Positions 1-64,000 of a stretch of 64,000 nt of DNA are shown here, in pieces. Source of the DNA: Acidimicrobiaceae bacterium (GTDB lineage Bacteria; Actinomycetota; Acidimicrobiia; Acidimicrobiales; Aldehydirespiratoraceae); the NCBI GenBank assembly GCA_028819005.1, contig JAPPMP010000003.1:19352-83351 (forward strand), given 5' to 3'. Numbering within the stretch: the first letter of the stretch is position 1; each line of letters begins with the position of its first letter. Both the position numbers and the translations under genes were made by a program. Under the pieces are notes generated by a model. It was not told the DNA's origin, ran no database searches, and saw only the letters and a list, made by a program, of their open reading frames with translations.

Positions 1-124
1 CCGTTCGCCCTGTTGCCGTTCGCCCTGTTTCTGTTCGGCCTGTTGCCGTTCGCCCTGTTTCTGTTCGGCCTGTTGCCGTTCGGCCTGTTGCCGTTCGGCC
101 TGTTGCCGTTCGACCCAGTTCCAC
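1..124. repeat. 15-bp tandem repeat tract at window edge
   Basis: A tract built from variants of a 15-bp unit (ctgttgccgttcggc and close relatives) fills the left edge. On the minus strand it is open in all three frames; from a GTG at 124 it would encode a GRTATGRTETG-type peptide repeat. This resembles the repeat-coded N terminus of TsaB in this window, so it could be the 5' part of a gene running off the edge downstream of guaA. That is inference; it could equally be noncoding. Confidence 0.75.
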
Positions 125-129
125 TAGCC

Positions 130-1689
130 CTATTCCCATTCAATAGTGCCGGGCGGCTTGGAAGTGATGTCGTAGGCGACGCGGTTCACGCTGGGAACCT
201 CGTTGATGATGCGGCTGCTCATCACCTCCAACACTTCGTGCGGAATACGCGCCCAGTCCGCTGTCATGGCGTCCTCGCTCGTGACTGCCCGGATGATCAC
301 CGGGTGCCCGTAGGTGCGCTCGTCACCCATGACACCCACGGTGCGGATGTCTGGCAGCACGGCGAACGACTGCCAGATCAACCTTTCGAGGCCGGCGTTG
401 CGCAACTCCTCGCGGACGATGAAATCCGCCAACTGAAGGGTCGCAACCTTGCTGGGAGTGACCTCGCCGATGATGCGGACGCCGAGACCCGGCCCCGGGA
501 ACGGCTGGCGTTCAACGATCTCATCGGGAAGGCCCAATTCGCGGCCCACCTGGCGAACCTCGTCCTTGAACAGGCTCCGAAGCGGTTCCACCAGAGAGAA
601 TTCGATGTCGTCGGGCAGCCCGCCGACATTGTGATGGCTCTTGATAGTGGAAGCGTGCTCTCCTCCCGACTCGATCACATCGGGATACAGCGTTCCCTGA
701 ACCAGAAAACAGGCTTCCCCGGCCTGGGTCTGCGCTCCTTCAAAAACGCGAATGAAGAGCTCCCCGATGGCCTTTCGTTTCGCCTCGGGTTCGGTGATAC
801 CGGCTAAGGCCGCGAAGAACCGATCCTGTGCCTGCGTATGCACGAGCCGGACTCCGAAGTTGCGTTCGAATGTCTCGACCACCTGGTCGCCCTCGTTGAG
901 GCGCATCAATCCGGTATCGACGAAAACGCAGGTGAGCTGATCACCGATCGCCCTGTGCACGAGCGCGGCGGCGACCGCAGAATCGACCCCTCCGCTGAGC
1001 CCGCAGATAGCGGACTCAGCCCCAACCTGTTGACGAATCTGCGCGACAGCGGCGTCGATGATCGAGTCCATCGTCCAAGAACCGGAACTCCCGCAGGCGT
1101 CCATCAAGAAGCGCTCGAACACATGCCGGCCGTGCGTGGTGTGAACCACTTCAGGATGGAACTGCACGCCGTACAGCTTCTGGTCGCGGTCCTCGAAAGC
1201 AGCCACGGCCGCTGCTGACGTGGAAGCCGTGGCAGTGACGCCTGTCGGCGGTTCGACGATCGCGTCGAAATGGCTCATCCACACCTGCTGGGTCGCGGGA
1301 GTGCCCCCGAGCAGGCAACCGCCGTCGGCATCGAGCGACATCGTGGTTCGGCCGTACTCACCGCGACCACTGTGATCCACCCGTCCGCCTCTCTGCTGGG
1401 CGATCATCTGCGCGCCGTAGCAGATCCCGAGAATAGGAACACCGAGGTCATAGACCTCGGGATCGATCAGGACCGCGCCCTCAACATGAACCGAGGCGGG
1501 ACCGCCGCTGAAGATTATCCCCGTCGGGCTCCTTGCGGCGATCTCCTCCGCGGTGATCGTCGGCGACACGATCTCGCTGTAGACCTTGGCCTCCCTCACC
1601 CGCCGAGCGATCAACTGGGCGTACTGAGCACCGAAGTCGACCACGAGGATCGTCTCGGTCCCCTCCGTGTCCGTCACAACCGCACTCAC
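130..1689 (-). CDS. guaA: GMP synthase (glutamine-hydrolysing)
   Basis: Converts XMP to GMP with glutamine and ATP in cytosolic purine synthesis. The 519-residue protein has a class I glutamine amidotransferase domain with the nucleophile in GICYG (Cys about 90) and the VQFHPE His-Glu pair (about 178-180). An ATP pyrophosphatase domain follows with LSGGVDSAV at about 231, then the dimerisation domain ending PPGTIEWE. I place the start at the GTG at 1689, preceded by GGAG, although the frame stays open upstream. Here the start overlaps the stop of the upstream Nudix gene (GTGA), implying coupling. Length is normal for the family. Confidence 0.97.
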
Positions 1690-2765
1690 CCGCCCACAAC
1701 TCCGGCGCCGGCTGTGCCTTCGTTGTGCGTTGTGTCCTCGACCCCGGTTGTGATCGCCAGCAGTTGGCGGAGCATCGCCCCGGTGGCGCCCCACACAGTG
1801 TCGCCGACAAGCTCAAAAAACGTGATTGCCCGGGGTCCGTCGCGTGGCTCTTCCCGCTCCCGTTCGCTGTGCTCCACCGCCCGCTCCTGTTCGCTGCGCT
1901 CCACCATCCGCTCTTGTTCGGTGTGCTCCACCGCCCGCTCTTGTTCGGTGTGCTCCACCATCCGTTCTTGTTCGGTGTGCTCCACCATCCGTTCTTGTTC
2001 GCTGCGCTCTACCATCCGCTCTTGTTCGGTGCGCTCACGGGCCGCTCGGGCCGCAGGCGGGGCCGCTCGGGCTGCAGGCGGGGCCGCTCGGGCCACCGCC
2101 TCGCTCCCAGCGAAAATCGGGCTGCGGAAATCATCTAGTGGTCCGCTCGGCCTCGACGGCAGAGGCCAGAACTCCTCGCGCCAGACCTCGTCGAGAAGAA
2201 GCTCGCCAAACGAAACGTGGCGTATCAACTCCACCTCGATCGGGTCTGGTTTCAGCGTTGGTTGGTGATCGGTGGTCGCCACGAACGGTGTAACCATCGT
2301 CTTTGACCCCACGGTCGCGAAGCTGTCGAGCTCACCGATTCGTCGAATGGTGGAGGGGTCTATCCCGACCTCCTCCTGGGCTTCACGCACGGCGGTGGTC
2401 CAAAGGTCGACATCGCCGGCCTCGTGTCGTCCGCCGGGAAACGCCACCTCATGAGCATGGTGGCGCAGGCGCGGCGAACGCCTCGTCAGGACCATGTACA
2501 CATCGTCTGAGCGTTCATAAAGCAGCACGAGAACCGCGCTTTGGGCGACGTTTCGGGTAGCGGACCCGATGATCTGCGGTTCTCGACGACTCAACGCATC
2601 GACAATTCCCGACAGCGTCGCCTGACGTTCGTGGTCAGGGAGGTGAGCCCACGGCGCAGGCCCGCCAACCGTTGCACCCGAGGGGCGCGGGATCACCTGC
2701 GGGCCACCGCGTCCTGTCGGTGCGTGCTTCGCGTTCTTGACTGCGCGTTCGGGTCCTCGAATCAC
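1686..2765 (-). CDS. Nudix hydrolase, CoA pyrophosphatase-like, with internal repeat insertion
   Basis: Probable Nudix pyrophosphatase of the CoA-diphosphatase type. A Nudix box runs from about residue 111 (GGRHEAGD, then REAQEEVGI). The C-terminal family segment [12 protein letters not shown] is also present. Between them, residues about 221-310 are a low-complexity insertion: AAPPAAR units followed by about seven copies of a 9-residue EQERMVEHT-like repeat. This makes the protein 359 residues against about 200 for relatives. The insertion keeps frame and leaves both flanking conserved parts intact. The gene overlaps guaA by 4 bases. Start not certain; conserved sequence begins near residue 40. 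Confidence 0.85.
1836..2105. repeat. In-frame 27-bp repeat array inside the Nudix gene
   Basis: About seven units of a 27-bp motif (gctccaccatccgttcttg plus eight bases) adjoin two GC-rich gccgctcgggc-type units. Its right part matches the dispersed repeat seen in tsaB and between other genes. Read on the minus strand it encodes the EQERMVE[HR][TS] array. Confidence 0.9.
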
Positions 2766-2921
2766 CTACGGGTCAGCGTAGCGAGAATGGCGGGTACTTA
2801 TCGGTCGTCAGCAACCATGCGCAGGCGTTGACCGGCAAGTATTCGTCGCGCATGAGCGACAGGCAGGCGTCTACTCGGGTCGTTAACCGGTCGTCTCAAC
2901 AACCAAAGCTATGCTGGCGCC

Positions 2922-3143
2922 ATGTCGGGTTCAGCGTCTTGTCCGAAGGAGCGAGAGGACGCGTCATGGTGGCAGCAAATGGTTGACGCCAGTGCAGAAT
3001 CAGATAAAGACAAGGGGTCAAACCCACTCTCTCCAGGTGAGAAACTCGAGTCACTGTTGCATCTAGCCGCGCGTCTGCCGGCTCGATACGAGGAAGAACT
3101 GCGGTTCCCCCCGCTCAACCAACGCCACAAACCCCGCGAATGA
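2922..3143 (+). CDS. Small protein upstream of nucleotidyltransferase
   Basis: A 73-residue, charged, non-membrane protein that I do not recognise. Its stop overlaps the next start as ATGA, so the two are probably co-translated. Its position, ahead of a minimal nucleotidyltransferase and isolated on the plus strand between minus-strand housekeeping genes, suggests an antitoxin or partner. I see no HEPN RxxxxxH motif and no clear helix-turn-helix. The 156 bases before it show no clear feature. Confidence 0.5.
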   Translation: MSGSASCPKEREDASWWQQMVDASAESDKDKGSNPLSPGEKLESLLHLAARLPARYEEELRFPPLNQRHKPRE

Positions 3144-3715
3144 CCCCCGCGAATGACCCCCGCGAACCTCCGGTTGATTTTGTTGATCTAATTCTGCAAG
3201 CGCACGAGTCGCTGAAGGGCGCCGATCTACCGCACGCTTTCGGCGGGGCGCTCGCGCTGGCTTGGTGCGTTGGGGAACCGCGCGCGACGAACGACATTGA
3301 CGTCAACGTTTTCGTTCCCGCCGCTCAATTCAGGCAAGTGCTCGCAACTCTCCCATCAGAGATCGAAGCGTCGCCTCGGGCGTTGGCGCAGCTTGAGAGA
3401 GACGGTCAAGCACGGCTCTGGTGGAACCGCGTCCCATTCGACGTTTTCTTGACTTCTGATCCCTTCCACGAAGCGGTCGCAGATCGAATCGTCTTGCGTG
3501 AATTCGCAGGTCGCTCGGTGCCGTTTTTGGCTTGCGTCGACCTTGCCGTGTTCAAAGCGTTCTTTGATCGGAGCAAAGATTGGCAAGACATTGAAGAGAT
3601 GGTCAACGCAGAGGCGGTTGCTTTGCCCGTTCTCGAAGGCGAACTCATTGAACTTCTCGGCGAAGACGACCAACGTGTCACCCGCCTGCGATCGCTCAAC
3701 AGGCAACGCGGCTAG
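3140..3715 (+). CDS. Nucleotidyltransferase-fold protein (AbiEii/MNT-like)
   Basis: A 191-residue protein with the nucleotidyltransferase signature: a GG near residue 35 (HAFGGALALAW) followed by the metal-binding NDIDVNVFV at about 51-59. A later acidic pair in VPFDVFLTSD may be the third carboxylate. The C-terminal half resembles the helical part of AbiEii-type proteins (DLAVFKAFFDRSKDWQDIEEM). Such proteins are often toxins or antitoxins that nucleotidylate tRNA or a partner protein. The preceding small gene overlaps by 4 bases. Toxin-antitoxin function is inference from fold and context. Confidence 0.7.
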   Translation: MTPANDPREPPVDFVDLILQAHESLKGADLPHAFGGALALAWCVGEPRATNDIDVNVFVPAAQFRQVLATLPSEIEASPRALAQLERDGQARLWWNRVPFDVFLTSDPFHEAVADRIVLREFAGRSVPFLACVDLAVFKAFFDRSKDWQDIEEMVNAEAVALPVLEGELIELLGEDDQRVTRLRSLNRQRG

Positions 3716-3780
3716 GCGCTCAACCGCCGTCGGCTGGTATTTCGAGAATCGTTCCGAGGCCGACCTCAAGCCAGGCTCTC

Positions 3781-3902
3781 TCGGTATCGCTGAGGCCGCT
3801 GCTCAACTCGGTGCCCGTTAGACGCTAAGTTGGCTGCCGCGATCCGGTCGGTGGCATCGGTATCGCTGAGGCCGCTGCTCAACTCGGTGCCCGTTAGACG
3901 CT
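3781..3902. repeat. Two identical 46-bp direct repeats
   Basis: The 46 bases at 3781-3826 recur exactly at 3857-3902, a 76-bp period; both copies run into aagttggc. They lie in the 332-base gap between the nucleotidyltransferase gene and the groEL 3' end. Nothing else recognisable is in this gap. Confidence 0.9.
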
Positions 3903-4047
3903 GAAGTTGGCGTCGAACCGTGGTCGTTTCAGTGTCTCGCATGATGCATTCCCAGCTCGGATCCAAGTGCGGTGAAACGCGGAACGGTCCCGGTCGAAGA
4001 CCCGGGCCGGTGTCAGAATTGCCGCAGCTGATGCGCTGGGTTGGGCA

Positions 4048-5697
<1,650 letters not shown>

Positions 5698-5705
5698 CTA
5701 TTACC

Positions 5706-5996
5706 TCAGCCCATCTTCGCGAGCACGTCGCGGGCGTTCAGGATGAGAAGTTCTTCGCCTTCCACGGTGATTTCTGTGCCGCCGTACTTGCTGTAGACGA
5801 CCGTGTCGCCGACTGCGACATCGACGGGGATGATGTCACCGCTCTGTTCTGAGCGACGGCCGGGGCCGACGGCGATGACTTCGCCCTGTTGGGGCTTTTC
5901 CTGTGCGGTGTCGGGTATGACTAGGCCGCTGGCAGTGGTGGACTCCGCTTCGCTGGAGCGGACCACGATGCGGTCCTCAAGGGGCTGCAAGTTCAT
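5706..5996 (-). CDS. groES: Co-chaperonin GroES
   Basis: Ten-kDa lid of the GroEL chamber. The 96 residues contain LEDRIVVR near the N terminus, the mobile-loop region around residues 17-35, and [14 protein letters not shown]. The start ATG has a strong GGAGG eight or so bases upstream. First gene of the groESL operon, read from a CIRCE-containing promoter region. Confidence 0.98.
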
Positions 5997-6060
5997 TCGA
6001 TCCTCCGAGATCGGTCTTGAGTTGCTGATGTGTAGGTCTCTGAACCGAGTCGGCTAGTCG

Positions 6061-6087
6061 TTAGCACTCTCGTCCAGAGAGTGCTAA
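6061..6087 (-). promoter_or_regulatory. CIRCE operator (HrcA site) of groESL
   Basis: TTAGCACTC, nine bases, GAGTGCTAA: a perfect match to the CIRCE consensus, 65 bases upstream of groES. A plausible promoter (ttgttc, 17 bases, tatcgt on the minus strand) lies immediately upstream. HrcA repression with heat induction is the established role of this element. Confidence 0.97.
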
Positions 6088-6514
6088 CGATAGGAGCGTC
6101 TCGCCACGTGAACAACCCGCAGCACCCCAAGAATTTGTGCCTCAGTGAGTGCGGTGGCCGGTCTTTGTTCCGGCGAACTCCACAGCCGATCTCAAGGGTT
6201 GGGGTTCGTGTTCGGCTCTTGAGATCGAAGTCCGTGAGTGCTCCATGATTGGAGGCGAAGGGCGCGGGGATTGGATGATTGGAGGCGAAGGGCGCGGGGA
6301 TTGGCGTTCATGTCGCTCAGGTCGTTGGCGCGTGCCAGACATCGCCGGATCTGTCGATCCCGATATCTGTTCGAAAACCTGCAAAGGCTGTCGCCGAACG
6401 CGCAGATTTCGGGCAACGGGCCGAACCCGTCGGCGGGCGCGTCGGCCTGCCCGCGGTTGTCGCGTCCCCAGCAGGTGATGGTGTTGTTGTGCGTCGAGTT
6501 CAACACCCGACGGA
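6088..6514. other. Noncoding gap with inverted and direct repeats
   Basis: No supported gene in these 427 bases between groESL and tsaD. It holds the groESL promoter region near 6090-6125, a 10-bp perfect inverted repeat (6187-6196 with 6218-6227, cgatctcaag arms, 21-base loop, no T-run), and two exact 30-bp tandem copies at 6245-6304. Confidence 0.7.
6245..6304. repeat. Two tandem 30-bp repeats
   Basis: Two exact copies of a 30-base unit beginning atgattggaggcgaagggcg, at 6245-6274 and 6275-6304, in the gap downstream of tsaD. Confidence 0.9.
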
Positions 6515-7603
6515 CTACCCGACCGGAAGCTGCAGCGACGGGTCTGCACCGGTCGTCAAGGGCGAAGGGCCCTCGGCTCGTAACCGGTACCAAGCCACTG
6601 CTGCGACCATTGCCGCGTTGTCGGTACACATGGCCCTGCTTGGGATGACAGCTCTGATCCCATCGGCCTCGCACACCTCCGCAGTGCGGGACCGCAACCG
6701 GGAATTCGCGGCGACACCACCAGCCAGGCAAATGGCTCTAGCGCCGATTTCGCGCGCCGCGCGCCGTGCCTTGTCGACCAGCACGTCGACCACCGCCTCC
6801 TGAAAGGACGCGGCCACATCCGCAGTAGCAACGTCGGGGTTCTTGCGCACATGGTTGACCACCGCGGTCTTCACCCCGCTGAACGAGAAGTTCCAGCCGT
6901 CGTTGGCCATGGCCCGCGGGAAAGCGATCGAATCAGGGTCGCCCTGCACGCTCAGACGATCGACCGCAGGCCCACCCGGATAGCCGAGACCCATGAAACG
7001 GGCAACCTTGTCGAAAGCCTCACCGGCGGCATCATCGACCGTGGCACCGAGCACGTGGTAACGCAGATGATCCTCCATCACGACGAGAATCGTGTGGCCG
7101 CCGGAAACGAGCAGAACCACCATCGGCATCTCGAGATCCGGTTCCTCCAAGAACGCGGCGTAGAGATGAGCTTCGAGATGGTTGACAGCAACAAAGGGCA
7201 CGTCCCAGACCAGAGCCAACGACTTGGCCGCCGACACTCCAACCAACAGCGCGCCGACCAGTCCGGGGCCGTGCGTAGCCGCGATCGCGTCGATGTCTGC
7301 GGTTTCGAGCCCGGCATCGGAAACCGCGGCTGAAACGACCGGCACTATCAGATCCAAATGAGCTCGACTGGCAACCTCGGGAACCACCCCTCCGTAGCGG
7401 GCATGCAGTTCAACCTGGCTCGACACAATCGACGAGCGCACAACGGAACCCGATTCCACCACCGCAGCAGCAGTCTCGTCGCAGCTCGTCTCAATCCCGA
7501 GAATCCTGTTGGCTTGAGTGGTTTGAGTGGCTCGGGTGGGCTGGACAGTGCTACCTGCTCGGCTCACTGCAGGACTCGTTGCAGCGCTCATTGCGGGGCT
7601 CAT
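6515..7603 (-). CDS. tsaD: tRNA N6-threonylcarbamoyladenosine synthase subunit TsaD
   Basis: Transfers threonylcarbamoyl to A37 of ANN-decoding tRNAs, with TsaB and TsaE. Kinase-like ASKHA fold: ILGIETSCDET near residue 34, metal-binding VNHLEAHLYA, LVSGGHT, and GGVAANSRLR. The start overlaps the rimI stop as ATGA, giving 362 residues. The first 33 residues are a Ser/Thr/Ala-rich extension not typical of the family, probably another repeat-derived tail. No other good start lies between it and the conserved part. Confidence 0.95.
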   Translation of the reverse strand: MSPAMSAATSPAVSRAGSTVQPTRATQTTQANRILGIETSCDETAAAVVESGSVVRSSIVSSQVELHARYGGVVPEVASRAHLDLIVPVVSAAVSDAGLETADIDAIAATHGPGLVGALLVGVSAAKSLALVWDVPFVAVNHLEAHLYAAFLEEPDLEMPMVVLLVSGGHTILVVMEDHLRYHVLGATVDDAAGEAFDKVARFMGLGYPGGPAVDRLSVQGDPDSIAFPRAMANDGWNFSFSGVKTAVVNHVRKNPDVATADVAASFQEAVVDVLVDKARRAAREIGARAICLAGGVAANSRLRSRTAEVCEADGIRAVIPSRAMCTDNAAMVAAVAWYRLRAEGPSPLTTGADPSLQLPVG

Positions 7604-8166
7604 TTGAGGGCCGCCCGTACCCGGTCGATGCGCTCGGCAACCTCAGGTTCGTCGAGATAGCGGATCGACATGACCAGAGCGTCTTCAGAGGGCTTGGTGT
7701 AGTAGTCGGGCGTGATCCCCAACGGCTGGAACCCGAGACGAGAGTACAGGCGATGAGCTCGCTTGTTCGCAGCACGAGCCTCAAGCGTGACCGCACTGGA
7801 ACCGTGCGCCCGGACCCGGTCCAAAAGCTCAATGAGCAGTCGTGTTGCGACGCCTTGATGTTGATATTCCGGGTCAACGGCCACATTGCTGACATGAGCC
7901 ATGCCGGCCAGATAGAGAAGCCCCGCATGACCCACAACGCGTTCGCCCTGCCTGTCGCCCTGCCTGTCGTCGGCTCTGTTGTCGGCTTTGTTGTCGCCGC
8001 CCAGTTCCGTGTCGGTGATGGCGACCAGATGCAGGCGATCTGGGTCACCCATCTCCTTGTACCAAGTCGTGGCCGACCAGGGATCGCCGTAACCCTGTTC
8101 GTCGATGGCCATGACCGCGGAAATATGGTGGACGGTCATTTGCTCGATGCGCACGTCTAAAGGCAC
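7600..8166 (-). CDS. rimI: Ribosomal protein S18 alanine N-acetyltransferase-like GNAT
   Basis: GNAT acetyltransferase with motif A NVAVDPEYQHQGVATRLL and C-terminal ANKRAHRLYSRLGF. Position between tsaB and tsaD is the standard place of rimI in actinobacteria. Residues about 57-76 (GGDNKADNRADDRQGDRQGE) are a low-complexity insertion between beta strands that normally are closer together; the DNA there is a short degenerate repeat. The gene overlaps tsaD by 4 bases. Substrate inferred from the family and context. Confidence 0.88.
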   Translation of the reverse strand: MPLDVRIEQMTVHHISAVMAIDEQGYGDPWSATTWYKEMGDPDRLHLVAITDTELGGDNKADNRADDRQGDRQGERVVGHAGLLYLAGMAHVSNVAVDPEYQHQGVATRLLIELLDRVRAHGSSAVTLEARAANKRAHRLYSRLGFQPLGITPDYYTKPSEDALVMSIRYLDEPEVAERIDRVRAALK

Positions 8167-8224
8167 GTCAATAGACGTTACCGCACCTGCTCACAGGTGA
8201 AAGTCTGTGGGGCATTGGGCTGTA

Positions 8225-9148
8225 TCATTCCCGCTCCTGTTCGCTGCGCTCACGGGCCGCTCGGGCCACGGCCTCGCGTCGTATGGTCCGCATCGTCTCA
8301 CCTGTTGGCGCGGCCTCTGGGGCAACTATTCCGATCGGTTGTGCGTCAGGCCCGCGAAGGTAAAGCGGTCTGATCGAGTCGGCGCCCACGGTCTTGCCGG
8401 CTGCTGCCGCGGCCACCGCCAACTCCACGATGGTCTCCGCACTCGGGTAAACAGAACTCCCGTTGGTGTGGAACCCCCCTTGGGCGAACGTCTCAGAGTG
8501 AGCCTCGATTCCGTCGCCCACAAGGAGCGTCTCAGGGGCTTCGTTGGCCAACATCGTCACGAGATCGCGGGGGTCGAGCACCGCCGGTTCGCTGATGGGG
8601 TCGCCATTCGCTCCGAACGCCGCATGGAACAGTTCCCCACGACGCGCATCGATAACCGCATCAATCCGTCGGTTTGTGCAGCTACGGCGGGCCTGATGTG
8701 CTACCAACTCCAGCGAGGTGACCGGAACCATCGCCGCGCCGAGAGCGTCCGCCATGGTGACGGCGGTAGCGATACCGACCCGCAAACCGGTGTAGAGACC
8801 CGGGCCGACGTCAACCGCGATCACCCCGATGTCCGCCAAGGCAACACCGGATCCTTCGAGAGCTTCGGCGATCTGGGGGACCAGGGACTCGGCATGACGA
8901 CGGGGTTCAGCCGACTCGCGTGTAGCCAACACTCCGTCCGGACCGCCGATCGCACATCCCACCCTTGAAGTCGCCGACTCAATCCCCAAGATCAACGGCG
9001 CCCGCGTTGTCGGTTGGCCCGTTGTCTGCCGATCCGTTGCCGGTTGGCCCGTTTCCGGTTGGCCCGTTGTCTGCCCCGGTCCATCCGTTGCCGGTTGGCC
9101 CGTTTCCGGTTGGCCCGTTGTCTGCCGATCCGTTGCCGGCCCACCCAT
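8225..9148 (-). CDS. tsaB: tRNA t6A biosynthesis protein TsaB, repeat-coded ends
   Basis: TsaB is the scaffold partner of TsaD. Conserved parts are LGIESATSRVGCAIGG and DVGPGLYTGLRVGIA. I choose the ATG at 9148, which overlaps the tsaE stop as TGATG; the frame is open to 9220 but would overlap tsaE by 73 bases. The protein is then 307 residues. The first 51 or so are TGQPETGQPATD-type repeats. The last 17 (REAVARAARERSEQERE) are coded by the dispersed repeat also found in the Nudix gene. Confidence 0.92.
   Translation of the reverse strand: MGGPATDRQTTGQPETGQPATDGPGQTTGQPETGQPATDRQTTGQPTTRAPLILGIESATSRVGCAIGGPDGVLATRESAEPRRHAESLVPQIAEALEGSGVALADIGVIAVDVGPGLYTGLRVGIATAVTMADALGAAMVPVTSLELVAHQARRSCTNRRIDAVIDARRGELFHAAFGANGDPISEPAVLDPRDLVTMLANEAPETLLVGDGIEAHSETFAQGGFHTNGSSVYPSAETIVELAVAAAAAGKTVGADSIRPLYLRGPDAQPIGIVAPEAAPTGETMRTIRREAVARAARERSEQERE
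8228..8278. repeat. Dispersed repeat copy forming the TsaB C terminus
   Basis: Plus-strand core ttcgctgcgctcacgggccg followed by ctcgggccacggcctcg. Near copies occur at about 2030-2105, 19083-19128, 40687-40737 and 63957-64000. Here it is translated in frame up to the stop codon. Confidence 0.85.
8995..9148. repeat. Short repeats coding the TsaB N terminus
   Basis: Alternating ccgttgccggttggcccgtt and gttgtctgccgat units, several exact, coding TGQPETGQPATDRQT on the minus strand. Confidence 0.85.
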
Positions 9149-9666
9149 CAGCGGCTGACCTGTTGTTGGCCGGCCCAGTCGTGCATGGCAGTCCTGAGAG
9201 CACTCTTTCGGGCAATCCAACTGTCGCCCACGGCGCGAAGCTCGATGAGCCGGTCGTCGTCGCCGTCACCGAAGGTGATGCTCACATCAAGGCGCTCGGT
9301 CGGCAGAGCCGGCAGGATCATCTGACCCCACTCAATGAGCGTCACCCCCTGCTCCAACAGTTCCGGAATGGCAAGATCGCGGGCTTCAACGAGGTCCTCG
9401 AGCCGGTAGACGTCGAGATGATTGACGATCAGGCGACCCTCGTAGCGGTTGGCGAGGGTGAAGGTAGGGCTCGTAACCGGCGCACTCACACCGAGAGCCG
9501 CGGCGAACCCCTGAGTGAAAGCGGTCTTCCCGGCGCCGAGGTCACCTACCAGCAGCAGAAGGTCACCGTCGTCGACCAGCCCGGCAACAGCCCCGGCGAG
9601 CAGACGCGTCTGCTCCACCGCCGAGGTCCAACACACGACCGGGGAGTCATCAAGCGGCAGTTTCAC
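9148..9666 (-). CDS. tsaE: tRNA t6A biosynthesis ATPase TsaE
   Basis: P-loop ATPase of the t6A complex. The 172-residue protein has Walker A GDLGAGKTAFTQG at about 41, SPTFTLANRYEG, HLDVYRLED and IEWGQ, all family hallmarks. First gene of the tsaE-tsaB-rimI-tsaD operon; its stop overlaps the tsaB start. Confidence 0.96.
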   Translation of the reverse strand: MKLPLDDSPVVCWTSAVEQTRLLAGAVAGLVDDGDLLLLVGDLGAGKTAFTQGFAAALGVSAPVTSPTFTLANRYEGRLIVNHLDVYRLEDLVEARDLAIPELLEQGVTLIEWGQMILPALPTERLDVSITFGDGDDDRLIELRAVGDSWIARKSALRTAMHDWAGQQQVSR

Positions 9667-9840
9667 GCCTCAACGTTACTGACCGTGGTGTCGGGAGCGG
9701 CCCGCACCCGTCTGGCTGACAGCAAGCGAGCCTGGGCGCAACAGTCAAGGGCGTATTGTTCTGCTCGGTTGGAATCTGTGGCAGAAAGGGAGGAATGATT
9801 GGAGCCTGCTGATTCAAAAGACGCAGGGAGAACCGAAAAG

Positions 9841-10674
9841 ATGGCTGTCAGCTACAAAATCACGGAATTGTGGCGCTACCCGATCAAGTCGATGGGCGGG
9901 GAACAGCTCTCGTCGGTATCGGTGAGGCCCGGTGGTATTGTCGGCGACCGCCGCTGGGCTCTGCGAAACGCTGAAACCAACAAGATAATCAGCGCGAAGC
10001 GGCCGAGACCTTATGGCCGGCTTCTTGAGTGGTCCGCCAAGACTCTTGACGACGGCTCGGTTGTTGTAATTGGACCAGACGGCAGCGAATTTGCCGCAGG
10101 CAGCCCGGAACTCGACCAGAAGCTGACAGCTGCGCTTGGTGAGCCGCTCGTCGTTGTGGAGGTCGTTCCCGGCAACGAGGAAACCTACGACAGCGAATGG
10201 CCTGAGATTCCAGGCACATTGCTGTCCGAGATAGACGTCGAGTTACCGATAGCGATGATGACCGATAGACAGTCGTTCGTGGATCTGGCGGCGCTGCACA
10301 TTGTTTTGGAGGAGTCGCTTCACCATCTCGGTGCTATCAGTGGTGCTGATGTGGGTGTTGGGCGATTCCGGCCCAACCTGTTGATCCGTTCAGGCGACGG
10401 CAAGGGCGTTGGAGAGTTTGTTGATCTTGCGTGGAAAGACATTGGCGCAACCGCTGGTGACGCCGAATTGTGGATAGCGGACGCTGCGCCGCGGTGTGTG
10501 ATGACAACGCTTGGTCACGGTCGATTCAAACCGGCCAAGTCGATTCTCGCGTCGTTGGCCGCATCGGCTCGCAAGGAGTCAGACTACGGCACCTTCGCGT
10601 GTTTCGGAACTTATGCCGAGGTGACTTCGGAGGGTTCGATCTCCGTCGGCGATCAGCTTGTGGTTGCCGACTAG
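9841..10674 (+). CDS. MOSC domain protein
   Basis: 277 residues with an N-terminal MOSC_N beta barrel (ITELWRYPIKSMGGE) and a C-terminal MOSC domain including RFRPNLLIRSG and APRCVMTTLGHG. The usual catalytic Cys of MOSC proteins corresponds to the Cys in PRCVMTT. Such proteins bind molybdenum cofactor or move sulfur from cysteine; the substrate cannot be told here. I use the ATG at 9841 with GGGAG upstream; a TTG at 9799 would add 14 residues. Single gene on the plus strand. Confidence 0.88.
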   Translation: MAVSYKITELWRYPIKSMGGEQLSSVSVRPGGIVGDRRWALRNAETNKIISAKRPRPYGRLLEWSAKTLDDGSVVVIGPDGSEFAAGSPELDQKLTAALGEPLVVVEVVPGNEETYDSEWPEIPGTLLSEIDVELPIAMMTDRQSFVDLAALHIVLEESLHHLGAISGADVGVGRFRPNLLIRSGDGKGVGEFVDLAWKDIGATAGDAELWIADAAPRCVMTTLGHGRFKPAKSILASLAASARKESDYGTFACFGTYAEVTSEGSISVGDQLVVAD

Positions 10675-10705
10675 CGACTGTCGAGGTGACGGCATCGGTA
10701 CGGGT

Positions 10706-11587
10706 TCAACTTGATTGAACGGAGTTGCGCACGGCCTGTTCGGTTGCGACGACTGCCAAGGCCCTCACCTCGTCGACGTGGGCGGCGATCTCACCGGTAG
10801 CGGCTGCAACAAAGGCATCACCGTCGGAACGAGTGTGAGGGGGGAAGATCGCACGGGCCAAACCGTCATGTGCGCCTTGTGCAACGATCTTGCATTCAAC
10901 GGGGTCCAGGCGAGCGTTGCTGATGACCACGCCAATCACCGTGTTGGCGGTGTCCGCGGCGAATTCGTCGGATCCGAAACTCTCGGGCCAGTCTTCGAAG
11001 GTGCCCTTGGCAATTTCGGCAACAACGTTTCCGTCGTCAATATCGCCCGCTGAGTTGTTGACCACCAGCGCGGTCACTACCAACTCGCCTTTGCGGGCGG
11101 TGAACATCTGAATCCCGCCAGCCGATGGGTCGTCTGGCTGGCGCCACTTGCCGACCGTGGCTCCTGCGCCGGCGCCGACGGGGCCAACCGCGGGGTCGGA
11201 GCTGCACGCGGCCAACGCCATGGCTCCCTGGGCTGGACCGGGGCGGACAGATGCGTCACCGACGCCCAGGTCGTAGAGGCTCATCGCCACGACAATCGGC
11301 ACGTTGGCGGTTCTGGTCTCAAAACCCCGGCCCTGAGCCTCAAGGGCTGACACCACGCCATCGGCGGCTGACAGCCCGAAAGCCGACCCTCCGCTCAGGA
11401 CCACTGCATCCACATGGGTGACGAGTCGACTTGGGTCCAGCAGTTCAAACTCGCGGGTTGCCGGGGCACCCCCGCGAACTTCGCCAGAAGCCGTAGTCGA
11501 AGGTGGCAACAGGACAACCGTGCAACCCGTGCGCGCCGCTGAGTCGGTCCAATGCCCGACAGTCACACCCGGAATCTCAACCTTCAC
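10706..11587 (-). CDS. P1 family peptidase (DmpA/NylC-like)
   Basis: Ntn-hydrolase-like P1 peptidase, a family including aminopeptidase DmpA and nylon-oligomer hydrolase, activated by self-cleavage. Hallmarks are IPGVTVGHWTD at the N terminus, LSGGSAFGL, GAGAGATVGKW and VVNNSAGD, the last likely containing the Asn-Ser cleavage site. I start at the GTG at 11587 because it leads directly into the conserved IPGVTVGHW, though the open frame reaches an ATG at 11713 with a 42-residue unlike-family extension. Confidence 0.85.
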   Translation of the reverse strand: MKVEIPGVTVGHWTDSAARTGCTVVLLPPSTTASGEVRGGAPATREFELLDPSRLVTHVDAVVLSGGSAFGLSAADGVVSALEAQGRGFETRTANVPIVVAMSLYDLGVGDASVRPGPAQGAMALAACSSDPAVGPVGAGAGATVGKWRQPDDPSAGGIQMFTARKGELVVTALVVNNSAGDIDDGNVVAEIAKGTFEDWPESFGSDEFAADTANTVIGVVISNARLDPVECKIVAQGAHDGLARAIFPPHTRSDGDAFVAAATGEIAAHVDEVRALAVVATEQAVRNSVQSS

Positions 11588-11901
11588 CCCCCGAAAACTA
11601 CCTGCGTTTGCCTTTGCTGAGCCTCCAAAGGGCAAGCAGGTGGCCTTTTTAGGATTTGTTGTTGCATTTTCAGATATCTCATGTATCGTCACCTCGACGG
11701 GACAACAACTCACAGGCGGGCAGAATGTTGCGGACTACTGGCGGGACAAGAGGCGGATCTTTCCCGTGTCGTGTGCAAGCAGCATTGAGCGGGTTGAAAC
11801 TGCGCTCCATCGGCGGAAAGGCGAGCAGGAACGTCCCGTGTCGCGTGAGCGATGCACCGGGCGGTTCGGTGTGTCGTGTCAGCGAAAACTCAGGCGGTTT
11901 G

Positions 11902-12594
11902 GTGCTGCGGTGTGTTGGTGGGATGTTGTGTGCTGTGCTTGTGGCCTCCGGCTGCAGCGACGACGGCAGCAATGCAGTCGAGTCGGTCACGAGCACATTC
12001 CCATCAACCACCGCAGTGCCGATTACCACCCAACCACCCACAACCCCAGCACCCACGACCGATGCGCCGAGGATTTCGGCGTCACCACCCCCCACATCGT
12101 CGACTCCTTCAACCCTGCCGCCGGCCACCATCGCGCCCTCTAGCAGCCCGGGGGTTGAGTTGAGCGAACAGCAGCGGATCTTCGCGGCTATTGAGCGCTA
12201 CTACGAAGTCCTTGTAGAGGCCAACGATCCGCCGGCACAACACAGCCTGCTTTGGGACGATGTGGCAACCCCCAACCGCGCGGCTGCTCTGCGAGTCAAG
12301 GCTCAAGAGAACCTCGCTGCCCGACGAGGCATTCGATGGCCCGAGGATCGACAGCCTCTGGTTCGCGCTCCCTCAACAGTTCTGCGCCAAGACTCCATCG
12401 CCGTTGTCGACGTCTGTCTGCGAGACAACCTTGAGACCTATGACCTCGACACCGATGCGGTCACCGACGACTCCGTCTCCTATGCATGGGCCCAGTTGAC
12501 AGTCACGGACCACTTCGGGGGTTGGCTGGTGAGCCAATACCGCACAGTCCAACAGTTTGAAACGGAGGAGCTGTGTGTCGCCTCCTATCAGTGA
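11902..12594 (+). CDS. Putative lipoprotein
   Basis: About 230 residues. A short hydrophobic N terminus ends in the lipobox LVASGC (Cys about 18), then a long Ser/Thr/Pro-rich linker (residues about 30-75), then a folded domain of about 140 residues with SEQQRIFAAIERYYE. Likely exported and lipid-anchored outside the membrane. The start is uncertain: the frame is open to 11656 and several GTGs are possible; 11902 gives a normal signal peptide. It overlaps the next gene by 22 bases. Function unknown. Confidence 0.65.
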   Translation: MLRCVGGMLCAVLVASGCSDDGSNAVESVTSTFPSTTAVPITTQPPTTPAPTTDAPRISASPPPTSSTPSTLPPATIAPSSSPGVELSEQQRIFAAIERYYEVLVEANDPPAQHSLLWDDVATPNRAAALRVKAQENLAARRGIRWPEDRQPLVRAPSTVLRQDSIAVVDVCLRDNLETYDLDTDAVTDDSVSYAWAQLTVTDHFGGWLVSQYRTVQQFETEELCVASYQ

Positions 12595-13409
12595 CGGTTG
12601 TCCTGGTGCTCGCGCTGGGCCCCGCGGTCTCGGCCGAAGGCATCGAAGGCACCGGCATCGTGTTGACGCCGGGCGGTCTGGTGGTGACCGCCGGCTCGCC
12701 GGGTTCGCTGGCTCTCAGTTCCGAGCCTGGGCAGCCTGGCCGCGGCACGACGATCTACTGCAGTTGGTACAACTTCTCAGTCGAGTTCGGCGAGTATCTG
12801 TTCGACCCCATCGGGGACTCGGTCTGGCCCAGTGTCAACAGCACGTACCTGTTGAACTGTTGGACCCGCGATCCCGCTCAGTCCTACCCCGGCTACCCGA
12901 CGATCACGAAATATCGCGGACCGGGAGACATTGCTGGATCTGCGGTCTCGAGCGAGGATGCCGCGCGGTTCGCTAGAGCTCACATCAACTTCGAACTCCC
13001 ACGGATCCAACTGTCGCCACCGAGTCGGCAGATCGTGGGCGTCCCGACCTGGCTGGCCGTGGTGAGTCGGCTTCGGTACGACCAGGTCTCGGCCAACGCG
13101 GGCCCGGTGTGGGCCTCCGCTCGGGCATCGTTGCGCGATGTCACTTGGAACCTCGGCAACGGAGCAAGTCGTGTCTGCACCCGGGACGTCTCCAAAGTGT
13201 GGGACTCGACAAGCAGCCATCCCCAGGCCAGCCGCTGCACCTACACCTATGTCAACAGCGCCGGATCGCCGTTCAACCTGACGGCCACGGTCCGCTGGAA
13301 CATCTGGCAGCGGACCAACAGCAATCCCAGTTGGCATCAGTGGGGAACGATCAGCCGCACAACCACGATCCCCATCAATGTCACCCAGCTCCAGTCAGCG
13401 ATCCGCTGA
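12573..13409 (+). CDS. Secreted protein of unknown function
   Basis: 278 residues from a GTG at 12573. Signal peptide (LLSVTVVLVLALGPAVSA), then a Cys-containing, Trp/Tyr-rich extracellular domain with paired cysteines (TIYCSWYNF, LLNCWTRD, SRVCTRD, SRCTYTY). This suggests a disulfide-stabilised beta-rich fold. Co-transcribed with the preceding lipoprotein gene, which it overlaps, so the two may work together at the cell surface. The secreted protein at 24461 shares the general design of a signal peptide and scattered Cys/Trp. Confidence 0.75.
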   Translation: MCRLLSVTVVLVLALGPAVSAEGIEGTGIVLTPGGLVVTAGSPGSLALSSEPGQPGRGTTIYCSWYNFSVEFGEYLFDPIGDSVWPSVNSTYLLNCWTRDPAQSYPGYPTITKYRGPGDIAGSAVSSEDAARFARAHINFELPRIQLSPPSRQIVGVPTWLAVVSRLRYDQVSANAGPVWASARASLRDVTWNLGNGASRVCTRDVSKVWDSTSSHPQASRCTYTYVNSAGSPFNLTATVRWNIWQRTNSNPSWHQWGTISRTTTIPINVTQLQSAIR

Positions 13410-13432
13410 CTGGAACCCACAGGTTGCGGTGC

Positions 13433-14773
13433 TCAGGCCAGCGTGCGGACCACTGAGCTGAAGGCGTCGGGAAGGTCTCCGGCTATCAGGCCGGGGCCCA
13501 GCAGGCGGCCCGCGGCGCCGTGTACATGAGCGGCGACCGTCGCGGCGTCGAAAGGGGCCAGACCCTGGGCCAACAGGGCAGTTACGAACCCGGCCAAGAC
13601 ATCACCGGTACCGGCTGTCGCCAGAGCCTCGGTGCCGGAGGTGAGCACGCGTATTCGGCCGTCCTGCGCAGCTATCACCGTCGACGGCCCTTTGCGGATC
13701 ACGGTCACTTGACGATGTATCGCAAACTCCCGGGTCCGTTCGAGACGGTCAGGGCCGGCGTCGCCCCCAAGTCGCTGCCATTCCCCGTCGTGGGGGGTCA
13801 ATATCGTGGGTGCCGGTCGCATGTTCAGAGCCGACGCCACCTCCGCTGTCAACCCGTCGCCATCGATCACAAGCGGCACTGATACTTCGAGCATCGCCCG
13901 AACGCTCTGCGGGTCGTCGCGGCCGAGACCAGGGCCCACAAGCACCGCTCGGACACGGTCATCGAGTCCCCTGAGAGCGTCTTGCGCCCAACCAGCCGTA
14001 GGCAATCGCAGCACGACAGCCTCAGTCGGTCCTTCACTCCCACGCGCTCCGGGCATGGCCAGCTGCACCATCCCGGCACCCGCGCGCTGAGCCGCGCGCG
14101 CGGCCAACCAAGCCGCCCCGGTCATGCCACCGGAGCCGCCGACAATGCGCACGCCTGAACGCCACTTGTGGTCTTCGGCTGACGGCATCGGAACGAGAGC
14201 CGCCACGTCGGCATCTTCAACCGCGTGGCGTGATGGGTGGCCCACATCCAAGCCGATATCGACAACCCGTACTTCGCCGGCCAAAGAGCGTCCCGGCTCC
14301 AACACCAGTCCCGGTTTGAGCGCCTCGAAGGTGACCGTGCGCTCTGCCGACATCGGGAGGCCGAGACGCTCCCCGGTCAAACCGTCGACGCCCGACGGGA
14401 TATCGACAGCCAAGACCCGCTGAGCTTGAGCGACCACCGGGGGCAGATAACTCCGGGCCAGACCCGTTCCGAAAGCGGCATCGATCACCAGGTCGACAGG
14501 CCGCAGCGATTCGGGGGCGCCCAACGCGTCAACCACCGAAACCCGCACTCCGCGGCGAGCCAGGTGTGCAGCTGCCACGCGACCGTCAGAGCCGTTGTTG
14601 CCCGGCCCAGCGAGCACGGTCACGCGCCTCCCGTAGGTCCCGCCCATCAACTCAATGGCCTCTCGGGCGACGTGGCGCGCTGCTCGATCAATCAACACTT
14701 CAACCGGTTCTGGGGCAGCCGCGTCGATCTCTGCCATCTCGGTGGGAGTGACGATCGCCAACATCAGCGGCAC
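13433..14773 (-). CDS. nnr: Bifunctional NAD(P)H-hydrate epimerase / ADP-dependent dehydratase
   Basis: Repairs hydrated NAD(P)H. The N-terminal epimerase half has LAGPGNNGSDGRVAAAHL and AVDIPSGVDGLTGE. The C-terminal kinase-like dehydratase half has GSGGMTGAAWLAARAA, LTPHDGEW and the catalytic-loop GTGDVLAGFV. At 446 residues it is shorter than the roughly 500 of E. coli but both halves look complete. GTG start at 14773 with GAGG six bases upstream. Confidence 0.94.
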   Translation of the reverse strand: MPLMLAIVTPTEMAEIDAAAPEPVEVLIDRAARHVAREAIELMGGTYGRRVTVLAGPGNNGSDGRVAAAHLARRGVRVSVVDALGAPESLRPVDLVIDAAFGTGLARSYLPPVVAQAQRVLAVDIPSGVDGLTGERLGLPMSAERTVTFEALKPGLVLEPGRSLAGEVRVVDIGLDVGHPSRHAVEDADVAALVPMPSAEDHKWRSGVRIVGGSGGMTGAAWLAARAAQRAGAGMVQLAMPGARGSEGPTEAVVLRLPTAGWAQDALRGLDDRVRAVLVGPGLGRDDPQSVRAMLEVSVPLVIDGDGLTAEVASALNMRPAPTILTPHDGEWQRLGGDAGPDRLERTREFAIHRQVTVIRKGPSTVIAAQDGRIRVLTSGTEALATAGTGDVLAGFVTALLAQGLAPFDAATVAAHVHGAAGRLLGPGLIAGDLPDAFSSVVRTLA

Positions 14774-14840
14774 CCGTCCTCAAGCGGCGTGGCGGTGGGC
14801 TCACCGTGCCGAGTCGCACGCTGCTTCGATGGGCCAGTCA

Positions 14841-15212
14841 TCATTCGGCCAGGGCCACGACCACAGCCTGCGCCAGTTGGTCGGTATGGCTGAGAGTCAC
14901 CGCGAAACGGGCCGCGCCGAACTCCCTGGCCTTGGTGTCGGCGCTGTCATGCAAGCGCAGTTCGGGACGGCCGTCGTCATGGTTGAACACCTCGATATCA
15001 CGCATCTTCATCGCCCCGAGGCCGCATCCCATGGACTTCAAAGTCGCTTCCTTGGCCGCAAAACGTGCCGCCAACCGCGGCGTCGGGTCGCCCGCCTGGT
15101 TGGCGTAAGCCAGTTCGGTGGACCGAAACAAGCGATCAATCAGTCCCGGCGTTCGTTCCAGCACGTCGCGGAAACGGTCGATGTCGACGAGGTCGGTTCC
15201 GATGCCGAGCAC
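14841..15212 (-). CDS. acpS: Holo-[acyl-carrier-protein] synthase
   Basis: Attaches 4'-phosphopantetheine from CoA to acyl carrier protein. The 123-residue protein has GTDLVDIDRF (metal-binding Asp) and RFAAKEATLKSMG (metal-binding Glu), the two family motifs. Starts with GTG. Lies between nnr and glmS, all on the minus strand. Confidence 0.95.
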   Translation of the reverse strand: MLGIGTDLVDIDRFRDVLERTPGLIDRLFRSTELAYANQAGDPTPRLAARFAAKEATLKSMGCGLGAMKMRDIEVFNHDDGRPELRLHDSADTKAREFGAARFAVTLSHTDQLAQAVVVALAE

Positions 15213-15238
15213 CCCGTCAGCCTACCGCGCCGCCCTGG

Positions 15239-15361
15239 GCCTACGCCGGGCGTAACCGGAGCCCCGAGACGAACCGAGAGCCTACGCCGGGCGTAACCGG
15301 AGCCCCGAGACGAACCGAGAGCCTACGCCGGGCGTAACCGGAGCCCCGAGACGAACCGAGA
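15239..15361. repeat. Three exact tandem 41-bp repeats
   Basis: Three identical copies of a 41-base unit starting gcctacgccgggcgtaaccg, at 15239, 15280 and 15321, filling most of the 167-base gap between acpS and glmS. Each unit contains tacgccgggcgta, an imperfect inverted repeat. Confidence 0.95.
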
Positions 15362-15379
15362 AATGTACGCGACTGGCCG

Positions 15380-18300
15380 TCAGGTGGATCGCCAGCGGTC
15401 GGCGAGCACGTTGATCGGCAAGGTCAACAAATCAGCGACGTCGGTAGTGGCAAGAAGATCCTCGCGGAACACGTCTTCGGTCTCCACCACCGCGTCATAC
15501 AGGGCCGAATAGCGATTGCGGTAACCACGCAACACGCCACGAGCCGCTGCTGCGGTGAGCGAACCGGCGAAGCGCACATGCAGCAGCGTGAGGCCCGTCG
15601 TTGTGTTGTCCTTGAGTTCGGGAATGATGATCACGCAGCGGTCATCCGAGCGGCCGCGGGCAACAAAGACCCGACGCTCAAGCGCAACCTGGTGCTTGGT
15701 TCCCCGCAGCCTCGGGAAACGATCGGTGCGAGACACGATGTGGCGCGAGATCCCGCCGCGATCTGTGACCACCACGGTCGCTTCACCGGCACCGTCGGCG
15801 TCGAGGCCCTCGACTCGATACCGAGTGTGGCCCAGCACTTCATCGACCGCAGGATCAAGGTCGGCCAAGGTCCGCAACGAGGCGTAACTGAGTCGATCGC
15901 GGGGAGCACCGGCTGCCAACGCGGCGAAAGCCAGCGGCACCTCCAACAGCGTTTCATCAGAGCGGGAAATACCGACCGTCACGGTCTTGGCTTGGTGTTT
16001 GATCGCGTCTATCGGCCGTGTCAACTCGTCGATCCCGACGCTGAGAGCCGCCGCGAGGTCATCAAGGATCACCGCAGGCGTGCCGACCTTGCCGTACTCG
16101 ATTTGATACGCCTCGAGTGGCGAAGAACCCAACGCGAAGCGGAACAGTGAAGCGATCCTGACAGCCGTCGCCGCTTCGAGGTGACCGTTGTAGTCGCCGG
16201 TGCGGATGCCGTCGAAGAAGCTCGCCGCTGATCTCTCGATGACCGGTTCGACCCAGGCCAGGGCTTGCTCCCCATTGAGAAAGGAACGGGCTGCGGCCTG
16301 CTCGATGGCGCTGTGGGCTTCGCGCAACGGCTGCGCCTGGGCGTCGATGGCCAAAGCCGCTTCGTAGCCGAACAGGTGGCCGGCCATCGTCGACAGAATG
16401 AACCCCAAGCGGCTGTCGATGGCGGGAACCGGAATCACTGCCAGAGCAGTGTCGAAGCGGCCCTCGCCCTCGTCGGCGATCACGATCGGCGCGGCCTTGT
16501 GGGCCCGAAAGATCCCTACTTCCTTCGCCACATCGTCGGCCGTGGAACCCGACAGTCCAGCAGCGCAAACGATGATCAGAGGTTCAGCCGACAGATCAAT
16601 GTGCTTCTTGTCCTCTGTCGCATCGGCGGACATCGACTTGTAGCAGAGTTCGGACAGCTTGATCCGCACCTCGTTGGCAGCGATGCGGTTCGCGCCGTTG
16701 CCCACCAGAGCCCAATAGCGGCGACTAGGAGCGAATTGACGGGCCGCTTCACCGATGACGTCGCGGCGGCCCAGGACAGTCTGCATCGCTCCGGCCACAT
16801 CGTGTATCGCGCTCAGCAGCGAACTGCGGTCATCGGCGCCCTCGTCGCCCTGCAACTCGTCGGCAATAGCGATGGCCAACAGCAACCCGGCGGCGATCTG
16901 CGAATAGAAGGCCTTGGTCGAAGCGACGCTCATCTCCACGTCCCTGCCGTCGGAGGTGTAGAACACCCCGTCAGCCCGATCCGTGAGGTCGCTGCCGCGG
17001 CGGTTGACTATGGCGATCACCTGCGCGCCTCGGCTCCGCACTATGTCGACTGTGCGGTTGGTGTCGGTGGTAGTACCCGACTGGCTGACCGCCACGACCA
17101 GAGTGTCGGACATGTCCGAACGCAGCGAGAACCCCGACAATTCCGTGGCCAAGGCAGCCTCGGTGACTATCCGCCCATGAGGAACAAGCGCATCGAGAGT
17201 CACCGCGAGGCTTTGACCGGCCACCGCGGCGGTGCCCTGACCGATTATCACGACCCGCTTTATTGATCCTTCGCGCAGCCCTTGGCGGACCTCTCGGGGG
17301 ACGATCTCGGGCCCGAGTGATACCTCTGGACCGTGGTCGCCATCGACGATCTTGCCCCGCAGGGTCTTGCCGAAGGACTCAGGGGCCTCACCGAGCTCTT
17401 TGAGCAGGTAGTGGGGGCTGTCGCCGCGGTCGATGTCACGGGTGGTGATCTCGGCGGTGAACACGTCATCGGCGATGACCTCGAGGTTGGCGCCGTCGTA
17501 CGCCCGGCGCAGCATCCCGTCCACGGTGCCTGCATGTTCACTGTCGAGTTCGATTATCTGGCCGCGGCTGGCGTTGGGATTGTCCGGGTTGTTCGGGGTT
17601 TCACCGTCCATGCGCACGTAGTGCGATGTTTCCTCCACGACCCCGTAGGGCTCGCTAGCCACAATGTAGGCATCCTCAGCCAAACCGACGTACAAGGCCT
17701 GACCACTCCCGCGCAGGGCCAGCTGGAGCCGTTGCGGTGCGGTAGCCGTGCTGGCCGCGATTGCCACTGACCCTTCGAAGGCGGCCACGGTACGACGGAA
17801 CGCCTCCGCGGAACTGTGCCCCTCAGCAAGTCGTCGACTCATCAACGATGGGATGACCTTGGCGTCGGTGGTGATCGCCTCTGGAATGTGGACTCCCTCC
17901 TCGGCGATCAGATCTGCGAAATTGTCGACGTCGCCGTTGAGGACGCCCACGACATACGGGCTGGTATCGGAGAGGTTGGCCGTGGAGACCAGTTCGCTGT
18001 TGAGAGGGTGAGCGTTGAACTCGGAGATAATGCCGACCGACGCCCAGCGGGTGTGTGCCAACACGACAGCTTGCGCAGTGTCGTTGGCCAGAGCCTCCGC
18101 CAACAATTCATCCCGTGTCAACGCCTCGCGCAGAGCCGCAGTGTTGTCGCCCAACTCGCCGATCTCAGAAGCGACCTTGTGAACCACGCTCAAAAGACCG
18201 TCGATGACCCTCACGCTGCCCGAGCCGAAGTTCTGGTCACTGCTGCGGCGGGCGATTTCGGCCCGAATCGCTGGATCGTCCGGATCGAGCGCGTGGTTGC

Positions 18301-18865
18301 GAATCAGCAGATGCACCCCCGCCGAGTCACGGCCCCGGACCTCGAGGCGGTCGAGTGACGCCAGAGCCTGGTGGACCGAAAGGAATGCTTCGAGCGCGCT
18401 GTCTGTTGTTGCGTCGTTGCTCAATTCAGCGACGCTGTCGGCTGCCCGGAGCCGATCGCGCGTGATTGCCCACAGCGCATCGCGAATGCGGTTGAGTTCG
18501 TGGTTCCGCTGTTCCAGGTCAGCGGTGTCGAGTGTCGGGTCTGATTCCAGCGTGGTTTCGATCTTTTGGATCGTGGCGGAGATCAGGTCGCAGTTGTGAG
18601 TCAGGATGCCGGCGACCGACCGGTCCCCCAGCAGCAGGCGAAGTCCAGGAACGCCGCGCAGCCGCGAATCGATCTCAGCGAGCTTGTCGCCCGCCTCACG
18701 AAGCGCGGAGCAAGCGATCTCACCTTCGAGCGCACCCTCACCGAGGCCCTGCAGTGCCTGATCAGCCAGTAGCCGCTCAACAGCCGTGAGCGGCGCCAGG
18801 ATTTCTTCTCTGAGCGGAGTCGGTCGCTTCGACGGTCGCCGGACGATAGCGATGATCCCGCACAT
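15380..18865 (-). CDS. glmS: Giant glucosamine-6-phosphate synthase-like protein
   Basis: Likely makes glucosamine-6-phosphate from fructose-6-phosphate and glutamine, the first step to UDP-GlcNAc. Starts at the ATG at 18865 (GAGG upstream), so the nucleophile is Cys2 of MCGIIAIV. About 140 extra, mainly helical residues separate it from RGRDSAGVH (about 177) and LAHTRWASVG. Two SIS domains follow (IIGQGTAAVAG, VAVSQSGTTTDT, SVASTKAFYSQ; then LVGNGANRIAANE), then a long C-terminal extension. 1161 residues versus about 610 usually. The next gene upstream is glmM, supporting the pathway role. Confidence 0.85.
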   Translation of the reverse strand: MCGIIAIVRRPSKRPTPLREEILAPLTAVERLLADQALQGLGEGALEGEIACSALREAGDKLAEIDSRLRGVPGLRLLLGDRSVAGILTHNCDLISATIQKIETTLESDPTLDTADLEQRNHELNRIRDALWAITRDRLRAADSVAELSNDATTDSALEAFLSVHQALASLDRLEVRGRDSAGVHLLIRNHALDPDDPAIRAEIARRSSDQNFGSGSVRVIDGLLSVVHKVASEIGELGDNTAALREALTRDELLAEALANDTAQAVVLAHTRWASVGIISEFNAHPLNSELVSTANLSDTSPYVVGVLNGDVDNFADLIAEEGVHIPEAITTDAKVIPSLMSRRLAEGHSSAEAFRRTVAAFEGSVAIAASTATAPQRLQLALRGSGQALYVGLAEDAYIVASEPYGVVEETSHYVRMDGETPNNPDNPNASRGQIIELDSEHAGTVDGMLRRAYDGANLEVIADDVFTAEITTRDIDRGDSPHYLLKELGEAPESFGKTLRGKIVDGDHGPEVSLGPEIVPREVRQGLREGSIKRVVIIGQGTAAVAGQSLAVTLDALVPHGRIVTEAALATELSGFSLRSDMSDTLVVAVSQSGTTTDTNRTVDIVRSRGAQVIAIVNRRGSDLTDRADGVFYTSDGRDVEMSVASTKAFYSQIAAGLLLAIAIADELQGDEGADDRSSLLSAIHDVAGAMQTVLGRRDVIGEAARQFAPSRRYWALVGNGANRIAANEVRIKLSELCYKSMSADATEDKKHIDLSAEPLIIVCAAGLSGSTADDVAKEVGIFRAHKAAPIVIADEGEGRFDTALAVIPVPAIDSRLGFILSTMAGHLFGYEAALAIDAQAQPLREAHSAIEQAAARSFLNGEQALAWVEPVIERSAASFFDGIRTGDYNGHLEAATAVRIASLFRFALGSSPLEAYQIEYGKVGTPAVILDDLAAALSVGIDELTRPIDAIKHQAKTVTVGISRSDETLLEVPLAFAALAAGAPRDRLSYASLRTLADLDPAVDEVLGHTRYRVEGLDADGAGEATVVVTDRGGISRHIVSRTDRFPRLRGTKHQVALERRVFVARGRSDDRCVIIIPELKDNTTTGLTLLHVRFAGSLTAAAARGVLRGYRNRYSALYDAVVETEDVFREDLLATTDVADLLTLPINVLADRWRST

Positions 18866-19192
18866 GGGTCCTCCATCCGAGGCGAGCGAACAGGTCGAGG
18901 CTTCCCTGAGCCTGAACTTCCGGATCAGTTTAGCTTCAAGGGCGGCGCTCAGGGTCAGGCGAGCAACAGGTCGACGGCACAAAAAATCTCATCCGGCCAA
19001 ATCGCAGAGTGCCATATGTCTGATCAGATATAGCAAGAGCGCGCGCAATTGGCAGGCCCTTCGAGCTGCAGCTCGTTGTTCCCCGATTTTGGTTCGCTTC
19101 GCTCACCGGGCCGCTCGGGCCACGGCCCCGCAGATCAAGCTGTTCGCACTCGGAAATCCTCTGCCTGTCTGCGGGGCCTCTGACTGGCAGGG
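18866..19192. other. Gap between glmM and glmS carrying a dispersed repeat
   Basis: No gene supported. The glmS leader occupies the left part. From 19036 the sequence matches the window's right end (63915 on) for about 70 bases. It includes a perfect 14-bp palindrome CGAGCTGCAGCTCG at 19062-19075. Confidence 0.7.
19036..19128. repeat. Long copy of the dispersed repeat
   Basis: The agagcgcgcgcaat start, ttcgagctgcag core and ttcgcttcgctcaccgggcc end are shared, with few differences, with the copy starting at 63915. The right part is the same motif that codes the TsaB tail. Confidence 0.8.
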
Positions 19193-20530
19193 TCAGGTGA
19201 GCAGCAGTGTCACCGCGTCGGCGAGGGCGTCTGCCTCCATCTGTGCCTCGGTGACGGTTTCGGCTTCCACCATCACCCGGACGAGCGGCTCGGTGCCGGA
19301 GGGCCTGATCAGGATCCGGCCCTTCGGGGCCAGACGGGCCATCGCCGCGTCGATCAACGGCGCACACTCTCGATCAAGCTGCTGGGCTTGCTGCTCCGAG
19401 ATCAGCTTCGGCACCACGATGTTGGACAGCACCTGGGGCAGGCGGGTCATGGCCCGCCCCGCCAGATCAGCCAGACTCTCGTTGCGGCGGACCACGACGT
19501 CGAGCAACTGGACCGCGGTGAGGAGTCCGTCGCCGGTCGTGGCCAAGTCACGGAAGATCACGTGACCCGACTGCTCACCGCCCAGCGAAAGCCCTCGGGC
19601 GTTGAGCGCCTCCAGCACGTAGCGGTCGCCGACCCTGGTGTCGACGACCTCGATCCCGGCGGCATCCATAGCCAGCCGGAAGCCGAGATTGGTCATGGCG
19701 GTTACCACCACCGCATTGTCGGTGAGCATCCGACGGGCACATCGGTCGAGCGCGCAGATCGCGATGATCTGATCGCCGTCGACGAGTTCGCCGGAGGCGT
19801 CGACCGCCAGCACGCGGTCGGCGTCGCCGTCGAACCCCAAGCCGACGTCGGCGCCCCCCGAAACGACAGCGGCCTGCAAAGAAGCAAGGTCAGTGGACCC
19901 GCATCCATCGTTGATGTTGTGGCCGTCAGGCGAATTGTGGATGACCACCACCTCCGCGCCCAGTTCAGTCAAGGCCCGCTGCACAACCGTTGTCGCAGCA
20001 CCGTTGGCCAGGTCCGCGACCACGCTCAGGCCCTTGAGACTGCGGCCGTCGAGACTGGCAACCACCGCGGCCAGATGACGCTCAACCGCCTCAGGATGCC
20101 GGTCGGCGCCGGCCCCTTCAACCACTGTGCCGCCCTCGGTCAGATACTGATCGAAACGCTGCTGGATCTCCTGCTGTGCATCTTCGGACAGCTTCATGCC
20201 GCCGGCAGCGAAGAACTTCACGCCGTTGTCATGGGCCGGATTGTGCGAAGCCGACACGACCGCGCCGGCAACGCCATTGTCATGAGACCAACGTGCCACC
20301 GCAGGCGTGGGCACGACCCCGAGATCGACAGAGTGACCGCCGGCGACAGCGATCCCGCCATGAATCGCGGCGGCCAGCGTCGGACTCGACGCCCGTGTGT
20401 CACGTCCGACAGCGAACCCTTCGCCGCCGAGGACGTCGGCTCCGGCCCTTCCCAGTGCGGCGACAGCTTGAGCAGACAACAGCGTGCGCGTGTCGCCACG
20501 CACACCGTCGGTCCCAAATCGCAAACTCAC
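19193..20530 (-). CDS. glmM: Phosphoglucosamine mutase
   Basis: Converts glucosamine-6-phosphate to glucosamine-1-phosphate for peptidoglycan precursors. 445 residues with FGTDGVRG at the N terminus, phosphoserine loop SASHNPAHDNGVKFF, metal-binding FDGDADR and C-terminal IRPSGTEPLVRV. GTG start at 20530 with GAGGAG seven bases upstream; the open frame extends upstream without family similarity. Adjacent to rpsI and glmS. Confidence 0.96.
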   Translation of the reverse strand: MSLRFGTDGVRGDTRTLLSAQAVAALGRAGADVLGGEGFAVGRDTRASSPTLAAAIHGGIAVAGGHSVDLGVVPTPAVARWSHDNGVAGAVVSASHNPAHDNGVKFFAAGGMKLSEDAQQEIQQRFDQYLTEGGTVVEGAGADRHPEAVERHLAAVVASLDGRSLKGLSVVADLANGAATTVVQRALTELGAEVVVIHNSPDGHNINDGCGSTDLASLQAAVVSGGADVGLGFDGDADRVLAVDASGELVDGDQIIAICALDRCARRMLTDNAVVVTAMTNLGFRLAMDAAGIEVVDTRVGDRYVLEALNARGLSLGGEQSGHVIFRDLATTGDGLLTAVQLLDVVVRRNESLADLAGRAMTRLPQVLSNIVVPKLISEQQAQQLDRECAPLIDAAMARLAPKGRILIRPSGTEPLVRVMVEAETVTEAQMEADALADAVTLLLT

Positions 20531-20585
20531 GAGCTCTCCTCTGCCGCCCCAAGACCGGATCAGTCCCGAGCGAGGCCCCAAGAGA

Positions 20586-20978
20586 CTAACGCTTGCTGTA
20601 CTGAGGAGCCTTGCGGGCCTTCTTGAGACCGTACTTCTTCGACTCCTTCTTGCGTGGATCGCGAGTCAGGAAGCCGGCCTTCTTCAGAGCATCGCGGTGC
20701 CCGACGTCGATCTTGACGAGACCTCGGGCGATTCCGAGCCGGAGAGCCCCGGCCTGACCGCTGGTGCCGCCACCGTGGATCGTGGCGTCGACGTCGTACA
20801 TCTCGTTGGTTTCAGTGGCCGACAACGGCTGGGTTGCAAGCATGCGGTGGGTCCGCGACGGGAAATAGTCGTCGAGAGTCCTGCCGTTCACGGTGACTAC
20901 ACCCGTACCGGCCCGGAATCGAACGCGCGCAACGGAGCGCTTGCGCCGACCGGTGGACTGCATGATCGGGGCGGGCAT
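20586..20978 (-). CDS. rpsI: Ribosomal protein S9 (uS9)
   Basis: Small-subunit protein whose C-terminal tail reaches the P site. 130 residues with [30 protein letters not shown] and the classic end [12 protein letters not shown]. The ATG at 20978 overlaps the rplM stop as TGATG. Confidence 0.97.
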
Positions 20979-21448
20979 CAGCTTCGACCTTGTTCGTCTT
21001 GCCCACGCGCCACAGCGTGAGCGATCTCCAGAGGTTGCGGCTTCTGCGCTTCGTGAGGATGCGCAGGGCCCGCGTAGACCTTCAACTTCTTGATCTGAGC
21101 ACGACCGAGGCGAGTCTTGGGGATCATGCCCCGGATGGCGTCGAGCACGGCCTGTTCGGGTTTGCGGGAGAGCTTGTGTGCGAAAGTCTCGGACCTGATG
21201 CCTCCGGGATAGCCCGAATGCGTGTAGACCATCTTCTTTTCGGCCTTGTCCCCGGTGAGCACGACCTTGTCGGCGTTCACGATGATGACATGGTCGCCGG
21301 TGTCGAGATGGGGTGAATAGGTGGCCTTGTGCTTGCCGCGCAGAACGTTGGCGACCTCGGTCGCGAGCCGGCCGAGGACCAAACCCTGGGCGTCGACGAC
21401 GTGCCAGCTGCGTTCGATCTCGCCGGCCTTGACTGCGGTGGTGGACAC
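20978..21448 (-). CDS. rplM: Ribosomal protein L13 (uL13)
   Basis: 156 residues with [27 protein letters not shown] and [11 protein letters not shown] use the GTG at 21448 (GGAGAG upstream); the frame opens to 21511. Usual rplM-rpsI pair, coupled by TGATG. Confidence 0.97.
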
Positions 21449-21544
21449 GGAACTCTCCGAGACAAATAAGGAACTGTATGAGGCTACGGCCCTGAGCCCC
21501 GAACGACACATTTTCTAGGCGAACTTCGCATTTCGCAGTGAGAT

Positions 21545-22282
21545 TCAGTCGTAGTGGGCGCGCCAGAGCACCAGGCCGCGGCCGGGAGCGGGACTCGGGG
21601 CGGCGCCGCGGCTCAAGGCTCGCAACACCACGCCCATGTCCTCGACACGCCGTCGATGACGCCCGATCTCGACGCACATGCCCACCAGGCTGCGCACCAT
21701 CTGATGGGTGAACGCACTGGCGGTGATTTCAAATGTGACATCGTCAGCGGATTTGCGCCACTGTGCTTCGCGAACTGTACGCACGAACGTCTGCTGCGGC
21801 CGGCTCTTGTTGCGCTTGGAGAACGAAGTGAAGTCATGCGTGCCGACGATCGCTCCGCTCGCGTGCTGCATCGCCCCGATGTCGAGCCGGTCTCGCACAT
21901 GCCAGGTGAAATGCCTGGTGAGCGGATCGACTACGGGGCTGTTGAAGATGTGGTAGCGGTAGCTGCGCCCGGTGCAACTGAAGCGCGCATCGAAAGTGGG
22001 CGGAGCCGTCTCGACATTGTCGACCGCGATCGTCGGCCCCAGCATGCGATTCACGGCCCGGCTCAGTGCGCTCGGCTCGAAATGAGACTCATCCGCGTCG
22101 AAGGAGACAACCTGGCCCCGGGCGTGGACTCCGGCGTCGGTACGTCCGGCACCGGTGACAGTGACCGGATGGCGCAGCACCTGCGCCAGAGTGTCCTCGA
22201 GTTCGGACTGCACCGTCGCCACGCCCGGATTGCGGGCGAAACCGTGAAACGGGGTTCCGTCGTAGGCGACAGTCATCCGCAC
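21545..22282 (-). CDS. truA: tRNA pseudouridine synthase A
   Basis: Makes pseudouridine 38-40 in the tRNA anticodon arm. The catalytic Asp lies in [23 protein letters not shown] and [10 protein letters not shown] are also typical. I choose the GTG at 22282, eight bases after GGAGGGG and leading into [15 protein letters not shown], giving 245 residues; the frame is open to 22384. It sits just downstream of the accessory patch and before rplM. Confidence 0.95.
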
Positions 22283-22792
22283 CCGAACAAACCCCTCCGG
22301 CGGTGGCACCGCCAAGGACTCATGGCAAGGCATCACCAGCGAGTATATGTGCCGCGCAGCGGGACTGCTTTCGCGACCACGCACGCTGCGGTTGTGCGGT
22401 GTTGGAGTTTCCTCAACTAGCGAGCGTATCTCGGTGTTATGACTGGTAGCGATGGGTTTTCGAGAGCCGTTTAGTGTTGTCGCGGCAGCAACGTCTCAGA
22501 ATCGTTCATTGGTTTGATTTGACAAGGGGGGCACGACGTTGGTCGCAGCCATTGCAAGCAGTGATGCTCCACTCACGCAGCCAGGAAGGCGTCCCAATAC
22601 CTCCCGAGGGACTCAGGCTGCTTGGCCACCAACGAGAGGCGCTCGTGCCTGTCCGTTTGTTGCCAGTGCAAACCGAAGTCGTGGAGCACGATCCGCAGCC
22701 GCTATTCGTCGTCCGCGTCTTGGAGCCAGGGCACGTAGCTCGCCAACGTGTTCACGGGAGGCATCAGCGCAAGTCTAGATCCGGTACCCGCC
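22283..22792 (-). pseudogene. Decayed sequence between truA and IS remnant
   Basis: No intact gene. On the minus strand, 22541-22760 reads as a plausible decayed coding fragment (VNTLASYVPWLQDADDE, an in-frame TAG, then RLRIVLHDFGLHWQQT and SLGRYWDAFLAA), which I do not recognise. The rest up to truA shows no feature beyond the truA leader. Confidence 0.4.
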
Positions 22793-23158
22793 TTACCCGG
22801 TTTGTGCCGCGTCGAACGCGGCCCGATACGGTCCCCGCGCCACCCTTGAGAGCGAACCTCGTCCGCTGGCGCCGGTTCGCGACCCTCGACCATCAAGTTC
22901 GTATTGTATGGGTGGGATCATTCCGATTGCTGTGTGGAGGCGGTGGTGGTTGTACCAGTCGTGGACCCACAGGGTGATTTCTTGTCGGGCTTGGGTTTTG
23001 GTGTTCCAACAGCGCCGGTCGATGAGTTCGTGTTGGAGGGTGGAGAAGAACGATTCGGCCGCGGCGTTGTCTGAGGCGGTGCCGGTTCTTCCGGTGGATT
23101 GGGTGATGCCGAGCCGGTCGCAGGCTTCGGCGAAGGCTCTAGATGTGTATTGAGCGGA
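22793..23158 (-). pseudogene. IS3 OrfB transposase, C-terminal fragment
   Basis: Encodes the end of the rve integrase catalytic domain: SAQYTSRAFAEACDRLG, then the DDE glutamate region NAAAESFFSTLQHELI and WVHDWYNHHRLHTAIG. A tail that reads beyond the usual end follows. It joins the IS30 fragment directly, so the first two catalytic Asp residues are lost. Confidence 0.85.
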
Positions 23159-23159
23159 T

Positions 23160-23345
23160 TCAACCGGTCGTTGCAACACGGGGTTGTTGGAGGGAGTGTA
23201 GGTGCTGGTCGAGGGCTTCGGCTGGGGTCTTCCATCCGAGTGTCTTTCGGGGCCGGGAGTTCAAGGCGTGGGCGACAGCCTCGATCTCTTCGGCAGACCA
23301 TCGCGACAGGTCCGTGCCCTTCGGGAAGTATTGGCGCTGAAGTCC
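23160..23345 (-). pseudogene. IS30-family transposase, C-terminal fragment
   Basis: Reads QYFPKGTDLSRWSAEEIE, then VAHALNSRPRKTLGWKTP and a tail ending QQPRVATTG with its own stop. This is the conserved end of IS30 transposases. It lies in the middle of the IS3 orfB, on the same strand but in a different frame from the preceding orfB part. Confidence 0.85.
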
Positions 23346-23728
23346 CGCCTCAGCAGGTCTGTGGGGGCCGCATCGCCGGGGTTCTGGCCGGTCAGGCCCC
23401 TCTTGTTGGGTTTGGGGCGTGCGCACAGGCCCTGGCGGGCCATCGACGCCTCCACCGTCTTGTGCGACACCTTGATGCCGTCTCGGCGCAGCTGGGCTGT
23501 GACCCTGGGCGACCCGTAGGTCCCCTCAGAGCGGTCGAACGCCTGCTTCACCTCAGCGTCGGTCGCCCGGCGGCGGATCTGCATCGGCGTCGGCGGACGG
23601 TCGAGGTGCTCATAGAACGTCGAGGGCGCCACGTCCAGCGCCCGCAACGACACCGCGTGAGGCACACCGTGACCGGTCCTTTGGGCGGCGATGAACTCTG
23701 CGGTCACCGCGTTGGCTCGTTCACCCAC
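23333..23728 (-). pseudogene. IS3 OrfB transposase, N-terminal fragment
   Basis: About 132 residues of OrfB: HTH_21-type YGSPRVTAQLRRDGIKV and RPKPNKRGLTG through APTDLLRRDFSA, which normally leads into the catalytic domain. There the frame runs into the IS30 fragment and ends. The ORF overlaps orfA by 25 bases, as in IS3 elements using programmed frameshifting. Confidence 0.85.
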
Positions 23729-23988
23729 AGGACCACGGATCGTTTGAGAACATCACGCTCCATCTCCAGCTCGGCCACTCGCTTGCGGAGCCTCGCCAGC
23801 TCGGCTCGCTCGTCTGTCGACAACCCGCCGGCCCGCTCGACGCGATCCCTTCGCACCCAATTCCCCAGCGTGCCCTCGTTCACACCCAGCTCGCGGGCCA
23901 CATGGGCCACCGGCCTGCCGGTCTCGTTCACGATCCACACAGCCCCATCACCGAACTCCCGATCAAAATTCCTTCGCAGTCTGGACAC
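23704..23988 (-). CDS. IS3-family OrfA
   Basis: 94 residues with the HTH of IS3 OrfA (VAHVARELGVNEGTLGNWV) followed by the leucine-zipper ELARLRKRVAELEMERDVLKRS. GTG start with GGAGG upstream. Intact, but the partner orfB is broken. Confidence 0.85.
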   Translation of the reverse strand: MSRLRRNFDREFGDGAVWIVNETGRPVAHVARELGVNEGTLGNWVRRDRVERAGGLSTDERAELARLRKRVAELEMERDVLKRSVVLWVNEPTR

Positions 23989-24006
23989 AGCTCCTCCTTA
24001 TAGAGC

Positions 24007-24420
24007 ATGTCTCCACAAAAAGGGGGGAACCTCAGTGTCGGGAAGGGCAGCGCGGGTGATTGGGTTCGCCAGGCGCGTTTTGACCGCGGCGACAGACCGG
24101 GGTTGATTACCGCGGAGCGCAACGAGCTGACGGCGTTGCGTCGTGAGAACGCGAAGCGGAAGATGGATTGCGAACTGCTCAAACGACCGAGCGAAGGAGT
24201 TGGGACAGCGACCCGTTGTCGCTGGGTTGTTGCAAAATATGGCCGTGGGGTTCCCGACGACATCGGCGTGCCGGGTTGCCGGTGTGACCAGTCGGGGTTT
24301 TGCGGGTGGTGTGCCAGCGAGCTTCACCGCCGAGCTTTGAACAACAAGCTGAGGTTGAGCTAGTCGGGGAGATCAAACAGATCCATGCCGAGTCGCCTTG
24401 GCGGGCTTGCCATCCGCTCC
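24007..24420 (+). pseudogene. Second IS3-type remnant, degenerate, opposite strand
   Basis: On the plus strand, WVRQARFDRGDRPGLITAER then NELTALRRENAKRKMD is an OrfA fragment. A frame change leads to a decayed OrfB start (RGFAGGVPASFTAEL, then an EIKQIHAES-like stretch near 24368-24395). Several stops and shifts; the N-terminal HTH is missing. Confidence 0.75.
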
Positions 24421-24460
24421 GTTGGTCGTCTAGGATTCCGGGCGTGTGGAGAACTGGCCT

Positions 24461-25081
24461 ATGAAGTTCCGCCGAAGCTTCGTTTGGTTGGTCATGTTTA
24501 CGGCCATGTCGCTGCTGGTTCCTGCGACGGTGTCTGCGAGCGACGAGGAAGAGCCGCCAACCGCGGATCCAGAACCTAGGGGCGAAGAACTTCCCGCTAG
24601 TGGTTTTTCTTCTTTATCGGCTCTAAGTACCACATCTGAAGGGTCTGAATGGTCTGAAAGTTTCAGTTTGGCCAGGTTCATTTGGCCATGGACATCATGC
24701 CAACACACAGGCAACAGCGATCGCGTTTACAAGTCAGGAGGCGACGTCTCGGTGCATTCGTGGTGGGAAGCTCTGAATAACTCTTGTCCGCATAAAGCGC
24801 ACGTTTGGGCAGAACTGCAAGCGGTGTACTGCACGTACTACCCCGATGGCACCCGGTACTGCCGTTTTGTTCCAGTCATCAGATCTGCGACGAAGTTATT
24901 ACGGGAAGGAGGAAATACGCGATACGACAGGGTGACAACCCGAATCACTTGTACTTCGCGCCAAACGGTAGGGTGGAGGGTTGCAGTAGATGTTGACATC
25001 CCACGCCGGATTGACGGTCCAGAAAAATACTATTCCGAAGGCGTAGACCTGTCATGTGCAGTACCGTATCCGGGACAATAA
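24461..25081 (+). CDS. Secreted protein of unknown function
   Basis: 206 residues from the ATG at 24461, with GGAG nine bases upstream (a GTG at 24446 would add five). Signal peptide MKFRRSFVWLVMFTAMSLL ending near VSAS, an acidic Pro/Ser linker, then a Cys- and Trp-containing domain (WTSCQHTGN, NNSCPHKAHVW, VYCTYYPDGTRYC, RITCTSR, DLSCAVP). Six or more cysteines suggest disulfides outside the cell. Not recognised. It sits next to IS remnants in lower-GC DNA, consistent with acquisition. Confidence 0.7.
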   Translation: MKFRRSFVWLVMFTAMSLLVPATVSASDEEEPPTADPEPRGEELPASGFSSLSALSTTSEGSEWSESFSLARFIWPWTSCQHTGNSDRVYKSGGDVSVHSWWEALNNSCPHKAHVWAELQAVYCTYYPDGTRYCRFVPVIRSATKLLREGGNTRYDRVTTRITCTSRQTVGWRVAVDVDIPRRIDGPEKYYSEGVDLSCAVPYPGQ

Positions 25082-25219
25082 TCAAGCGCCGTCACTTAGT
25101 CAGAAGATCGAGTGCGCAGTCAATAGTTCGGGCGTTTCACAGGTTGGTCCCGATTCGCGCGGCCCCATAGTCGGGACGGCGCGGGTCATGGGTCAGGCCT
25201 TGTCTTGTAGAAGTAACCG

Positions 25220-25771
25220 ATGTTAGAAGTTGTGTCTCTCGCAGCAGTGTGTGAAATCGAGGATTTGAGAGAAGATCCCCGAAAGCCGACTGTAGACGGA
25301 AGCGACCAAGTCTTCGCGCAAGAAAATCAGAGTGCGAAACAGTTTGAAATTGGATCACTGAAAGCCACACCAATCACTGTCGCCAGTCCGTTGCCATCCA
25401 AGCAAAAAACTGCACAAAGACAACGACTGCTTGAATCGGGGACGCCAATTTTCTTTATTGAAGAATTTGCGAAACTGGACAACGGCAGGCGCATCCTTCT
25501 ACGAGATGACCGCGGCTGGAGCGGTTGGCCGATCAACGCAGCTGGCAGTTCATGGAAGGTCGCGAGCGGGGTAGAGTTGACGAGAGCGGCCTTCAGGGTG
25601 CTTGAACCTGACGAAGAAGAGTGGATCGCTGACAAATGGATCGAATGGGTTATCCAACGTTTGCACTTTTTTGGCGTTGACGTCGATCCAGCATCAGTAC
25701 ACGCCGCGCCCATGGTTGTAGATTTTGGACCTCGGCTCATTCAAGAGTTAAGGCAACTAAAGCACCCTTAG
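25220..25771 (+). CDS. Hypothetical protein
   Basis: 183 residues, soluble, acidic, no motif recognised. The middle, RLLESGTPIFFIEEFAKLDNG and RRILLRDDRGWSGWP, reads like real coding sequence; the GC content is below that of the neighbouring housekeeping genes. No obvious ribosome site decides the start. Last gene of the accessory patch before rplQ; probably foreign. Confidence 0.55.
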   Translation: MLEVVSLAAVCEIEDLREDPRKPTVDGSDQVFAQENQSAKQFEIGSLKATPITVASPLPSKQKTAQRQRLLESGTPIFFIEEFAKLDNGRRILLRDDRGWSGWPINAAGSSWKVASGVELTRAAFRVLEPDEEEWIADKWIEWVIQRLHFFGVDVDPASVHAAPMVVDFGPRLIQELRQLKHP

Positions 25772-25867
25772 AGTGTTAGGGGGCGAACTCCACCGGTGAA
25801 TCCAGACTGAGATCACACCCGCTTTTGGTCGCAGTGGGCCTGTCAGCGGTTGGTCGGAGGCGGTCAC

Positions 25868-26221
25868 TTAGACCAGTTCGATACGGGCCATCGGAGCGTT
25901 GTCGCCGGAGCGATTCTCAAGCTTGATGATCCGCGTATAACCACCTGGGCGGTCCACATAGCGAGGGCCTATCTCATCGAACAGTTTCGAGGCCATTTCC
26001 CGGTCGCCCAGGAATCTGACTACCTGACGGTGATTGTGAACGCCGCCGGCTTTGGCCTTGGTGATCATCTTCTCGGCGATGGGGCGCATGGCCTTGGCCT
26101 TGGCCTGAGTGGTAGTGATCCCCTCAGCGGCGATGAGCGACGAGACGAGGTTGGCCATCATCAGCTTCTGATGTTGTGAACTGCCGCCGAAACGGCGCCC
26201 CTTGCGCGGTCTGCCTGGCAT
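25868..26221 (-). CDS. rplQ: Ribosomal protein L17 (bL17)
   Basis: 117 residues starting MPGRPRKGRRFGGSSQHQK, ending RIELV; standard bL17 with no extension. Four bases after rpoA, last gene of the alpha operon. Confidence 0.97.
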   Translation of the reverse strand: MPGRPRKGRRFGGSSQHQKLMMANLVSSLIAAEGITTTQAKAKAMRPIAEKMITKAKAGGVHNHRQVVRFLGDREMASKLFDEIGPRYVDRPGGYTRIIKLENRSGDNAPMARIELV

Positions 26222-26224
26222 AGC

Positions 26225-27163
26225 TCAGCCCTGGTTCAGGAGCGAGAGACCCCGCTCGTCAAGTTTGGAGACGACCTCGTCGAGGCTCTTCTGGCCGAAG
26301 TTGGTGATTGCCAGGAGGTCCATCTCAGATTTCTGCAGGAGCTCCCCGACAGTGTTGACCTGAGCCCGCTTCAGGCAGTTGCGCGGGCGCTCGGACAGTT
26401 CCAGTGCATCGATCGAGAGATCCATGTCGGGACCACCCGTGGCCACCTGGATGGCTTCGCCGAGTTGCAGGCCCTGCGGCTCGTCGCTCATCTCCTCGAT
26501 GAGCTGCACCAGGGCACGCAGCGTGCCGCCTGCCGAGGCGAGAGCCTCTCGCGGCGAGATCGAGCCGTCGGTCTCGATCTCGAGAATGAGACGGTCGAAA
26601 TCGGTGGACTGCTCAACCCGCGTGGGCTCGACTAGGAAAGCGACCCGCCGCACCGGCGAATAGATCGAGTCAACCGGAATCACACCGATGGTGGTGGTAG
26701 TGCTGTTGCGTTCGGCAGAAACGTAGCCGCGGCCTCGTTGCACCGTGATGTCGAGAGCCAACCGGCCTTTCTCGTTGACGTTGGCCAGAGGCAGTTCACC
26801 GTTCAGCACTTCCACATCAGGATGAGGTTGAATGTCGCCTGCGGTCACCAGAGCCGGGCCGCGGGCGTCGAGCCGCAGGGTCACCGGCTCCTCGCTGTGG
26901 ACCTCGAGCACGAGATCCTTGAGGTTCAAAATGATGTCGGTGACGTCCTCGGCCACACCGGTGATGGTGTCGAACTCGTGGAGGGCATCGTCGAAGCGAA
27001 CCTGCGTCACCGCGGCGCCGGGAATCGACGAGAGCAGTGTGCGACGGATCGAATTTCCGATTGTGTGGCCGAAACCGGGTTCCAGCGGGCCGACGGAGAA
27101 CCTCTGAAGGTTGTCTTCGGCCTCGTCAATGGACTCGACGGTGGGGCGCTGAATGACGAGCAT
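26225..27163 (-). CDS. rpoA: RNA polymerase alpha subunit
   Basis: 312 residues: N-terminal dimerisation domain (FGHTIGNSIRRTLLSSIPGAAV) and C-terminal DNA/activator-binding domain (ELSERPRNCLKRAQVNTVGELLQ). In the usual rpsM-rpsK-rpsD-rpoA-rplQ order. Confidence 0.98.
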   Translation of the reverse strand: MLVIQRPTVESIDEAEDNLQRFSVGPLEPGFGHTIGNSIRRTLLSSIPGAAVTQVRFDDALHEFDTITGVAEDVTDIILNLKDLVLEVHSEEPVTLRLDARGPALVTAGDIQPHPDVEVLNGELPLANVNEKGRLALDITVQRGRGYVSAERNSTTTTIGVIPVDSIYSPVRRVAFLVEPTRVEQSTDFDRLILEIETDGSISPREALASAGGTLRALVQLIEEMSDEPQGLQLGEAIQVATGGPDMDLSIDALELSERPRNCLKRAQVNTVGELLQKSEMDLLAITNFGQKSLDEVVSKLDERGLSLLNQG

Positions 27164-27175
27164 CGGGTACCTCGG

Positions 27176-27790
27176 CTACTTGGAGTAGAGCTCGACGATG
27201 AGCTGTTCGCGTACGGGGACGTCGATCTGCTCCCGGAGCGGGAGTTCACGAACGGTGATTTGGAACTCTCCGCTCTGTTCGAGCCACGCCGGGGGCGTGC
27301 GGTCCAAGACGTCGGAGTTCCATTGGACGACGGTGAAGCTCCGCGCTTTTTCGCGCAGCTCGATGACATCGCCCTTGCGTACACGGTAGCTCGGGATCGT
27401 GACCCGGCGACCGTTGACGTTGACGTGCCCGTGATTGACGAACTGACGGGACTGGGGACGGGTGGCGCCCCAGCCCGCGCGGTAGATCACGTTGTCGAGT
27501 CGAAGCTCCAGAAAGCGCAGCATATTGTCGCCGGTGACACCCTGACGACGGCTCGCCTCGGTGAAGATGTTGCGGAACTGACGCTCCGTCAGGCCGTATG
27601 TGTGGCGAGCCTTCTGCTTCTCCTGAAGCTGGAGAAGATACTCAGAGACGTTGCCCCGGCGCCGGGAGCGTCCGTGTTCACCGGGCGGGTAGGGGCGCCG
27701 ATCAAGAGCGATCGTCTCGCCCTTGGTCCCCCAGATGTTGGTGCCCAAGCGACGCGAGACGCGTGCTTTGGGGCCGGTATAACGTGACAT
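27176..27790 (-). CDS. rpsD: Ribosomal protein S4 (uS4)
   Basis: 204 residues with an S4 RNA-binding domain (LELRLDNVIYRAGW, QFVNHGHVNVNG). Starts MSRYTGPKARVSRRLG; lacks the zinc-finger cysteines at the N terminus. Nucleates 30S assembly and in many bacteria represses the alpha operon. Confidence 0.97.
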   Translation of the reverse strand: MSRYTGPKARVSRRLGTNIWGTKGETIALDRRPYPPGEHGRSRRRGNVSEYLLQLQEKQKARHTYGLTERQFRNIFTEASRRQGVTGDNMLRFLELRLDNVIYRAGWGATRPQSRQFVNHGHVNVNGRRVTIPSYRVRKGDVIELREKARSFTVVQWNSDVLDRTPPAWLEQSGEFQITVRELPLREQIDVPVREQLIVELYSK

Positions 27791-27793
27791 TGC

Positions 27794-28192
27794 TCAAGCC
27801 CTCCGCCGCTTGACAAGGCGGCAGCCGTTGTGGGGAATCGGAGAGACGTCTTTGATGCCGGTCACCTCGATCCCCGCGTTTTGTATCGAACGAATTGCGG
27901 TCTCGCGGCCCGAACCAGGACCCTTCACCTGCACATCGACTTTGCGGACGCCGTGCTCCATCGCCCTCTGAGCGGCCTGTTCGGCGGCGAGCTGGGCAGC
28001 GAACGGGGTCGACTTGCGAGAACCGGTGAAGCCCACATTGCCCGCAGACGCCCAAGCGATGACGTCGCCCTTCTGATCGCTGATGGCGATGATCGTGTTG
28101 TTGAAAGAACTCTTGATATGGGCCACACCGTGAGTGACGTTCTTGCGCTCACGTTTACGGGGCCGACGCCCTCTCGCCCCTGCAGCAGCCAT
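27794..28192 (-). CDS. rpsK: Ribosomal protein S11 (uS11)
   Basis: 132 residues with [20 protein letters not shown] and the conserved end [13 protein letters not shown]. The start overlaps the rpsM stop as TAATG. Confidence 0.97.
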
Positions 28193-28569
28193 TACTTCTT
28201 GACCTTCTTCTTGCCGGCAATGGTCTTCTTGGGACCCTTGCGTGTACGAGCATTGGTGTGGGTGCGCTGCCCCCGGACCGGCAGTCCCCGACGATGGCGG
28301 AGCCCCTGATAACAGCCGATCTCCATCTTGCGCTTGATGTCCTGGCTGACTTCGCGGCGCAGATCGCCCTCGACCCGGAGGTCGGAGTCGATGAAACTGC
28401 GGATCTTGGCGACTTCGTCGTCGGTGAGGTCGCGCACCCGCGTGGCCGAATCGATGCCGATGGCGTCGCAGACCGCAAGCGCGGTGGATCGGCCGATGCC
28501 GTATATGTAGGTGAGCGAGGTGCCCACCTGCTTCTCACGCGGGATATCGACTCCGCTGATGCGTGCCAT
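28192..28569 (-). CDS. rpsM: Ribosomal protein S13 (uS13)
   Basis: 125 residues starting [20 protein letters not shown], with [10 protein letters not shown] and [20 protein letters not shown]; Lys-rich tail. Coupled to rpsK. Confidence 0.97.
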
Positions 28570-28570
28570 C

Positions 28571-28684
28571 TCAGCCCTGCCTCTGCTTGTGACGGGGGTT
28601 GTCGCAAATCACCATGACGCGGCGACGGCGCTGAATCACCTTGCACTTGTCACAGATTTTTTTGACGCTGGTTCGAACTTTCAT
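28571..28684 (-). CDS. rpmJ: Ribosomal protein L36 (bL36)
   Basis: 37 residues, read by eye: [28 protein letters not shown], ending RHKQRQG. The zinc ligands Cys11, Cys14, Cys27 and His32 are all present. Lies one base before rpsM, between it and infA, the normal place. Confidence 0.97.
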
Positions 28685-28731
28685 TTTACTCCCGACCGCT
28701 TCTGCGGCCGCTCGCCGGCTGAAGCCGGGAT

Positions 28732-28956
28732 CTACTTGTAGCGGTAGGTGATGCGCCCACGCTGCAGGTCATATGGGGTCAACTCCACCTGGACACGGTC
28801 CCCAGGAAGGATACGGATGTAGTGCATTCGCATCTTTCCGCTTATGTGTGCGAGCACCTTGTGGCCATTCTCCAAATCGACCCGGAACATGGCGTTCGGG
28901 AGCGACTCGATGACAGTGCCCTCGAGAACAATCGCATCTTCTTTAGGCTTCGGCAG
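28732..28956 (-). CDS. infA: Translation initiation factor IF-1, apparent CTG start
   Basis: 74 residues: [20 protein letters not shown], then [34 protein letters not shown] and ITYRYK, clearly IF-1 (OB fold, binds the 30S A site). The codon at the expected first position is CTG (28956-28954), seven bases after a strong TAGGAGG. No ATG, GTG or TTG exists in frame between that ribosome site and residue 23. Start at CTG is therefore the simplest reading. Confidence 0.9.
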
Positions 28957-29087
28957 GGTGGAACCTCCTAGACGCGTTCAAGCCCTGTTGCCTGCACGCG
29001 GAAAGACCCGGATGCCCAGGTCAGCCAACCACGCTACCGGACTCACACAAGGTGACCAACCTGCGAAGACGGCAGTTCTGGGGTTCA

Positions 29088-29657
29088 TCAGTTGCGGGCC
29101 GTGATGGCCGCGTCGATGCGGGCGAATACTTCGTCTTCGGCGCCCACGCCGTCGACGGTGCTGAGCAGATCCCGTGACGTGAACCAGTCGAGCAGGGGAG
29201 CGGTCTCGGTCTCATAGAGCTCCAGCCGCCGCTGTATCGCCTCGGGCGTGTCGTCCTCGCGGCGACGATCCAACATCCGCTGAGTCACTATCTCGATCGG
29301 CACATCGAGGTTCAAAGCGATACGGAGATCCAGAGACAGACCCTCGAGGATCCCTTCGAGGGCGTTCGCCTGATCGACCGTGCGGGGGAAGCCGTCGAGC
29401 AGCACACCGCGTTCGCTGACGTCGCTGTGGCTGAAGCGTTCCGCGACGATGCCGTTCATGATCTCATCGGAGACGAGGCCGCCGGCATCCATGATCTTGG
29501 AAGCCTGCAGGCCCAGCTCGGTTCCCTGCGCCACCGCCGAGCGCAGCATGTCGCCGGTGCTGACATGAATACAGCCGTGGGCTTCGCAGATCCGAAGCGA
29601 TTGAGTGCCTTTCCCCGACCCCTGACGTCCGAGGATCACCATTCTCAGCGCCGACAT
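29088..29657 (-). CDS. adk: Adenylate kinase
   Basis: Interconverts AMP+ATP and 2 ADP. 189 residues with P-loop ILGRQGSGKGTQ, STGDMLRSAV, LDGFPRTVDQA and DRRREDDTPE; the short, LID-less form. ATG directly follows the secY stop. The map gene that often follows adk is absent; the 131 bases to infA hold no gene. Confidence 0.97.
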   Translation of the reverse strand: MSALRMVILGRQGSGKGTQSLRICEAHGCIHVSTGDMLRSAVAQGTELGLQASKIMDAGGLVSDEIMNGIVAERFSHSDVSERGVLLDGFPRTVDQANALEGILEGLSLDLRIALNLDVPIEIVTQRMLDRRREDDTPEAIQRRLELYETETAPLLDWFTSRDLLSTVDGVGAEDEVFARIDAAITARN

Positions 29658-30986
29658 CTACTGAAGGAACCCTTCGTAGTTGCGCATCGTCAACTGGCTG
29701 TCGATCTGCTTCATCGTCTCAAGGGCCACGCCCGAAGCGATCAACAAAGAGATGCCGCCGAAAGCGAAACCTCCGGCGCCTGCGCCGGCGCCCGACGTCG
29801 TGGGGTCGGTCTCAAGGGTGAACCTGATGATTATCGACGGGACGAGCGCCACGGCGGCAATGAACAACGCACCCGGGAAGGTGATACGGCTCAGGATTCG
29901 AGCCAGGTAGCGCTCGGTCTGAGGCCCGGGACGAATCCCGGGAATGAAGCCGCCCTGCTTGCGGATCGTGTCGGCCTGCTTGGCCGGGTCGAAGGTTATG
30001 GCCGTGTAGAAGTAGGCGAACCCGACGATCAACAGACCGAAGAACACCAGATAGGTGATGGCCGTCGGCTGGGCGAGGTTGTTGTCGACCCAACGCTGAA
30101 TGCTGCCCCCGAATCCACTGCTGGGCAGAGCCACGGCGATCAGGTTGGGAACATACAGAACTGAACTCGCGAAGATGATGGGGATCACACCGGACTGGTT
30201 GACCTTCAAGGGGATGTAGGTGGACTGACCGCCGTACATGCGGCGACCCACCACCCGTTTGGCGAACTGAACCGGGATCCGACGCTGCCCCTGCTCGACG
30301 AACACGATGCAGACGAGCAGGCCGACCGCGACGATGATCAAACCCACAAGAGCGGCGTTGCCGTTCTCGGCTTTGACGGTGGCGCCCTGGGCGGGAAGTG
30401 TCGAAACCACGCTGGTGAAGATCAGCAGCGACATGCCGTTGCCGATACCTCGCTGGGTGATCAGCTCACCCATCCACATCAACAGCGCGGTGCCGCTGGT
30501 GAGCGTCAGAACGACCACGAACACCGTCCAGGCGTTGAACTTGGGCAGCAGGTCGACCGAGACCCCCAACCCGCCGTTGTGGAACAGGAAGGCGAAGCTG
30601 GTGGATTGGACCACGGCGATCGCAATGGTCAGGTACCGGGTCCACTGGGTGATCTTGCGTTGACCCACAGCGCCCTGCTGCTGCCACTGTTCGATCTTGG
30701 GGATGACCACACCGAGGATCTGCATGATGATCGACGAGGTGATGTAGGGCATGATCCCCAGCGCGAAGATCGCGAACTGGGTCAGCGCGCCGCCCGAGAA
30801 GAGCTGCATGTAGGCCAGAATCCCGCCGCTGTTGGCACTGTCTCGCAGAGTCTGGACCGCCTCGATGTCCACGCCTGGAGCGGGAATGAAAGACCCCAGC
30901 CGATAGAGCGCGATCATCGACAAGGTGAAGAGGATCTTCATCCGCAGGTCTGCGACCCTAAAAACATTCAGAACCCGTGAAAGCAC
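29658..30986 (-). CDS. secY: Protein translocase channel SecY
   Basis: 442 residues with about ten membrane spans; N-terminal LYRLGSFIPAPGVD and TRYLTIAIAVVQS are typical, the plug and pore ring follow. Forms the Sec channel in the cytoplasmic membrane. GTG start with GGGGA upstream; sits between rplO and adk as usual. Confidence 0.98.
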   Translation of the reverse strand: MLSRVLNVFRVADLRMKILFTLSMIALYRLGSFIPAPGVDIEAVQTLRDSANSGGILAYMQLFSGGALTQFAIFALGIMPYITSSIIMQILGVVIPKIEQWQQQGAVGQRKITQWTRYLTIAIAVVQSTSFAFLFHNGGLGVSVDLLPKFNAWTVFVVVLTLTSGTALLMWMGELITQRGIGNGMSLLIFTSVVSTLPAQGATVKAENGNAALVGLIIVAVGLLVCIVFVEQGQRRIPVQFAKRVVGRRMYGGQSTYIPLKVNQSGVIPIIFASSVLYVPNLIAVALPSSGFGGSIQRWVDNNLAQPTAITYLVFFGLLIVGFAYFYTAITFDPAKQADTIRKQGGFIPGIRPGPQTERYLARILSRITFPGALFIAAVALVPSIIIRFTLETDPTTSGAGAGAGGFAFGGISLLIASGVALETMKQIDSQLTMRNYEGFLQ

Positions 30987-31002
30987 GGTGGTCCCCTAGT
31001 GG

Positions 31003-31497
31003 TTAGCGGTTGGTGTGTTGGTTGAAACTACCGTGCGGTGGACGACGGTCGCCCCACGGCAGCGCTAATTTCTCGACGCTGCCGCCGGCAGCGGTGATGG
31101 CTGATTCGGCGGACGCGGAGAAGGCGTGGGCCTTCACGTTGATCGCCTGCGAAATTTCACCGCGTCCTAGAATCTTGATCAAGGCGCCCTTTCCGACGAG
31201 TCCCTTCTCAAGCAAGGACTCGGGCGACACCTCGGCAAGGCCCGACTCTTCAAGGGTGTCGAGGTTGATCGCCTGGTACTCGACCCGGAACGGGTTCGTG
31301 AATCCGCGGAGCTTGGGAACGCGCTGCAGCAGCGGCATCTGACCGCCCTCGAAGCCGACAGGGACCTTGCTGCGGGCGCGTTGGCCCTTGTGCCCGCGTC
31401 CAGCGGTCTTTCCGGCCTTGCCGCCGATGCCGCGTGCCTTGCGCTTGGGGCGCCGGTTGCTGCCCTCGGCGGGCTTCAGGTCGTGGAGTCTGATCAT
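31003..31497 (-). CDS. rplO: Ribosomal protein L15 (uL15)
   Basis: 164 residues: [51 protein letters not shown]. The start overlaps the rpmD stop as ATGA. Confidence 0.97.
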
Positions 31498-31676
31498 TGG
31501 TCAACCTCAGTGACTTCGACTAGATGAGGGACCCGAGCAATCATGCCGCGGATCTCGGGACAATCCTGATGTATCTTGCCGGCGCCGATCCTGCGAAGGC
31601 CGAGAGCCCGCAGAGTGCCTCTCTGCTTGGGCTTGGCGCCGATGGCGGAGCGGACCTGAGTGACTTTGAGAGCCAT
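31494..31676 (-). CDS. rpmD: Ribosomal protein L30 (uL30)
   Basis: 60 residues: [20 protein letters not shown] then [10 protein letters not shown]. The ATG at 31676 overlaps the rpsE stop (TGATG); an upstream in-frame extension would lie inside rpsE and is ignored. Confidence 0.96.
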
Positions 31677-32296
31677 CACGACACCTCCACAGGAGTGGTC
31701 GGCTCCGAGCCGCGCTGGTTCTGTTGATACGCGGCCCACAGGCCTGCGGGGAGGAACTCGTCGGGATCGAGGCCGCGCAGTCGCGCGATCTCGTCGGGAC
31801 GACGGAGACCGGCCAGTGCATTGATGGTTGCACGAGCGATGTTGATGTTGTTGGACGAGCCGAGCGACTTGCACAGCACGTCGTTGATGCCGGCCTCCTC
31901 GAGGATGGCGCGGGCGGCACCGCCGGCGATAACGCCGGTACCGGGAGCGGCAGGTTTGAGCATCACCCGGCCGGCGCCCATCTCGCCGATGGTCTCATGA
32001 ACTATGGTCGAGCCGGCCATGGCAACGCTGAACAGGTTGCGGCGGGCTTCTTCGGTGCCCTTCTGGATCGCCAGAGGCACCTCTTTGGCCTTGCCGTAGC
32101 CGAGGCCGACCTTGCCGTCGCCGTCGCCGATCACCACCAGAGCGGTGAAGGAGAACCTGCGCCCGCCCTTGACCACCTTGGCGACACGGTTGATGTTGAT
32201 CACCCGGGACTCCCGCAGACCCTCCCCGCCGTCGCGTGGGTTGTCCGGATTGCGCTCCCGGTCGTTGTTTTGTTTTGCAACGCGTTGATTGGCCAT
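31676..32296 (-). CDS. rpsE: Ribosomal protein S5 (uS5)
   Basis: 206 residues; [20 protein letters not shown] and [17 protein letters not shown] are signature stretches. N-terminal 30 residues are basic and Asn-rich, the C terminus slightly extended. TGATG couplings on both sides. Confidence 0.97.
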
Positions 32297-32736
32297 CAGA
32301 ACTTCAGTCCTCCCTCGCGGGCTGCATCGGCAAGCGCGGCAACCTGGCCGTGGTAGCGGAAACCCCCACGATCGAACACCACCGTCTCGACTCCGGCGGC
32401 CTTGGCCCGTTCAGCCAGAGCCGCACCGACTCTGCCGGCCGTTTCGATGTTGCTGTTGGAACCAGTGCTGTTGGAACCGGTGCTGTTGGCGCCGCCGCTT
32501 TTGGCGGCAGCCTTGCTTTTGGGGCTTCCGGCGGCCTTGGGTCGAAGTTCCTGTTCAGTTGAAGCTGCGGACGCGAGCGTGTTGCCCAGCGAATCGTCGA
32601 TGATCTGGGCGGAGATGTGCCGGTTGGAGCGGTGCACAGCGAGGCGCGGCCGTTGAGCCGTGCCACGCAGCGTCTTGCGAATCCGGTAGTGGCGGCGGCG
32701 GCGGTCCAGGTGGCGCTTCTTGGCGGTGTAGGACAT
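32296..32736 (-). CDS. rplR: Ribosomal protein L18 (uL18) with low-complexity insertion
   Basis: 146 residues against about 120 usually; binds 5S rRNA. Conserved [20 protein letters not shown] and [14 protein letters not shown] frame an insertion at residues about 65-97 rich in Lys/Ala then [15 protein letters not shown]. The DNA there (about 32446-32544) contains tandem copies of gttggaaccagtgctgttgg. The ATG at 32736 overlaps the rplF stop as TAATG. Confidence 0.96.
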
Positions 32737-33275
32737 TACTTGGCTGCCTTTCCGGCCTTGCGAATCACTCGTTCGTTCGCATAGCGGATGCCTTTGCCCT
32801 TGTAGGGCTCGGGCTTGCGCCACTTGCGAATGTCGGCGGCCACTTGGCCGACCAACTGCTTGTCGATTCCTTTGACGAAGATCTGGGTCTGTTGCGGGAC
32901 CTCGAACTCGATCCCTTCCGGAGCCTCGATGTTGACGCTGTGGCTGAAACCGAGCGCCAACTCGAGCTTGTCCTTGCCCTTGGCGACGGCCCGGTAACCG
33001 ATCCCGTGGATCTGGAGCTCCTTGCTGAAACCTTCGGTCACGCCCAGGATCATGTTTTGGATCAACGAGCGCACCAGGCCGTGAAACGCCTTCGATTCAC
33101 TGCTGTCGTCGGGGCGCTCAACCACTAGGACTCCGTCGTTGGAGTTGACGGTGATGCCACCGGGCAACTTCTGGCTGAGGGTGCCCTTGGCGCCCGTGAC
33201 CGTCACTGAACCCCGGCTGATCGAAACGTCCACACCGTCGGGAACGGTGACAGGTGCTCTACCGACGCGACTCAT
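32736..33275 (-). CDS. rplF: Ribosomal protein L6 (uL6)
   Basis: 179 residues: [17 protein letters not shown], two L6 repeats, and the end [14 protein letters not shown]. Standard length and place. Confidence 0.97.
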
Positions 33276-33284
33276 ATCTCCTCC

Positions 33285-33689
33285 TCACCAGACAAAGCAA
33301 AGGATCTCGCCGCCCATGCGGTTCTTCCTTGCTTCTCGATCGGACATGAGGCCTTTGTTGGTCGAAACGACCGCCACGCCGAGACCTCCCTGGACACGGG
33401 GGATCTCATCACGCCTGCGGTAGATGCGCAGACCGGGTTTGGACACGCGTGCAAGGCCGGAGATGACCCGGGCCCGTTCAGGCGAGTACTTCATCTCGAT
33501 GGTCAGGGTCCTGCCGGGACGGTCACCGTTGTCGACTTCAGTGAAAGAACTGATGTAACCCTCGTTCTTCAGCAGGCCGGCCAGCGCCAACTTCTGCTTC
33601 GAAGAGGGCATCGCCACCTCGTCGTGCATAGCGACATTGGCGTTGCGGATGCGGGTGAGCATGTCTGAAATCGGGTCGGTCATTGTCAT
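33285..33689 (-). CDS. rpsH: Ribosomal protein S8 (uS8)
   Basis: 134 residues: MTMTDPISDMLTRIRNAN at the N terminus, STNKGLMSDREARKNRMGGE near the C terminus. In E. coli S8 represses the spc operon; a regulatory RNA site was not identified here. Confidence 0.97.
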   Translation of the reverse strand: MTMTDPISDMLTRIRNANVAMHDEVAMPSSKQKLALAGLLKNEGYISSFTEVDNGDRPGRTLTIEMKYSPERARVISGLARVSKPGLRIYRRRDEIPRVQGGLGVAVVSTNKGLMSDREARKNRMGGEILCFVW

Positions 33690-33704
33690 AGCTGCGTCAC
33701 CTCC

Positions 33705-33890
33705 TCACCAACTGGCCTTTTTCACACCGGGCAGTTCGCCTGCGTGGACCATGTTGCGCAGACAGACTCGGCACAGGCCGAAGCGGCGATACACCGAGCG
33801 TGGTCGTCCGCAGCGACGGCACCGGGTGTAGGCGCGCACCTTGAACTTCGGAGTGCGCTTCTGTTTTTGCTTGAGTGCTTTTTTTGCCAT
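33705..33890 (-). CDS. rpsN: Ribosomal protein S14, zinc-binding type (uS14)
   Basis: 61 residues of the short form. Zinc ligands CRRC and CRVC are present ([25 protein letters not shown]), so this is the zinc-containing type Z protein. Confidence 0.97.
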
Positions 33891-33893
33891 GGG

Positions 33894-34460
33894 TCATTGC
33901 CCTTCGCGTCGGAACGGGAAACCGAACGACGAGAGCAGCGCCCTGCCCTGTTCATCGGTTGTCGCCGTCGTAACAATCGTGATGTCCATGCCTCGGGTGG
34001 CACCGACCGTGTCGTAGTCGATCTCGGGGAAGATGAGCTGTTCGGTCACCCCGAAGGTGTAGTTGCCGTTGCCGTCGAAGGACTTCAGCGAGAGTCCGCG
34101 GAAGTCCCGGATTCGCGGGATGGCCAGCGAGATGAGCCGGTCGAAGAACTCGTACATGCGGTTGCCGCGGAGAGTGACCTTGCAACCGATGGCCTGGCCC
34201 TCGCGTAGCTTGAAGCTGGCGAGCGACTTTTTGGCCCGGGTGACGACCGGCTTCTGGCCGGCGATCGTGGTCATGTCCGCAAGTGCGGATTCGAGCAGCT
34301 TCGCCGAACCGACTGCTTCGCCGACGCCCATGTTGAGAACGATCTTCTCGAGCTTGGGGACCATCATCAGGTTGGGCAAGCCGAGTTCGTCCATGAGAGC
34401 CGCGCGGATCTCGTCGTTGTAGCGGGTGCGGAACCGGGGTGCATAGGTGGTGCCGGCCAT
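33894..34460 (-). CDS. rplE: Ribosomal protein L5 (uL5)
   Basis: 188 residues; binds 5S r[21 protein letters not shown] and [20 protein letters not shown] are diagnostic. The ATG at 34460 overlaps the rplX stop (TGATG); a TTG one codon earlier is less likely. Confidence 0.97.
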
Positions 34461-34795
34461 CAAATCTCCACTCCGGTGCGGCGGCAGATGCGGACCTTCT
34501 GGCCCTCTTCGGTGATCAGGTAGCCGACGCGGGTGGCCTTGCCGTCCCCTGGACTCACCACTGCGACGTTGGACACGTCGATCGGCATGGCTTTGTCGAT
34601 GATTCCACCCTGCTGGTCGCCGCGGGTAGGGGCCTGGTGCTTGCGCGCGACGTTGACCCCCTCGACGATGACCTTCCCTTTTTCAGGAATGGCCCGTTCC
34701 ACCACGCCCTCGGCTCCCTTGTCCTTGCCTGACAGGACGACGACTCGGTCGCCTGCATGGATCTTCATCGGGGCGTGCTTCTTTCTGACGCTCAT
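34460..34795 (-). CDS. rplX: Ribosomal protein L24 (uL24)
   Basis: 111 residues with the KOW motif [20 protein letters not shown]. The ATG at 34795 overlaps the rplN stop as TGATG; a GTG lies one codon upstream. Confidence 0.97.
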
Positions 34796-35163
34796 CACAG
34801 AACCTCCGGGGCCAGTGAGACGATGCGCATGAACTGCTTGTCACGCAGTTCGCGGCCTACGGGCCCGAAAATACGTGTGCCGCGGGGCTGACGCTGCTCG
34901 TTGATCAGCACCGCAGCGTTCTCGTCGAAGCGGATGTAGCTGCCGTCTGGGCGGCGCTTCTCCTTCTTGACGCGGACGACCACGCAGCGGACGACATCGC
35001 CCTTCTTGACCTGTGCTCCCGGGATGGCGTCTTTGACGGTCGCCACGAACACGTCGCCGATCGACGCATAGCGACGCTTCGAGCCGCCGAGGACCTTGAT
35101 GCACAAGACCTCCTTCGCTCCCGAGTTGTCGGCGACCCGAAGCCGCGACTCTTGCTGGATCAC
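34795..35163 (-). CDS. rplN: Ribosomal protein L14 (uL14)
   Basis: 122 residues: [53 protein letters not shown]. Starts with GTG overlapping the rpsQ stop (GTGA). Confidence 0.97.
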
Positions 35164-35429
35164 TTGGCACGCTCCAAGACTTCCACGAGTCGCCAGCGCT
35201 TGTTCTTGGAGAGCGGACGAGTTTCTTGAACCCGGACGCGGTCGCCCACATTGAGAGTGTTCTCCTCATCGTGGACATGGAGGCGCTTGGTGCGTTGGAT
35301 GGTCTTCGAATAGCGACGGTGCTGGACGCGGTCGATTGCCTCCACCACGGCGGTCTTGTCCATCTTGTTGGACACGACGAGGCCCTCGCGTGCTTTGCGG
35401 GCGTTGCGCTGCTCAGTTGCTTGGGTCAT
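35160..35429 (-). CDS. rpsQ: Ribosomal protein S17 (uS17)
   Basis: 89 residues from the ATG at 35429, one base after the rpmC stop. Contains [14 protein letters not shown] and [20 protein letters not shown]. Longer reading into rpmC rejected. Confidence 0.97.
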
Positions 35430-35430
35430 T

Positions 35431-35658
35431 TCAGGCCTCCTTGGCCGCCTCGAGCGTTTCCGCGTCGGCGATCTCACGGGCCCGCAGCTCGGTCAGCACG
35501 CGGGCGACGTCTTTCTTGACGGCTTTCAGAGCAGCCGAATTGTCGAGTTGGTTGGTGGCGAACTGGAAGCGCAGGTTGAACAGTTCTTCCTTGTAGTCGG
35601 CGAGACGCTCGAAGAGGTCCGTGTCGCCCATCTCCACCAGTGACGTCTTCTTGGCCAT
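35431..35658 (-). CDS. rpmC: Ribosomal protein L29 (uL29)
   Basis: 75 residues; helical [20 protein letters not shown] and [20 protein letters not shown] are typical, lining the exit tunnel. Directly abuts rplP. Confidence 0.96.
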
Positions 35659-36074
35659 CAGAAGCCCTCCTCACGGGTCACGAAGCGGGCTTTGATCGGC
35701 ATCTTCTGGATGGCGCGTTCGATCGCTGCGCGGGCGATGTTCTCGTCGTGGTACGACAGTTCGTAGAGGATGCGACCGGGTTTGACGACGGCGACCCAAT
35801 GCTCCGGGTTGCCTTTGCCCGACCCCATCCGGGTCTCGGCGGGCTTGCTCGTCACCGGCTTGTCCGGGAAGACATTGATCCAGACCTTGCCGCCGCGCTT
35901 GATGTGGCGGGTCATGGCGATACGGCCGGCCTCGATCTGACGGGCGGTGATCCATCCGGGCTCGAGAGCCTGGATGCCGAAATCGCCGTAGGTGACCTCG
36001 GTTGCGCCCTTGGCGATGCCTTTGGTGCGGCCCCGGTGATGTTTGCGATGTTTGACTTTTTTCGGCATCAACAT
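35658..36074 (-). CDS. rplP: Ribosomal protein L16 (uL16)
   Basis: 138 residues: [60 protein letters not shown]. The ATG at 36074 has GAGG eight bases upstream; a second ATG two codons on is possible. Confidence 0.97.
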
Positions 36075-36084
36075 GACGGCAACC

Positions 36085-36984
36085 TCAGTCGTTCGCTCGG
36101 AAGTGTGGAGTCTCGCTGTGCTCGCGAGTCGAGGCTTCGATGGCGTCCTCCTCGTCGAGGAGCTTCTCGAACTCGGGATCGGCTTCTTTGATGAGCGGCG
36201 CCGGCTCTTCGTCGATATCCAACTCGCGTTCGGGAGTTTCACGGCGGCGGGCAGCGGCCGAAGAGACGATCTTGCGGGCCCTAGACTGGCCGGAGGTCTC
36301 ACCGGTGGCCATCGCGGCTTCGAGGGTGGCCTTGTCTTCGGTCTGGGTCTTGTAGGGCAGGATGTCGCCCTTGTAGAGCCATACCTTCACGCCGATCAGC
36401 CCATAGGTGGTCGGGGCCTCGCGGAATCCGTAGTCGACGTCGGCGCGGAGCGTATGCAGCGGCACGCGGCCTTCGAGGTACCATTCGTTGCGGGCCATTT
36501 CCGATCCGCCGAGACGGCCCGAGCACTGCACCCGGATGCCGAGGGCGCCGGCTTTCTGTGCGTTCTGCACAGCACGCTTCATGGCACGCCGGAACGCCAC
36601 GCGGCCCGCCAGCTGGTCGGCGATGCCCTGGGCGATCAGCGCGGCGTCGAACTCCGGTTGTTTGATCTCTTGGATGTTGAGCTGGACTTTGGCGTTGCCG
36701 GTGATCTTCGTCAGCCCGGAGCGCAGGCGGTCTGCCTCGCTGCCGCGGCGACCGATGACAATCCCAGGACGGGCTGTGTGAACGTCCACACGGAGCCGGT
36801 CGCGGGTGCGCTCGACCTCGACGCGGCTGATGGCCGCGTGGGGGAGTTCGGTGAACAGGAAGTCACGGATCTGCCAGTCCTCGATCACGTTGTCGGCGTA
36901 CTCCTGGCGGTCGGCGAACCAACGGCTCTTCCATTCGGTGGTGACGCCGAGGCGGAATCCGTAGGGGTTGACCTTCTGTCCCAT
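36085..36984 (-). CDS. rpsC: Ribosomal protein S3 (uS3) with acidic tail
   Basis: 299 residues; KH domain ([18 protein letters not shown]) and C-terminal domain ([20 protein letters not shown]). A Glu/Asp-rich extension of roughly 70 residues follows the core. The ATG at 36984 overlaps the rplV stop (TGATG). Confidence 0.97.
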
Positions 36985-37730
36985 CAGACTTCCTCTCCGG
37001 TGTTCTCGCTCTTTTTCTTGGCGTCGCTGTCTTCATCTGCGCTGTCTTCGGTTTCGGCAGCGTCTTCGGTGGCGCTGTCTTCGGTTTCGACAGCGTCTTC
37101 ATCTGCTGTGTCTTTGGTGGCGCTGTCTTCGGTGGTGCCGGGAGCATCACCTTCTGCCAGCGCCTTCTCGGTGGCGGCCACGATCTCAGCGGCCTGATCC
37201 TCGACTGTCGGTTCAGGCTCTGGTGTCTCTTCGGTCTCGTCTTCGATCTCGCCGACCTGCTCGCGTTCGCGGCTTCGTTGAACTCTGCGTCGGCGGGCCT
37301 CAGCTGCGTTGCCGGAGACGCTGCGACCGCGGATCGCCTCTCGTTCGCGAAGCGCCTCAAGGGTGGCCTCGTCGTATTGGCTCACGATCACGGTGATATG
37401 GCAAGTCCGCTTCAGAATGGAGGTGGAGCGACCACGGGCCCGCGGCCGGCCCCTCTTGAGGGTCATTCCCTCATCGGCGTAGCAGGCCGAGACGAACAGG
37501 TCCTCGGCCATCAGGTTGTCGTTGTGGGCTGCGTTGGCCACCGCAGAATCCAGCACCTTGGACACGTCTTTGCTGATCTGACGTTCGGAGAAGGCCAGAA
37601 TCTCAGAGGCCTCGCCGTAAGACTTGTTGCGGATCTGGTTGAGCACCTCGCGAGCCTTGGACGCCGACGATCGAACGTACTTTGCCTGAGCGAGCGTTCC
37701 GGGGCGTTCGTTGGTCTTGGGACCGGTCAT
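36984..37730 (-). CDS. rplV: Ribosomal protein L22 (uL22) with long acidic repeat tail
   Basis: 248 residues, about twice the usual length. The core through residue about 125 is normal ([37 protein letters not shown]). Then a basic stretch and an acidic repeat tail of [20 protein letters not shown] type, coded by gctgtcttcggtttc repeats at about 37020-37140. The core lines the peptide exit tunnel; the tail would extend from the ribosome surface. Coupled to rpsS and rpsC by TGATG. Confidence 0.96.
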
Positions 37731-38008
37731 CAGCGACGGGCTCCCCGTTCCTGGCCCGCGTGGAACTTGAAAGTGCGGGTTGGGGCGAACTCGCCGAGTT
37801 TGTGACCGACCATCGATTCGGTCAGATAGACCGGCACGTGCTTGCGACCGTCGTGGACTGCGATCGTGTGGCCCACCATGTCAGGGATGATGGTCGAACG
37901 TCGCGACCAGGTCTTGATGACCTTCTTGGCGCCCGATTCGTTGAGAGCGTCCACCTTTTTGAGAAGGTGGTCATCTACGAAAGGACCCTTCTTGAGACTA
38001 CGCGGCAT
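37730..38008 (-). CDS. rpsS: Ribosomal protein S19 (uS19)
   Basis: 92 residues: [52 protein letters not shown]. Normal length. Confidence 0.98.
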
Positions 38009-38013
38009 AACTG

Positions 38014-38850
38014 TTACCTCCGCGAACCGCGTGTCCGGCGACGGCGCACGATCAGCTTGTCGGATTCCTGTTTCTTCTTGCGGGTTCGGCCTTCGGGCTT
38101 GCCCCAGGGCGAGACCGGATGGCGACCGCCTGAAGTCTTGCCCTCGCCGCCACCGTGGGGGTGGTCGACCGGGTTCATGGCGACGCCGCGGGTCTGGGGG
38201 CGCTTGCCCTTCCAGCGGTTGCGTCCGGCTTTGCCGATCTTGAGGAGTTCATGGGCTGAATTGCCCACCTCGCCGACCGTGGCACGACAATCGATCGGCA
38301 CCCGGCGCATCTCCGTGCTCGGGAGGCGCAGGGTGGCGTAGTTGCCCTCCTTGGCGACCATGTGGATCGCAGCTCCGGCCGAGCGGCCCATCTTGGCGCC
38401 GGCGCCGGCCTTGAGCTCCACGTTGTGGACTACGGTGCCGACGGGAATGTAGCGCAGCGGCAAAGCGTTGCCGACCCGAATGTCGGCGCCCCTCCCAGAC
38501 TGCAGTTTGTCGCCCACTTTGAGATCACGGGGAGCGAGGATGTAGCGCTTCTCGCCGTCGTGATAGTGCAGAAGAGCGATATTGCAGGTTCGGTTGGGGT
38601 CGTATTCGATGGATGCGACCGTCGCCATCACACCGTCTTTGGCGCGGTGGAAATCGATTGTTCGGTAGCGCCGCTTGTGGCCGCCGCCGCGGTGACGAGA
38701 AGTCTTCCGGCCGTGGTTGTTGCGCCCGCCGGTGCTGGACTTTCCGCTGACGAGGCTGCGTTCGGGCGTCTTCGAAGTGATCTCGGAGAAATCAGAGGAC
38801 GTCTGGAAACGACGTCCGGGACTTGTCGGTTTGCGTTTGCGAATACCCAT
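38014..38850 (-). CDS. rplB: Ribosomal protein L2 (uL2)
   Basis: 278 residues; [20 protein letters not shown], and the peptidyl-transferase-near [19 protein letters not shown], fully conserved. Confidence 0.98.
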
Positions 38851-38853
38851 GGC

Positions 38854-39144
38854 TCAGGCCTCGAACAGATCGATTGAGTCACCCTCGGCGAGAGTGACGC
38901 GGGCACGCTTTTGGTCGCTGCTGCGAACCCAGCGACCTGAGCGCCGTTCGCGCCTGCGTTTGCCCTTGCGGTTGAGCGTGTTCACCTTCAGCACCGAAAC
39001 GTCGAAGATCGTCTCGACGGCGTCGCGGATCTCGGACTTGGAAGCCTTGGGCGCCACAACGAAGGTGTAGACGCCCTCTTCAAGCAACGCGTAGGACTTC
39101 TCAGAGACAACGGGGCGCAGGATGACGTCACGATGGTCTTTCAC
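38854..39144 (-). CDS. rplW: Ribosomal protein L23 (uL23)
   Basis: 96 residues: [20 protein letters not shown] and [20 protein letters not shown]. Docking site at the tunnel exit. Overlaps rplD by 4 bases. Confidence 0.97.
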
Positions 39145-39830
39145 TGCTCCTCCTCGTTGCCGGTTTGAGTCTGCGGTCCGGTGGTTGCGTGGTCGAGCGT
39201 CGCTTTGGTGAACACGACCACATCGGAATCCAAGACGTCGTGGGTGTTGAGTTCAGCTGAGTGCAGACAGGACACGTGCGGAAGATTGCGGAAGCTCTTC
39301 TGGGCGTTGCCGTCATCGTCGCCGAGGACGACGAGAACCTTGCCAACCGCGCCGATGGCCTCGAGCGCTGCGCTCGCGTCCTTGGTCTTGGGAGTCTCGA
39401 AGCTCCACTCGTCGACCACAATGACGTTGCCCTCGCAGGCCCGGTCGGACAGTGCGCCGGCCAAGGCGAGTTTGATCATCTTCTTCGGTGTCCGCTGGCT
39501 GTAGTCGCGGGGTTTGGGGCCGTGGGCGATACCGCCGCCACGCCAGATCGGCGAGTTGCGTGATCCCGCTCGGGCGCGGCCCGTGCCCTTCTGGCGCCAC
39601 GGTTTTGCGCCTCCGCCACGAACCTCGGAGCGGCTCTTGGTGCTGTGGGTGCCGGCTCTTCTGGCGGCGAGTTGCGCCGTGACGACCTGATGCATCACTG
39701 CAATATTCGGCTCGACGTCGAAGAGGTCGGCAGCCAGAGCCACCTTGCCGGCGTCGGCGCCCTGCTGCGTTTTCACGATGACGGTCTTCTCGGCGTCCGG
39801 GGCTTTCTTGGGAGTCTGGGCCTCAGCCAT
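39141..39830 (-). CDS. rplD: Ribosomal protein L4 (uL4)
   Basis: 229 residues: [37 protein letters not shown] use the ATG at 39830; a GTG at 39839 would overlap rplC by 8 bases. In E. coli L4 represses the S10 operon. Confidence 0.96.
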
Positions 39831-39831
39831 C

Positions 39832-40470
39832 TCAGCCACCCTTCACCGCGTTGCGGACGATCACCGTTCCACCGGCTGGACCGGGCACAGAGCCCCGAAC
39901 CAGGATCACCTCGGCGCTGGGATCGCTCTTGACGACTTCGAGATTGAGAGTTGTGACCTTCTCATTGCCTGCCCGACCCGGCATCTTGCGACCCCGAAAG
40001 ACACGTGACGGTGTGGCGCACTGACCGATGGCGCCGGGCTTCCGATGCACCTTGTGGGCACCGTGGGACGCGGGCGAACCCGCAAAACCGTGCCGTTTCA
40101 TCACGCCCGAGAAGCCCTTGCCCCTGGAAATCGCCGTTACATCGACGCGTTCGCCCTGTTCGAGGAGATCGGCCGCGATCTGTTGGCCGACCGAATATTC
40201 CGAGACGTCGTCGAGTCGCAGCTCGACGAGTCTGCGTCCCGGTTCAACCCCTGCTGCGGAGAAATGGCCCGCTTCGGGCATGTTCAGCTTTCCTGGGTCC
40301 TTTTGGCCGAGGGTCACCTGGATCGCGGAGTATCCGTCGCGTTCGGGAGTCTTGACCTGCACGACGCGGCACGGCGACACGCGCACAACAGTGACTGGAA
40401 CGACGCGGTTCTGATCGTCCCATACCTGCGTCATGCCGACTTTTTCGCCGACGATCGCCTTGCTGGCCAT
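39832..40470 (-). CDS. rplC: Ribosomal protein L3 (uL3)
   Basis: 212 residues: [53 protein letters not shown]. First gene of this half of the S10 cluster: rpsJ, which normally precedes it, lies 2.8 kb away. Confidence 0.98.
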
Positions 40471-40837
40471 ATTCGAGTCCTGTGGTCCTAGTGTGAGCTG
40501 CCGCTCACGCGAGCGCTCCGCACGGGCGGACCCGGCGGAGCGTGATTCGGTTTTGCGATGTGGTTCCCGTGGGCCTTCATCGACGTCGGTTGTTGTGGCG
40601 CGGACTCCAGAGGGAGCCCTCGCTGAACAAGACTTCAGAGCCTATCGGCAAATCTCCCCATAGCAACCGCTGCCGGAGCTGTTGCTTTCCCGCTCTTGTT
40701 CGCTTCGCTCACGGGGCCGCTCGGGCCACGGCCTCGCTGTCCGAGCCGAGCCGATCCGATCGACTGATCCGTGCCTGATCGCTCGGCCTCAGGAGCATCC
40801 CCGTATCGTTGCCCGCTTCGTTGTAGCGTCCGCGTCA
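40471..40837. other. Divergent intergenic region between rplC and AI-2E gene
   Basis: 367 bases without a gene. It must hold the promoter for the S10-spc cluster (minus strand) and the AI-2E gene (plus strand). An 8-bp inverted repeat, cgctccgc at 40514-40521 with gcggagcg at 40535-40542, falls in the rplC leader, about 45 bases from its start. A dispersed-repeat copy is at about 40687-40737. Confidence 0.6.
40687..40737. repeat. Dispersed repeat copy, intergenic
   Basis: The cgctcttgttcgcttcgctc start, then acggggccgctcgggccacg and gcctcgct, nearly identical to the copy translated as the TsaB tail, but with one extra g that would break that reading frame. Confidence 0.85.
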
Positions 40838-41947
40838 ATGACGCCGGATGAAGCGAGTCTGACAGCGCAAGGCGATGGCGGCGTAGCCGAGGCGGGGGAG
40901 AGGTCCAGCTCCTCGGTGCCCCGTTGGGTTGTGAAGGCGATTGCGCTGTTCTGGCTCGGCTGGGTCGTCGTATACATCGGCACCGGCGCAGTCCGGGCGT
41001 TGCGCTCGCTGCTCGTGGTTCTGCTGATCTCGATTTTCATCAGTTTCGCGGTGGAGCCGGCCGTCAATCGAATGGAGACTTGGAAGATTCGACGCGGCGT
41101 CGGCGTGTGGATCGTCTATCTCGTTTCGCTACTCGCCATGGCAGGGTTCTCGGCGGCGATAGGAACAGCCCTCGCCGACCAGATCGACAGCCTCATCGAT
41201 GAAGCCCCCACCTACCTCGATGACCTCGAAGGCTGGTTGCAGGACAACATCGACGACGACATCGACTTGCAGAGGATTCAAGACGAATTTGTTGAGGGCG
41301 GGGGAATCAGCGATCTCGCCGAGCGTTTCGCCGATGATCTGGTCAACTTTGGAACTGCCCTGCTCAACATCGTGTTTCAGGCGTTCACGGTCTTGTTGTT
41401 CACCTTCTACCTGGTTGCCGAAGGCCCGAAGCTGAGGCTCACGATCGGGTCGCTGTTGGCCCCTGAACGCCAGGAGATGTTGATGAACATCTGGGATCTG
41501 GCGATAGAGAAGACCGGAGGCTACGTCTTCTCCCGCACCATCCTCGCGGTGATCTCTGCTTTGGCGCACGGGATCGTCTTCGAGATCCTCGATGTTCCGT
41601 TTCCGATACCCCTTGCGCTCTGGGTCGGGGTCATCTCTCAGTTCATCCCGGTGATCGGCACGTACTTCGCGGGCGCGTTGCCCCTGCTGGTCTCCGTGCT
41701 CGACGAACCGCGCAAGGCGCTCTGGGTGCTGGTCATGATCGTGCTGTACCAGCAGGTCGAGAACTATCTGCTGTCCCCGAGAATCACAGCCCACACCATG
41801 GAAATCCATGTGGCGGTGGCATTCGGTTCGGTGTTGGCGGGCGCGGCGCTGCTCGGCGTCGTCGGTGCGTTGTTGGCCCTGCCCTTTGCCGCAACGGTTC
41901 AGGCGTTCATCTCCGGCTACCTGCACCATCGAGACCACGGCGGATAA
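40838..41947 (+). CDS. AI-2E family transporter (membrane protein)
   Basis: 369 residues from the ATG at 40838 (an open frame to 40682 runs into the repeat). About seven to eight membrane spans; family marks are FISFAVEPAVNRMETWKIRR near the N terminus, VISQFIPVIGTYFAGALPLL and the end VVGALLALPFAATVQAF. The family includes autoinducer exporters and Na+/H+ antiporters; the substrate is unknown here. Its plus-strand placement in the middle of the S10 cluster is unusual. Confidence 0.88.
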   Translation: MTPDEASLTAQGDGGVAEAGERSSSSVPRWVVKAIALFWLGWVVVYIGTGAVRALRSLLVVLLISIFISFAVEPAVNRMETWKIRRGVGVWIVYLVSLLAMAGFSAAIGTALADQIDSLIDEAPTYLDDLEGWLQDNIDDDIDLQRIQDEFVEGGGISDLAERFADDLVNFGTALLNIVFQAFTVLLFTFYLVAEGPKLRLTIGSLLAPERQEMLMNIWDLAIEKTGGYVFSRTILAVISALAHGIVFEILDVPFPIPLALWVGVISQFIPVIGTYFAGALPLLVSVLDEPRKALWVLVMIVLYQQVENYLLSPRITAHTMEIHVAVAFGSVLAGAALLGVVGALLALPFAATVQAFISGYLHHRDHGG

Positions 41948-42021
41948 GCGCGCGTCCGACCAGCCGACCAGCCCGGATCCCCGTTGGTCGACGCGGCGGT
42001 CGCCCCGTCGGGTGAACGCGC

Positions 42022-43002
42022 CTAGCCGACCATGCCTTGAACCATGGCGAAATCGCCCACCAGCGATTCGGGAGCGGGCGCCTCAATCGAGATGCTGTCA
42101 TCGAAGTCGAAGTACTCGATGACGGCCTGCCAACCCGGGATGTCGATGTCCGGGTTGTCCTCGGCGCCGAACGCTCCAGCGAATCCGCCGAAGATCCCAG
42201 ACAGATCCACGGTCATCTTGCGCAGCAGCATGTCGGCGCCGATCCAGGCATCAACAGGCAGGCTCCCCTCCAAGGAGCCGTCGAGAGCTCCCAATGCGTC
42301 CTCCGAAGCACCGGCGGGCAGGTTGGCGAATGGGACGACGAACCGGATGTGTGTTGTGGGCGTCCCGCGGAGTTCCTCGCTGCCGAGAATCGTTGCTTCT
42401 TCAACAGCATCGGCAAGACTCCGCAGGTCCGCGGCCGGGTCACACTCCGTTGAAACCGTCCCGAGATTCGCCAGCGGCGAGGCGCAGGCGATCTCAAATT
42501 GGCCCACATGATCGGGGCCGACTGTCAACCAGGCTGTTCCACCATCGAAGTCGGGGAACATCTGCTGTGCGAAAGCACCCGGGAAGCCGGCGTATGTCCG
42601 GCCGTCAATGATTCGAATCGTAAGCGGTGGCACCGACGGATCCCCGTCGGCGTCAAGCATCGCTTCGATATCACCCTCGGCGTCAACCTGAAAATTTACT
42701 AGCAGTGATTCGCCGGAAGCCTCGACCATTTCGCCTTCGAGCCTCGTCTGACCGCGTGCAGCCTTCCCTGTCGTCGCCTCGATGGAAGCCGTCAGGAGTT
42801 CCGCGGGGGAAAGATCTTCAGGAGGCAGTTCAGTCGTAGTCGGCTCGTTTTCGGGCGCGGTGCTCTCGGTCGGGGCTTCGGCGGCTTTTGGAGCCTCGTT
42901 GACCGTGACCGTGTTGTTGCCGCAACCCGTCGCGACTAAAAGCAAAGCCGCGGTCGCTGTTGCGACTCTGAACATGCTGGACACACTCCTCAGGTTGGAC
43001 AT
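42022..43002 (-). CDS. Lipoprotein, LppX/LprG-like
   Basis: 326 residues. Signal peptide from the ATG at 43002 (AGGGG upstream) ends in lipobox LLVATGC, then a Pro/Thr/Glu-rich linker and a beta-rich domain. LTASIEATTGKAARGQTRLE and an IIDGRTYAGFP strand resemble LppX/LprAFG-type or DUF6612-type lipoproteins that carry hydrophobic ligands. The family call is tentative. Converges with the AI-2E gene. Confidence 0.65.
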   Translation of the reverse strand: MSNLRSVSSMFRVATATAALLLVATGCGNNTVTVNEAPKAAEAPTESTAPENEPTTTELPPEDLSPAELLTASIEATTGKAARGQTRLEGEMVEASGESLLVNFQVDAEGDIEAMLDADGDPSVPPLTIRIIDGRTYAGFPGAFAQQMFPDFDGGTAWLTVGPDHVGQFEIACASPLANLGTVSTECDPAADLRSLADAVEEATILGSEELRGTPTTHIRFVVPFANLPAGASEDALGALDGSLEGSLPVDAWIGADMLLRKMTVDLSGIFGGFAGAFGAEDNPDIDIPGWQAVIEYFDFDDSISIEAPAPESLVGDFAMVQGMVG

Positions 43003-43107
43003 GGTCATCCCCTTATGCCGGTTCACCTGTATAGACGCCTGTGCGGGAGATTCGGTTCCATTGCTCACAAGAATCTAGAGCAGGCTGCGGGCCTGTCCGG
43101 GGATTGT

Positions 43108-43283
43108 TCGCCGCTGTTGTTCGTGTTCGCTGTGCGAACGGGCCGCTGTTGCTCGTTGTGCGAACGGGCCGCTGTGACCGCGTTGTTGGCCGCTGTTGTT
43201 CGTTGTGCGAACGGGCCGCTGTGACCGCGTTGTTGGCCGCTGTTGTTCGCTGTTGTTCGCTGTGCGAACGGGCCGCTGTGACC
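43108..43283. repeat. Tandem GC-rich repeats before rpsJ 3' end
   Basis: Repeated units of gttcgctgtgcgaacgggcc and gctgtgaccgcgttgttggc, about five of the first and two of the second. Each gttcg-ctgtg-cgaac is a small inverted repeat. The array ends just past the rpsJ stop codon. It may act as a transcript end for the rpsL-to-rpsJ operon, but there is no T-run. Confidence 0.85.
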
Positions 43284-43604
43284 CTAGGCCTGTTGGATCT
43301 TGATTTCGATGTCGACGCCGGCCGGCAGGTCGAGGCGCTGCAAGGAATCTACCGTTTTGGGAGAAGGCTCCAGGATGTCCAACAGACGCTTGTGGATGCG
43401 CATCTCGAAGTGCTCCCGGGAGTCCTTGTCCTTGAACGGACCCTTGATGACTGTGAAGCGGTGCTTCTCTGTCGGCAATGGGATCGGACCCGACAAACGA
43501 GCTTGGGTTCTCTTGACCGTCTCAACGATCTTCTTCGTCGACTGATCGATGATCTCGTGGTCGTAGGCCTTGAGCCGGATGCGGATCTTCTGTCCCGTTG
43601 CCAT
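43284..43604 (-). CDS. rpsJ: Ribosomal protein S10 (uS10)
   Basis: 106 residues: [53 protein letters not shown]. Also NusE. Here it is the last gene after tuf, cut off from rplC. Confidence 0.98.
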
Positions 43605-43614
43605 GGTCAGCCCG

Positions 43615-44802
<1,188 letters not shown>

Positions 44803-44859
44803 AACTGCCTTCCTTGTTCTTTGGTTTGGCTTACTTCGGTGGTCGGGGTTAGGAGACGA

Positions 44860-46941
44860 TCATGCGCCGCGGACGCGGGCGACGATCTCTTCCTGGACGT
44901 TTGCAGGTGTGGGCTGGTACGAGTCGAACTGCATCGTGTACGTTGCCCGCCCCTGCGTGCGCGAACGCAGATCCGTACTGTATCCGAACATCTCAGATAG
45001 CGGCACTAGTGCGTTCACGACTTGATTGTTTCCTCGCTGTTCGGTTCCCTGCACGCGACCGCGACGAGAGTTCACATCACCCACGACGTCGCCGAGGTGA
45101 TTCTCAGGGGTGACCACTTCAACGGCCATCACCGGCTCGAGGAGCGTCGGCCCAGCACGCGGCGCAACCTCTCGGAACCAGGCATTTCCAGCGATCTTGA
45201 AGGCCATTTCCGAAGAGTCCACGTCGTGGACCTTGCCGTCTGTGAGAGTCACCTTGACGTCGACGGTCGGGAAGCCGGCCAGCACGCCGTTGCTCATGGC
45301 CTCCCTGATGCCTTCGCCCACCGGCTTGATGAACTCCTTGGGGATGGCGCCACCGGTGATCTGGCTCTCGAACTCGTAGGAGCCGCCCGGGTTGGGCTCG
45401 AGGGTGGCGGAGATGACCGCGAACTGGCCGCTGCCTCCGGTCTGCTTCTTGTGCTGATAGGTGTAGTCGAGTACGGGCCGGGTAATGGTCTCCCGGTAGG
45501 CAACCTGCGGCTTGCCGACGCTGGCCGCGACCCTGAACTCGCGCATCATGCGGTCGACGAGCACCTCAAGGTGCAGTTCGCCCATGCCGGCGATAATGGT
45601 CTGAGCTGTTTCCTCGTTGGTGCTGACCTGGAAGGTGGGATCCTCCTCTGCGAGAGCCTGCAGAGCACGACTCATCCGCTCCTGGTCGGCCTTCGACTTG
45701 GGCTCGACCGCAACCTCGATCACCGGATCGGGGAAATCGAGGTTCTCCAGCGTGATCGGATGACCGGGATCGCACAGCGTGTCTCCGGTCCGGGCATTCT
45801 TCAGGCCGATTGCGGCGGCGATGTCGCCGGTGGAGACGCTGTCCTTGTCGACGCGGTCGTTGGCGTGCATCTCGAGGATGCGGCCCACTCGCTCACGGCT
45901 CGAAGTGCGGGTGTTGAGAACCTGGGTGCCCTTGTCGAACGAGCCGGAGTAAACCCTGAAGTAGGTGAGCCGACCGACATGGGGGTCAGTCATGATCTTG
46001 AAGGCGATGGCCGAGAATGGCTCGTCGTCGCTGGCCTTGCGGCTCGTCTCGTTGCCGGAGCGGTCCTCGCCGACGATCGGGGGTATGTCGAGCGGGGAGG
46101 GAAGGAAATCGACGACAGCATCGAGCAGCGGCTGAACGCCCTTGTTCTTGAAGGCGGTGCCGTTGAGAATCGGAACAAGCCCGTTCTCGAGGGCGCCCTT
46201 GCGGATCGCGGCTTTGAGCTCGGCTTCGCTGATCTCTTCGTCTTCGAGGACCTTCATCATGACGCCCTCGTCTTGATCAGCGGCGACTTCGAGAAGCATC
46301 GTGCGGTACTCCTCGGCCTGATCCTCCAGTTCAGCGGGAATCTCGAGTTCATCCCAGCTTGCACCGAGGTCTTCGCCGTGCCAGACGAGGGCCTTCATCT
46401 TCACCAGATCGACGACGCCGGCGTAGTCGCTCTCGCTGCCGATGGGCAGCTGGAGCACCGCGACATTGCTGGTCAAACGGTCCTTGATGGTGTCGAGCAC
46501 GAAGAAGAAATCGGCGCCGGTGCGGTCCATCTTGTTGATGAAACACATGCGGGGGACGCCGTAGCGGTCGGCCTGGCGCCAAACCGTCTCCGTCTGCGGC
46601 TCAACACCGGCCACACCGTCGAACACCGCGACGGCGCCGTCGAGCACGCGCAGTGAACGCTCGACCTCAACGGTGAAATCCACATGCCCGGGAGTGTCGA
46701 TGATGTTGATGCGATGGTCGTTCCAAAGACAATGGGTGGCGGCCGAGGTGATCGTGATCCCCCGCTCCTGTTCTTGTTCCATCCAGTCCATCGTCGCCGC
46801 GCCGTCGTGAACCTCTCCGATCTTGTAGGAGCGGCCGGTGTAGTAGAGAATCCGTTCGGTGGTCGTGGTCTTGCCCGCGTCGATGTGGGCCATGATCCCG
46901 ATGTTTCGTGTCTTGGCGAGCGGAGTTCGCTTCGTAGCCAT
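44860..46941 (-). CDS. fusA: Elongation factor G
   Basis: 693 residues; GTPase [45 protein letters not shown], and domain IV/V. Drives translocation. Standard rpsL-rpsG-fusA-tuf order. Confidence 0.99.
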
Positions 46942-46968
46942 AGCAGTTCCTCGATGAGTTCGTCAGAG

Positions 46969-46996
46969 CACTGCCGCTGGATTACCAGCGGCAGTG
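46969..46996 (-). other. Perfect 12-bp stem-loop between rpsG and fusA
   Basis: CACTGCCGCTGG, atta, CCAGCGGCAGTG: a 12-bp perfect hairpin with a 4-base loop, 28 bases from the fusA start. No T-run, so more likely a processing or translation-control structure than a terminator. Confidence 0.7.
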
Positions 46997-47012
46997 TGTG
47001 AAAGTCGCTGCA

Positions 47013-47483
47013 TCACCAGCGGTAGTGGGCGAAAGCCTTGTTGGCCTCTGCCATCTTCTGGACGTCTTCACGTCGTTTGCATGAAGCGCCGATCCCGTTG
47101 CCGGCGTCAATGATCTCGTTGGCGAGGCGTTCGGCCATGGTTCGCTCGCGACGCCCGCGGGCGTAGCTGACGATCCAGCGGATCGAGAGCGTGGTAGCCC
47201 GACGCGGCCGGACCTCGATGGGCACCTGATAGGTCGCTCCGCCAACACGGCGGCTCTTCACCTCGAGCTGGGGGCGAACATTGTCGACCGCTCGCTTGAG
47301 AGTTCCGACAGGCTCGGCTCCAGTCTTCTGCTCAACCGACTGGAGCGCGTCGTAGACGATGCGCTCGGCCAACGTGCGCTTGCCCCGCTGAAGGATCTTG
47401 TTGATGAACTGTGTGACCAGCACGGAGTTGTAGATCGGATCGGGGCGGATCTCCCGGCGTGGCGCGGGACCTTTGCGAGGCAT
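47013..47483 (-). CDS. rpsG: Ribosomal protein S7 (uS7)
   Basis: 156 residues: [40 protein letters not shown], ending NKAFAHYRW. In E. coli S7 represses the str operon from the rpsL-rpsG gap, but here that gap is only 2 bases. Confidence 0.98.
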
Positions 47484-47485
47484 CG

Positions 47486-47857
47486 TCAGCCTTCCTTCTT
47501 GGCGCCGTATCGGCTGCGGGCCTGCTTGCGGTCGCGTACACCTGAAGTGTCGAGCGTCCCGCGGACGATCTTGTAACGGACGCCGGGAAGGTCCTTCACG
47601 CGGCCGCCGCGAACAAGCACGATCGAGTGCTCTTGAAGGTTGTGGCCTTCACCGGGGATATAGGCCGTCACCTCCACACCGCTGGTGAGACGGACACGGG
47701 CCACCTTGCGCAGCGCGGAGTTCGGCTTCTTGGGGGTGGCGGTATAGACCCGCGTGCATACACCGCGGCGTTGAGGGGCGCCCTTGAGCGCGGGAGTCGC
47801 TTCCTTGCGACGTTTCGATTGGCGACCCTTGCGGACCAGTTGCTGAATTGTGGGCAC
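47486..47857 (-). CDS. rpsL: Ribosomal protein S12 (uS12)
   Basis: 123 residues from the GTG at 47857 (AGGAA upstream); the frame opens 10 codons further without family match. [20 protein letters not shown] and [13 protein letters not shown] carry the usual Lys residues of streptomycin-sensitive S12. Confidence 0.97.
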
Positions 47858-47945
47858 GAAGATTTCCTGAGAATTGTTGAATTGCATCGGCAGCCGGCGG
47901 CTGACGGGCGCGCTGAGGCCGACGGCAAAGCATACGAGCGAGATG

Positions 47946-47981
47946 GGGGAACCTCAACCTGTCCGGCCCTCGAGGTTCCCC
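47946..47981 (-). terminator. GC-rich stem-loop between rpoC and rpsL
   Basis: GGGGAACCTC at 47946-47955 pairs perfectly with GAGGTTCCCC at 47972-47981, with a 16-base loop. It lies 15 bases after the rpoC stop. No T-run follows, so it may be a weak terminator, a processing site, or a leader element for rpsL. Confidence 0.45.
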
Positions 47982-47995
47982 AAATTGATCAGCGG

Positions 47996-50900
47996 CTACT
48001 GGGTGGCGGCTTCGGCGCCGGCTACGGCCGTCTGCGAAGCAAGCCATGCGGCCAGATCCTCCTGCGGGTCGTCGCTGGAGTAGTAGTCCATCGGCTCGTA
48101 CTCGGGAGCGTCGGGCGCGATGTTGCGGTACTCAGACATGCCGGTGCCGGCAGGGATGAGCTTCCCGATGATGATGTTCTCCTTCAAGCCGTGCAGCGAG
48201 TCGCTCTTGGACTCGATCGCAGCCTCGGTGAGCACACGAGTCGTTTCCTGGAACGACGCGGCGGAGAGCCACGACTCGGTCGCCAGCGACGCCTTGGTGA
48301 TTCCCATCAGCTGCGGACGGCCCTCCGCGGGCTGCCCTCCCTCTTCGATGACCCGGCGGTTCGTGTCGGCGAAGGTCTTCTGAGCCACCTGATAGCCGGG
48401 TAGAAAATCGGTGTCACCGGGCTCGTTGATCAGGATGCGCTTGGTCATCTGGCGCACGATCAACTCGATGTGCTTGTCGTGGATCGACACACCCTGGTCG
48501 CGGTAGACCTTCTGAACCTCGGTGACGAGATACTGCTGAGTCTCGCGCACACCTTTGATCTCAAGGAGTTCCTTGGGGTCGCGTGCGCCCTCAACCAGGG
48601 CGTCACCGGCTCGGATCTCCTGGCCGTCCTGGACTTCGAGACGAGAACCCGAGGGGATGGTGTAGGACTGTTCCTCACCGTCGTCGGCGACGATCACGAC
48701 CTCGCGCCCGCGGCCGTCGTCCTCGCCGGCTCGGACCACTCCGGAGATGCGTGCCAGCGTGGCCTTGCCTTTGGGGGTGCGGGCTTCGAAGAGCTCCACT
48801 ACACGCGGCAGACCGCCGGCGATGTCCTGAGCCCCGGCAACACCGCCGGTGTGGAACGTCCGCATGGTGAGCTGGGTTCCGGGCTCGCCGATCGACTGCG
48901 CGGCGATCACGCCGACCGCCTCGCCGAGCTCGATCAGCCCTCCCGTGGCCAGGGACATCCCATAGGACTTGGCGGAGATCCCGAAGGCCGAATCGTCGGT
49001 CAACGGCGACAGCACGCGCACCCGGTCGACCGACTCGTCGTCGCGCAGTGCGGCGAGCTCGTCGTCGCCGACCATGGTGCCCCGCTCGACAACCGAGCCG
49101 TCGGACAACTCGACGTCGTCGGCGAGCACCCGACCGAAGAGCCGGGTCTCGAGGTGGGAGAGCTTGTCGGGTGTGTCGGGCCCGATGTCGTCGAGCCAGA
49201 TCCCGCGTATCACACCGGGGCGGTCGAACGGGTCTTCGTCGTTGACGATGAGTTCTTGGGCGACGTCGACCAGCCGACGTGTCAGGTAGCCTGAGTCGGC
49301 GGTCCGCAACGCAGTGTCGACCAGGCCCTTGCGGGCGCCTGGAGTAGCGATGAAATACTCGAGCATCTTCAGGCCTTCGCGGAAGTTGCTCTTGATCGGG
49401 CGGGGTATCATGTCGCCGCGGGGGTTGGCCACAAGACCGCGCATCCCGGCGATCTGACGCACCTGGGTCGTGTTCCCTCGGGCGCCCGAGGTGACCATCA
49501 TGTTGACCGGGTTGAAGTCGTCGGCTTCAAGCTCGTCCTTCATGTGCGAGGTGACCTCTGCGGTGGCGCGGGACCAGAGTTCGACCTCCATCTGGCGACG
49601 CTCGCCGTCGGTGATGACGCCGCGGCGGAACTGGCCCTCGATGGTGTCGGCCATCTTCTCGTGACGGTCCAGGATCTTCGCCTTCTCTTTCGGCGTGGCG
49701 ACGTCGTCGATCGAGATCGTGAGACCCGACTGCATCGCGTAGCTGAAGCAGAGATCCTTGATGGCGTCGAGGCTCACGGCGACGTCCTGCTTGGCGTAGC
49801 TGCGTGCCAGTTCATCGACGATGTGACCCATCACCTTCCGGTCGATCTTGGAGTTGATGTAGGGGTACGCGTCGGGCAGGGTCTCGTTGAAGAAGACCCG
49901 GCCCACGGTGGTCGGCTCGTACTCGGCGGGTTCGCCGGGAGCGCTGAGGAGAAGGTCCGGGACACGGAACTGGATCGGAGCGTGAATAGCGAGGTCGCCG
50001 CGTTCATACGCGGTGTGGACCTCACGAGAATCGCGGAAAACTCGACCTGCGCCGACAGCGGCGTCGACCTGCTCGGTCAGATAGTAAGCGCCGATGATCA
50101 TGTCCTGGGTGGGCGTCACCAGGGGACGACCGTTGGCCGGGCTCAAAACGTTGTTGGCGCTGAGCATCAGCACTCGCGCTTCGGCTTGGGCTTCGGCCGA
50201 CAACGGCAGATGGACAGCCATCTGATCACCGTCGAAATCGGCGTTGAAGGCGGTGCACACCAGCGGATGCAAGCGGATCGCCTTGCCCTCGACCAGCACC
50301 GGTTCAAAGGCCTGAATTCCGAGGCGGTGCAGGGTCGGCGCCCGGTTCAAGAGTACCGGGTGTTCTTGAATGACGTCTTCTAGGACATCCCAGACCTGCG
50401 GCTTGCGCCGTTCAACCATGCGCTTGGCTGATTTGATGTTCTGCGCCAGCTCCGCATCGACGAGCTTCTTCATGACGAAGGGCTTGAAGAGCTCGAGGGC
50501 CATGATCTTGGGCAGGCCGCACTGATGGAACTTCAGCGTCGGTCCGACCACGATGACCGAGCGGCCCGAGTAGTCGACACGCTTGCCGAGCAGATTCTGG
50601 CGGAACCGGCCCTGCTTGCCTTTGAGCATGTCTGACAGAGACTTCAGGGGGCGATTGCCGGGACCGGTGACGGGGCGCCCGCGGCGGCCGTTGTCGAACA
50701 ACGCGTCGACTGCCTCCTGCAGCATTCGCTTCTCGTTGTTGATGATGATGTCGGGAGCGCCGATGTCGAGCAGACGCTTCAGCCGGTTGTTGCGGTTGAT
50801 GACTCGCCGGTAGAGGTCATTGAGATCCGACGTCGCGAATCGACCACCATCGAGCTGAACCATGGGACGCAACTCCGGTGGAATGATCGGAATGGCATCG

Positions 50901-51898
50901 AGGATCATCGCCCGGGGGCTGTTGATCCGACGGCCGTGGTCATCGCGGCGATTGAACGCGGCCAAGATCTTGAGACGCTTGATGGCCTTCTGCTTGCGCT
51001 GCGCGGACAGGCCCCGCTGACCTTCGGGCGGGTTGATCTGCTCTCGGAGCGTCTCCTCCTCGTCGTCGAAATCGAGGGTCTCGGCCAGATGGGCGATGGC
51101 GCTCGCGCCCATGCCTCCCTCGAAGTAGTTGCCCCAGCGATCCTGCATCTCGCGCCACAGCATCTCGTCTTCGACAATCTGTCGGGCGAACAGGCCTGTG
51201 AACTCCTCCCACGCCCGGTCGAGCGTGTCGAGTTCGATGTTGTACTGATCGCGGATGTCGGCGAGCTCCCGATCAGCCTGGCGGCGCAGAGCCTTCAGCT
51301 CAGAGTCCTTGGCGCCGCTCTGCTCCAGCGCCGCGAGTTCTGCCTCGAGCTCCTCGTTGCGCCCCTCGAGTTCTGCCTCCATCTCGGAGTCGATGGCGTC
51401 GCGCTCGGCGACAACCTCCGCCTCGAGCTCGCTCAGGTCGGCGTCGCGCCGTTCCTCATCGACGGACACCACCAGGTTTGCGGCGAAATAGATGACCTTC
51501 TCAAGCTGCTTGGCTTTGAGCTCCTCACGTGGCTGGGTCCCCATCAGCAGATAGGCCAGCCAGGAGCGGGTGCCGCGGAGGTACCAGATGTGCACCGCGG
51601 GCGCGGCGAGTTCAAGGTGCCCCATGCGTTCACGGCGGACCTTTGAGCGGGTCACCTCTACACCGCAGCGCTCACAGATGATGCCCTTGAATCGGACTCT
51701 CTTGTACTTTCCGCACGAGCACTCCCAGTCCTTGGTCGGGCCGAAGATCTTTTCGCAGAAAAGACCGTCTTTCTCGGGCTTGAGCGTCCGGTAGTTGATG
51801 GTCTCGGGCTTCTTGACCTCACCATTGGACCAGGTGCGGATGCTGTCTGCGGTTGCGAGACCGATCTTCAAGTTGGAGAAATCGTTGACGTCGAGCAT
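47996..51898 (-). CDS. rpoC: RNA polymerase beta' subunit
   Basis: 1300 residues. Zinc finger [20 protein letters not shown], an actinobacterial-type Glu-rich coiled-coil insertion at about 150-240, catalytic [16 protein letters not shown], and bridge and trigger helices. A second zinc site is not checked in full. Follows rpoB by 31 bases. Confidence 0.99.
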
Positions 51899-51929
51899 GA
51901 CTGTCCTCTCTGCTCTTCAGTTCTGCCGC

Positions 51930-55517
<3,588 letters not shown>

Positions 55518-55942
55518 CAGTGCTCCTGAGTTGCCAGTGAACGAAAACAGAGCGCGGCCACCGGAGCGCGAGAAATCGATGGGAAGTTAATCGGAACAGG
55601 CGCCAAGGGGACCACGCTGTCTCGAAGGCTAATGGGCGGGGAGCTTGGCGGCAACTTGGGCAACAAAAAGCTGCACCTGCCCTTTGCGTATACAGCAGAT
55701 GCCTGGCTGGTCGAGCAGCCGAAGATAAGCGAAGGGTAGAACAGTTGCCCGCAAAGGTCAAGCAACTTCACGGAATGTGCATTGCGCTCGGGTTCATGTT
55801 GGAGCAACGAAAACGCTACCGATTCGGCAATACGTCGGTTCCGCTGACAATCAGCCCGCCACGTTCCTTACTCTCGCAAGTTCCCGCCCGAATGGCGACT
55901 CCTGTCGTAGCGCGACGCTAAAACGCCGCCGAGTCGAACCCA
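55518..55942. other. Intergenic region with rpoB leader
   Basis: 425 bases without a supported gene. The left 240 bases form the probable rpoB leader. The right part precedes the TIR gene and shows no clear ribosome site or promoter. Confidence 0.6.
55733..55761 (-). promoter_or_regulatory. Candidate rpoBC promoter
   Basis: On the minus strand, TTGACC (55761-55756), a 17-base spacer, then TACCCT (55738-55733), about 215 bases before rpoB. It would let rpoBC be transcribed independently of rplJL. Confidence 0.5.
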
Positions 55943-56404
55943 GTGAGCGCACGGGCCGAGTACGATGTCTTCGTCTGCCACGCCACGGAGGACAAGTCAG
56001 CGGTAGCCCGTCCCCTCGCGATGGCGCTGGCTGCCCGCGAGATTTCGGTCTGGTACGACGAGTTCGAGCTTCGGATCGGCGACAGCTTGCGTCGTAAGAT
56101 CGATGCGGGAATCGCGAGGAGCCGTTTCGGGCTCGTCGTGCTGTCGCATCCGTTCTTCGGCAAGGGATGGGCGCAGTACGAACTTGACGGCCTTGTGACT
56201 CGGTCGACGGACGACAAGCAAGTCCTGCTGCCAGTTTGGCATGAGATTTCCAAGGAGCAGGTCGCCGACCAGAGTCCCTCGCTAGCGGACAAAGTCGCGC
56301 TCAAGACCTCGGACCTGACGATCGACGAAATCGCCGACCAGATTGCAGATGTCATCAATGGCGATGGCGAGTCGGCCCCTGACGCTCTGACTCAGGCCGA
56401 GTGA
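55943..56404 (+). CDS. TIR-domain protein
   Basis: 153 residues, essentially one TIR domain: AEYDVFVCHATEDKSAVARP at the N terminus, the BB-loop region WYDEFELRIGDSLRRKIDAG, and GKGWAQYELDGLV. The latter carries the Glu (about 80) that is catalytic in NAD-cleaving TIRs. GTG start, weak ribosome site. No membrane span or second domain. It converges on the short Argonaute gene, whose stop is 193 bases away. Role in defence by NAD+ cleavage or as a sensor is inference. Confidence 0.88.
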   Translation: MSARAEYDVFVCHATEDKSAVARPLAMALAAREISVWYDEFELRIGDSLRRKIDAGIARSRFGLVVLSHPFFGKGWAQYELDGLVTRSTDDKQVLLPVWHEISKEQVADQSPSLADKVALKTSDLTIDEIADQIADVINGDGESAPDALTQAE

Positions 56405-56432
56405 CGCCCAGCGCGAGATCTGCCATCGCTTG

Positions 56433-56478
56433 TTGTGACGGGACAGGTACTCAAGTTGTGACGGGACAGGTACTCAAG
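56433..56478. repeat. Two tandem 23-bp repeats
   Basis: ttgtgacgggacaggtactc plus aag, exactly twice (56433-56455, 56456-56478), between the TIR and Argonaute stop codons. The tgtgacgggacagg motif resembles ends of some insertion sequences, so this may be a transposition scar. Confidence 0.85.
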
Positions 56479-56596
56479 CCGACACCGTAGTCTCGCTCGC
56501 GCAATTCAGGTAACGGGAACCCCGTCGGCAGCAGGGAGGAGGAAACGCCCTATGGGGGTGCCGCTCACGGAGGTTAGGTAGCTGGTGCGTGGCGGA

Positions 56597-58039
56597 CTAC
56601 ATGAAGAGGCGGTAGGGAAATTCCCGACGGGGCAGGCTCGGCACGTTCGCGATGATGCCCGCCAAGCGCTGAGAGTACTTGATCGTCACGGGATTGTGGC
56701 CGTAGAGAGCGTCGTTGTTCCAGTCCATCTTGGAGAGCGCGAGTACTTCGCTGGCGATGAGTTCGAGCGGTCCTTGGCCCATGTGCCTTGTCAGCTTGAC
56801 GGGCGACGGGATGCTCTTGCCGCCCTGATAATGGTTCTGGCCCCGCAAGGCCGCGGCCCGCGCGTTGCCTGCGATCCACAGGAGCGCTGTCGTTCCCGAC
56901 ATCGGGATCATCGTCCCTCGGTGCACTGGGTAGCCGTCGGGCTTGGCCCGGGTGTCGCCTGCTGGCTTGGGCAGGATGCGTACGCCTCGCCAGCTTCTCG
57001 CTGGGGTGATGTCGACGCACTCGATCTCGTCGACGGCACTCAGAGCGTCGGACACTCCTGCCAGTTCTTGTTCCTTGAATGACGTTGTCTTGTGGATCAC
57101 GACGCGGCGCGGAATGTTGCCGCCGTTGCGGCTCTGGTAGAGCCGCAGGCTGCGGGCGAGCACGGCCCTCATGTCGTCACGGCTCAGGTACGGGTTGCGC
57201 CTCGCTTGAGCGGTATCCTCGACTGGGTCTTGGGCGTCGTAGGCGACGAATTGCATCCCGCCGCCGTCGGAGTCGAACATCTGCGAGCAACAGGTCACGA
57301 ACCGTGTATCGCTGGCATCTCCCCGCAGGGCATAAGCGAGGCCGATGTAGGCGGTGTGCTCGGGCACTCCTGCGATGGGCGCGAGCCGACACGGGGTGCC
57401 ACCGGCTTTCGTATACAACGCGATCGCGAGTCGCCACGAGATCGATTCGGTGTGATCGAAACTCAGCGCCTTGTCGTTGATGACCTGAGTGGGCAGCCCG
57501 AGTTCTGCGCCGATGGCTTTGATTTCGTCGTGCGCGTTGAAGCCATCGCTCTTGAACCCGGCTTCCCAGGCGCGGGGCAGGTGGATCACGGCGACATCGA
57601 ACTCGCTGCGCACGAGGTCCAGCTTGCGAAGCGCATCGGAGACTGCTGCGCGAACCAGGTGGGAGGCGGGGCCATCGCCGATGTCCTCGATGCGTTCTGG
57701 CAGCGAGAGCTGGGCGCACGCCGTAGCCGGCACGAGCGACAGGTCGAACAGACCCTTGAAGCCAGGATAGTCGGGTGTGTAGGAGTCTTTGGCGCCCGCC
57801 TTCTGCGGCTCGGCGACGTTCCGCAGAAGACGCCGTAGGTCAATGAGGCCGGATTCCGGCCCAGCGATAGCGATCCGCACTCGCTTGGCGTGAGACATGG
57901 TGCTGTAGCCGCCGAACCGGGTCAGTCCCCTCAGCGGGTTCGTGTCGACCTGCGATGCGTCTGACCCGGAGAACGCCAACAGCGGTTCGTCCAGAGCTGT
58001 GTAGGGAGCCAGACGATCAGTCAGCTCCACGGGGTTCAT
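56597..58039 (-). CDS. Short prokaryotic Argonaute (MID-PIWI)
   Basis: 480 residues, the size of short pAgos, which use a guide to recognise invading nucleic acid and trigger a partner effector. No PAZ or N domain. The MID part includes GLPTQVINDKALSF (about 181-194). The PIWI part has EHTAYIGLAYALRG, where active enzymes carry the first catalytic Asp, here absent, so slicing is not expected. RRVVIHKTTSF (about 311-321) and the C-terminal FPYRLFM are family marks. The ATG overlaps the SIR2 gene stop as ATGA, so the two are coupled; the longer frame to 58366 lies inside that gene. Confidence 0.93.
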   Translation of the reverse strand: MNPVELTDRLAPYTALDEPLLAFSGSDASQVDTNPLRGLTRFGGYSTMSHAKRVRIAIAGPESGLIDLRRLLRNVAEPQKAGAKDSYTPDYPGFKGLFDLSLVPATACAQLSLPERIEDIGDGPASHLVRAAVSDALRKLDLVRSEFDVAVIHLPRAWEAGFKSDGFNAHDEIKAIGAELGLPTQVINDKALSFDHTESISWRLAIALYTKAGGTPCRLAPIAGVPEHTAYIGLAYALRGDASDTRFVTCCSQMFDSDGGGMQFVAYDAQDPVEDTAQARRNPYLSRDDMRAVLARSLRLYQSRNGGNIPRRVVIHKTTSFKEQELAGVSDALSAVDEIECVDITPARSWRGVRILPKPAGDTRAKPDGYPVHRGTMIPMSGTTALLWIAGNARAAALRGQNHYQGGKSIPSPVKLTRHMGQGPLELIASEVLALSKMDWNNDALYGHNPVTIKYSQRLAGIIANVPSLPRREFPYRLFM

Positions 58040-59886
58040 GCTGCGCTCACGGCGTTTTGAGCATTGCGGTCGCTCCACGCGGTTCTGCCTGAGATACGAA
58101 AGGCCGCGTTGATGCCATCGCCCTTGAAGTAGTACGCAGTGATCACCGTCTCCTTGTCCGGTGCGATCAGGCGACTCCATGCGTCGATGATGTTGTTCCA
58201 CTGCACGTTGTAGCGCCGCGCCCACCGCTCCCGGCGCCAATCCGCGGCACCTATCTGGTCCGGCGAGAGCAGGCGACGCGAAGATCCGGCCCAATCCGCC
58301 GACCTGCCGGCACCGTCGCGATCGGATAGATCGACCCATGTCTGTGGTTCGAACGCGAGCCACCATCTGCCGTTGTGACGTTCGATCCGGATTCGTATCG
58401 CCTCAGCGAATCGACAGTTCAATCGGGGCACATTGCCCGTGATCGGGGATGGGTATGCATCCCGGAGCGGCCCTAGGAGCCTCCGATGCTCTGCTGCCGC
58501 GTCCTCGCTCAGGCGGCTGCTCGGTGGTCGAACCAAGAGCTGGTGCCCTCGGCCGCGTAGCAAAGGGGTCAAAGGGCGTCGCCTTGCGATCGATCTGGCC
58601 AACGCGTCATAAACCAGGCCCCGATGCATCGAGTCCGCGTACGGGTCCAGAGCGACGGTGCCCGACAGCCGACATCCAACAACCGCGAACGCCCGCTCAA
58701 TGTCGTCGTCCGCCCCGAACGCAAGCACCGTTCGTCCCGATGCTGCGACCGTCGCCCACACGTCGGCATTCTTGACGAGCGTCCGGGCCTCAGCAGAGGT
58801 CAACGGTTTCCTGAGCGTGACGGCGCGCGCCTCTTTGGGCAGTTCGAGCAGCTCCAGGGCAGAACAGCGGACCAACGGATAGTTCGTTCCCTGCGACACG
58901 GGCAGCGAGACCGGCGTAACGAGCGGCTTCGGCCTGAGCGCAAGCACATGCTCACGCATTGGCTCGTCGAAGTCGACCGCTCTCTCGATCTGGCCGGCAA
59001 GCTCGTCGAAATTCTCCGACTCCACGAACCCGCCCTCGATGCCGGCAGCTGTCGCATGCTCAAGCAACGACTCAACACGCGGCAGGACTGCAGTTCCCGG
59101 GCGTACGGCCCACCAGAGTCCTGCCGAGAACGCCCCGTCGACGCCGACGGCCTCGTCCAGGACATCCAACACTGAGTCATCACGTCCGCTGTAGCCGATG
59201 ACGAACAGGCCGAACTGGCTCAGCACTCCGGCCAACACACGGCGGAGTTGTTCGTCTTGGCACTGAAGCTCGTCCATCGTGTTCATCAGACGCTCAGAAA
59301 GAAAATCGCCATGCAGCTTGACCAGCAGAGGCCAAGACCCCTCTCGCATGCAGCGCTCGGCGCGTTCCACCTGATCAAGTGCTCCGACGGCCAAGGGCTG
59401 ACGACGCTCTGGCTCGACGAGTTCGTTTGCCGCCATAGCCGCCCGTTCGACGAGATCATCGAAATTCGTCGTGAATAGGCATCGAGTCCGCCCCGAGGCA
59501 ATCAGCGCTCCCAAGACGCGGTGACCAAACGAGGGGCTCCCGCGCTTCGCACGAGCCTCGATGAAGGCACGACGATCGCTGGGGCTCGGATACGCCGCCT
59601 CGAACGCCACGGCGTACTCGCTGGGATGCCCTGTCGGCGGGAAACCGTTCTGGCCGTCGAAGTGCGAGTCGACGCGCTCCGACCACAACGGATCACCCAA
59701 GTCGACCTCACTGGGCGAGATGTTCATCGCCGCGCAATAGAGCGTCTTCTTGAAGTCGCCAACCAAGTCCGAACCGGTCGGTACTCCCGCTGCCGCTGAC
59801 GCGCCAGCACCGAGCAACCACGCCATCTGTGGAACTCGCTGAGCGAACGAGCGGGCGAACACACTGGTTGAGACACTGTTAACCAC
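58036..59886 (-). CDS. SIR2-APAZ effector of a SPARSA-type system
   Basis: 616 residues. An N-terminal SIR2-type NADase domain has MAWLLGAGASAAAGVPTGSD (about 21-40), TTNFDDLVER (139), catalytic KLHGDF (His about 192) and IGYSGRDDS (230). Residues about 335-616 match the APAZ region that binds short Argonautes (NYPLVRCSALELLELPKEA, PRLNCRFAEAIRIRIERHNG). Known SPARSA pairs deplete NAD+ when the Argonaute finds its target. GTG start with GGAG eight bases upstream. Part of a minus-strand cluster with the SDH protease. Confidence 0.93.
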   Translation of the reverse strand: MVNSVSTSVFARSFAQRVPQMAWLLGAGASAAAGVPTGSDLVGDFKKTLYCAAMNISPSEVDLGDPLWSERVDSHFDGQNGFPPTGHPSEYAVAFEAAYPSPSDRRAFIEARAKRGSPSFGHRVLGALIASGRTRCLFTTNFDDLVERAAMAANELVEPERRQPLAVGALDQVERAERCMREGSWPLLVKLHGDFLSERLMNTMDELQCQDEQLRRVLAGVLSQFGLFVIGYSGRDDSVLDVLDEAVGVDGAFSAGLWWAVRPGTAVLPRVESLLEHATAAGIEGGFVESENFDELAGQIERAVDFDEPMREHVLALRPKPLVTPVSLPVSQGTNYPLVRCSALELLELPKEARAVTLRKPLTSAEARTLVKNADVWATVAASGRTVLAFGADDDIERAFAVVGCRLSGTVALDPYADSMHRGLVYDALARSIARRRPLTPLLRGRGHQLLVRPPSSRLSEDAAAEHRRLLGPLRDAYPSPITGNVPRLNCRFAEAIRIRIERHNGRWWLAFEPQTWVDLSDRDGAGRSADWAGSSRRLLSPDQIGAADWRRERWARRYNVQWNNIIDAWSRLIAPDKETVITAYYFKGDGINAAFRISGRTAWSDRNAQNAVSAA

Positions 59887-60063
59887 GGCAGGATCTCCAG
59901 TTAGCCTGAGCGGCAGCGGTGGTGAATCTCGGCCGTGCGTGAACGAGTTCCGCCCTTGTGCGCCAAGAATGCTGAAATTCGGGTTTGACGAAGCGTCTCG
60001 ACATTCTCAGCGTCAACCATCGTTCAAGTCACGGAAGTGTAGTTTGGGCTGACAACACTAGCG

Positions 60064-60077
60064 AACGAACGTTCGTT
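60064..60077. promoter_or_regulatory. Perfect 14-bp palindrome, candidate operator
   Basis: AACGAACGTTCGTT, a TetR-operator-like palindrome, 178 bases upstream of the SIR2-APAZ start in a 207-base gap. No regulator gene is next to it. Confidence 0.5.
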
Positions 60078-60093
60078 AAACTACTCCGGCGTA

Positions 60094-60318
60094 TTAACGA
60101 GATCTTCGCATTGCTTTCTCAGTAAGTGGATGGTTGGTGGTTTCCATGTCGCCATGCCAAACAACGACCGGACCGAGACCGCCGGACATCTCACGGTGGA
60201 ACTGAGCGGCTCTTAAGACCTCCAGTTCAACTGGGCGATGCTCGGGCGTCAGTCCTGCGGCACCAGCGTAGAACCTCAGTTGGTCGCGGAATCTTGAGGC
60301 CTGCGTCCCTTGAGCCAA
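60094..60318 (-). CDS. Small ORF after the SDH protease
   Basis: 74 residues from a TTG (AGGA just upstream) overlapping the protease gene by 43 bases, ending in VVVWHGDMETTNHPLTEKAM. The part beyond the overlap reads like a small globular protein, but I recognise no family and the start is weak. It may be real or chance. Confidence 0.35.
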   Translation of the reverse strand: MAQGTQASRFRDQLRFYAGAAGLTPEHRPVELEVLRAAQFHREMSGGLGPVVVWHGDMETTNHPLTEKAMRRSR

Positions 60319-61208
60319 TTCCTGTCGGTCGAACTGAGGATCAGTTTCGAGATTCCAGTGTTCTCGAACAAGATCGTCATGGCGTGATACGCGGTGAGCA
60401 CGGCATCTTGCAGGTCTTGGCTCTGTTCGAGTTCTTCGACGACGAGGCCTAGCTGGTTCGCCTCCTCTCGGTCGACGCGTCGACCGTGCGAACCGTGTTG
60501 GCTTGCGTCACTGAGATAGTTCGCGACCTTCAGCGCTCTGTTGCTCGCATCTTGGTTCCCGGCAAACATCCATTTCTCGAGCCACTCGGTAACGAGGGCT
60601 GCGCCGTAGTTCAAGGCGTTCTTGGCCTCGCTCAGCAACGACGGCCCATGGGCGGCCAGTACCGGAGCCCACACAGACACCGTTCCAGGGTCTTCTGCAA
60701 CTTCCGCTTTGGCCCATACGAACTGGTCAATGACAGCGTGAGCCGACACAGTACCGTGAGCGGTTCTCATTTGCGGGTCGATCGGGCCGAGTTGGCTCTG
60801 GCGCCCCATAATCACCCGGTCCGCGGCCAATGCGACCATGGTTCCTGCGGACATCGCATACGCGGGAACGATGACTTCAATATCATCGAACTTCGAGCGC
60901 AGGTACTTCACGATAGTCTCGGCCGCATTCGGAGACCCGCCTGGAGTGTGCAGGACTAGCGTCAGTCCCTTCGAGAAGTCCATCTCATGCACGCAACTCA
61001 TATACCCGTTTATGTCCTCGGGCATGATCGAGAGGTGAATGTTGGGCAACTCAGGATGCTGCAGGAACGCTGATCCGTAGTAGATGACCATGCGGTCGTC
61101 GCGCAATGCGGCGATGCGCTGGAGTTCCGTTGTCAGGCGTTCGAGCAACCCGTCAATATCAAAGCCACTTGTTCCGTAGAGCCGGACGAGATCTTGCCAA
61201 CTCGGCAT
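60276..61208 (-). CDS. SDH-family ClpP-fold serine protease
   Basis: 310 residues of the serine dehydrogenase proteinase family, a Clp/crotonase-fold peptidase. TLVLHTPGGSPNAAETIVKY (about 83-102) and VPAYAMSAGTMVALAADRV carry the oxyanion strand and the nucleophile (Ser about 120). GRQSQLGPIDPQM and a late GSHGRRVDREEA His region complete the fold. No signal peptide or membrane span, so cytosolic. The ATG overlaps the stop of the 65-residue gene (TGATG). Lies directly upstream of SIR2-APAZ/pAgo on the same strand; link to immunity is inference. Confidence 0.88.
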   Translation of the reverse strand: MPSWQDLVRLYGTSGFDIDGLLERLTTELQRIAALRDDRMVIYYGSAFLQHPELPNIHLSIMPEDINGYMSCVHEMDFSKGLTLVLHTPGGSPNAAETIVKYLRSKFDDIEVIVPAYAMSAGTMVALAADRVIMGRQSQLGPIDPQMRTAHGTVSAHAVIDQFVWAKAEVAEDPGTVSVWAPVLAAHGPSLLSEAKNALNYGAALVTEWLEKWMFAGNQDASNRALKVANYLSDASQHGSHGRRVDREEANQLGLVVEELEQSQDLQDAVLTAYHAMTILFENTGISKLILSSTDRNWLKGRRPQDSATN

Positions 61209-61405
61209 CAGTCCAGCAACAGAGAAAGCGACGGTGTGGTGACGACTTCGAAATCGGTCCGAGGCGGAGGCGCCATCCTTTGGCGAGCGTCACGGGCCAG
61301 GTCCACGAGAGCGCGCTGTGAGTGCTCGTGGAATATCTCCAAATACTCCTCGTACAGGGTCTCCCCGTCCACGCGTTCAGGCTGTGCTTCCGGCGTTGAT
61401 GTCAT
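61208..61405 (-). CDS. Small protein upstream of SDH protease
   Basis: 65 residues, acidic, mostly helical (YEEYLEIFHEHSQRALVDLA), ending LSLLLD. The stop overlaps the protease ATG, which implies co-translation. ATG start with AGTAGGGA upstream. Possibly a substrate, adaptor or inhibitor of the protease; not recognised. Confidence 0.6.
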   Translation of the reverse strand: MTSTPEAQPERVDGETLYEEYLEIFHEHSQRALVDLARDARQRMAPPPRTDFEVVTTPSLSLLLD

Positions 61406-61436
61406 GAGGGTCCCTACTTTCGTGGCTTAGGTGTGC

Positions 61437-61452
61437 GCTACGCAGGCGTAGC
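61437..61452. promoter_or_regulatory. Inverted repeat in the leader of the protease operon
   Basis: GCTACGC, ag, GCGTAGC: perfect 7-bp arms with a 2-base centre, 32 bases upstream of the 65-residue ORF start. Candidate operator. Confidence 0.45.
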
Positions 61453-61520
61453 ACCCCTGAGTGTGTCTGACTCTCCACCATAGTAATGGCACGAGATCGA
61501 CGAGTTGAACTAGCCGTGCC

Positions 61521-61590
61521 AGATTACAGGATAATAATTAAATTAAAATATAATTTAGTGTAAAATCATTATAACGATTAGAATTTAACC
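61521..61590 (-). promoter_or_regulatory. AT-rich block, probable promoter and island edge
   Basis: About 70 bases of almost pure A/T in otherwise GC-rich DNA. On the minus strand it contains TATAAT at about 61570 and many T-runs. It separates the phosphatase stop from the defence cluster and may serve as a promoter for the cluster. Confidence 0.55.
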
Positions 61591-62561
61591 TAGCCAATGC
61601 ATAGATTGGCCCGCGCTGCCGCGATCGTTTCGTCGCTGGCTCCGATCCAGTTGAGGTAGTTGGCGTGGTCTCCCCAACGTTGCTGAAAGCCCTCCAGCGT
61701 CAACCGCATCACAGCTCTCGGCGATTGCCACATCGTCTCGAAATCGTCCGGATCGAACCCGGCGGATCGGATCTTCTCCCGGAAGGGCGAGTCGGTGCCG
61801 GGCCGCCGGTACCGCTGGCTCAGCTCGTAGTCGTCGAGCAGGTACGGTTCGGGCACTCCAGCGAGTCCGAGGAGGACCATCGCCATGACTCCGGTTCGGT
61901 CCTTGCCTGCCGTGCAATGGAACAGGATGCGGTTTCCCGCGACTATCTCGTTGATCACCTCAATGAAGTAGTCGCCGAATCCTGCGAGCATGTTCAGATA
62001 TCCGGAGGACATGTCGTCGTTGTCGAACTTCACTAGGGAGCCGTCGATGATCCTTGCCAGCATGCTGCGGTGTTGGGCCACGTCGCTGGACATCGGCCGG
62101 TGGACGAGTCTGACTGTGTCGGGGAGTCGATCCGGCGCCATCGCGACTTCGCCGTCGCTGCGCAGATCGAACACGGTGGAGATGTTCAGCGATTCGATTC
62201 GTGCCTGGTCGTCGGCGGAGAGTCCGTCGAGGCGGTCGCTGCGGAACAGCCGCCCCCAACGCGAGTAGGAGCCCTGTGCGGTCGGGTAGCCGCCGAGGTC
62301 GCGAAAGTTGTCGGGCCCGTCCATCTCCAGGCGCCTCTCGGCGGCGACGATGAACCCCTGTTGAGGTTCGAACAGGTGGATGTACTGCCGGCGCGCGGTG
62401 CGAGCTACAACGATGCGGCCCGCGGCGTCGGGGGCGCGGACGTCTGTTCCGGGATCGTCGGGATCGTCCGAGACGAAGACTGACAACGACGGTGATCCAC
62501 CTCGCCAGGTAGCGATCAAGGCGTCGTCGACGGCGACAACGTTTAGGTGGGCGACGGTCAC
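61590..62561 (-). CDS. Tyrosine-protein phosphatase (IphP/Y_phosphatase3 type)
   Basis: 323 residues. The active-site loop ILFHCTAGKDRTG (Cys about 216, Arg about 222) is the CX5R motif; NFRDLGGYPT and RLFRSDRLDGLSADD are typical of this bacterial family. An N-terminal 80-residue beta domain (WRGGSPSLSVFVSDD) precedes it. GTG start immediately after the rplL stop, so probably co-transcribed with rplJL. Cytosolic; substrate unknown. Confidence 0.9.
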   Translation of the reverse strand: MTVAHLNVVAVDDALIATWRGGSPSLSVFVSDDPDDPGTDVRAPDAAGRIVVARTARRQYIHLFEPQQGFIVAAERRLEMDGPDNFRDLGGYPTAQGSYSRWGRLFRSDRLDGLSADDQARIESLNISTVFDLRSDGEVAMAPDRLPDTVRLVHRPMSSDVAQHRSMLARIIDGSLVKFDNDDMSSGYLNMLAGFGDYFIEVINEIVAGNRILFHCTAGKDRTGVMAMVLLGLAGVPEPYLLDDYELSQRYRRPGTDSPFREKIRSAGFDPDDFETMWQSPRAVMRLTLEGFQQRWGDHANYLNWIGASDETIAAARANLCIG

Positions 62562-62945
62562 CTATTGGAGTTCGACGCCGGCGCCTGCTGCTTCGAGAGC
62601 TTCCTTGGCCTTCTCCGCGTCTGCGACAGCGATGCCTTCCAGGATCTTGCTGGGGGCGCCGTCGACCAATTCCTTGGCTTCCTTGAGGCCGAGGGAGGTG
62701 AGCGAACGCACCTCTTTGATGACCTGGATCTTCTTCTCGCCGATGGCGGTCAGGACGACATCGAACTCAGTCTGCTCTTCGGCCTCTGCTGCGCTCTCAC
62801 CGGCGCTTGCAGGTGCTGCGACTGCTGCGACGGCGGGCGCCGCGGCGGTCACACCGAACTTCTCTTCGAACTCCGACAGCAACTCGCTGAGTTCGAGGAC
62901 GCTCATGGCGCCGATTGCATCAAGTATCTCTTCTTTGGTAGCCAT
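62562..62945 (-). CDS. rplL: Ribosomal protein L7/L12 (bL12)
   Basis: 127 residues: [20 protein letters not shown], Ala-rich hinge, then [20 protein letters not shown] and [13 protein letters not shown]. Stalk protein that recruits translation factors. ATG at 62945, one base after the rplJ stop. Confidence 0.98.
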
Positions 62946-62946
62946 G

Positions 62947-63648
62947 TCAGGCCTCCTTTTCTTGGCTGGCTTCGCCAGATTCGCCGGCGTCTCCGGCATC
63001 GGCGTCAGCCGACGCCTCGGTTTGTGGTTGTGCTTCGTCCGACTCGGCTGCGTCCGCGTCTTCTGCGGTGGTTTCGTCGGTCGTGTTCACATCGGTGGTG
63101 GACTCGGCGCCGCCCCGGTCTTCGATCAGCGCGCTGAGTGCGTAGGCGAACTGCCTTGGAACCGCGGAGAGCAGGCCGGCGAACTTGGTCATCGGCGCCC
63201 CGAACGCGCCGGCGAGTTGTGCCAACAGGACGTCGCGTGAGGGGAGAGCGGCGAGGGCTTTGATGTTGTCGGAGTTGAGCGGTTTGTTGCCGAGCACGCC
63301 GCCTTTGATCACCAGCATTTGGTTGGTCTTGGCGAACTCCTGGAGCGCTTTGGCGACAGCGGCGACATCGCCGTCCGAACCGTCGGGCTGTTCCCCGACG
63401 AACGCGAGCGCTGTCGGTCCGACGAGCAGGTCCTCGATCTCCAGACCGGCGTCGCGCGCGGCCAGCCGCACCAGCGTGTTCTTGTAGATCTTGTATTCGC
63501 CGCCTGCTTCGCGGAGGGCCCCGCGCAACTCGGCCATGGCCGAGACGTCGAGTCCCCGATATTCGGTGAGGATCGTACCGTCGGCGTCGGCGAACTTCTG
63601 TTTGAGTTCGTCGACGACTGCGACTTTCTCCGGTCTCGGGTCTTTCAT
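62947..63648 (-). CDS. rplJ: Ribosomal protein L10 (uL10) with acidic tail
   Basis: 233 residues against about 170-180 usually; base of the L12 stalk. [20 protein letters not shown] and [12 protein letters not shown] are diagnostic. After residue about 180 comes a Glu/Asp/Ala/Thr-rich tail of about 55 residues. ATG at 63648 with GAGG upstream; an open frame to 63804 is ignored. Confidence 0.96.
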
Positions 63649-63914
63649 TTCGGTCCTCGGGTGGTTCGGATGCGGGATAAAAGCAATGTGGGCGCTCACC
63701 GAGTCGGCGAACGCCCAGACGAATCTCGAGAACCGGGGTGATTTCGAAATGACAGGCAGCTCTCCTCGTCCGGCGGGCGGTTGCCCATTGGTGCTCTTTG
63801 GCAATCCCCGTGAGCGGGTGGTTCCTGTGAGCGCACCGGAGGTCTTCGGTGAACAGAGTCTTCAATTGTGAGTCTTGTGCCTGTGAGGGTACCAAGCCGA
63901 GCGCAGTTTGACTC
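63649..63914 (-). promoter_or_regulatory. rplJL leader region
   Basis: No gene. An L10-binding leader RNA is expected upstream of rplJ, and ctcacaggaaccacccgctc with nearby complementary stretches (63790-63860) could form one, but I could not confirm the fold by eye. Confidence 0.35.
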
Positions 63915-64000
63915 AGAGCGCGCGCAAATAGGCAGGCCTTCGAGCTGCAGCCCGTTGTTCCCCGCTCTTGGCTCGCTTCGCTCCACCCCCGCTCTTGTTC
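63915..64000. repeat. Dispersed repeat copy at right edge
   Basis: From agagcgcgcgcaaataggca onward this matches 19036-19128 for about 70 bases with few changes, then ends in the ccgctcttgttc motif at the window edge. Palindrome core is imperfect here (cgagctgcagcccg). Confidence 0.85.

Follow-up and report, generated by a model that had tools for sequence, protein, structure and literature searches.

A predicted ClpP-fold protease and a rapidly diversifying small protein form a conserved two-gene pair in prophages and chromosomes, independent of SPARSA

Organization of the locus

The window, a 64,000-nucleotide stretch of DNA from an Acidimicrobiaceae bacterium, contains two overlapping minus-strand genes upstream of a SPARSA locus. 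The first gene (61208..61405, minus strand) was called as an ORF and encodes a 65-residue protein for which a helix and a flexible tail are predicted. The second gene (60276..61208, minus strand) encodes a 310-residue SDH-type serine protease, as assigned by Pfam (PF01972), phrog_11747, AlphaFold and Foldseek. The two genes are arranged head-to-tail and share a TGATG stop/start overlap (61206..61210, minus strand). This arrangement upstream of SIR2-APAZ and pAgo had been proposed in a sequence-only reading of the window, with which the coordinates and the Pfam match agree. A purine-rich, Shine-Dalgarno-like AGGGA precedes the ATG of the small ORF. No such stretch is visible upstream of the protease ATG, which fits translational coupling of the protease gene to the small gene.

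The same reading had included a possible third gene, a 74-residue ORF (60094..60318, minus strand) that starts at a TTG within the protease gene. No homologue of this ORF was found in any fetched locus, and its GC3 is 0.52–0.55, compared with 0.68–0.85 in real genes nearby. The 74-residue ORF was rejected as a third gene on these two grounds and is probably not a gene.

Downstream of the protease gene, the SPARSA locus consists of the SIR2-APAZ gene (58036-59886) and, further downstream, the pAgo gene (56597-58039). A gap of 390 nucleotides separates the protease stop codon from the SIR2-APAZ start codon and contains a 14-nt perfect palindrome, AACGAACGTTCGTT (60064-60077), possibly an operator of the SPARSA promoter. 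A stand-alone TIR gene (55943-56404, plus strand) is convergent to pAgo, and its top PADLOC matches are PDC-S66, ThsB-like and retron-TIR models. Between the TIR and pAgo genes, a 23-nt unit (GTTGTGACGGGACAGGTACTCAA) is duplicated exactly in tandem (56432-56477).

All five genes (TIR, pAgo, SIR2-APAZ, protease and small gene) reside in an insertion (55764..61597) that is absent from congeners and occupies the interval between a tyrosine-phosphatase-like gene and rpoB. The phosphatase-like gene (PF13350; 61590-62561, minus strand) lies between rplL and rpoB. It is retained there in congeners and has matches in many fetched loci of relatives. Three congeners (G001, G004 and G005) have the empty site, with rplL, the phosphatase gene and rpoB directly adjoining one another. 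The DNA homology of the window with the congeners ends at ∼55763 and restarts at ∼61598; therefore, one 5.8-kb segment was inserted, or was assembled, at a single site. No integrase was recognized, and a search for flanking repeats at the ends of the insertion gave none that were convincing. A very AT-rich tract (61528-61592) lies at the right edge of the insertion, directly before the phosphatase stop codon.

A sigma-70-like promoter match, TTGGCT-18-TATAAT (61568..61597, minus strand), is located upstream of the small gene, although such matches occur at a chance-level count. The counts of the promoter and terminator scan as a whole are at chance level, and the scan does not decide co-transcription. 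The leader of the small gene also contains a hairpin, GCTACGC-AG-GCGTAGC (61437-61452).

Structure and subfamily of the protease

The window protease matches Pfam SDH_protease (PF01972) with 69.9 bits, above the cut-off of 31.3, and matches NCBIfam NF047768 (Clp_like_SDH) partially with 86.4 bits, below the cut-off of 250. Its match to phrog_11747 is nearly full-length (residues 26–291, E = 5e-70). PADLOC-DB 2.0.0 returned no family for the protease, the 65-residue ORF or the 74-residue ORF. By Pfam search, the source genome encodes a single SDH protease. The protein appears cytosolic and lacks an NfeD domain and a clear membrane segment.

Four residues, Ser120, Asp144, His241 and His275, are invariant across 70 member sequences. 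Ser120 (codon 60849..60851, minus strand) in an MSAGT motif is the proposed nucleophile, Asp144 (codon 60777..60779, minus strand) in a GPIDPQ motif is the proposed catalytic aspartate, and His241 (codon 60486..60488, minus strand) is a candidate for the catalytic histidine. The protein is predicted to be a ClpP-fold SDH-type serine protease with an intact Ser/Asp/His set.

The AlphaFold model of the protease, built from an alignment of locus-derived rows only, has a pLDDT of 94.8 and adopts the Clp fold in its first half. In a Foldseek search, the best solved relatives of the model are the 1510-N protease, SppA and ClpP. Query-normalized TM-scores to these relatives are only about 0.4 because none of them has an equivalent of the helical C-terminal half. 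Comparison of the sequence with those of solved structures gave weak matches to 1510-N and ClpP. In a BFVD comparison, the nearest viral structures are giant-virus proteins annotated as serine dehydrogenase proteinases (TM-score about 0.6), which indicates that SDH proteases are common in giant viruses as well.

An HMM built from 11 relatives of the window protease delimits a sharply bounded subfamily, in which full-length members score more than 280 bits (290–470), compared with about 90–190 bits for other SDH proteins.

Separate occurrence of the protease and SPARSA

The sequence-only reading had joined the protease to SPARSA and considered it a possible accessory that controls the SIR2-APAZ NADase. 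The protease gene indeed lies on the same strand as SIR2-APAZ, directly upstream of it and in the same insertion. However, relatives of the window SIR2-APAZ occur without a subfamily protease in G035 and G011 (identities of 55% and 48%), and relatives of the protease in G022 and G044 occur without SIR2-APAZ. An SDH-type protease match was present in about 170 fetched loci, of which only the window has SIR2-APAZ or pAgo next to the protease. The search for SDH proteases beside SIR2-APAZ thus gave no second case, and a 390-nt gap separates the two genes. The recurrence with SIR2-APAZ/pAgo that marks a SPARSA component was not observed. The pair is not part of SPARSA. A role as a SPARSA accessory was rejected on the independent occurrence of both modules and is extremely improbable. 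Since the protease and SPARSA occur separately, the best interpretation of their adjacency is that one island carries both as separate cargoes.

Conservation and divergence of the upstream gene

For 72 nonredundant members, the available upstream sequence is long enough to judge; in 66 of them, an ORF of 55–130 residues ends between −90 and +40 nt from the protease start. The same criterion is satisfied by 57 of 170 mechanically called control ORFs (other long ORFs from the same loci; Fisher p about 4e-18). A tighter limit (−30 to +40) gives 56/72 for members and 42/170 for controls; for generic SDH genes it gives 8/27. Among the 72 loci, L071 and L078 lack such an ORF, and L089 and L086 have only a very short one. 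The sequence-only reading had suggested a check of whether both small ORFs of the window are conserved with the protease; conservation holds for the upstream ORF and fails for the 74-residue ORF. Wide occurrence of the protease without a small ORF, which the sequence-only reading had named as evidence against a joint module, was looked for, and the protease was found to be widespread with the small ORF.

The small gene is under purifying selection where this is measurable, with dN/dS values of about 0.06–0.25 in recent pairs with measurable, unsaturated dS. It also diverges faster than the protease gene, into many unrelated-looking types. In all twelve pairs compared, the dN of the small ORF is about 1.4–3.7 times that of the protease, and phmmer links (E<1e-3) among 70 small ORFs yield about ten small clusters and many singletons. 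The types largely track the protease clades. The 15 window-type small proteins all belong to one protease clade of 18 members (support 1.0) and share a YxxYLEL-like helix motif and a C-terminal P-L-x-L-x-I tail. The structure model of the window-type protein is a single helix (residues 14–44) followed by a flexible tail.

The small protein of the window ends in a PSLSLLLD / PLTLxI-type motif and is a divergent member with only weak similarity to the others. It scores 6.9 bits against the small-protein HMM (E = 3.1 among 8858 ORFs), which corresponds to a p of about 3.5e-4 for a single predicted position. It has no Pfam, NCBIfam or PADLOC match. A genome search with the small protein alone retrieved nothing, as expected for so divergent a protein, and is hence uninformative. 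In a PHROGs scan of eight small proteins, seven had no match, and one enterobacterial protein matched phrog_25714 (unknown function, 66 residues) at 3e-39. The small proteins do not form one detectable family, so a shared partner function is suggested by their position, size and architecture. In E. coli strain 120899, whose prophage pair lies at about 12.0–13.2 kb of L144, RefSeq carries no annotation for the small gene that precedes the protease gene (L144, 11678-12251).

The strict pairing, the size of the small protein and the window-type C-terminal tail, which is conserved to its last residues, would also suit a substrate that the protease cuts into an active peptide, such as a toxin, a signal or a lysis factor. 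However, no leader or secretion signal was recognized in the small proteins, a hydrophobic segment is present in only two of 70, and no transporter was noticed adjoining the pair. Such peptide maturation is unlikely.

Genomic context of the pair

The pair recurs away from SPARSA in prophages and chromosomes of several phyla. In two class-level samples from the phylum of the window, to which these frequencies refer, subfamily members were found in 10 of 399 genomes (including one divergent 191-bit match) and in 13 of 395 (2–3%). IMG/VR contains at least 80 contigs with subfamily members (182 candidates). One sequence type of the protease was found in 42 of 5426 E. coli genomes. Members reside in prophages or phages of E. 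coli, Klebsiella, Pseudomonas, Gordonia, Shewanella and Porphyromonas and in plasmid records of Klebsiella, Pseudomonas, Enterobacter and Acidiphilium, several of which are clearly phage-like.

The position of the pair in phage genomes varies, as is typical of accessory cargo. An E. coli prophage carries the pair between its lysis genes and the terminase gene, a Klebsiella prophage in the nin region, a Pseudomonas phage-plasmid beside the integrase gene and Gordonia phage BeeGee beyond the tail genes. Moron-like placement is also seen in Mu-like, Gordonia and Porphyromonas phages, and about 19 of 60 viral loci have an integrase gene at most two ORFs downstream. This accessory placement in prophages is strong. 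Prophage morons also comprise addiction modules and lysogenic-conversion genes. An Enterobacter phage-plasmid (L012, 4735-5560) carries a frameshifted copy of the protease gene between antiterminator Q and holin.

Bacterial capture of a phage protease for morphogenesis or lysis could account for the weak similarity to head-maturation proteases and for the copies located between lysis and packaging genes. It would not account for the wide variation in phage position, the chromosomal copies outside recognizable phages or the carrier E. coli prophage, which encodes its own separate prohead protease. This origin is very unlikely, and identity with a head-maturation protease was rejected because the similarity is weak and local and the positions are wrong. 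Carriage by phages, in some cases within late or early lytic regions, could instead reflect counter-defence or host take-over, in which an adaptor-aimed protease would degrade a host immune or regulatory protein for the prophage, and a variable adaptor would suit variable targets. Many copies, however, lie beside integrases, or beside defence genes outside phages, and this role is improbable.

On chromosomes, hsdR and hsdM of a type I restriction system flank the pair in one genome (G022; L183, 2634-9976), and the pair adjoins the DISARM genes DrmA/DrmMI in a second (G233). It is also adjoined by Avs4 (G461), a TmtA-like protein (G118) and a Fic protein (G378), and type I restriction adjoins a more divergent protease in G444. 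At E≤1e-20, the 118 neighbours yielded 84 PADLOC families, and the 105 control genes, from largely the same genomes, yielded 13. The tally of families is inflated, since many models match a single protein. When each locus is counted once, 7 of about 30 loci have defence neighbours, compared with about 1 in 20 for the controls (p about 0.08). The enrichment of the pair in defence islands is suggestive.

The order of a small gene followed by an enzyme gene, the overlapping frames, the mobile context and the fast-evolving partner are also consistent with a toxin-antitoxin-like addiction module. In such a module, the protease would be the toxin and the small protein the antitoxin, and the pair would stabilize the prophage or island without phage sensing. 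Against this interpretation, the small proteins tested contain no DNA-binding or other known antitoxin domain, and copies of the pair also occur in chromosomal defence islands, although toxin-antitoxin pairs are found there too. Addiction is a minority possibility and rather unlikely.

Proposed role of the module

The sequence-only reading had alternatively offered a separate defence system made of the protease and an inhibitor or sensor peptide. Its separateness, the conservation of the pair and the mobile, defence-type context stand as observations; the defence function itself is what we infer. The pair is conserved, mobile and independent of SPARSA, both of its genes are under selection, and the catalytic residues of the protease are invariant. 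Because it recurs without SPARSA in prophages and chromosomes of several phyla, the pair probably represents a separate, undescribed anti-phage module. With moderate confidence, we interpret it as a mobile two-gene module for anti-phage defence, with a diversifying small partner that governs a ClpP-fold protease.

In this anti-phage interpretation, the first gene would provide a very rapidly diversifying protein of 58–75 residues and the second, translationally coupled gene the protease, and the module would protect its host or lysogen from other phages. The small partner would bind the protease via its helix and hold or aim it, as a brake or an aiming device, with its tail probably in or near the protease active site. 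Phage infection would alter the partner–protease interaction, and the protease would then cleave a host or phage target, which would end the infection. SppA crystals with C-termini in the active sites (PDB title of a Foldseek match) are a precedent only for the binding of a tail by a Clp-fold enzyme. A bolder form of the anti-phage interpretation is tentative: the pair may be an undescribed immune system in which the tail of a diversifying sensor fills the active site and silences the protease, and the many unrelated-looking types of small protein would then be sensors of different phage triggers across the prophages and defence islands of several phyla.

Searches of the open-access literature gave no description of the module, and an earlier report is possible in Brenes and Laub 2025, a study of prophage defence systems in E. 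coli to which PMC13092281 refers. Term searches of the PMC13092281 and PMC9519451 texts returned no such protease.

A chance-looking neighbour of SPARSA has become a coherent, widespread and testable two-gene module that is absent from current defence catalogues. The module has no PADLOC model and is of unknown function in PHROGs, and its small gene is unannotated in the examined E. coli RefSeq record. If it is true immune machinery, ClpP-fold proteolysis with a diversifying partner would join the known effector logics. The E. coli copies make the module directly testable.

Comparison with known systems

The protease shares the Clp fold and the conserved Ser/Asp region with ClpP-like SDH proteinases (PF01972, NF047768), of which the archaeal 1510-N/NfeD protease has been solved. 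Unlike these enzymes, it belongs to a separate subfamily that lacks NfeD and a clear membrane segment, contains an extra helical C-terminal half and has a near-constant small partner. In PHROGs, the protease (phrog_11747) and one partner type (phrog_25714) are both catalogued as of unknown function; the records shown do not link the two families and do not mention the diversity of the partner. SPARSA and the pair are neighbours within one insertion of the window, and neither family requires the other.

Like type II toxin-antitoxin modules, the pair is mobile and has a small gene that precedes an enzyme gene and overlaps it. In contrast to those modules, no known antitoxin domain was found, the partner outpaces the enzyme in divergence, and toxicity is putative.

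The Lit protease of the e14 prophage is a latent, cytosolic, single-gene metalloprotease that acts as an exclusion system and is activated by a phage capsid peptide. The module may resemble Lit as a prophage-borne, cytosolic protease, a hypothetical resemblance in function only. It differs from this single-gene metalloprotease in that it pairs a predicted ClpP-fold serine protease with a dedicated small partner.
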